Of a stretch of 64,000 nucleotides of DNA, positions 1 to 64,000 are shown piece by piece (positions within the stretch are counted from its first letter, which is position 1; every line of letters begins with the position of its first letter). Location of the stretch: the NCBI GenBank assembly GCA_943735955.1, contig OX030956.1:12727894-12791893 (forward strand), written 5' to 3'. Position numbers and translations under genes: made by a program. Origin of the DNA: Piscicola geometra. Lineage: Eukaryota; Annelida; Clitellata; Hirudinida; Piscicolidae. Under the pieces are notes generated by a model. That model did not search any database. It saw only the letters and a program-made list of their open reading frames with translations, and had not been told where the DNA came from.

Positions 1-48
1 ATAATTTTGTAAATATCATTTTTTATCTCAAATTTTTTTTTTCTTCAG

Positions 49-4029
<3,981 letters not shown>

Positions 4030-4298
4030 AAATGCCTCAGCTTTTATAAATTTTTAAACTCAAAAAAATTCATACATTCGAAATTTTTGAAAAAATAATT
4101 AAAATTTAAAAAATCTTATACTTTCATTCTACTCTAATTATAAAAGCTTTGTAAATTATGAGTTTTATTTCTATGCTTGTGCAGGAGATTGCTGTTTGTG
4201 GGCGCAATTATATCATAGGTAACTTTTCAATCACTTTTCGTATTCCTTTTTAGTATTCTTTTTTACACCTTTTTTTAAATTTAGAAATTTTTTTAATA

Positions 4299-4730
4299 AT
4301 GTCGCAACAAACTGCTGGAAAAGTGTTGCCACAATCAAAGGAAGCGCAGTTGAAATCCTATCAGAAACGACTAAAAGATGATATAAAGTCGATGTTTGAC
4401 AACTTTGGAGAGATCTTCAAACTTATTAGAATAGAAGACGAGCCTGTGCTGGGAAGGGCTTCTCAGGCGGAGCAGGACCGTCTGGAAATCGAAGTCAGGT
4501 CTGCAAATATGGTCAAGTCGTCAGAGTCTCTCATGAAACTTGTTTCAGAAATCAAACAATTCCTCATTCTGAACGACTTTGCACAAGTGAACGAATCAAT
4601 TCGAGCCGCTGTCGACTACAACAACAAGCTGACAACTAAGATTGATTCCCATATAATCTCCATTCGGGATGAAATGATTTCTGAGCTCTTTGATCTAGAA
4701 GAAGAATATTATTCTTCTGAATATAAATAA
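4299..4730 (+). CDS. MED22: MED22, Mediator complex subunit 22 (Surfeit-5)
   Basis: Single coding exon of 143 codons. MED22 is a small helical subunit of the Mediator head module that couples activators to RNA polymerase II in the nucleus. Family hallmarks are visible: LPQSKE near the N-terminus, SYQKRLKDDIKSMFDNFGEI, ESLMKLVSEIKQFLILNDF in the middle, and the acidic ending LEEEYYSSEYK. The ORF spans the conserved core. The long variable C-terminal tail of vertebrate MED22 is absent and a stop follows directly. Start is the first ATG, supported by similarity. It lies 269 bp after the UBA3 stop; a polypyrimidine-rich acceptor-like site ending at 4284 sits just upstream, so the 5' UTR may be spliced. 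AATAAA occurs at 4781. Confidence 0.95.
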   Translation: MSQQTAGKVLPQSKEAQLKSYQKRLKDDIKSMFDNFGEIFKLIRIEDEPVLGRASQAEQDRLEIEVRSANMVKSSESLMKLVSEIKQFLILNDFAQVNESIRAAVDYNNKLTTKIDSHIISIRDEMISELFDLEEEYYSSEYK

Positions 4731-4988
4731 CTCTTTTTAAAATTATTTTGTTATTTATCTCTTCATTATCTGCTTGATTTAATAAAATATTGAACTCTTA
4801 ATTTTTTAACCAATAGTTTTTTCCACATATTTATAGGTCATATAAAACTAAAATTAAATTTTATACTTTTTAGAGGCTACATTTGAACTCAAAATTCAAG
4901 AAATGAAGGCGAAGAAATAAAATGAATCTGGATCACATCTCTTAAAAAGTAAATAAACACTCCATCCAAACCTTCATTGCCTACAAAG

Positions 4989-5153
4989 ATGGACAAGATA
5001 TTATCAGCCATACTTGTCTTGGTGTTGGCCTTCTTGATCCACTATGCCTATCAGTGCTACCAGACACAGCATTCAGATGAGTATCTTTTTGATGTGGATG
5101 ACAACTACGAAACCACAGTAAAGGAACCCAACAATATCTACATTGAACGATGA
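4989..5153 (+). CDS. Small single-pass membrane protein, 54 residues, family not recognised
   Basis: ATG at 4989 to TGA at 5151. The predicted protein has a short N-terminus (MDK), one hydrophobic segment at about residues 4-20 (ILSAILVLVLAFLIHYA), then an acidic, tyrosine-bearing tail with a cysteine at residue 23. It could be a small integral membrane protein or a signal-anchored micropeptide. It sits 258 bp downstream of MED22 on the same strand and is followed by an AATAAA at 5323, as expected for a real 3' end. A short upstream ORF (ATG at about 4902, six codons) precedes it. I do not recognise a homologue. The case for coding rests on composition, position and the polyadenylation signal. 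Confidence 0.5.
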   Translation: MDKILSAILVLVLAFLIHYAYQCYQTQHSDEYLFDVDDNYETTVKEPNNIYIER

Positions 5154-5322
5154 TTCTTGCTGATTCTTGGGATGTGCGTGTAATTTACCTCGTTTCACCC
5201 ACTTGTATGTCACTCAATATTTTAGAACTATTTAAATACAAGATTTCAAGCTGGTAAACCCTATGAGCGCGATTTTAAGCATATTTTGAATTCTGCCTTT
5301 TTGCCAACCTGTTGAGATTTCT

Positions 5323-5328
5323 AATAAA
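5323..5328 (+). promoter_or_regulatory. Polyadenylation signal AATAAA
   Basis: Perfect AATAAA 170 bp after the stop of the 54-residue ORF, in a T-rich context; probably its 3' end signal. A matching AATAAA at 4781-4786 serves MED22. Confidence 0.55.
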
Positions 5329-5329
5329 C

Positions 5330-8250
5330 GTTTTTCTAAAAATTGACTTGATGGTTTAATTACAAAATTGATTCAATGGCTTCAAAAGTTTCAAGGCTCT
5401 TGATATTTTCTCATGGGAGTATTACGAATAAATTAACGGACATTAATTAATGTAAGTGCTAGTTCTGGGCCTGTTCAAACAACTAATTAAGCAATGAGCC
5501 ACTAATGAGGCTTCCCTCGAAATCATGTAGGAACATCCATAAAAGTTCGCTACATTCCTAGAAACGTTCTATAATAATTATTTGCAATGTGGCCTTTAGT
5601 CAAACCGCCTCAAAGTTAGTGAGCGCCTTAAATTTCTCACGCGTTTAACGGTATAAGAAAGCTACTTAAAAGCTCTTGAAAAATTGGTAAATTTTAATTT
5701 ATTCATACCATATGAATCATATGGCATACAAATTTTAATTCAAATAAGGCTTCTAGCCACAATAAATCTACCCCAGTATGACCTATTATAATATTAAAAC
5801 TGATTACCATAAAGTCCTTATAATTAGCGTCACTTATGTCACTATTTGACTCAAGTGTCACTATTCTAAGGAGCTTAGTCACACCCATATTTTTATTTCA
5901 TCACTTTATTAGAGATTCCAATTATAAATAGGTTAATGATTTAAATTCAAATCGATTTATTCATCATGGTAGTTTCCATATCCTATGCGAATTCATTTTT
6001 AGTTTTTACGAATAAATACTATGAATAAATAATACATCTAAAAAATTAAGAAGACATTATGCTCTCCGCGCTGGTGCACTAGTCTTCAATTGATTTTTTA
6101 AGTGAAAAAAACATAATTTGCTCAGTAAAACGCCAATAAATCAGAGAGAAAATATTCTAGATAATGTTTGAAAATGCAGAAACTTTATTTTAAAATACTA
6201 AATGCCAAGAAGTCTCAATTTATTTTACAAAGAACTAAAAAGCTTTTTAATTTCAAATCGATCAATACCTCAGGTAGTCAGGACCGTTTAAAGCTTTGAT
6301 CATTAGAATATAATGTCATGCAGTATCCTCATCCTCATCATTATTTACTGCACGCAACTGTTCAGTGATTTACTCATTTCCGCATATAACCGCTAGCATT
6401 CTTTATAACTTTTATTTCAGAGTTTATTTTTCTAATTTTTATAGCGCTTTCTTTCTCGGTAATTTCGGCATAAAAACAGCCCTGTGGATTTATAAGGCGT
6501 GGAAGGATTGTTTTGTTATTTGTATCTATGGCATGATGCTCATTCACTACTTCTTTTCTTGTTTGAAACCATCCACTAACTATCTCTCTCTACTTACTTC
6601 TTATCTTCAATTTTATCGAGGAGATTAAATTAGAGTAAACAAAAACTTATTCAAAATTCAAATAAAAGTCGCAAGATTGAGTCAATTCATTCTCAAAAGC
6701 TTCGAAGACTTCATTATTTATTAGAGGATTCATCACATAAATACTGAATATATCCGAAAACATTAAAAATACATTTTTTTCATTAGGTTGAACATAATAA
6801 TGAATTGACCATGTATAGAGATAAACTTGAGCGCATGAAAGTCTAGTTTTACGGTGTTCCTCCCTATACAGAAGTCAGAGTGGATGAGATAGGGAATTTT
6901 TGGGTAGTAATTCTCGCATTCCATTCTTGCGAAATTAATTTGCTCATTCGAGGTGTTGAAAGTTTCTGATAGTTTATCAGTGATAGGCACTTCTGACGGA
7001 ATAACCTTTCCACTTATTAGCTTTGGGAAACTCTCTATAACCTGCCGCTTTGTTTTATCTTTTATATATATTTTTATATTTTTGCCTACTATATTTAATT
7101 CTTTATTCTTGCTTAAGATTAGAAAATAATTAAATCATTGTTCTCAGGACACATACAGATACATACACAAAAATATTTATGTGCAGAGAGTAAAAAACTT
7201 GAGAAAAAATATCTGTAAAATTTAAATTGGCATGCAAAATTTCATATAAAAATAATTAACAAGTCTATGCATATTAATAAGATAAAAAAACAAAAAACTT
7301 GTTGTGGAAATCCAAACATTCAATATACTTTCTAAGTTAATTCAAACATTCTGATTTTGAACATGAAAACCGTTTTTCTTTCTCACTCTAAGTTTTTATG
7401 ATAAAGAAGATTTAAGTTTTCAATGGTAGATCAAGAATGTTGTTTTTCTCTGCTGTCTATTTTCTCTAATTAGCCTATTTTTTTTTCTATAATTATTTTT
7501 CTGTCCTGGCTACCCCAAACGCATATAAAACAGTACTTAGCATACCCTAGAAAAGTGATTGACATCTTCGATTTCTTTTGAGTGTTTTCAGCTTAATATG
7601 CAATGCATCGTACGCTTAGCTTTTAAAAACTGAGTTGAAACTGGGTTGTTGGTGACTGCTTTTTTTATACTTATCTAATCAATTTGAAATGCTATTGTGT
7701 TTTTCTAGAAAAACTTATCTAGAGATAATACGCGGTAGAAATATTGGTTTGAGGTCACTTAGTGTACACGAAAGATACGGATTTAGTCAGAGTCAGAGAA
7801 TAAGTCATCTCACTTGATAATGTACTGATGCATTGCAAGCCTCTTAACCGATTCAGACGAAGTTATTGATTTGAATGGCCTAGCTGAAGGACTGCTGAAT
7901 AAACGATTGAATAATCATTAATTTATTTCGTTCTCAGCGAAGGAAACACCAATGATTGAGAGATGTTAAGCATTTCATCATCTCGTTGAGTAAAGATAAG
8001 TCATGAATATGGTTAAATAATATTTAAAATATTGTTTAGAAGATAAAGACACATAACAAGCCATGAACTTCAGTGTGATATGGTGTTTGGCTATAGAATG
8101 CATTGAATGAAAGAATTAAATGATTTATTATCAAAAATAATTTATAGGGAAAGAACAACAGATAGAAAGAAACTTTTGTAAAGTGAAGCCTTATGCAGAT
8201 TGGTTTCCAAGAATAGAAAAAAAGATTCTTCAAAGAATTTAAATGCAGTT
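5330..8250. other. AT-rich intergenic DNA, no gene seen
   Basis: Between the small ORF and the 3' end of the Asn-rich gene I see no conserved coding exon, RNA gene or clear mobile element. ORFs under 90 codons here (for example 6365-6628) have AT-driven composition without recognisable motifs. Confidence 0.6.
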
Positions 8251-8521
8251 TATTTGTTAAAAATTCGGTAACAACCTTTAAGCGACGATTGGCTTACGAA
8301 ATTTGCAGGTGCTAACGATGAAGTAGTTGTACAAAACTGGAAAATATATTAAAATTGGGGAAGAGGCATCGGTTAAGAAGGAAAAAATTCATGTACGCAT
8401 GTAAATAACTTTTCAAATAAGTATTGAAATGGCGTAAAGACACGAAACTGAACAGGTCGACAAATTGATTCAAGAAGATGTCCAAATATAAAATTTCGCC
8501 ATCGTTCGGTTTGCCTACGGG

Positions 8522-11506
8522 TCACTTGGGTCTTTTGAGATAGCTGATGAATCCTTGGTGGCTGAAGCGACTGAGGATGGAGTGTTGGGCTGCAGAGGTG
8601 AGGCGCAGGCTTCCGAGACCATTCCTGCGCTTGCACAAGCGTGCGTAGTTGGACTTCACTTGCGGTTTGAGGTGTTTGTGAAGGGTTTGGTCGAGGTGTG
8701 AGTGATCACTGTCGTTTTCTTCAAGTCTGTCGGTCGTTTCTTGAGCGCTACAGTCGGAGTCTTGCAGCGATGTGAACGACTCGGCCGGCTTGATTCCTCC
8801 ACTGGGTCCGTTCTTTCCTGCAGCAAAATCGTGTGCTCCCCGGTCAGAGAGAGGCTTTCGCGGCTTCACGTGCCGATATTGGGCGCTTTGTCGCGAGAAA
8901 AAGGAGTCTTTGGGCTGGAGGGGCTGGCCTGGGTTCCCTCCCTTAGAGGCCTCCTCATCACTCTCACTACTCTCTCGTCCAGTAGTCTTCTTATGATCAT
9001 CCACATAGATTTCACACTTTGACTGACTTCTGTTTTCGACGAGTTTTATATTTTTTTCTAGCAGATTGATGTCGCCTTCTTCTTGGAGACTATTCTTTGT
9101 TCTTTCATCCTGAAGGTCTTGCAGATCCGGGCAGCTGGATGTCTTTCGTGTTTGATTTTTGTGGTAATTGAAGTGCGTCTCATCATCATAGGTGCTGTCG
9201 ATCAAGTTGCAGGTGGTTTGAGTGGTGCATCGGGAGTCATCGGCACCTAGCCGGCTCCTTCTCGCTGAAAATACAAACTTGCTTCGACTATGTTTTCTGC
9301 CGAGCGGAGCTGGTCGTTTGAAACCCCCAACAACTGCATCTTCATCTTCAGCGCCGAGAATCAAACCCTCCAAGTAAGATAATTTGTTGAGGCTCATCTC
9401 ATAGAGAATCTTGTAACACCAATCATACTCGCCACTACTTTTCTCTCTGTTGACACCATTATCGCAATTAAGAATAGAATCATCTCCAGCACCCACATCA
9501 CCACCAGCATCTTCAACCATCATGCTTTTAGTTTCACTTATACACTTTGATTCTGACCTCTCTTCCTCCATCCCTTCACAGGAAATACTTTCCAAGCTGA
9601 TATTTCTTTGCCTGCAAACCTCCTTCACCTTGTGATACCTCTTCTTCCACCTCTCCACTCTTTTCTCGCATCTTTTCCGTTCTTCTTTCACAGACCTTTC
9701 TAGTTTTTCTATTTCAAGCTGACGACTTTGTAATTTTATCTTCAAGCATTCAACGTCTCTTGCATCGTCAATCAATCTCTCACCACCACTTGATACATCC
9801 TCCTCTCTGAATGTTTTCTCGCATATCTCAACACCAACGCAGTCTTCGATGAGTTTATTATCATCGTTATCATCATCACTTCTGCCATCATCACTACCAC
9901 CACTAACAGCATTTAAACTACTACCATCATCATCACCACCACAACCACCACCACTACCACCATCATCATCATCACTACCACCAACATCATCATCATCATC
10001 CTTCTCAAAGCTTACCCCATCGCCTAGACTCCGTCTAACTTTTGACATGTTAATTAATGGTGAAGCCAATTGAACCCCAGGATTTTTATTCTTAATATCA
10101 TTATAATTATTATCATTATTATTATTGTTATTGGTATTTATTCTGGAAAATATTTCTCCTTCATCGTCGCCATCAAATTTTTCACTGAACAAATCATTTC
10201 TGCTTCCCTCATCTCCTCCTCCTCCCCCCTTCTCCTTCCTCATAATGCTATAGCACTGAGTCGACGCTGCTGAAATTGATAAGCAGGCGAATGTCTGTGG
10301 CTTGTGCCTGAAGCTCTCGGCAGATGATGAGGAGAGTCTAGCATCTTTTCCACTTTTCGGTGCGGTGTTGTTGTTAGGGTTGTTGTTGTTGTTGGTGGTA
10401 GAGATGATGTTGTTGGTATTTTTGTTGGGGTTCTTTATGTTTATTTTTATGTTGGTGTTGTTGTTGGGGTTGGTGTTGTTGTTGCTGTTTTTGTTGACGT
10501 CAGCGTTGTTGTTAGTAACAGTGTTTTTGGTGTTGTTGTAGCTGACGCTGTTATTGTTTTCATCTTGCAACAAGATATCCTCATTGTATATGTTGTTTAT
10601 ATTTCTTAACGGGTCATTATTCATGTTGCTTTGTGAGGTATCACAGTTGTTTTCGTGATTTTTGTTTTGTCTGCCGGTTTTGTTTTTCGACGCATCTTTG
10701 CTTCTATCAATATTCTGACTTTTTTCGCATTCATTATAACTCTTTTTGTTTATATAACTGAGGATTTTTTCTGAATCATCATCATCACTATTATTTATTA
10801 TTTTTTCATTTTTGATTTCACCCTCTTTTTTGTGAAACATGTTCTTCTCGTCATCATCGCCACAACGGCCGCCTGCACCATTTCTGGGCCGACTCTCATG
10901 AATATTTAAATCGTTTTTTTTGTTATTATTTTTATTTGTGCTTTTTGCATGATAGTAACTACGATGTTTTATGTTGTTTTTCTTGTTAAAATCGCCATCA
11001 TCCACATGATCGCTTTTAACAACAAACCCGTTGCTTTCAATTCCAATGATGTTATTGTTATCATCATCTTTTCTATAACCAAGACTGCGACTAGTGGAGA
11101 ATTGTTTTTTCTCACTATAAGAACAACTTCTTGTAGCGACATCTGTCTTCGTATTCGGAATTTCATTCAATATGGAAGCTTTACTCGTGTTTGAGGGTTC
11201 TTTGATGCTCGTTGCAAGATCTTCATTCTTTGTCGAGAATGCTTTATGGCTGGCTAATTGCTTGATGTGGTTGTTCGTCAAGTATATACTTAGGTTGTAG
11301 TTTTTGTTGAGTCCATTTTTGTTGTTGTTGTTGTTTTTGTTGTTATTGCTGTTATCTGTGTTAATGCTGTTGCTGTTATGTTCATTAATGTTGTATTCAC
11401 AGTTGTTTTTGTTATTACAAAGGTTGTTGCTGACGCCATTTTTGTTTTTTGGGTTGTAATTGTTGTTGTTGTTGCTGTTGTTGACGTTTCTTTTTTGGCA
11501 ATGCAT
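8522..11506 (-). CDS. Asn/Asp-rich low-complexity protein with central coiled coil, 994 residues, unknown function
   Basis: One uninterrupted ORF from ATG (11504-11506) to a stop at 8522. An in-frame TGA lies upstream with no earlier Met, so this start is the natural one. The first half is Asn-rich with scattered Lys, Ser and Asp. Near residues 470-560 there are Asp and Gly/Asp tracts (about 9830-10010). Then comes a charged predicted coiled coil (LEIEKLERSVKEERKRCEKR, about 9640-9760). After it are more ordered-looking segments: YKILYEMSLNKLSYLEGLIL (about 9370-9430), a basic patch KRPAPLGRKHSRSKFVFSARR (split here as KRPAPLGRKHS and RSKFVF), SSCPDLQDL, and a basic C-terminus ending SYLKRPK. 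There is no signal peptide or membrane segment. Phospho-regulated scaffold is only a guess; I recognise no family. TTTATT at about 8250 (AATAAA on this strand) could be its poly(A) signal. Confidence 0.7.
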   Translation of the reverse strand: MHCQKRNVNNSNNNNNYNPKNKNGVSNNLCNNKNNCEYNINEHNSNSINTDNSNNNKNNNNNKNGLNKNYNLSIYLTNNHIKQLASHKAFSTKNEDLATSIKEPSNTSKASILNEIPNTKTDVATRSCSYSEKKQFSTSRSLGYRKDDDNNNIIGIESNGFVVKSDHVDDGDFNKKNNIKHRSYYHAKSTNKNNNKKNDLNIHESRPRNGAGGRCGDDDEKNMFHKKEGEIKNEKIINNSDDDDSEKILSYINKKSYNECEKSQNIDRSKDASKNKTGRQNKNHENNCDTSQSNMNNDPLRNINNIYNEDILLQDENNNSVSYNNTKNTVTNNNADVNKNSNNNTNPNNNTNIKINIKNPNKNTNNIISTTNNNNNPNNNTAPKSGKDARLSSSSAESFRHKPQTFACLSISAASTQCYSIMRKEKGGGGGDEGSRNDLFSEKFDGDDEGEIFSRINTNNNNNNDNNYNDIKNKNPGVQLASPLINMSKVRRSLGDGVSFEKDDDDDVGGSDDDDGGSGGGCGGDDDGSSLNAVSGGSDDGRSDDDNDDNKLIEDCVGVEICEKTFREEDVSSGGERLIDDARDVECLKIKLQSRQLEIEKLERSVKEERKRCEKRVERWKKRYHKVKEVCRQRNISLESISCEGMEEERSESKCISETKSMMVEDAGGDVGAGDDSILNCDNGVNREKSSGEYDWCYKILYEMSLNKLSYLEGLILGAEDEDAVVGGFKRPAPLGRKHSRSKFVFSARRSRLGADDSRCTTQTTCNLIDSTYDDETHFNYHKNQTRKTSSCPDLQDLQDERTKNSLQEEGDINLLEKNIKLVENRSQSKCEIYVDDHKKTTGRESSESDEEASKGGNPGQPLQPKDSFFSRQSAQYRHVKPRKPLSDRGAHDFAAGKNGPSGGIKPAESFTSLQDSDCSAQETTDRLEENDSDHSHLDQTLHKHLKPQVKSNYARLCKRRNGLGSLRLTSAAQHSILSRFSHQGFISYLKRPK
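9832..10015 (-). repeat. Coding (GAT)n/(GGT)n low-complexity tract
   Basis: ATC/ACC triplets on the + strand read as Asp and Gly runs in the 994-residue protein. They are the same triplets that fill UBA3 introns. Poly-Asn codons (AAC/AAT) give comparable tracts at 10360-10560 and 11290-11490. Confidence 0.8.
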
Positions 11507-12223
11507 CCTGCTTAAAGTTCGAAAGTTTCTTGAGACAATGTATCCGATTTGATATCTTCAAATCGGCGAAGTCCTGACGTTAATTCCGAAAACTCTAAAA
11601 AGATTAAAATTCTCACAAATCAGTCATATTCAGCTGTATGGCGATCTTTTAGCCCAATAAAAAAACGCCTCACTTAAAAAACATGCGATAAAGAATCCAA
11701 AACACCCCAAATTGGCGAAATGGTCCTAAATTGAACAATTGATTTCCTTGCATAATGATAAATGGATCATTAAAATTTTTGTCCGCAATTGAATATGAAC
11801 GGGTACAGCGGGTAATATATCGATCGCATCTCGTTGAAGATGCATTATTGCAGTGATAATTTTTATAGCGTGTGGAAACCTCTCGCTTGCAAGACTGTCG
11901 ACTAATAATAATTATTATTGATAATATTTTGGTTTACCATATATTTATTAATCGTATTCGTGTTATTAATAAATATTAATATTTTTTATAATTGATAAAA
12001 AATATAATTTGTTTTAATTGAAATGTAATAAAATATTATGAATGGGGTTTGTTGTGACGTAACCCAATTATTTGTTCTCTTGGTTATTTTTAGACTAGAT
12101 GAAAGTTCTGATCAATAAGCAAAATTACTTATTGAATTTTTAATAATAATAATGATTAATTTAATAATAAATAATAATTATTAAAACTTCAATAAGTAAT
12201 TTTGTTTATTATTATTATTATAC

Positions 12224-12257
<34 letters not shown>

Positions 12258-13080
12258 GTTAATACAATCTAAAGACAAAAACTGCCTACTGAAATCAGTC
12301 TCTTTTCTTCTCTTTACTGGATAGCATCAACCATTTATTATTAAGTCTTTACAATTATCGACACTAAAAACTCTCTAATTATCATTTATAGAAATAAATA
12401 TCGAAATTCAAACATAAATTAAATAAATTAATTAACCCAAACTAAATAGTCTAACAAGATATCCGTGAAAACCTTTAAAAACTATCTCTTTCTTTGTTTA
12501 TGTGGTATTTATGGTAAACGTGTTCGTATTCATTTATACGTACGTATGTTGCAATAATTGTTACAATGGTCGTATGTATAAGCTGCATATTATGCTTGAT
12601 TGTGTCTAGAAGTATATTTATATGCATTTATATCCTTTTTATAATTACACAATTTGTTTATTCATAAAGTATGCACAAAAAATAAATCAAAATGTTGCCT
12701 TGTGTATTGATGATTTATATCGACAAATAAGCATACGAAAGCCATTCAAACAAATTCAAAGTGGTAATACGACAGTGTCGGCCTTTGCCACTGCCACTTC
12801 AATGGAGTCTCAAGCAATGAAAACAAATTTCAGCTTCAACAAATCATTTGTTCTCAGCATTTGTTGAATGAGGTTTACAAATAGTTTTGTAACCTATGTG
12901 TTACAATTGGCGCTCCCGACCCTAGATTGGCTCATTGCCAACGCAGCACTCTTTTATTAATGGTACATTGATGTATTTTCTTCGAATTATAGAAATTATT
13001 GCCCATATAGTATAAAATGACAACGTCCTGGACTATTTGAATAAACTAATCTTCAGTAAACAAAGTACCAGGTGCCTTTG
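11507..13080. other. AT-rich intergenic DNA with a hairpin-forming inverted repeat
   Basis: No coding exon is supported. It contains the inverted repeat at 12114-12210 and an (AAT)n run at 12211-12256, listed separately. Confidence 0.6.
12114..12210. repeat. Inverted repeat, about 40-bp arms
   Basis: The left arm at 12114-12153 (starting AATAAGCAAAATTACTTATT) is matched by the reverse complement of 12171-12210 with only a few mismatches, around a short AT-rich loop of about 17 bp. A run of (AAT)n follows at 12211-12256. This could be a hairpin, a small foldback element or the core of a MITE. No target duplication was identified. Confidence 0.75.
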
Positions 13081-13490
13081 ACAGCGATCAACAAGCTCAT
13101 CTCAACAAGCAACTCATTGACTTCGAGAATGCCGACCAACGACGCGAGTACAGAACTACGTGAGAAACAATAAACTCGATCGCAGGAGATGAGAACAAAG
13201 CCAATCCGTCAAAAGTGCCGCTGTTGGACGATTCACTTCCGAAAGGGAAAGAGGAACTACTTGAAGGTTGGAAAGAATACTTCTCAACGCTGCTCAACAG
13301 CGTCAACTTTCATGCTGGTGTCTCAAACCTGCCTCACCATCAATGGACAACAGCTTTATCAAAGCCATCGCCTTCTCACTGGACCAGATCCACAAAGCAA
13401 ACAAAAATGCAATGGCAGCGGAAATACTTAAGCAACTATCGACGCAACAGCTTGATGTTCATCGCAGCCAAAGTCTCTAAGAGTGGTTGT
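13080..13490 (+). pseudogene. Non-LTR retrotransposon reverse-transcriptase relic
   Basis: The reading frame at 13215 contains LPKGKEELLEGWKEYFSTLL, a close match to the segment just before the RT domain in RTE/CR1-like non-LTR elements (typically ...ILERWKEYFSELLN). A shift to another frame gives AIAFSLDQIHKANKNAMAAE with EILK after it, matching the following ANKAPGxDGIPAEILK region. The two matching pieces are in different frames and flanked by stops, so this is a dead, short copy. The upstream text contains the usual Ala/Asn/Lys-rich linker. The element class is known from its motif; the exact clade is not determined. Confidence 0.7.
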
Positions 13491-13494
13491 TGAG

Positions 13495-14975
13495 ATTTCT
13501 TAGAACAGAACGATAAATACTTTAAAATACATAAAAAATACAAGAAGGTCTACAGAAGCTTTAATCAACCTTCATTCTCCACAAAGTGACTTAAGTTAAT
13601 ACTCATTGTTATTCAATCTCACAAACATCCGCCACTAGCATTTCCTTTATTATTTTTTCTTGGAAGTTCTAGAGTTTATAATTCATCAATAAAAACACAA
13701 CAAATGGTCCCTTTCATCATTTCGAATAAGGGCGTATTTTTTTCCCCTTCAACCTGTCAAGATTCACTATCGTTTACAAACCTGTCTATCAATAGTGTCA
13801 TTGTGAAGATAATGTGAAATAGCAGTACACAGAAACCGAATAAACAGTCATTCACATCAAAATCGTATAATCAGTCTCGATCTCACGTCGGCCATATTTT
13901 TGGTGATTATTAAAAAAATTTTTTTTTAAATAAAATGAATTTACAAACGAGTTGACTTAATTTAGGAAGTATTTTATTCTTTAATTTATGACGCAAATTG
14001 ATGCAATAGTTCTTGCATGAGCAATGTCTTTGCTTCAACTTTCAATCCGAATTCAACGAAGCGTACATTCTAAACTCCCATGCACTCAATACCCAATGAT
14101 GAGATCAGTCTGAGAATTCATGCGTAGAATATTTTCCCATTTTTTCATGCAAATTTTTAAAATTAATTTTTTTTCGTTTTGAGTGAACTGGAAATAAGAG
14201 AATATTAAAAGTTCATGATAATCATTAGTTATAGTCATAGTGAGAATCCGTTTTATGCAAATAAAGTATTTTTGCAGGAAAAAATCTAGATTTTGATCTG
14301 GAAAAGAATTTTAAAATCTTTCCCTCAAACCTACACTTCCAATGGAAGCTTTAAAAATTAAGAATACTTAGTCTTGATAAATGAAGTTTCGCAGAATATT
14401 TCCAGGTTTTCACAATATTTTAATTGCCACCAATGGCCAATTTCAATAGAACATTCAAACAAATTTATTAGGTTTTAATATTATTTTCACTTTAAGAAGT
14501 ATTTACAATGTATTAAAACCTTTTAAATCCTTAATGGCATGCAAGGAAATGTAAAAATAATAATGAAAAATTAATTTTTCGTTCAATTTAAAACCTTTTG
14601 GTGGAGCCTTCAAATACTTCTTCAAACTCAGCCATGCGTAACAAACGTTAAAACCTATAATTAACGCGAGAATCTAAATTTAACATTATGGAACGATGGA
14701 ATGAAAGAATTAAAAAGCAAAAAAATACAATTTTCTCAGCTATCATGGATTCTTTCCCGGAAACGAATATACATGCGATTAATAAGTGCAAAGGTTTATA
14801 AACATCAGTCCACTTTTAGTCAGTATTACGCAGAATATTCAAAGTGCATTCATTAGGGAATGCACGAAAACACATGAAATAAGCCGCTCTTCAAAACACC
14901 ATTCAGAAGAACTTGCCGACTCAATTGCAGACTGAATGGTGAAAATTTACATTCACAATTTCATTGTTACGCTGA
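13495..14975. other. AT-rich intergenic DNA, nothing recognised
   Basis: Contains probable 3' UTR of the Toll-like gene at its right end (- strand). I see no conserved ORF, RNA gene or clear repeat. Confidence 0.55.
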
Positions 14976-14979
14976 AAAC

Positions 14980-24547
<9,568 letters not shown>

Positions 24548-27500
24548 GATTGAGTGTGTTTATGCGTGTTTCTGTGGTTTTGAAATTTTACTGAATTTTA
24601 ATTATATATTTTTTATTATATTTTTTTGAGTAGAAATTACAATTTTCTCAAGTTAATTCTTGTTCTGAAGTCAATACTCATATTTCAAGATGAAAAGCTT
24701 TCTTAAATTTTAGTTTTAGACTATACTTTTTGAAAAGATCGAGATAAAAAAGTGTATACTATTTCAAACTTTCCCAAACAAGATTTAATCTCTAAACTTC
24801 ACTTTCTTTATTCAGTTCACTCCTTATCAGCCTCTTTCACTGCCATCAATCACCTCTCTCATAAATCTCCAAGAGAACTTCCTCGCTATTAAATTTTCAA
24901 ACCTATTCTTTATTCAGTCACTGTTCACTTTTTAAGTTCTTCAATTACGTCAATTAACTTGCTTAAATTATTCATATGATTTAATTATCATGTTTATTTA
25001 ATAAATCTTTATTGCTGAATTTTCATAGTTTATTTATGAACATAATTCAATAATTCCTCAAAATTTCATTAAGAAAATGATATTTAGAATAAAATATGAC
25101 GCATTTTGATTTTTTCGAAAAGTCTTTTATTTCATTTTTTAGAAAATGTCATTAATCACCGTTCAAAAGCTCCAGTCTTCCTTTAAATTAAAGTGCATTT
25201 TGCTGGAAATTACTTTTAAATAATTAAATTAATCTTCACACAACTCAGCTCGACTTCCTCCTTCAAGTTTCTTTGATTTTTTAGAAAACTTTATTACGTC
25301 ATTTCCTCGTTCCAGTCTCACCAAACTTCCAGTGTATAGAAGCCTGAAAGTTAAAAAAACACTAACATTAATATGAATACTAAAAAAAATAACAAGAATT
25401 TGTAATAAATTGCTGTAAAAACACTGATTTTCAAATGCCATCACGCTCAATCTTGTAAATTATTAATTACGCTTCACACCTTTACGTGAGAAGTGTCAAA
25501 GAATGATTAATAGACGCATTATGAAGGTCAAATTCAACGAAAGTATTCAAGTTTATAATTTAAAAAGATGAATTTTTAGTCGAATTAAAATGCATCAAAG
25601 AATTTCAAAAGCATGGATCTTCAAGGTTCCTCATAAGTCATCTACCTGTGGGGGACACATATAATGCTAAAAACTTAAAAATTGCAAACCCCTCTATGAA
25701 GCATTAGAAATCAAGTGCACAAACACTAGTCAACGAAAGCCGACTACCATTCTTTAGATCTGAATGCTTTCATGAAAAATGCAAATCACAGTCTTACGTA
25801 AGAAGGTTTTTCTTTTTTTTTCAAATATCGTTTATTTTATTAATTAATTAATCTTTATTTTCTTTGAATTAAGAGCCTACGAGTTTAGAAGGCATACATC
25901 AAACATTTTTGGATTAACTTAAAATTTTATAGATTTTTGTTTTAAAAGCTTAAACATTTTACATTTGAAACTTTAAAAATTCATTAAAAAATCTAAAGTT
26001 TTTTAATTTATGTCGAAAATAATAAAACATATTTATAGCTCGATAAACAAACAAAAGCTTATTTAAAGGCTATTCCCCAGGGCCCATAAACAATAATTAA
26101 GGACGATTTACTTAAGGACTTCCGGGTTACACACGAGCAATCAACACAGCCTCATTACCACGCCGAAGCATCCATCATTCGTCCTACATAAACCCCCCAA
26201 GGAGAGAACTAAATGAAAACCTCTAAGTGGCGATTGCATTGTTTCATGAAACATTGAAATTATCTTATCGATTTTTCAAGGTATTAAATGATTGAAATTT
26301 GCAATACAAAAATAATTTAAGTTTAATTTACTTGTGTTTATATTTGTTCTAAAAATGATTTTCTCAGTGCTTTGAGTAAATGCGTGTGGAACAAAATGAA
26401 GATAAATTCATCATTTCCGCGAGGTAGCAATCGATGACTCAGTTTTCTCAAGACATATTTGAAAGCTGAAAAGAAAGTTTGAAAGCTTATCAGTCGAAAA
26501 TGATACCCATTTTGGCGATAAGAACTGCCATGAAGAATGCACCATAAACGATGGAAAAATGTAGGAAACTCTTAGTTTTGTTTAAAATATTTTAGTAGAC
26601 AATGATGGATTAGAAGTTATGTTTTTTGACAAAGAGAAAAATGTATATATTTAGTGTTTTGGGCAAGGAGGACCATTAAAAACCTTTCAAACAAAATGTG
26701 AGTTTGAAAAAGAGTTGTATTAAATAAGTTTATTTGTCCCATTTTTCTATTACAAAATAGTTTCTAAATATTCATTCTCGAAAAAACCTACTTGAAAGGG
26801 CGTTAAATGTTCTTTTAGGAATTAAAAAGCAATGAAAAAAAGTTAAAAGTGAAAAACAGAAAGAAAAGATCAATTAACTCAGGCTTAATAAAAACTGAAA
26901 TAAATACGATGTTTGCTCAGTGGAGGTCAAAAAAGATAAGGTTTTATTTTTGTGTGCGACTGTAGTTCTTTTGTGTCTTTGGTTGTGTGCATATGTGCGT
27001 GTATGTGTGCGTGTATGTGATTGTGTCTTTGGTCACCATGGATTTCCAATAGTGGCATCTCTATCTTTTTCCTTTTCTATTTTTTGAGCTTCGTTGCATC
27101 AAAAACGAGGTCGTCCGTTGGCACTTAACAGATCGCATGTTTGCAAAGTCTTCTCACGTCCGATAACACCAATAGACGCGTTTCTTTCTAGAAAAAAAGC
27201 GCGTAAAAAAGATCTAAAAGTTTCAAAGAAAACCCCTCTTGCAGAAACAATTTATATTCGCGTTATTGATGAGAGAGGATTTGGGAGTGGGAGTATGATA
27301 GATTCACGAATCGGTGTAGAGTAAGCTATGTGCTCATGTTGTATACATGTTTTGTATTTCATGTTTCACACATGACAAAATATTAGTTATTTATTCTGAA
27401 GAAGAATGGATGGTTGATGATGTTTAACGGAGTCATACTGATGTTACAAGTCACTTCCCTTTCAAATAGAATTAGAAACCAAGATATAAGCTGTAAAGAG

Positions 27501-28062
27501 ATAATTAAATGTGAATTTAAAATAGTTAATGATTAAATACTTTTCAAATTTATAATTTTAGTTTTCGTATAGGCTGAAGTCACTCAACTGCGAAGAAAAG
27601 TTTAAATTGCAACGAAGCGTGAAAATCAGCGATAAAAAATTAAATTTATTTTGCTTATAACAGAAATAACTGAAATTTTAAAACTTCATTAAACCAAACT
27701 TCATTTAATTAACCTGACAAAAACTTCTTTTTTAATCCTCGTTATCAAAAAACAGAAAGCATTGTTTAAAAAAAGGAAAAAGAAACTTTCTTGAGGCATT
27801 CAAGTGTCCATGAAGCACCTAATCTTGAGTTTCAGGAGCACTTTCATCATAATTTTATCCAAACTTCATCCCAATTTCATCCTAGTTTTAAAGATCTTTT
27901 TGGCCTCTGATGGGGCTCGAGCAGATCTGCAATTCAGATCTACATATTGCGGCTACTTGCTCTTGCATGACTCCATCCCTGCAAGCCCGATGCAATCTCC
28001 AGTCGACTTGCTTCAGAGAATACTCTTTGGAGACATAGTAAACATATGTTTTACGACTTGTG

Positions 28063-28336
<274 letters not shown>

Positions 28337-28814
28337 GTGCGTGATTTTTGTTTTGTTTTTTTATAGATATATGAATGGACAATTCTGCTTTTATGTGCTC
28401 GTGTGCCTGAATGCGTAGCATGCATAAAAGACCCGATGGGGATTGTAACGGAAGCTTTTTTGTGGTCAATTAGAGTGCTAGGCAGCTCTTCACGCCTGTC
28501 TGGAGTCTCTTTAGAATTATTTAGCGCCACATAATTTAGAAATTACGTCTCTTCAGTCCATTCTTGAAATTAATCTGCTCGTTTGGGAGTTTTTTGTGTG
28601 CATTCGGATTCAGAGGCTTTCTTAAGGAACTCTCGGCCTGGAAAAAATGATGGAGTGCTTTAACTTTAAATTATTTGACTTTTTTAAAATTGGATTTTTT
28701 GTGTCATTCAATAAACTTGAAAGCAGTCGAAACTTTTTCATTTTGATAAGATTTCTATCAAATTATTTGCCCGTCCATTAAAATCTCTTTCAGTTCATTT
28801 CCGTTTTATAAAAG

Positions 28815-28930
28815 CTATTACCACCATCATCATCCTCATCTTTCTCTTCATTCATCATCATCATCACCACCATCATCATCCTCATCTTTCTCTTCATTCT
28901 TCTCATCATCATCATCATCCTTCTCTGCCT
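28815..28930 (+). repeat. (ATC)n-rich sequence with a 34-bp direct duplication
   Basis: The words at 28820-28853 and 28866-28899 (both beginning ACCACCATCATCATCC and ending TCTTCATTC) are identical over 34 bp. Confidence 0.8.
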
Positions 28931-31900
28931 TCTTCTTTTTTTTCTCATTATTCTTATTATCAACCTCCTTCTACAATGACCAAGGACATGTTGAAGCAAT
29001 TATTTTTTTATTATGCGCCGAAAACTGAAAAATATAGTCTATGAGAAAGTTTTCAAAAAGTTTCATGAACTTTAAAAGTTATTCAAAAGAAAATGTTTAT
29101 TCTAAATAATGTAGGTAAAAATTAAGTGAGTGGCAATTTAATAAGCTGAATTATCATAAAATTTTTCTATTTTGTAAAATAAGGATACTAATTAAAAAAT
29201 ATCTTTGAAAAATCGAAATTAAATCGCGAGAAAAGCATTTTCCACTGAAAAAACTAAACTTTTATTTTTTAAACCATTATATTTAGAAACTATTAGCTTT
29301 AAAAACAATTTTTTGAAAATAAAAAACACAGACTTTAGGGGCCTATAACACTAAAACAAGACAAAACGAGGCACTACAGAATCATATCACGTACGACGAA
29401 TGCACGCTGATGAATTCCCCAAGAATTCACAATTCTCATTCCTATCTTTTTCCATCTTTATTATCTTTTTACAATGTTGTGGGTTTTCTCTGACAACGAA
29501 CTTCTGTTTTCGAGTTTTGTGATTTTACTTTATAATTAGGTTAATTTATTCAGAATTTTTTACAATTATTTTTTTAATGCATTTTTTAAAAAATTCTTTT
29601 TTTTAATATTTCTTAATGTTCTAATACATTTTGTTGGCTTTCTTTCATTCAAATTAGGAAGTGTATTTTTCTTTTGACTTGTATATGTTATGTAAAGCAC
29701 TCCCAATATGTTTTGTCTAATAAAGTCTTCTCAATAATATCGTTGACAAAAATTAAAGAAAACACTGAAAATTGTATAAAAAAAATACATTTTAAAATGT
29801 TTTAAAGACTATTAAAACAGAATTGACTAAATTTTTAGGAAAAAAACTTTATATAATAAAAATATGTTTTATTGCAAAAAAGGTCGTATTTTAAAATTAC
29901 TCAAAGCCCTAGGTAATCCGTTGTAGGAGCAATAGTCTCTAAATTCCTCCATGGAAAACTTTATCTAAGAACTAAAATGCGCTTGAATGAAACAAAGCAA
30001 GTGGTATTTCTAACAATGACTGAGGCTATATAGGAAATTACTATTTCTAATGAATAGACCTACTTGTATACGTACTATTTATGTACTTCTCTACACTTCT
30101 TCACACTTTTTAAAAATAACTTTCTTTTTTTTTACTTTCCCACATAATGAATTCCTGGGCGTGGACTAATACGTTATTTCAGTCAAATATCATCATCGTG
30201 ACAATGACTTCATTACAACTTAATTATAACTTTTTTCCAGTGTTCTACACTGAAATTAATGGGACATATACCTTTTAGAAACAAGAAAATCCTAATTTAC
30301 TTAACTATTGCTTACAACCTATGAATCCTTTAGCAATTCTGCTAGACTTTAAAAACTTATAAAGTATGCTTCTTGGTTATTTTACCATTTCATCAGCTTT
30401 AATAGAGGTCAGTCTTGCATGAAAGCGGTGAAAAAATTCCAGTTAGACACAGCAGTTGCAAGCCTTCCTGAGACGACTCAAAATCTTCAACAAAACTCTT
30501 TTTGCCCGATGATCTCATCTCCGACAGCACCCTCCTCCCACCTTCCTCATCTCAACGTGGTTGCCCAAAGAATTTCGAAAGAGCAAGTTTTAAAATGTCT
30601 GAAACATGAAAGACCGGATTGACCATTTGAAACAACATTGACTTTTTGTGCTTTCATCACTCGCGACTGACCTTTTAAAAAAAAAATTTTCACCCAACAT
30701 TATTTTTTGAAGCCTATCTGTGTTGACGGAATTGGAGAAAATCTGAAATATTTTATTATGAATTTTAGCAAAAAGCATAATCTACAACCGAAAAAAAAAA
30801 ATTCAGAAAACCATTTCGATCTTGAACATTGTCCTCAACTCTGCTAGATTTTAATCACAAATCTAAATGTACCAAGCTTTCTATTTCTTCGTTTAAAGTC
30901 CAAATAAAAACTTTCTAATTATTTTATTTTTTCCATTTTCTATATTATTTTTCAATTTTTTTCCCACTCTTCTACAATACAACTTGAACTAGAGGCCACC
31001 AACACGGGTTTCAATCTTTGACGCATCGACATTTGACATGCGTCAAATCTCCAAAATGAAGTAAAGCCATTTCGACGCCACACTTTTTAAACAGCATATT
31101 CCGCTCTCGTCGACGAAGATTCCAGAATATTTTATATGTTTTTTATGCAAATCTGCGCCAAGTCTTCGCCCTTCGAATCACATTATTGGTTTGTGAGGCA
31201 CATTGGCGTTCCTACTGATTCCATCTTATCATATCATCACTCAATCTTATTGAGCTGATTTTGACTTCCCTATCAATAACTCACATTCTAAATGTCTGAC
31301 TTTTCAGCCATTAAATTCTTTTAACGTATAAACATAAATTTTAAAATACCGAGCAAGCTTAATCATGTTTTGCTTTTCATTTGGAGTATTGTCAATCTAT
31401 GAGTTATAAAGACACGCGGGCCAGCTTCAACTTCCCAGCTTTTTAACTTGTCTCAGGTTACGACCTGATCAAATTATATCTTAAAAACGCTTCGTTTTTC
31501 AAAAAAAATACAATTGTTAAAAAACTTTTTTAAAATTGAGTTAGAGCAATTTTTGAAACTTTATTTTTCAGCGTAAATCACTTAAATGTGAGTGCTTGTT
31601 TGGCATCACCGGCAAGCCCTCGGTCATTCTTGAACTATTATGATAGAGGCGATGGCGATAGTGGTGACATGACGAGATGATGAGGATGAAAAGTTTGAAA
31701 GTCATGCAGGAAATGAGAAAGGAATAGGAATGAAATTTGTAATAGTCTTAGTTAACTGACAAGGCTCGCGTGATGAAGAATGAATGAAGAATGACATACG
31801 ACAAAAAGTTTCAACACAAGAAATAATAGAGTGCTGACAACTTTAATGATAGATGATACTGAATAATTATGCTAGTAATGAAGACAATTACTTTATGAAT

Positions 31901-34900
31901 TTTAGTGAGAATTTTTACTTTTACAATTTTATATTCAAAATACAATTAGATGCACTTGTGGTTTCGGAAAAGGTTAAGAGTTCAAAAATAAACAAGTTCG
32001 GGGATATTCGCGTGTTATCATTATTTAGAACAGAATAAAAAAAATTTGATTTAAAATTCTATTTCTTAAAATTTAACAACTTATTTGGAAATAAATATAG
32101 GGTTTCACATTTAAAAGATATTTTTTTGCAAAAATAAATCTAATAAAACGATTTGTCAAATTGGATTACGCAGATTTTAATGCTCAAAAAATTTTGGATA
32201 TTAAAATCGAAAAATATCTGTATAATAATTTCTTAAAAAATAAAGTTCGTTCCCAGATGACATAAACTACCTAAAATTGAAGGCGTTTAAATATATTTTA
32301 TTACATGTATTAAAATAAATACCAAAGTATTTACATTACTTGCTCATTTAAGATCGGAATTACAGTTTTTTGAACATATTTAAAATCATAAACTCCCAGA
32401 AACGTTCTATATATTTTAATCGATCAGCTAAAGTGAGCTCGAACAGCATTTATCGGATTATTTTAAAATATAATCCAATTTCGAGTTTGAATATTGAATT
32501 CTAAGTTTTAATTGAATCAAACTCAACGGAATAAAATAAGTTTTCAAAATATTTAAGTTTTAACTCTTTTTTAAAATTATTTTTCCATGAAATTCAAAAG
32601 TTTAAATTGAAATGCACGGAAATAAGTATTAAAAAAATAACATGGTTGCCAGACAAAAGAATCAAAAGTAAAGTATACTGCTTCTGACAAACAATGGCGT
32701 GATAAGTGAAGTCATGAAAAAATGTTATGCCAAAAGACGACGAAGAAAAAAACTGGTTCAAAGAAAAAGTGAAAAACTGGATGAGTTTATGTTTGCTTTT
32801 CTTTCAAAACGGAATTGATAGTTTTTTGGGAGTCTTATAAAGTATTAAACAACTTTTTAGTTTTTCAACTTATTTTTGTTCCAATATTTATTATAACTAA
32901 AATGTTCTACAAATAAATCAATTATTTTTCCAATTAATAAAAGAATTCAAAACACACGGGGTTGCCAATTAATAAGGTCCCTAAACAGCTTTTTACAATA
33001 TCGTCAAACAATTCTTGAAGACTTGGCAATCCTGGTTAATGTTTTTGTGCCTCTAAGCTCTGCGGGGCACCCAATAACCATTCTTCTTGTCCGCCCTGGA
33101 AAGCTATTGGGAAAAAAAGATTTTTTCGAAGACGTTTTCAAGTTCTTTGTATAAAACTGCAATGAATATTTTTGCATTTACAATTTTTTATTTAAAACTA
33201 ATGAAACTTTAATTTATTACTTTGCTAGTTTGAAAGGCTGTTGCTGGTATTTTATCGCTTTTTAGTTAATTTAATTTAGTTTAGTTTTATTACCCTAGAT
33301 ACTTGAACCTTTATAATGGCTGCTTTTGAAATATTTGATTTATAATTGTGTTTTAATCGCATTTATAGTTGTACTAGCTTGGTATTTTAATGGTAATGAA
33401 TGTTTTGAAGGGCTCATACATAATATATCGAGTCAGGTAATTTGAAAAGTTAATTTATTAATCACAGTGTATTTAAATATTGTTTACCACATTTATTGCT
33501 TTTAAAACTTTTTTTTACAAATTTTAACAACTATTTATAAAATTTCAAACGGTAAAATAAACTAGCATATTTTAAAATTGTCTTTCTGTCCAACTTTAGA
33601 GATGGTCGTTTAGCATTGAACTCGTCAAATCGCCTGACTTGGCGTCATTGCAGATTTGTCAATATTTCCATCTTTGATTATCGCTAATTCATTCATGAAA
33701 CCTGTATTACTAATTTAAAAAATCAAGTTAACTTTATTACAATGTAACCTTTACGTCTTGCAAATGTTAATTGCTTTTTTAGAAACTACAAACAGAAGCC
33801 AAAGAGTTATTAAGACTTCAATGAACAGCTCCCAAAGCGGGAATCTTAATAATTTCTACACTTTTTTTTAAAAAAAGTATTCACCTTTTTTCCGTGTTGA
33901 GCAGTTATGAGGTGAATGAAGAAGGTCCCGAGACGATGTTTAAGAGGAAAAGGAAGGAAGAGAATGATCGAAAAAGGTAAAAAATGAAGTGATCAGAAAA
34001 ATATTTTATAATTAAAATACTCTTGTAGATGATTGATGTTCCATAAATGGAAAAAAGGTTTTTCTACTCTAAATACTTTAAAAATTAAATTTTATTATTA
34101 CTATTTTTATTTTCATTAATATTTATTATCGTATTTTAATTTTTTATGTTTCAAAAAGTATTTTATCAGTTATGTCGTCCTCAAAATGCGTGCTTTCCAT
34201 CTATGTTAGCGTCGAAACGAAGTAAAAAAAATCTGTTTATTAGTTTTGAATATAAATTAATTCTCAAATTGAAAAAATATTTGTGATTGAAAAAGGCTAT
34301 GGCATTCATCTTGAAAAGTAAAACTTTTGATATTCATATCTCTTCCCTTTTACAAAAGCCGAAAAAATTATTTAGTTAAATTTGTAAAATTCAATCACAT
34401 CTATTACAAATAAATTCTTTTTTTAGAAAACTTTATCTTTATTTTTTGGTTTTCCAAGTTCTAGATTGGAAAGCAATATGTAGTGGCGATAGGACTTCAA
34501 AGCTTTGAAAACGACAGATAGCAGACAGATGAGCAGGGCTTAAGAAAAGTATCCCAGAGTTGTCCTCTAATAGAAACCCAGTGATTTAAGAAGCCGAGAA
34601 AATTACCACGAGTAAAAGAAACACAGAAGCCACTATTCAACCTCGCCATGACAACACCGCAATCATCATAATTCGTTACTTCGTTTGAAGTAGGCATGAA
34701 ATATAGAAATGCAAAATATTATTTATTTAATAATCAAAACAAACTAATATATTGAAACTTTCGTCCTGTTATACAGTCTTTCAAACTCGCAAGTTAGCGC
34801 TATGCCGATTCTAAGATCGAATCTAATTTTTTTCGCTATTTTCTCCTGAGGATAAATGTTTTTTAGAAGTCGGAAAAAATTCTTTTCAACGATTTTATAG

Positions 34901-37900
34901 CTCGAATCATTCCTTGCCGACTTGAAAAATATCTTTTTAGATTCTATTTTTATTGTGCGAAAAATGTTCATATAAATCACATAATTCTAGATGTTATTCT
35001 TTTTTTTCTTTATTAACTAAAAATCTTCAAAACTCATGAACCATCCAGTAAATGTCATCGCCAACTCTTCATTCGAGAAAACTGTCTCCACGAAAAATTC
35101 TTTTCTTTTGAAAATCCTCATTACACCATTTCGCAACATGCAACCACACCTATAAACACCACCCCAAGAGCAATTAGAAAAGACTTACAGTGTCTTCCAT
35201 CACCTCTCTTAGCTCTTCTAATCCAGCCAGAACACTCGAAGAAGACTTATCGGAGGCACTAATTGGGGTTGTGCCAGCACACCTCGACACATCTCTAATT
35301 GCCTTGTCGTTTATTAGCATAATGAAATACAATACCGTACAATAAAAAGAATAAATTATTTCAAATGGCGTAGATACAAATGAGCTTCAAGACCATATAA
35401 AGTCAGAATCAAGTTTTAATTAGTAATAGTAGCAATAATAAAGCATAAACTTTAATCATTCTAACACCGTAAAGAGTCTTCAAAAATAACAAATAATTTC
35501 TCTGAACATTCATTTTCACAGCTTCTTATGATAATATAATTGCATAATTTATTAAAATATAATGAAATAATCTCATTTAAGTAATAATGTTACTTGGAAA
35601 CATCAGCGTCAAACCGCCAAGAAATCTCACGGGAATATGAAAAAAAGCGCTGAAAAATGTTATTGAAAGATGAATGTTTGTTTGCATGGTCCAAATTTCA
35701 GTGGTGAATGTTTTATTGTGGGTTGACAGGAAAAATTTTTTTACTTCCATTATTTTAATGATTAGCTGAAGTTTTTTGTGATATTTATAAGCTATTGACA
35801 TTCATGCTGCCTTCATGATGGATGGGGGTTTCCAGTTATCTACCTGCACACATACCTTAACATCTTCTTTATTACATTCTTCTACACTGACAACATCACT
35901 CGTAATCTTTTTACTTTTAACCACGTCATCACAAGCCTTTTCCTTCAACTATCCTTTCAAAACCACTGATAAAATTATCCGAAATTTAAAATAAGCTCTC
36001 AGAGAAGTTAATACTGAGCTTTCAAACACCTAATCTAATGAAAGGATTGATGCCAAACTAAGTGCATTCAAGTAGCCATCATCTAGCTGCCAAGCAACGT
36101 AATCGTCTGTTGAACGTAACGACTCAAGTAACGTACAGAAAAATATAAATAAACACACTCAAAATTTAAGTTTTCTAAATTCACTTTTCCTGCCACGCAT
36201 AAAAAAAGTTTGCAAACTTTATACTAAACCTTTGTTTTTTGAGCTCTGAGAGTTTTATGAGCCTCTTGGTGCTTTGAATTCACGATTAATAAATCAGGCA
36301 TTCTTTGTTACTAAAATCATGATGATAGTGATTACATTAGAAATGCTGTAACAAACCATGGCATGATCACAAGAACTGTCGATGTCTGAATGACGAGAAT
36401 TGACATGAATGTGTTAGTTGAAAAAGTATTCCGCCACAATTTTAAAAGAGGAAAAGAGTTTTTTGGATGATATTAAATTCACGTGAAAAATTCAAAAGGT
36501 TTTTACTTATAATCAACTTAATGCAGCCTCATAAAGTTTTTCTATATTTTTTCTACTTTATTGTCTGGGTGGAGTTCTTTGACGTTTTGACGCATTAATT
36601 AATTAATAACATTCATTTTTAGAAAAAAAAAGTGTTTGTACACATATGAAAATAACTTTTAATAAAGTAAATACTAATTTATCATTTTTAATATATTAAA
36701 AACCTCTACAAAATATACTCTGGATTTTAAGAAATTATTTTTTAATAATCCAATAATGATGATAAATTACGCATAATTTTTTTCATCAATTATAAAAAAT
36801 GGCATTATCAATTATTGTTTTCTCCTAATCAGACTTTCACGATCACTTGTCTTTTTAGGATATTTCACTCACCTCACTTAAGAGTTTCAATCTCTCTTTT
36901 ACACTTTAAAAAACAAGATCACACTTTTCTATATATAAAATATAAATTAACTTTGTCCGTAAAAAATTATTTTTAAAGGCTTAGAAACCTTTTTCCACTT
37001 GCAATTTTTACTGCAAAACTGATGCAATTGCGTTCATCTCAACTTATATAGTGTTCTGAGAGGTTTAGCCGTAACGCTGGACTCGACCGCGCTTAAGAGA
37101 CGATTTATAAGTCTCGAAAAAATTAAAAAATTATGTAAATAAAACAACAATTATTTGAAGAAAGTTAGATTTTTGAAAAGATGCTTGAGGTTTATTTCAG
37201 AAGCTCGTACGTAGTGATAAATGTTTTTTCGAACATGTAATTTATTAGTTTTAATGCTTTGCTTGTGGTGGCAGTTTGGAGTGGTTTTCTGTCCTTTTTC
37301 CATTTATTTACATTTTCACCTAATGATTTTTAGTACATCTACCAAATTTTCGTCTCATCTCTTCAGCATCCCTTCTTCTATCACCTTCCTTCCCAGATCA
37401 AACATCATCACCTTCCTATCTTTCTACGTGATTTCCAAGCGCCTAGTTTAGTATTCCAAGAGCATAAACTTTCCTTACTTGTGTTTGCCAAGCATTTTCA
37501 AATACAAGCATTTCATGGAAAAATATTCCTTACCAGACAAAACCCCTCTTACGTAACACTAATTCTATTTTTGCCGAACTTTTTTGGATCTACCACACGC
37601 GTATTATCATTAGTCTTTAAGGGAAAATTATTTTAGTGTTTTTCGTGTTTAGGTATTTAAAAAGTGTGGAGTTTAAAATCGTTTTATTCTAGTGGCAGGA
37701 CTTGAAACAACAGGGACTTCTAGGTAATAAAGCTCAAGAGGCAGTAGAAATGCAAAGCTTGGAATTTTGCTTATGGCTTTGTAGATGATGGATTTAAAAG
37801 TACAGCAGTAAAGTTATGTTTCTCTAGAAAACAATCTAATTCTGGATGCTCCATAAAATAGAAATAATGTCAAAATACAATGAAGGAAATAAAAATTAGC

Positions 37901-38639
37901 TATAAGTCAAAATAATAATAATATGTATGAAATAGTATTTTAATCTTTCCTAGTACTTCACATAAAATATTTTTTTCCCAAAAAACCTAAGTTCCAATAA
38001 TTGTAATTATTACACAAGTAATGTGTTTAGTAGTTTGTTTAGTTGTGTGGCATTGTATTTGGTTTCAAATGAGCTTTTCAACAATTCAAAAGCCTACATG
38101 GTCTTCCTCTTGCAACAGGCGTTTCCAAAAAAGTAATTTGCTTGTCGATAAAAATGTCACCGAACCTTTTATTCAGCTGCAAAAAATCTCGTCAATCTTG
38201 ATCGCATGCTTCGATCCAAGCACGTAAATAGTTATTCTTTATCCCTTGAAGCATTTTTATTAGTATTATGACAAATATTATTATTAATTTTAATAATGTA
38301 TGCAAATAATTTTATCATATAAAAATGTAATTAAAAAAGCTAAAACTTTTTTATACATGCGCCAGCGGTTTCCAGGAACATGAAAATATTCTTTTGATTT
38401 TTCTTTAAATTATAAATGAAATTATAAGTAATTAATCAACTAATTATTGGTTGTTGATCCATTTACAATTATTATTTTCTCTCGTCATATCTCAATGCAA
38501 TTAGCATGTCAACGTGAATCTTACATGAGTAGACATTCGTCTTATGTTTTTTTCTCGCTAGTAATAATTAGAATAATTATTGATAATTAATTTAAACTAA
38601 TTGATAATAGGATATTGAAAAACAATATAAATATGTAAC

Positions 38640-38785
38640 CAAATGGGTTTCCAGGCCACTTAGATCGCAAATTTCATTCGTGCCTATGGGTTACTAGGGC
38701 AGCGGTTGCACTCGAACCTAGGATAATTATTCATTGGTCAAGCCGAGAGTCGTTACACACTTTGCTACCCGCTCACCTAATAATT
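38640..38785 (-). mobile_element. tRNA-derived SINE-like element
   Basis: On the - strand there is an A-box-like GTGAGCGGGTAGC (about 38764-38776) followed by a B-box-like AGGTTCGAGTGC (38708-38719) and then a tRNA-unrelated tail. The spacing of about 50 bp fits an internal pol III promoter. The sequence does not fold as a clean tRNA, so a SINE or decayed tRNA relic is more likely than a functional tRNA. Confidence 0.5.
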
Positions 38786-38943
38786 TGACATACTGACACT
38801 AAAAATATTTTCACAATTTTTAAGGTCGAAAAAATAAAATAGAGGTTTTATGACATTAAATTATTACCCCATCACACGCCTTGTTAAACCACTTTGCAAT
38901 AAGTTTCAAAGTGCTTAAACTCACATACCTACTCACACATACA

Positions 38944-38955
38944 CGTACACACACA

Positions 38956-39029
<74 letters not shown>

Positions 39030-39056
39030 CACACCCACATACACACACACACACAC
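38944..39056 (+). repeat. (CA)n microsatellite
   Basis: About 55 CA units with AAA and CCC interruptions near 38960, 39014 and 39035. Confidence 0.95.
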
Positions 39057-39298
39057 TTTCCAAAGACTCGCCAGCAGACTTATAGCCAATTCACCTTTGC
39101 AAGCTCCCCATCTAATCTGCATAATTTCTTCAAAGAACATTCACAGAGAGTTCAGCTCACCTCTCCACACAAGGTCAAGGACATTTGTGGCTTGCTCGAA
39201 GCAACTAAACGCGTGTCCTTTAAAGTTTCAAATTTTTATATATATTTTGACTATGGAGCAATAGCTAGGTGATTGAGTCACCTATTGAATGTAACAGC

Positions 39299-39603
39299 CA
39301 TGGGCGGGGATACTGGGGGTCCTGGAGTCCGCCTTAATATGGACTCTCCCCCCCCCTCCCCCAACTTTTTTCTATAAAATCATTTTAAAACTCTTTTTCA
39401 AACATGGCATAAAACAGAATTTTTACATAGTAATACATTGTGAGTATGTGTAGTTATAGTTATAGCTGTCTAAAATAAAAAATTTTATTGCTTATTTAAA
39501 TATTCGTTTACTTAAATATTCAAGTCCGCTTCCCAGACCACCCCCTAGGATCGTCTATGCTGGTTAGGACCCCTCCAAGATTTGCAGCAGATCGCCGCCC
39601 CTG
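39299..39603. mobile_element. Non-autonomous hAT-type MITE with 8-bp target duplication
   Basis: A 305-bp element flanked by identical 8-bp direct repeats GTAACAGC (39291-39298 and 39604-39611). Its ends are inverted: left CATGGGCGGGGAT, right (reverse complement) CAGGGGCGGCGAT, 11 of 13 matching. An 8-bp duplication and CAGGGGCGG-type ends are characteristic of the hAT superfamily. The middle is AT-rich and codes for nothing. The GC-rich ends, including a run of nine C at about 39350, stand out from the surrounding AT-rich DNA. Confidence 0.75.
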
Positions 39604-39611
39604 GTAACAGC

Positions 39612-40255
39612 TGTAGAAAAAAATGTAAAAAAACAGTAAACTTTACTGAGTAAAGGCTTGTTTAAGAACAGTGAAAGAACATCTACATGAAAGCGGGTAA
39701 ATAGTGATTGACTCTAAAATTGTCATGGCAATTGCAAAAAAGAATAATTGATAGTTTTTGAGATTACATTTTTGATTTATAATATGGAGTTGCAAGCATT
39801 CGTCAGAAATTTTTTTTATATTAGAAATTTAATGGTTTTAAACATACACCTTACAGAGTAGATTTTTTATTTTTTATCTTCTTAATTCGATTCTTTTTAT
39901 TAATTCAACGTGTACTCTTTTTTGTAAAACCAGACTGGTTTCGACATGAGTAAAGGCTGGCCATACTAGAGACCTATGCTGTGACAGCAATCTTCCAATG
40001 ACAATACCATACAGCTGTAACCGCTTTAAACATTGATTTATCCTAAACCACACAACTAGTCAGAATTTATAACCTTTAAATAAAAATCTTTTCGAATTCA
40101 CTTTAAAATGTATTTTTCACAGATAAAAGTGGTATTTAATGACAAAAATAATTCTCCTATTTCCCCTTATTTATAATGTAAGTCAAAACAGAGTCCCAAG
40201 AATGTACAGAAAAATAAAAAGTTAAACAATTTATAACTAATTGACAAAATATGCA
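39612..40255. other. AT-rich DNA downstream of RABIF
   Basis: Includes the probable RABIF 3' UTR at the right end. No other feature is recognised. Confidence 0.5.
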
Positions 40256-40259
40256 GAGA

Positions 40260-40884
40260 TCAATTAGCATGGGTTACTCTGCACAGAGCCACATAAAATT
40301 CATTGGGCACATCAGTGTCATGCCAGCCCACAGGTCCAATCTCACAGTCTGCACACACGAGGTACTTTATAGTGCCCACCTGCATTTTATAAGAATTATA
40401 TACACTTTTATAATTGTAATACTTTGTATTGACAATAAATGTTGAAAAAACATTACTTTTAAACTAATTTATTTTAACCTTTTATATTGATAATTTCATT
40501 TATTTTAGTTCATACCTTGTGGGAAAATCCGATGTTTTCAAAAGCAAACATTTGATTGACCATCCAGCACTCTTCCACTGGTTCTTTCACGTCATCACTG
40601 TCCTCTGCATTCTTCTTCTTCATTATAGGAAGCTGAATCTGAGGAATTTTGGAATTTTTAAAAAATTGACTGTAATTCTATTTTAAACTATAAAATCATC
40701 AATTTTAATTTAATATAATTCTCAGGCTTACCTCTTTCTTGACGTATTTTGCCATTTTAGATCTTAAAATTAAACTTTTACATCGTTCGCATAAAACATC
40801 ATATGCATTCAATCCATCTGTTGTAATGTAAAGACTATTAGATTCTGAAATACTTTCGTCATTTTCCTCGGATTCGGTGCCCAT
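40260..40884 (-). CDS. RABIF: RABIF/MSS4, Rab-interacting zinc-binding factor
   Basis: Three exons, 40884-40732, 40638-40516 and 40379-40260, all phase 0, giving 131 residues. RABIF/MSS4 binds nucleotide-free exocytic Rab GTPases, acting as a slow exchange factor or holdase in the cytosol. The two zinc-binding CxxC pairs are present, CERC in exon 1 and CADC in exon 3. Other family marks are PIMKKK, MFAFENIGF and the conserved CADCEIGPVGWH near the C-terminus, followed by EFYVALCRV. Length is close to the vertebrate protein. The N-terminus is acidic and variable (MGTESEENDES). Start is the first ATG of the first exon. Donors are GTAAGC and GTATGA; acceptors are CCTCAG and ATGCAG. Confidence 0.95.
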
Positions 40885-41248
40885 ATTTTATAATATGTAT
40901 CAATTACGTTAAGAAACGTTAACACGAAACTTCATGATTTTTCAGCCATTAATTTATTCATTAAATAGGTTAAAGGAGAAAAAACTTTATTTAGTTTTAA
41001 AAAATAGGAGTATTTACTACAATATAAAAATTAGTTGTTAGATATGTGGAAATCGCCGATTAACTTGACTGAAAAAAAGTGCAGACAAAACTAGCGAATA
41101 AAAGCATTAAATCAAATGAATATAAAATGGATCGATGAAAAAGATGCCAAACTAATCATTAAAAAGAAAAAGTAATCGAAAATAATCTGCATTCTTGTAT
41201 AGTCTTCAACGGTTCAGATCAGGTTATTATTAGTATGTGAGAATTTCT

Positions 41249-43180
41249 TCAGTCGAGAAATTTGATGGACATTTTCTGGTTCACATCCACCTTCGCCATT
41301 ATTTTGCAGAACTCGTCAAAAGATATGACTCTGAATACGGATCATATTATATTATATTAAATTCTTAATTAACTTTTTTTTTCACTCTAAAAATTAATAA
41401 AATATTAACATTGTGGAAAAAATTATTCATCCTATAGTTTTGTTTTACCCATCTTGGTCGCAGTCAGCCTCTGTCAGCGTCCTGTCTGCTATGTCACCTA
41501 GCTGTTGATGAGAATGATGAGCATTATTGTTACAATTATAATATAAATTAATATTATTAGATTGTATGCCTACTATTATAATTATAACAACTTATCAGCC
41601 ACACAGCAACCCACTCACCTACCTACTCTCTACACACTCACCCACCCAACAACCAACCAACCCTCTACCCCACCCACCTACCTACTCACCCAGCAACCAA
41701 TCTACCCCACCTACCCAGCAACCAACCCAACCCAAACCTCTAACCCCCCAACAAACCACCCACCCACCTTCTCGGATGAAATATTCGCTCCAACCATCAT
41801 ATGAAGTACGTTGATGAGTTCATCCCTTGAGATGATGTTGTCGCCATCCAAATCATACATCTTGAAGGCGACTGATGCATGCATGCATGAATGGGTGGAG
41901 GGATGGATGGATGGGTGGATGAATGGATGGATGCATGAAAGAATGGGTGGATGCATGAATGCGTGGATGAATGGATGCATGGAAAAATGGGTGGATGAAT
42001 GGATGGATGAATGGGTGGATGCATGCATGAATAGAGGGATGCATGGATGGGTGGATGGATAGATAGATGGGTGTATGGATGGATGAATGAATAGGAGGAT
42101 AGATCAATAGACAAAAAATCGAAAGAATGAATGAATAGATGGATGAGTGAATTGTGGATGAATACACTAATGAATAACCAGTAGGGAGGCTAACCTAAAC
42201 ATGGCGTATAATCCCTTAATAAAAGCAATCATAATAAAAAAGGTAATGAACATTAAAAATGTTAATGAACCTTAAAAACATTTATTTAAAAAAACCAATT
42301 ATAAACAGTAAAAACATTATTGAAACGTTTTCTTACACATCAACTTTTCTTCTCTGCTGTTCAGTTTAGTACTGACTGCTGCAGCATTGTTGTGGTTGAG
42401 GCCACTGTGGTCGGTGTGGTCGCCCCCCTTGGGACACTTGACCTCTTTGATGGGCAGGAAACGGGCCAGAATACGAACAAATTCTCGGAAGTTTACTTGG
42501 TCTTCGTTTTGAATGCTTCTGTAGAGAGGTGGTTGCTTGGTTTGTTGGTTTGTTGGTATAGTGTTGGTGAAGTTGTTGGTGGTTGTTGATGTAGTTTTTA
42601 TTTGTTTAGTAGGTGGTTGATGTTGTTCGAGTGACATGAAGACAAAATGGTAAATGAATACAGAATTTAATATTTTCTAGAAGTATAACACTACTGACTC
42701 TGACGAAAAGAATGTGTAGACAATGCGGTCTGAAAGAGGGTTGATGGCCAGTTCAGGAATCCTAAAAAAGTCTTCTTTACTGATGGTAGAAAAAGTAAAA
42801 TGACTATTTGGAATTTTTTAATTGCCATAAAGTTTTATATTTTGAACTTTGAACACATCCTCTAAATTCACCTTAGGTATCCATTGCAACTCTTGTCGAG
42901 CCTTGTGAACCTGCTGTACAACCGATGGATCTGGTTTGCACTGACTGAAAAAAATATTTTTATTCTATTTTTTGGGGGTTTTTTTGAAAGTATTTATGAA
43001 TTTTTGACAGTGATAAAAAGATTCAAAAAACGTATTTCAAAATAATAAAATAGAATAAAAATATAGAATTTAATGTAAATTTATTCTAGAAATTTATAAA
43101 AAAACGTAATTACATCCTGTTTCCATCTGGATTGCTGCTACTTCCTCTGGCTGCAAAAGGGTTGACACTTTGGATCCCAT
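41249..43180 (-). CDS. CHP1: Calcineurin B homologous protein (CHP1-like), EF-hand Ca2+ sensor
   Basis: Seven exons: 43180-43114, 42944-42872, 42779-42699, 42518-42337, 41871-41768, 41501-41449, 41330-41249; 642 nt, 213 residues, all phases consistent. CHP proteins are N-myristoylated EF-hand proteins that bind the juxtamembrane region of Na+/H+ exchangers and aid their transport and activity. The start MGSKVSTLL has the Gly2 myristoylation context. Seen are [37 protein letters not shown]-hand 3 loop [14 protein letters not shown]-hand 4 loop DCDQDGVISFDE, and the ending [16 protein letters not shown]-hand 1 is degenerate, as in the family. The linker before EF3 has an insert of roughly 20 residues (His/Asn/Asp/Ala-rich). 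The gene could equally be called the single CHP1/2 orthologue. Introns hold GGATG repeats. Confidence 0.95.
41883..42160 (+). repeat. (GGATGAATG)n minisatellite in CHP intron 4
   Basis: Degenerate units GGATGGATG, GGATGAATG and GGATGCATG lie beside the acceptor of the 104-nt exon (41871). On the - strand they give CATCCATCC. A (CCAAC)/(CACC) rich tract at 41600-41767 fills the following intron. Confidence 0.85.
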
Positions 43181-43777
43181 AATTGACACTGAAATAATAG
43201 AAAAAATATTGAAAAGTTTTTAAATTAAGAATTATTATAATATTTTGATCTTTAAATCTTTTGTTTTAACTAGAATCTAGTTACTAGATCTAAAATGATC
43301 AAATTATTAGTTATTTTTAAAAGCTGAACATTCAATTTGAATTAAGAAAATTGAACTTATGAAACCTTTTTAGTAAATATTGTCTTGTTTGCGCATTAAA
43401 GCTTTTTTCCTACTTTGTACTGAGTACAATGTACTCAGTTTTTGTTTCAATTACTTTTAAATTCAATTTCATACATTATTAAAAAAATTAATAAATACTT
43501 TGTTTTATTTTTTCTATATAATTTTTAAAAACTAATTAATTTGAAAACCTTTTTGCTTGAAATATAATATTTCAGTAATTTAATTTAATTTTTATGCACA
43601 AAGTTCACTTTTTACTAAACAATTATTGTTTGAGTTTTTTTTACAAAATTTATATAAAATTATACTTCCCAATAAAGTATCATTGAATAATATTAAATTA
43701 ATAAAACAGTATTTAGTATAAATATAAAATGTCAAAAGAATGGTTTGACTGGAATGCTTAGATTTTTCCAATGAAAC
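43181..43777. other. Intergenic region between divergently oriented CHP and CARD-LRR genes
   Basis: About 600 bp separate the start codons of CHP (- strand) and the CARD-like/LRR gene (+ strand), so promoters of both probably lie here. It is very AT-rich. A small palindrome GTACTGAGTACAATGTACTC sits near 43416-43435. No further motif is claimed. Confidence 0.5.
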
Positions 43778-46153
43778 ATGGGCCAGTATTGCTCTTGTGC
43801 TAAAGGGAAAAGTATGTCAAATAATAAAAATTTAAATTTATTTATTTTGCTAAGCTTTTTTAAATGTAAAAAATTATGCCCATACTTTCAAGATATATTC
43901 TTTATATTTGATATATTGTTTTAGGCTATTGAAGATTTTAAAATCTATTCATGCTTATTCTTTATAAAAATAATTGTAGAATCAAAATATTTAACAGAAA
44001 AAAAAGTACCAGCACACAGAAACAAACCTGTCTCAAAAGATGCTCTATGGCACCAAGAAGCTTTCGACTATAAATCTACCAATCATAAACAAAGTAACAA
44101 ATGCGACAACAATGTTTTCAACAATGGCTTTCAGAACAACAAGATCGACAACAGCATCAAGCCGGAGGGAAACAGTAAATACAATTCTTTAACCTATTCC
44201 ACCTACAACCAATGGTCAAACTACTCACACGACTGCAACAACAGCAGCAGCCATGATATCAACAACAACTGGAACTTCCTCACACACCCCATCAATGCAT
44301 CCTTCCAAGACACACACCTGAACCACAACAACCACGAAGACTACAGTCAGAACAGCCTTTCTCACGACACGAGCACCAATCTCGACCACACCTCCCTCGA
44401 CCATGACTCCTCTCTTCTGACCACCAATGCATCTCACCTTGACCTTGAAGTGCATGCCTATCGACAGAGGAACTCACAAAAAGTGGTTTCCTTGCTGGAG
44501 AAGGTATTGGATTATTTAGTGCAGGTGGTTGACGTTTCGTACATCCAGGCGTACTGTCAAAGGGTGAAGTGGGATGTGGAGAGGGGGATGGTTGAAAAGG
44601 AGGGGGTGAGGAATCTGATGTGGGACGTGCTGACTGGCCAGGAGGGGGAAGACTTTGGCGTATTTTGTGAGTTGTTGAGCGACAATGAGGAGCACAAGGG
44701 TGTGGTGGAGTTGTTGATTTGTCTGGAGGGGATAGTGTCTCTAGTCTCAACCTTCCCACACCCTTCTCAACTGCCATGCCAGCACAACAACCCCCTCTCT
44801 GAGACAAGCTACTTCAGCATCGATCTAGTCACTCCCCTCCAACCTACCATCCACCACACCAACCTCTCATCTAGTATCTCCTTGTGCAGTCTCAATGCAA
44901 AATCTCCCAGTCGTCCACCAATCTTTTTACGCAAGCAACTCCCTGTTCCCCTAGTGGCACTCACACTGGGCCATTTTTGTTTCTGTTCTTCGCAACAGGA
45001 GGGCAGACTGTTGCAGATGCTCTCAGAGTTTCAGTGTCTCCTCGAGCTGGGTCTGGTGCGTTGTAACTTCTCGCAAGAAACTTCTTTCTCTTTTGTGCAA
45101 GCTTTGAGTCTCAACAGGAGTCTGCAAAAGTTGCACATTTCTTCTTCTCCCCTCCATCCTTCCCCTCTCCATCCTTCTTCCTTTCAGCTTTTTCTCCAAG
45201 CGCTCGCAGCCCTCAAACCCACGTTGAAGTCGTTTTCGTTCACGCATTGCCACGCCACCACCCCTCTGCTGCATTCCCTTCTCACCACTCTGTCCACTCA
45301 GTTGTTCTTGCAAGAGTTAGATTTGAGTTTCAACCAACTATCCATCCAACTAACCACCGCTCTCTCCCACCTCCTTGCCACCACCACTACCCTCAAACAC
45401 CTCACCATCAAAAACACCCACCTCACACCCGCCTCTTTCGTTCCCCTCTCCACCTCACTCTCCCACAACTCGACCCTCCACTCACTCAACATCAGCAACA
45501 ACGACTTACAAGACTCCTCCATCAACTCCCTCTCTCACTCACTCATCCTCAACTCCTCCGTTCGCTCCATCAACCTCTCCAACTGCTCCTTCTCTCACTC
45601 CGCAGCGGTTGGCATTTCCAGGCTACTCCGTGCCAACCACTCCATCCAGCAACTCATCATCTCCAACAACCACCTCAACAACCACGCCCTCTCCATCCTT
45701 TCCTCCGGTCTCTGCTACAACCAATCGCTCCTCCATTTGGAAATGGACTCCTGTGGCGTTGGCAACGTCGGCTTCCACCACCTCCTGAAGGCTCTCAAAC
45801 ACCACCGCAGGATCAGGGTGGTCAAGCTCTGTTACAACCTCATCGGCAGGCCAGATGCTGGTGGTGATGGTGGTGATCACAGTGTTGGCGTTAATGGTGC
45901 TCATAGGGGTGATGTTAATGGAAGCAATGGTCAGATTATTAATGAGAAAATTAATTTTTGCACTAATAACACGATTAAAAGTTATATTAATAAAAATAAA
46001 GATAATTCCGCTGATAATAATAATAATAATGGCGTAAATGACGTCATATCGGAAGAGAGCCTTTTCCTGTTGATGAAGGAGGTCCTACATTTGAACCCAC
46101 ATTTGAAACTCGTCCTCAGAGGCAACCAGTTGGCAACCTTGCTAGCCTCATGA
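43778..46153 (+). CDS. CARD-like / leucine-rich repeat protein with N-terminal lipidation signal
   Basis: Proposed two exons, 43778-43811 and 43998-46153 (donor GTATGT, acceptor TTAACAG, phase 1 joined correctly). Exon 2 is open from well upstream but has no in-frame ATG before the CARD-like part, so an upstream start exon is required. Exon 1 gives MGQYCSCAKGK, then KKKV: Gly2 for myristoylation, Cys5 and Cys7 for palmitoylation, and a basic cluster, a classic membrane-anchor layout. Next are an Asn/His/Asp-rich linker (about 44030-44445), a helical domain resembling CARD (VVSLLEKVLDYL ... VRNLMWDVL ... EDFGVFCELL ... GVVELL, about 44480-44730), a linker, and about nine RNase-inhibitor-type LRRs (ELDLSFNQL, SLNISNNDL, SINLSNCSF, QLIISNNHL, LEMDSCGV) at 45080-45850. 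An Asn-rich insert precedes the last repeat. CARD plus RI-type LRRs resembles NOD proteins but no NACHT is present. Function unknown; innate sensing or adaptor role is inference. Confidence 0.75.
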
Positions 46154-48274
46154 ATATTCATAGCTTATTAATTATATGATGATGATGATGATAATAATAA
46201 TAATAATATTAATAATAAAAATATAATTCATTAGGATAAACTTTATATCGAACATTTGTTCATGTACTGTATTAAAATATTTTTCAACTATTTTATATTT
46301 TTTTATTCATAAGGTGTCTTGTCCATCACCATCATAACCACTACCTATTTTGATGAATTCTTGTTACGTCATATTTGTGTTATTTATAATTTGTTGATTT
46401 AATTTTTTTTTAAATTGATTTTTTATTCGTCAATTGTATAGTCCATCTAAATTTGTTGCCATTCACACTTCATGAGAGCCCCGAGCTCCAGTATTAAACT
46501 ATGATATTCAAAAAAATCATTCGCTTTTAGCGAATTTTGATTCCTATATGCCATAGTATTTTCAATATTGGACGATATTTTAAAATGAATTAAATATTGA
46601 AATAACTATTTTTTATTTTATTTGGATAAGTATTTTAAACATAATATTTTAAATTTATGTAAGATATTTTTCATTCTTTGAAATTTCTTTCACTCACACT
46701 GAATATTACATTTTTTTCGACCTTTAAAAATATTTTATATAAATAATATTTTATTTCTATAAAATATTATTAATTAAAATAGAATTGATTGATTTTCTAA
46801 ATTCTAATAATTCAAATTTAAATATAAATGTACTCCAAGAAAGCAAAAAAATTCGTGTTTCCACACCAGCCATTTGTTACATCTTCTAGTTAGTCGCATG
46901 TTGTTCGTCATTACACTTCTACAAGTTTAGTTCTTGTTCTGTAATTGGTTTCTTATTGTTGCTTCTATTATTAAGCGGCTTTTGACACTTTTGGACACTT
47001 CGTTTATAACTTGTTTTTTTTTAATTTTTAAATTTATTTAGCGCTTTATTATTTATTTATTAGATCAGTAGGCGCTTTTTTACGTTCATATCACCTGCGT
47101 ACAATGAATTCTTCAACTTTGAATGTTTTAATTATCATAAAAAATTATTTTAGCATTGCTCACGGTGATGATGATGATGGAGAATAAGCGCGATGATAAT
47201 GATCCTCATCATCATTTTCTACATGTACCGTCTAAATTATTTTTCACTCTACTAGTGGCTTACAGGCCTTAGGCCAATTTTTTTTTGTTGAGATTTCAAT
47301 TCAAACCTTTTCAAAATGTAAATTTTGCTTTACAATTTTCACTGTGAAAATAGTTACGAATTAGCAGTAAAGAAATTGTATAATATAACTTATATATTAT
47401 CTTAAAGCACTTTTTTCATTGCAAAATAGCAATCTCGCATCAATCATTACCTATGCAAGATGTACGACTTGATGATCGAGCGGCGGTGAGCGATGATTGT
47501 GCGGTCATGTCCGATGCAGTCTCAAGTGCCTTTGAACGTTCATGTTCTCACTCACGCCTATCGGCACTCTCTGTGTGTGTTCATTTGTGTTCCTACTCAC
47601 TCTATAAACGTCGCTGTTTTCCTACCTGGTTTTCACTTTTAACTTCGATGTTCGGTGTCTCTATTTACTTTCTGTTTCTAGTTTATTGTACGTATTTTCA
47701 AATTTTATTTTGGAATATTGTTTCAAAACACATTTTCAATATGTATTCTTCCAGTTTAACTGTCACATCTGTGCTAGAGAATCTAGCAAAGTAATGTAAA
47801 AACAACTTCAATAACTTTTTGCAAAGCAATTTTCAACTTCTTGAACTCTTTAATATTGACTTCAAAATTGTACTTTTCTTCGCCATCTCACTTCCTAGTA
47901 CGGGCATTTAACCGCCTTTGCACTCAAACTTTCCACTATTTCATTCTTTTTCTCTCAAAAGAATTTCGCCAATTCATTTTCAAAGACTTTTCAAATTCCT
48001 ATTTCAATTTTGCATAACTTATTTCGAATAAAACTAATTTTTTATTTCACCAAATTGAAGAAAATTTCATTCAATCAAAAGTTACCCGAAGTTTGTTAAT
48101 CTAGAAGGTGTTAGTATCATAAGGCTGTTTTCTCCGGTACAAATGATATGCTTAAATTCAAGCCCTGTTGATCAATTTAGTCGTTCCTCACCTTACACAG
48201 CTTTATCCAGTCCTTATTGATTTTTTAGGAATGATTATACAATGATTGCTTTATAAACTTGATCAATAAGAGAA

Positions 48275-48305
<31 letters not shown>

Positions 48306-51260
48306 CTGTATGTTTTTTTGTTCACTTTCACATTCAATTGAAGCTTTTTTATTTACTTGTTAGACTTTCTAGCTTTGAGAATAAAATAGAAAATGCTTAT
48401 TTATTCGTTAGAATATATTTTTAATGTTTCAATAAAATAATTAAAAACTATTACTTGAGTATAAACTAATAGTTATAGATAGATAAAAAATAGGGGAAAA
48501 ATTATTCTTTAAAAAATCAAGCACTACAACAAATATTCACTTTTAAACCCTAAGTTTCCTTTTACTCATACAAGAAATTCTTCTTAATCTCCGCCTACGC
48601 CTCAGCTGATTGGACGCAAGACTTTGACTGAAAGGCGTTAGGAAAATTGTTACAATCAGTTGTTTTGGGAGAATCATTGGAAAAATAAGTCGCTGATTTA
48701 TTTGCAGATAAAACTTTCCTAGTTTATTCCATTTTATATATAATCTTTTTCTTCCTACATAGAAAAAAAAATAGTAATAGTAATAATTAATAATTACTAT
48801 TAATTTCGAGCAGGCGGTCTCATTATCATCTTCAATTGTAATTATTACATATACCGTTCATAAAACGTGAGAAATCATTTGTTAATTTAATATTATATAT
48901 TAATTTAGTATAACGCTTGTTAATTCCCTTAATGAATTAGGGTTGTAACATTGCATATTCGAGATTTGCTACTTGATACGGAAAAATTCGACAAAAATCG
49001 ACAAAAATATTTACAAAAAGTCATAATTGTTGGTCTTATGGCCATAAACAACTCACAGACAATAAACATTTTATTAATAAAAAGAAGAAAGGAAAATTAT
49101 GATAATTCCGAGTAAGAAGAATTTATTTCTGAAAGTGTAAAATTTATGAGTTATGAGAAATGGAAGCTATATGGAATTAAGAAAAGACATTAAAATCCAC
49201 TTGAGTATTCACCAAGGCCTGGGGGCCATATAAAATCGTTAAAATAGTTTCCGAAAAAAACAATCATTGAATATATAAAAAATAACTTTAAATATGTTTC
49301 ATAAATTAATTTATATTTAATAAAAAGTGGTTGAGTGGCGAAATGAAGAGACGACAGCAGCTCTCAGTCGTCAATCAAGCAGCAACAGCCACATGCCACC
49401 CCATCTTAGCGCCATATTGAACCCCCTCAATTGAACCCTGCACATTAATTATTCTCTTATAAATAGTAGTGCAAAACACATAAAAATATTTTTAAAAACC
49501 TACACACTCAAAAACACATAAACATATTTACATATTTAAAAAGACATACTCATGAAAACACATTAGCAAGTAAGACACATATTATAATAAAAACACAATA
49601 AAATCGTGTAAATACTCCAACCAAAAATACATTACAATTAAACATATAATAAATAACATACACAATGAATAAAATGGAAGATGCTATCGAACGTAAAGAT
49701 GCTGTGGAATGGGAGGGAAAAGAGAGAAGAGGAAAAAGAGAGAAGGAGTAGAAGGAAAGGGAAGAGGAAGATGTATTTAGATGTGTGTACCCATACAGAA
49801 GCCTCTTATGTGCACACAAATGTCTGTGCTACTGTAAAAGAATTGATGACGATTGATTAAACATTTTAGAAAGTTGAATGTTTATAATATAATGTTCTAA
49901 AAATCGTTTGTTCATTACGATCGTATAAATCTAACTAAATTTTAACAAAAAAGATTTTTCCAAAATAATTTGATAAATCATTATAAGGTTATAAAGATTC
50001 GAAACTAGGCTGCCCATTCAAGCATCAGCAAACTTTTTGGAACACTGCTGTTGACTTCCCAAACCTGAAGTTGCCCTTCATTTCAAAAACTCTGGAACTC
50101 TCAATACAGGTATAATGAGACATTTATGGGTTTTTTTAAACTTTATTACATCAGTGAAACATAATAATTTGACTAAATAGATTGATTTTATTCAGTAAAT
50201 AGACCCATTACGTTTAGGAATTATTCCTAAGTCCTATTTGCTGAAATCTACGGAGCTATGAGCTAATGAGAGTATCGATTTGTCGGAAAGGTACTTGGGA
50301 AGAAATCATGAGAATCGTGTTGATTCCCATTACAATTGCTGCATGGACGACCTGACATTTTTTTACAATATTTTAAATTATTCTTATAAGCAACGCTTTC
50401 GTTGTGTGTTTGTCTGAGATGTATTATATTTTTTGTTTTTTTTTCAAGTGTGTTTTGTGTGTCTAAATGTGTATATTTAGTTCAACTTATGTGTGTTTTT
50501 GCTTCTATGTGCGATGATATGTGTGAAAGTATGTCTCTAGACTATTGACATAGCGGGTGATAACGGTTGATACGATGTTATCATTACTCCTAGCCCTTAT
50601 GATAACAGTGATGATGTTGTTAATGATAATGTATATAATGGAATTGATGGTATTAATAATAATGATGATGATGATGATAGTGGTAATGGTGATGATAATG
50701 ATAATGAATATAACAGTGATGATGACGGTGATTTGAGTATGAAAATTTTTAATTCCAGCTTCTGGTTTCTGGTTTGTCGAGATCATTATCAAAACCAGCT
50801 TGCTCATCAAATTTAGAGTCTTATGAAAACATCATTATCATCATCATCATCACCATTATCATCATCATTTTTCTGGTCCCAGTAACACCATTTCGTTTAT
50901 TGATCTTTTGCATTTAGTATTTATATTTTAATTACTCAAAAAATGTTTTATTCCTTTATTTTTTATTTCATAGAACTTATGGAATGGTGATGATAATCAT
51001 GATCACCATCACCACAATAATCATCACCATTACTATCACAATCACCATAATCATAATCATTGTCACTACTACTATCATGATCGTGTAGACAGGGTATGAA
51101 AGGATTTATAAATTGTTTAATTTAACGCCAATTCATCTGCTAGCAAGAAAATCATAACTACAGCCATACTCCATCTTATTCATCACTCTCGATTTAAAAT
51201 TAGTTGATAAAGTCTTTGAATATCCTAAATTCCATCTATAAAATTTCAAAAAAAATTCCT
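46154..51260. other. AT-rich gene-poor region
   Basis: No supported gene. A 113-codon ORF at 47453-47794 has a hydrophobic stretch and an ATG start but no recognisable motif. Short (GAT)n runs are at 46178-46195, 47167-47180 and 48275-48299, and mixed GAT/AAT repeats at 50580-50740 and 50830-51090. Confidence 0.5.
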
Positions 51261-51264
51261 TATG

Positions 51265-51420
51265 AACTGGAATGGTGTAATGGTTAAGACGTCGGTTTGT
51301 TACTCGGAATGTCGTGAGTTCGATTCCTGCTATCACCTAGTAGCTAGAGAAGAAAAGAAAACTGTAAAGCCGCCGTGAAAACAAAAGTCCCAGGAAATAA
51401 CCTAAAAAATAAAAAACATT
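51265..51420 (+). mobile_element. tRNA-derived SINE
   Basis: A-box-like TGGTGTAATGGTTAAGAC (51273-51290) and B-box-like GAGTTCGATTCC (51316-51327) with about 40 bp between them, followed by a non-tRNA body and an A-rich tail (51404-51416). Read on the - strand it gives AGIELTTFRVTNRRLNHYTIP split over the boxes (AGIELTTF, RLNHYT), the familiar phantom ORF seen over tRNA-type SINEs. The stems are too damaged for a working tRNA. Confidence 0.65.
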
Positions 51421-51534
51421 AAATGTCTACTCATGCTACATTCATGTTGACTTTTAGAAATATGAAAGTGATACTGTACCGCTTAGTTGAATAAATTGAT
51501 GAATATATTAACGTGAGCCCCATTCATCCAAAAC

Positions 51535-51650
51535 ATCCATCCATCCATCCATCCATCCATCCATCCACACATCCATCCATCCATCCATCCATCTATCTAT
51601 CCATCCATACATCCATCCATCCATCCATCCATCCATCCATCCATCCACAG
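51535..51650 (+). repeat. (CCAT)n tandem repeat ending in a possible splice acceptor
   Basis: About 27 units of CATC/CCAT with ACAT and CTAT variants, ending CATCCACAG at 51642-51650, directly before the candidate exon at 51651. A second (CCAT)n run is at 52490-52585. Confidence 0.95.
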
Positions 51651-52859
51651 AATGGTGATCATCTCGAGGAACGACTCGAATATCAACAACAACCACCACA
51701 ACAACAACAACAACGACGATGACCACACCAAAAACAACGACAACAACCACAACAATCATCTTCACCAAGACAACAACCACAACATCCACAACACCAACCA
51801 CAACATCCACAACACCAACCACAACGTCAACAACCTTTCCATGACGTCATCGTTCTTGAGCACTTCCTGTCACGTGCGAGAGTTGGTCACGTGGCCTCGA
51901 GAGGATGAAGGGCTGCTGAGGGCGTGCATGCCAGCCTACATCTTCGAGGGTTTGTCTAATTACCGTCTAACTACGTCATCATAATCGTTATCATCATCAT
52001 CAACATTACAACAACTATCATCAGTATCGAAACACCATATAATGATCATTTACACCCCTCTATATCATCATCATCATTCTCATCATCATCATCATCTTCA
52101 TCATCCTCATCATCACCCTCATCATCATCATCACACCAACCACAGTGGTTGCCTTTATCACCTTCTTCGTTTATCAGTTCAGAGATCTTCTTAAAACAAT
52201 AACCCGTCATCTCATCATTATCATCATCACCACCAACATCATCAGCATCACCATCACTATTAGCATCTTCTTATCAACATCAACATCATTACCATTTCAA
52301 TTTCGCTAAGCATCGCTTTATCCTCTTCATCTTCATTATCCTCTCTATTAATTAGCACACCAGCATGATAAAAAAATTATCATTATCATCATAACCTCCA
52401 TGCCATCTTCTGCAAATCAATGTCAATTAATTTTTATCCTAAGCCCCCTCCCACATTTATCTACTCACATCTCACCCCGCTGTCTATCTATCCATGCATT
52501 CATCCACGCATTCATCCATCCATCCATCTATTCGTCCATCCATCCATGCATCCATCCATGCATCCATGCATCCATTCATCCATCCTATAAAATAATTTAT
52601 AAAATATAAAAAAAATTTAAATTATATATTACCGACACAATATGCAAAGTGCATTTAGTCCAAAAAGTATATTTCCATCAGCGGTAAGATGCAAAAGTTT
52701 CTCGATTATAGGAGCATCAAGCCCAAAAAGACCGTTTTAAACTTTCTTTATTTCGCATTTAAATCGCAACTGAGTGTGTTTGCAGTGGCATGTCCTTCAT
52801 TGTTTGCTGAGGCCTGGAGCGTCGATGGATCAACTCTTGAGCCATTCAGAGGAACTTGA
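51651..52859 (+). CDS. Candidate 3' end of an unrecognised gene (two exons)
   Basis: Proposed exons 51651-51949 and 52786-52859, joined GAG G|TG with compatible phase and GT/AG borders (donor GTTTGT, acceptor TTTGCAG). The first encodes an Asn/His-rich stretch, then a higher-complexity segment [20 protein letters not shown] and PAYIFE. The second gives [20 protein letters not shown] and a stop after RGT. The region is richer in G+C than its surroundings, and the Asn/His-rich lead resembles inserts in the other genes here. I recognise no family. An ATG at 51652 could be the start, but the acceptor-like CCACAG just before it suggests an internal exon. Unproven. Confidence 0.35.
51990..52340 (+). 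repeat. (ATC)n-rich sequence
   Basis: CATCATCAT and CAACATC triplets with interruptions; no coding evidence. It lies inside the proposed intron of the candidate gene at 51651-52859. Confidence 0.75.
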
Positions 52860-53038
52860 CGTTTAAGTTCTTCATTTAAATTTGATTTATTTATTGAAAA
52901 TGCAAAAATATGTCATAAAAAACGTGAATGAATGAAATTTAGCTCATTTGCCTGACTGTTTTGCAGAAGAGCTCACCATTAACCAGCTTTTAACCACAAT
53001 CTTTAGTTTTTTAATCGATATAATATATATAAATGAAT

Positions 53039-53240
53039 TTAAAATATGATGATGATCATGACGATTAAAAATGTCGTCGCTGATGCAGTGAAATCTTTAA
53101 TTAAAGCCAGTGCATGCGTACTAACGGCAGCATCTCCGTATTCGATACTATTCACTTTCTCTTTCATTCTATTCACTTCTTTTAGGAGCCTTGATGGAAG
53201 CATGTCTGGACTGGTTGCTTTTTGCGGGTTGATCATCGAA
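53039..53240 (-). pseudogene. Non-LTR reverse-transcriptase relic
   Basis: On the - strand, INPQKATSPDMLPSRLLKE matches the conserved LxPxKAtGPDxIPxRlLKE motif at the start of the RT domain in jockey/CR1-type elements. It is followed by THALALIKDFTAS, equivalent to the next helix (LTxIFxxSLxxG). The frame ends in simple sequence and no catalytic YxDD region follows, so it is a short dead fragment. Confidence 0.7.
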
Positions 53241-54075
53241 AAGTAGTTTCAGGACTGCATTATTTGAGATCTTCATTTGTGGCATGAGTGGTGCTACCCT
53301 CACCAACAACAAACCATTTCACAATCCAGCCTTCATCCTCACAATTTTTTAATAACGACCAAAATTAGCTGAAGACTCATAAAACTTTCTTTTTAATGAA
53401 TGTTGACAGTTCTTTAACGATTCTCTAATTGCAATAAGTACGTCATCAACTCTTATTAAATCCCAGTACTCTATTATTTAGTGATTATTATTTAATAATT
53501 TTATTAATAACTTTTTTAAACTTTATAATTCTATTTGTATACATTTATATAAGAAAGTATACAATTAAACAATTGGTCGAGTTATACATAAAGTTATATT
53601 ATTTAATTATTTTATAGTATCTTGGCATTTATATTGTAGATATTAGTATTTATTTCGTTATATCTGTTTTTCCTACAGTAAAATTGCTTTTCCATAGCTT
53701 CCTAAGATAAAAATACTTCGATAATTTTTAATGGCATGGCAAGATGCATATGCTCTCTAACGTTTCAGTGGACATTTCTAACAATGACAATGACGATGCT
53801 TTTGTTTGTCAAATGGTTATTAATAAAATAATTATTTCATTTTATTTTAAATACATTGTTGTTAATAATTCTTTCCAATTTTTAAAGACCTTTGGTAAAG
53901 TAGTTGTAATGGCATATGACCATTCTTTAATAAAATGTGTACTTTCATCATCATCATCATCATCAGCAACTCAATATGGGCAGTCTCATCATATTCATAC
54001 ATACTCCACCATTGCCATCTCTATAAACTAATTAATGTCTAGTTAACTTTATATTAAACTAAATAAACACATACA

Positions 54076-54270
<195 letters not shown>

Positions 54271-54714
54271 CTTACAAATATATGTCCGTCCCATTCCAGA
54301 AGACTTTTTATTTAAACTTTAACATTTGGAAGCTTTTAATTTTCCGCTTTATCAAAAAATGTCGCACTATATTTAAAATGGAGTCAGAGTTTGTGGTAGG
54401 ACTAGGAAACTATGTGATTATAAAGTTTTGATTCCATTCTGAAACGGAATAGGTTTTTAATTGGACCGAATATATTTATCATTATTAATATATTTCATGA
54501 TTATTGTGAAGTGGGAGGTTACCACCTTAATAAGACATCTCATTAGCTACTATCATCACCACTACTATCATCACCACTGTTATCATCATCACTGTCATCA
54601 TCACCACTGTTATCATCATCACCTTTATCATCATCCCCTTCATCATCATCCACCCCATCATCTTCAACCATATCACCATCAACTGTGACACTCTTATCGT
54701 TTTAGTATTTAATT

Positions 54715-54840
54715 TTAATAATAATATTAATAATAATAATAATGATAATAATAATGATAATAATAATGTTAATAATAATGATGATAATAATGTTAATAAT
54801 AATGATAATAATAATGTTAATAGTAATAATAATAATATTT
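54715..54840 (+). repeat. (AAT)n microsatellite with GAT/GTT variants
   Basis: AATAATAAT broken by AATGATAAT and AATGTTAAT at semi-regular intervals. Confidence 0.9.
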
Positions 54841-56092
54841 TATCTTTTCCACCACCACCACTCTTCTCTATCAGTATCATTAGCACTACAATTCCATCAA
54901 AGCACCTACAGATTCCTAACAGGGCGTCTTGTTTGAACTTGCCCAATGCAATTCTGTATCTCTCACAACACCTTTAGCATAACGGAAGATGTGATAGAAG
55001 GAGAGAAGTGGTGAAGAGGGGTGAGTGAAGTATCTTGGATGGTGAATGGAAGGAAAGAAATACTAAGTTGATGAGAAGGGATAGATGGAGCAAGGATCGA
55101 GTTAGTGCAAGGGGCTGTGATATTGGAGTAAAAAAGATATTTATAAATGATGGAAGGAGCGATTAATTGTTTTTCCATATGTTTAAAAACGTGGAAAAGA
55201 AATGATTTACAGGAGTTTATGAGAACTATTGAGACGTTGTGAAATAATTATTTTAATAATTAAAATTATTTATGTATCCATAAATTTAAATATGATTCGA
55301 ATTGTATTTCAAAATATTATTAAATATGTATGAAGTGTAAACTCAACCCCGTCATTAATTTCACCATTCCATCCATTCGCATTATTTGTTTACTCCTTCC
55401 TTCAAAATTCAATTAATAAAGCTATAAATAACAAGCAAGCCCGTGTCAACAATCACTTAACGGCCCACCACCAAATCATAAATCCAACTGGTCCATTAGC
55501 CGGTGGGGATGATGATGATGATGATGAGGATGATGATGAGAAGGATGAGGTGATGGTAATGATAAAGATGATGATGATGAGGGGGGGATGAAAATGAGGG
55601 TGATGATGATGATGAAAACTGTTAAAGAAAGGAAATATCCACATATTTGTCTTTGCTTCAAGCTATTTTGGTTCTATGTTGCGTAGGAGCAAATAAAAAC
55701 TTGAAAATAGAACGTCGCTTGGAATACAAATTCCAAATGCAGATTTACTTTTCTCTTAAAATACTTTTAAAGTATTGCTTTTGATGTGTGTACTAGTGGG
55801 TGTTTTTAATGAAGATATTGTCTTAATTATTCAATTAGTTATTTCTATTTAATTTTAACATATTTGAGAAAAGTTAATTAATTAAAACTATTAACCTTCT
55901 AATTATTGAGCCACTCAATAAGGACAATTAACACAAATTGATAATTGATTGCAAACGCAGTACACATGTGGATGTGTGTACGTGTGAATGTGTTGTCATG
56001 CGACCCCTTTGATGTCCATACTGCCTCAGTGACCCTTCTGTACTGTTCTTTATGCCATGTTTATGTGATGCTCATTTGATGTTCGTGCGTGC

Positions 56093-56217
<125 letters not shown>

Positions 56218-57722
56218 TTTATGCTGTCTTCTAGATGTGTGTAAATTCATTCAAAACTCGTCTGACAGAGACTTCTCTTGGAAAAGACTTGAGCAATCAC
56301 TACTAATTGATTTTCTTTAATTAATCAATTATGTTATTAAATTAGTTTTAATTGGTTTCTCATAAAAAGTTCGTAATAAAAATATTAATCTAATTATTTC
56401 AGGTAAATCCGAAGCATTTAACTTTGAACTATTCAATAACTTCACCATGACGTGTGTTCAGAAGGATGTGTGCGTGTGTGTATTTGTAGATGTCTCTGCC
56501 AATGTATGTGTGTTTGTATGCGGATGTTTTTGCCAATCTATGTGGGTTTGTGTGCGGATATTTCTGCCAATGTATGTGTATTTGTATGTGGATGTAAGAG
56601 TGAGATATGTGTGTGTTGAAGTGTGCAGAACCTGTTTACGCGCGGCATTAGCGAAGAAATCTGATATGTGCATGTGTGTGGCTCTGTATGTTTGTGTGTT
56701 GTTTTGGGTGTATATGTGCGTAAGAAGTCTATGTGTGTTTTTGGAAGCACTCAGTTATATTGAATTGTATTTAAACTTTTCCACGTCCCATCGAACACTT
56801 GAGAAATGCTCGAACACCTTTTACAAGCCCTAAAAGTTATTGAAGAACACTATTAGTTTTTCACAACTTTAGTTTTTTATTTATTCATCCACTTTTTCCA
56901 CTCATTTATCAATTAGAAAACAATTTTTCAATCCATCTATTCATCCATCCATAAATCCATCTTTCCATCCATCTTTCTATCCATCCGTCGATCCATCCAT
57001 CCATTCATCTTTCCATCCATTTACCCCTCTATCTATCCCTACATTCGTTTTTCCACTCCTAGTATATCTATCCACCTTCTTTTCCAGCACAAACACATCT
57101 AAAAAACTACCGTATAAATATTCCCTTTACACACAGACACTATTTATGTATATACTATTGATAAATATACATCATTTATGCATAGTATACAATAATATAC
57201 AAAATCTCATACTTGTATTTTTGTGCACATCCTCCCATACATGCATGTGTGAGCCAGGCTGTGTTTGAGAATTTATTTTAGCAAACGAAACCTGATATGC
57301 TAGCAAATTGTACAAAACGAGAAATACTGTCTGTATAAATAATATTATTGAGTTATTCTTATTATTAAATGCTTAAAGCTCTCTTTGTCTTTATATTTAA
57401 ACAAATTATTTATTTAATTATATGATATTATGCTAGATTTTGTGTCTATCAATGTTATTTAAGCGCTAAATAACGTTTTTTTCTATTTCCTTGTTTGTTT
57501 CCATAGAAGAACTCTAATTTAATCATCAACGATATCATCATCAACATCGTCATCATCAACAACGACATCATCAGCGTCGTCATCGTCAAATATATCATTT
57601 CTCATTCATTTTCTTTTTTTTAAAATCATAATTCTTCAATCAATCCATTCAATCATTTATTAAAATAAGTGAAACATTTGCGAAAACTCATGAATATTAA
57701 TGAGATTTATATTCCCTTCCAG

Positions 57723-60312
57723 ATGACACGAAAAATCTCAAATCATATGCAAGTCCCTTCACATCACTGTTTTCATCTTCTTCATCCTTAGCCTTTTCCG
57801 GATGGTTGCCTAGAGACAACTACCCTAGCAACGAAGTTAAACTAGAACTACTGAGTAACAAAGGCGATTTAGTCAAAGATACAAGTAACCAAAGATACTA
57901 CGACAACATGGTGGAATTCTTACCTACCTATTTTTCTCATGAAAAAATCGAAAGCGGTGGTGGTGTGTTTGGAGAGCTTGCCACTACAAAGGACATCAAA
58001 AACCCGCTCGCCAATGATCACAATGAAGCTGATAGAAATAACGATGCAAAGGTGACCAGGAAAGGAGAGAACAGTAGCGGACCAGAATCCATGCAAGATG
58101 CCTCTCGACTCGAAACTTACACATCTTGTCATCAAGAAAAATCTTCAAACCACACCACCAATCTCAACGCTGCTCAACCACCAGTTTTAAGTAGCTCCAC
58201 TACCACCTCGAACCACCTCTTCCAAGCCAGCACTGCTACCACACCCCCGTACACCACCTTTTCTACTCACAGCACCATCCATCCTCACACAAACCACAAC
58301 GACTTCATCTTCTCAACCGACCAAGTGGCTTGCGTTTGCGAGGTCTTGCAGTCGAGCAACAACGTCGACATGCTTGACCGCTTTCTCTCGTCTCTCCCTT
58401 CCCCTCACTCGCTGCACCTCCACGAAAGTGTCTTGGTCGCCAGGGCTTTTGTGAGTTTCCATCGACGAGACTTCAGAAACCTCTACCGCCTCATCGAGTC
58501 AGGCCAGTTCAGTCCGCATCACCACCAGCTGCTCCAGGCCCTCTGGCTGCAAGGTCACTACACCGAAGCGGAAAAAATTCGAGGAAGACCGCTCGGAGCT
58601 GTGGGAAAGTACCGCATCAGACGCAAGTTCCCACTGCCAAACTCCATTTGGGACGGTGAAGAAACTTCGTATTGTTTCAAGGAAAAGTCCAGATCGCTCT
58701 TGAAAGACACCTACCTTCACAACTCCTACCCGTCGCCCCGGGAGAAGAAGGCCTTGGCGGAGAGTACAGGTCTGAGCACCACACAAGTGTCCAACTGGTT
58801 CAAGAACCGCAGACAAAGAGACCGAGCCAACGAGCACAAAGAAAAGTTTGCGGGCAGTTTCTTAGTTTGGTGGCTGGATGGATGAGTTGAGATATTTGGG
58901 AGAATTGAACAATTTTATTTTTATTTGAGAAATTTAAGAAACTTAAAAATTGGTTTTAAGTAACTATTAAAGGCGTGTGAAAACACAAAAGATCAAACCC
59001 CTCCCTTGAGTCTAGTATGGTATCAAAACATAAGTTTCAAAGAATCAATCTAAGAAATATGAGTAGATTTTCCTGTTTTTCTTACAATACTTGTGTCGAT
59101 GTATTTTTTAGAATTGATCAAAAATGCAACCTAAAGCATTGAAGAGTATTGAAAATGCATAGATAGACTAACTCACAAATGTATTATTGCAACTTCTAAA
59201 AACATGATCAAATCAAGATTCAAGTATGCATAATTTTTAAATCCAAAACATTGAGAATCTCGTCGCCATGTGCAGTCATTCTTGAGACAGCAGAAGCTTT
59301 AATATTATTAACACATGTGTTTTGTGTGGTCGGCATTAATTTAAAAGGGCCAATCATTAAACAATATTATAACGATAAAATTAATGAGTATTTAATTTCT
59401 TTGACTAATTTAAATATTTTTCAAATTATAAATAATAACATCTTTTAACTGCTTCTTTAATGACGAAGACGATGATGCTAATTATTATTTTAGTTTAATG
59501 TTTATTATTTTTATTCTTCTGGCCGACGAATGACACATGACAAGTGGACGAACAGCCATAAAAAATAAATATTGACTCAGTGCTAACATTTAATATACGA
59601 ATATTAATATTATTAATAAGAAAAAGTTAAACTATATTTCAGACTCTAATTTAATTGACTATGATAATTATATTTAATTTCAAATACTTGATATTTTTAT
59701 TTTTCATGAAAATAAATGTCAGTCATCATCTTGGAACACAATTTTGAATTAGAGAAAACTTTTCAATCAGAAAAAACATAACTAATAATAGGACTAAAAA
59801 TATAAAATAACAAATTATTTTATATTCCGGTTGAAATCGTCCATAGTAAGTAATGGAGGCATGATTAATGGGGGACGATAAAAGATCTGCAGCGGTAAAT
59901 AACTCCACCTTTTAATTGAAGTAATAAATTTTACGCTACACCATTGTATGTGGCAGACTTTCTTTATTCTTTGTAGCATCTTTAAAAGAAGGAAAGCATT
60001 ATGTTATTTGAGTGTTTAGTTTTAAAGGCAACCGAATAAAAGCCCATTGTAAGTTACTGCTTCTCAAATTGAGAGTCTCAATTCATCCCTTTATATGAGA
60101 TATGTTGAAGTGTTTTGGGGTAGAGTAAAGAGGTATGAGGTTTAATAGAGTAGTTAATGTGTGGTTTTGTGTGATAATAATAATAATAATAATAATTTTA
60201 TTTTAATTTTTTAATTAATTATTTCCGTTATGCAGAGAAGCATTGCACAGCGGATCAGAAGACAACACCTTTGATCCTCCCAAAGAATCCTACTATCAAT
60301 TCCTCCCCTACT

Positions 60313-60349
<37 letters not shown>

Positions 60350-61370
60350 AACAACCACTAACAATAATATCAATAAGAATTTAATTAATAATAATAACAA
60401 TGATAATATTGAAACAAAAAAACACAACAGCAGCAACAACAGACGTCGTTATTTAAACAAAAATTCGAATAATTATGCTTTTGAAAACTTGGGAGGTTAT
60501 AAAAGGCCAGCTTCAAATGAGATTGTCAACAACCACTTCGAAAATATAAACAACACAGTTCTCCCCAACAACAATGTTATCTCCAACAAAAACAATGGCA
60601 TATCAAGCAACAACAACAACAACACCGATGATACAGGCAACAACATCAAAGATAAGCCTCTCTTCATCTCCAGCATCCTCAGCAACTTAGATACAAATGA
60701 ATCAGCTGATACAGCTTATTCGGCAACACAAGCCTCCTTCCCTGTACACTCTTCCAACTCAAACACTCTTTCCTCCAACCACTTTCCCCTCACTCCTCCT
60801 GAGAACCCTTATCGCAATTATTTCGATAGTTTCACTTCATTCAACAACTACAACAACCACCTGAAGGATGATGTAATTGATCATTCTAACAGCAACACCA
60901 ACATGCAACAAATTACCAACAGTAACGTTTACAATATTGCAAATGGGGTTAATACTAATTGTTTTCTCAGCAACAACAACAAAAGTGTGCCATCTATGGA
61001 CGAAAATATAAATAAAATATTTGAAAATTACAGCAAACACGACAACAACACTCAAATACTAGCTGCCTTAACCAACACCATCACCTCTCTCAACAACAAC
61101 CACCCCAACAACAGTAGCATAGCAGCAACAAATGAAAACGACATAACAACACTCAGCTTCAATTCTTTCAAGAGCAACAACTGCCAAAAAGCTCAAAAGG
61201 TCAAACAAGAAAAAGACATTTCAATCAACCTAAGCCCGAAGAACAACAGAGACGACAACAACAACATTAACAACATCAAAATCAACAAAAACAAGACAAC
61301 TAACCTTAAAACAGCTCTTTTTATAAGTGGAAAATTGCCTCTAAAGACAGATTTGAATGAAGCCAAATGA
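57723..61370 (+). CDS. Six1/2: Six1/2 (sine oculis) homeobox transcription factor, 5' end not identified
   Basis: Exons 57723-58845 and 60236-61370, joined AA|A in phase (donor GTTTGC, acceptor TATGCAG). Six1/2 proteins bind DNA with Eya co-factors in eye, muscle and placode-type development. Exon 1 begins after acceptor TTCCAG and carries a Ser/Thr/His-rich lead, the Six domain ([11 protein letters not shown] ... [20 protein letters not shown], about 58318-58640) and the homeodomain ending [26 protein letters not shown] and [12 protein letters not shown] place it with Six1/2 rather than Six4/5 or Six3/6. The intron falls just after the homeodomain, as in vertebrate SIX1. Exon 2 is a very Asn-rich tail of about 370 residues with poly-Asn runs and Ser/Thr patches. 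No in-frame ATG is found before the Ser-rich lead, so an upstream exon or the internal Met at 57909 starts translation. Confidence 0.93.
58846..60235 (+). other. Six1/2 intron
   Basis: AT-rich, with (AAT)n at 60175-60195 close to the acceptor. The 58846-58885 in-frame extension ending WWLDG is intron read-through. No other feature is seen. Confidence 0.75.
60315..60350 (+). repeat. Coding (AAC)n, poly-Asn tract of Six1/2
   Basis: Eleven consecutive AAC codons, with further short Asn runs throughout the exon (60375-60410, 60610-60625, 61250-61290). Confidence 0.9.
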
Positions 61371-63270
61371 CTGCAAGTCTTGTCATTGGAAAGCTGTGTA
61401 CAAATAATTGGAATTATTAATTAATAGGAGACTCTTATTATTATCGAAAGGATCTGTTTTAGTTAATTATACCAATTAAAAGTTGAAACATTTTAAAATT
61501 AGTTATTTAGCTAGACTATAACTTTTAAAACCCAGTTGTTTTTAAAATCGATTTCCTAATATACGACTATTTCATTAAAATGGTTTAGTGTACATAATCT
61601 AAATGGACCAAAAACATTTTTCACATTTTTGAGTATTTCATCAATCATTTTGAGTTGAACATTTTTTTCCCTTTCATAGTCAATTTTAACTATTGCATAA
61701 CAAAAGGTTTTTGACATGTAATCCTTTGCAATAAATTGATTTCAGAAAATTCATTTTAGGTTTTTAAATTTAGTTTTATTTTGAAAATTCATTCAAGATC
61801 ATTATATTCTCTGGTGTTTTTGTTCAAATAAATATTTTTGTGAAGCCTTTATATTCCGAAACATAAAAGGGGGTAATTCAAAAGTTTTATAATGGTTCTA
61901 GTTTCACCACGTCAGTCAAAATATTTTTCAACAGACCTCCAAGCGAACAAATTAAACATTTTCTTTCATAAAGTAAGCATGACCATTCCAAAACCGATTC
62001 AATTCAATGTGTTTTGATGGAAAACAAGAAATTATTTTTTAATGTAAATTTGAAAAAACGATCTTTAATGCTGGCTAAGTTTTTTAAGGATATAAGATGT
62101 ATGATATCAGAATTATATTTATACAAAGCTTTGGGGATTTTATATGTTCGTCATATTGTAGAAAGCATGCCGTTTTAAAATGGGACTACGCCACACCAAA
62201 TTTATAATTCAATATTACTTTTTTTAAACCAGTGCGCAATAAAAACTTCTAAAACTGGAAGGAAAAATGTTTCGTCTGAACATTTGAACAATAAACTTAA
62301 CTTAAGAATTATTTTTCTTGTTTTTAAAAATATTTCATTATAATTTTTTTTGTTTTTTTCCCTTTTTGTTTTACTGTTTATATTTCAATTGTATTAATTC
62401 CAAAAATAATATTTTTTTTCATCAGAAATAATATATTATAACCATATTAAAAACCTCAAAATTAATTTTCTCATAAAGGTTCAAAAGGTTTGTTTGCTTC
62501 CATACAAACAACGAGGTATAATGTCACGCTATTTATATAGCGTAGAGTTTCAGCTTGAAGCATCAAGATGCCACTTCAGCCCCTCGATCACAATGCGACA
62601 CCCTGGTACCTCTCGAGTGGCCGCACCTAATTATGACACGAAGCTTTGGTAAGATCAATGTCGAGTTCTTTCGATATTTCTTTTGGTTTAAAATAATATT
62701 TAAATATATTTTGGTTATTTATTATTAAAGTAGCTACTATCATTGATTAAATATTTGTAAAGATATTTAATTTGAAGGTTTTGATATTATTAATTCTGAT
62801 ATAGAACATACATTTAGAAAAAATTCTCAACAAAAATAGATCTCTTGCTTATTTGAGAGACATGTGCAAATATTACAGCCCAGTTACAGCAACATTATGA
62901 GATTAACTAGATGACTTTTTAAGCGATTGACTTTGAACTAATGAGCGCCATATAGGTTTACCAGCACGTGTGCCAGTGACTTTGTCTTTTGAATGCGCCT
63001 CACAGTGGCATATCTTTTTTGCATACGCCAGCTGTTTCCTTTGAAGGTGTAACGCCATTTGAGGTCATGCGAAACAATGGCGAATGAATAAAAAAGATGT
63101 CACTTTTGTCAGTTGAATTGGTCGTTGTTGGGTCGTGGTTTATTATTTTCAAATCAGCAGTGTCGATGGCTTTATTCTATATAAATAAATGTTTATATAA
63201 ATTAACTAAATTTTGCAAACAAACTTTCCATTCGACACACACATTACAGTTAAAACCCGCCAAAGATGGG
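61371..63270. other. AT-rich DNA downstream of Six1/2
   Basis: Includes the probable Six1/2 3' UTR. I see no gene. A slightly more GC-rich patch at 62510-62650 has no recognisable feature. Confidence 0.5.
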
Positions 63271-63278
63271 AACATACT

Positions 63279-64000
63279 AGAGGTCGGACCGGGTACCCGA
63301 TTCGACCGGGTACCCGCGGGTACCCGCGGGACTCCCGCGGGAACGGGAATGAAAATTAATTTCGGGACGGGAAAAGTCGGGAACCGGGAATAGGTTTTCG
63401 GGACGGGAACGGGAACGGGAATCGAAATTCAAATCGGGAACGGGAAAAGACGGGAACGGGAATCAACTTTTAATTCGGGAACGGGAAAAACGGGAATAAC
63501 AGTTATTGGGTTTGGATTCTTTAACAATGTTTTTTCAGCAAACTTCTAAGTATGGAAATCTTTATTACATCGATACTCCTTACTTGAAATAAGTATTAAA
63601 TGCAATAGAAATGTATAACGAAGCCACCCTTGCCAATGTCAAAATCTCCAACACTACATTTGAAGTTGTTATGGTGAGTCCAAAGATTAGGGAGATCAGA
63701 AAAAATGGGTGATTATGAAAACTTTTCAGATGAAATCAAAAATGTCAGTTAAATTATTTTACTTTTATAAATTAATACTTTGAATTCGAATGATTAATTT
63801 CCAAATTATTGCTCAGTTGATCATTTCGACAAAAGAAAAGATGCCATTGATCTTATTCATATGACAGCATGTCTGTTGCATCCCCAGTATGAAAGAATAA
63901 TTGGAAAAAAGTTTGGGATAGAAAAAAAATGAGAACTAAGACTTTCATTAGAGAAAATTTAGTTCTATCTGTATAGCCAGACCAAGCTGCAGTGCCATTG
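63279..64000 (+). mobile_element. Probable hAT-type DNA transposon, left end and decayed coding remnant (right end outside window)
   Basis: Begins about TAGAGGTCGGACC (63279) and continues with GC-rich palindromic words GGGTACCC and CCCGCGGG (63292-63342), then many copies of ACGGGAACGGGA (63362-63500). Such subterminal arrays next to a TAGAGGTCGG-type end occur in hAT elements and are foreign to the AT-rich surroundings. From 63829 an open stretch encodes KDAIDLIHMTACLLHPQYE and a short basic end, loosely like the region before the hAT dimerisation domain (...aLDPRYK...). Frame is interrupted, so the copy looks decayed. Identification is tentative. Confidence 0.5.
63362..63500 (+). repeat. 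Subterminal (CGGGAACGGGAA)n array
   Basis: Irregular tandem copies of CGGGAACGGGA separated by AT-rich spacers such as AATCGAAATTCAAAT. They are preceded by overlapping GGGTACCCGCGGGTACCCGCGGG palindromes (more than 20 bp in total at 63310-63330). Confidence 0.85.

Follow-up and report, generated by a model that had tools for sequence, protein, structure and literature searches.

A CARD-like and LRR protein without a NACHT domain, with a predicted acyl anchor, in an annelid and its mollusc relatives

Most of what is known of CARDs concerns apoptosis and innate signalling, and the NACHT ATPase of NLRs is regarded as the switch that licenses CARD assembly. The ribonuclease inhibitor has neither a CARD nor an acyl signal. 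NOD1, NOD2 and the other NLRC proteins have the order CARD-NACHT-LRR, and the annelid protein described here (P0001) resembles them in a CARD-type helical domain and in LRRs of the ribonuclease-inhibitor (RI) type, a type it shares with the ribonuclease inhibitor itself. Unlike NLRC proteins it lacks a NACHT domain, and for anchoring it has an N-terminal signal predicted to be of the myristoyl type. Acylation of NLRC proteins is described in passages of two papers, according to which NOD2 reaches membranes through S-acylation by ZDHHC5, an attachment said to be necessary (PMC12005342), and both NOD2 and NOD1 are acylated for membrane recruitment (PMC12005342, PMC13286793).

Another system close to this gene is HmNLR of the medicinal leech (PMC7308585); HmNLR and leech TLRs appear in the reference lists of PMC3710617 and PMC12849515. 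The sections consulted on molluscs give no NACHT found in the Mytilus edulis transcriptome (PMC3308963), four NACHT proteins in Aplysia, one of them with LRRs (PMC9334734), and over 200 NACHT genes in the pearl oyster, where other molluscs typically have 5-20 (PMC9646362). None of the amphioxus domain combinations in the passages of PMC2575513 that were consulted is a CARD with LRRs alone. No description of the family reported below was found in the literature searched, including the consulted parts of PMC3308963, PMC9334734, PMC11508797, PMC9646362, PMC8260672, PMC7308585 and PMC2575513.

Gene model and domain layout

The gene lies in a 64-kb window, the whole stretch of DNA analysed (C2:12727894-12791893), of a 171-Mb genome in 66 contigs. 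The coding part of exon 1 (43778..43811, plus strand) specifies MGQYCSCAKGK, a predicted acylation signal, plus the first base of Lys12; the plus strand at 43778-43817 reads ATGGGCCAGTATTGCTCTTGTGCTAAAGGGAAAA, then the donor gtatgt. A phase-1 intron of 186 nt predicted from the sequence (43812..43997, GTATGT...TTTAACAG) begins at the donor A/GTATGT at 43812 and ends in the acceptor tttaacag at 43990-43997, which is followed by AA AAA AAA GTA. The coding part of exon 2 (43998..46153) contains 717 codons counted from 44000, up to the TGA stop at 46151-46153. Joining the two open frames restores the split codon A/AA as Lys12 in phase 1, and the spliced product begins MGQYCSCAKGKKKKV in a frame of 729 codons, the predicted protein P0001 being assigned 729 residues. 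The first-pass annotation had claimed that a tiny first exon joins in exact phase to a large exon opening with Lys codons, and both points held, the split codon being Lys12 and the basic start KKVPAHRNK. Since the first Met of exon 2 is codon 197 of 717, inside the helical domain, an upstream start exon is required. The pattern MGxxxSC occurs twice in the six frames of the window, once at exon 1. When residues 130-420 of P0001 were used as query, the sole relative found was P0002 (E 4.8e-64; 42% identity over 714 aligned positions), and it begins MGQYCSCA, the same first eight residues, though the query excluded the N-terminus. A separate protein has in this way fixed residues 1-8 as firmly as sequence evidence allows, and we infer a transcript that joins exon 1 to exon 2.

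N-myristoylation follows a rule of Gly2, an uncharged residue 3 and Ser6. The N-terminus of P0001 has all three, together with Cys5 and Cys7, Lys9 and Lys11-14; it is thus predicted to fit the rule, with the cysteines available for S-acylation and the lysines providing charge. An N-myristoyltransferase is encoded in the genome.

Exon 2 opens with the basic start followed by an Asn/Ser/His-rich linker (44000..44428) that is predicted to be disordered (model pLDDT 22-32), in agreement with the Asn-rich linker originally noted. The CARD-like helical domain (residues 144-258; 44429..44773) is placed by predicted helices, alignment to the mollusc CARD and the profile tests given below. The linker from this domain to the LRRs (44774..44956) holds YFSIDL, the counterpart of ISFDIG in the chiton by alignment alone, and the annelid pair P0001/P0002 was not retrieved by a profile built from the linker. 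The LRR array (44957..45853) is built of strand-helix units and ends in KLCYNLIG. Its best PDB sequence match was the RNase inhibitor at 3.5e-28, Foldseek of the full P0001 model returned the LRRs of NLR and RNase inhibitor, and Pfam listed LRRs as the only families above or near threshold in P0001; the excised piece passed the cut-off for both LRR_6 and LRR_1. These results bear out the RI type claimed for the repeats, and P0001 has C-terminal RI-type LRRs as NLRs do. The full model had a mean pLDDT of 50.3, with the LRR part mostly at 70-86. A low-complexity insertion (45854..46045), far shorter in P0002, precedes the C-terminal cap (46046..46150), a helix and then LKLVLRGN, the counterpart of mollusc LKILLWGN. 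When a profile of the tail was run on 300 shuffles and on 67 proteins not used to build it, P0002 (E 0.0021) came top and P0001 (E 0.0061) next. The CARD-like domain and the LRRs lie within one uninterrupted exon, Pfam found no NACHT domain in P0001, and none of the six places matched at E<=1 in a genome-wide NACHT search falls in the window. As first described, the CARD-like segment and the LRRs have no NACHT domain between them. Only one of the six places was over the cut-off, a TANC1-type ankyrin protein, the other five being weaker.

Mollusc relatives and a second member in the genome

Searching with a profile built from P0001 and P0002 gave 63 proteins, for the most part NLRs and LRR proteins of a general kind. 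Two mollusc proteins among them, P0005 (Candidula) and P0007 (Liolophura, a chiton), share the front half with the annelid pair, and an alignment of these two over 779 positions shows 33% identity. For the next search four sequences were combined into a profile that covers the region up to and including the first LRR; it matched at least 44 proteins at E<=1 among the 7997 best word-sharing candidates scored, with P0002 unlisted and a best E of 1.8e-135 for a protein outside the query. All 23 matches that carry an organism name are molluscs (chiton, gastropods, bivalves and two cephalopods), and the remaining 21 are unnamed. One outlier, P0107 (1e-5), resembles RanGAP, P0103-P0106 are short, and the other matches are for the most part full or nearly full. 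The common order is a disordered linker, a CARD, RI-type LRRs and a GN cap, and in this, with a CARD-like domain where they have the CARD, P0001 resembles the mollusc proteins of Liolophura (LOC135471115), Haliotis and Mytilus; the Octopus protein named 'LRR and PYD domains-containing 2-like' is another relative with this order. The Pfam lists of the 44 matches contain a CARD in three and NACHT (PF05729) in none, and the Walker A pattern was found in 0/44. The first-pass annotation had called the architecture unrecognised and had proposed a search for it in other lophotrochozoans; the acyl-type N-terminus, CARD-like helices and RI-type LRRs stood in that order, and the same order recurs in a wide mollusc family. 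Neither this family nor the second member in the genome was known to that annotation.

The N-terminal pattern MGxxxS[CR] of P0001 is present in 13 of the 44 matches, with Cys7 in 12 of these carriers, and in P0084 it stands at Met16. Another start, M[ST]xCS...NVxR, was found in 6/44 by pattern and in five more by eye, while the remaining proteins have other starts or are truncated. From the sequences it looks like an alternative first exon, perhaps of an unanchored isoform. Carriers of this start include P0068, P0071, P0075, P0079, P0086, P0091, P0094 and P0100, from the gastropods Haliotis, Littorina and Nucella and the bivalves Pecten, Crassostrea and Mytilus, with P0086 and P0091 unnamed. 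Conserved motifs among the 44 are W[KR]FW (42), PPPKPPRLF (30), LCYN (36) and LWGN (37). W[KR]FW is mostly followed by Leu/Phe and Ser/Thr within three residues (38/44), often amid Arg/Lys, and to us recalls a phosphorylation-controlled membrane-binding segment. The mollusc relatives differ from P0001 in a recognisable CARD and in W[KR]FW and PPPKPPRLF, which are frequent among the 44 without being universal; a pattern search found neither W[KR]FW nor PPPKPPR in P0001 or P0002, and P0001 has an Asn-rich tether. On a whole-family profile, 16 non-family LRR proteins score above P0001.

No close copy of the window gene was found in the 171-Mb genome, and the family is not expanded there. When the chiton protein P0007 was searched against the whole genome, contig C10 scored highest at 84 bits, with a same-frame stretch at 31.1 bits, the window gene scored 60.5 bits as second of six places, and three further places reached at most 23.5 bits. 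An exon model of the C10 gene (G000:C10, L028:6436-1730, minus strand) has a separate first exon, MGATNSHSSK, that ends in phase 1 and is of the same kind as exon 1 in the window, with the donor A/GTATGC as against A/GTATGT. The model further contains a Lys-rich stretch, LKPPKPQRPKS, Asn-rich inserts and mollusc-like LRRs. The C10 LRRs scored 116 bits against P0007, the window protein 80.5 bits, which places C10 nearer the mollusc type. In an LRR tree of 32 proteins C10 grouped with the molluscs (84/63), P0001 and P0002 formed a pair on a long branch, and this pair was joined to the molluscs and C10 against the outgroups at only 73/46. In the test for a CARD, C10 reached 4.0 bits where the highest of 1000 shuffles reached 3.3, and it is absent from the five places of the genome-wide CARD search, so that its CARD is unrecognisable. 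Judged from sequence, the genome appears to hold two diverged members, of which the window gene kept the CARD-like domain and C10 the proline-rich and LRR features, and a division of labour between them is possible. The window gene would be the more diverged, having kept the anchor signal and CARD-like domain and not WKFW or PPPKPPR.

Three of the five CARD places were over the cut-off in this six-frame search, which proceeded exon by exon and can miss split domains. CARD matches are located at C9:3311079, C16:689170, C6:5675939 and C6:6947220. A match over the cut-off on C9 lies 1.9 kb upstream of a caspase exon on the same strand, and one under it on C16 (18.5 bits) lies 3.0 kb upstream of another, also on the same strand, as expected for CARD caspases. 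On the minus strand in the C6:5675939 region (L004), a CARD exon of 44.8 bits is followed by a coiled-coil-like exon and, by eye, a kinase-like exon.

Nature of the helical domain

Helices were predicted at 2-33, 36-45, 57-69, 76-83 and 87-108 of the domain, five main helices where six had been claimed, and a model folded with 21 other proteins had a mean pLDDT of 81.3 and a pTM of 0.70. The domain is strongly conserved between P0001 and P0002 and aligns to the mollusc CARD in the same place, with similar length and helices. Direct searches with the P0001 domain returned no CARD: Pfam gave no match to PF00619 and as its sole match Imm5 at 0.095, the PDB sequence search matched Elongator subunit 1 at 0.22 and 0.67, and a search of the own genome at E<=10 found the domain itself alone and none of the genome's CARDs. 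Foldseek with the domain model found nothing at E<=0.001, the first row of the VIA fold list was a sodium-channel pore, and the fold lists contain weak rows for PYD and the FADD death domain.

The mollusc domains gave a clearer answer. Among 18 helical pieces taken from 40 aligned proteins (P0005, P0007, P0065-P0102), 16 matched Pfam CARD at E<=1, the best at 1.1e-7. A profile of the mollusc domain searched against PDB was led by a pair of designed proteins, at 0.0039 and 0.086, of which the latter is stated to derive from 1cy5; below them came seven Apaf-1 CARD sequences at 0.10-0.13 and three ribosomal S12 rows. By these matches the mollusc domain is identified as a CARD. The P0001 region scored 11.5 bits against the mollusc CARD profile (E 0.032), short of the HMMER inclusion line, as compared with 8.3 bits for the best of 1000 shuffles, and P0002 scored 9.7 bits (E 0.11). 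Alignment of the annelid pair to the CARD with hhalign gave 27.1, covering helices 4-6 only. None of 300 column-shuffled annelid profiles reached this score (maximum 21.4), but when the CARD profile was shuffled instead, one or more of the 300 versions scored 28.5, above 27.1. Of 17 segments taken along the annelid alignment, two scored 27-28, both on the helical domain, and the others at most 20.4. The CARD assignment of the P0001 domain is thus made because its mollusc relatives match Pfam CARD, its direct similarity being weak, and the CARD profile search proposed by the first-pass annotation succeeded for the molluscs and not for the domain of P0001 itself. The claimed CARD-like character is consistent with helices in the expected places and profile scores above the shuffles, and it found no counterpart in Pfam or in a significant fold match.

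Proposed mode of action, alternatives and genomic surroundings

P0001 is best explained, with a probability of about 0.6 for structure and mechanism jointly, as an intracellular CARD-LRR protein of a lophotrochozoan family, tethered to the membrane, devoid of an NTPase and serving as adaptor or sensor; membership of the family deserves greater confidence than this and an immune role less. Gly2 would be myristoylated during translation and Cys5, Cys7 or both S-acylated, and with the help of the adjoining Lys cluster the protein would be held at the inner face of the membrane. The LRR horseshoe may bind a partner or ligand, or fold back onto the CARD. Since assembly cannot be driven by an NTPase here, signalling is proposed to start by membrane clustering, in which anchored molecules would gather in the plane of the membrane, their CARDs would meet and other CARD proteins would be recruited; control would then be through location and clustering. 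Candidate partners in the genome include the CARD exons near caspase exons on C9 and, more weakly, C16.

A different reading is that of a membrane scaffold without an immune role. Here a complex at the cortex or in cilia would be organised by the LRRs together with the acylated N-terminus, and the helical domain would be either a generic helical bundle or a CARD that serves assembly outside immunity. The PDB matches illustrate that many non-immune proteins, axonemal ones among them, have RI-type LRRs, the family is not expanded in this genome, and the mollusc motifs W[KR]FW (42/44) and PPPKPPRLF (30/44) resemble what we presume to be membrane and SH3-type docking sites. This reading is nevertheless rather unlikely, as the mollusc relatives have a CARD and CARDs belong mainly to apoptosis and innate signalling. 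It is also conceivable that molluscs and annelids share the LRRs and N-terminus alone and that the P0001 helical region replaced the CARD; the missing Pfam and fold matches, the failure to match the genome's own CARDs and the want of a clear CARD in C10, the closer relative by LRR, point that way. We consider it unlikely, given that place, length and helices are those of the mollusc CARD, that P0002 conserves the domain strongly, that profile scores exceed the shuffles and that the weak fold rows include PYD and the FADD death domain.

Descent from a CARD-NACHT-LRR protein that lost its NACHT exon, with the product now acting on true NLRs as a brake or a decoy, would agree with LRRs most like those of RNase inhibitor and NLRs and with the CARD-NACHT-LRR proteins reported for oyster, abalone, lingula and tubeworm in passages of PMC11508797. 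However, an order without NACHT is found again in a chiton, in gastropods, in bivalves and in cephalopods, so that any loss must be ancient, and this genome yielded no recognised NLR, the sole NACHT match over the cut-off, of six at E<=1, being of TANC1 type; such a degenerate origin is improbable. That exon 1 is a chance open reading frame is the least credible of these possibilities and very improbable indeed: the intron is AT-rich and its acceptor has a short pyrimidine tract, but P0002 has the same eight first residues, exon 2 has no Met before codon 197, and phase and donor agree with the modelled C10 gene.

Returning to the tethered CARD-LRR adaptor or sensor, the presence of similar unnamed proteins in many molluscs suggests a design that appears real, old and unstudied. 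More tentatively, and with less than even odds, molluscs and annelids may share an old innate sensor with a CARD and no NTPase, acyl-anchored and acting by two-dimensional clustering in the membrane, with mollusc alternative first exons switching between anchored and unanchored forms. If true, a lipid anchor would replace the NTPase switch and constitute another way to control death-fold signalling. Such a family would matter in groups with few true NLRs or with none found, as indicated in the consulted parts of PMC9646362 and PMC3308963, and oysters, mussels and leeches offer a direct test of the idea.

The window contains several other genes. Head-to-head with the gene described here, about 600 bp away, is a minus-strand gene running from 43180 down to about 41500, which we take to resemble calcineurin B homologous protein, a myristoylated kind. 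Two long LRR exons on the minus strand (14980-19899 and 21527-24127) have very large low-complexity insertions of Asn/Asp/Ser/Thr; Pfam lists LRR_8 in both and TIR in neither. A one-exon Med22 open reading frame (4299-4730, plus strand; Pfam 2e-29) and a SIX-type homeobox gene (57704-58885, plus strand; SIX1_SD 2.3e-42 in Pfam) are also present.
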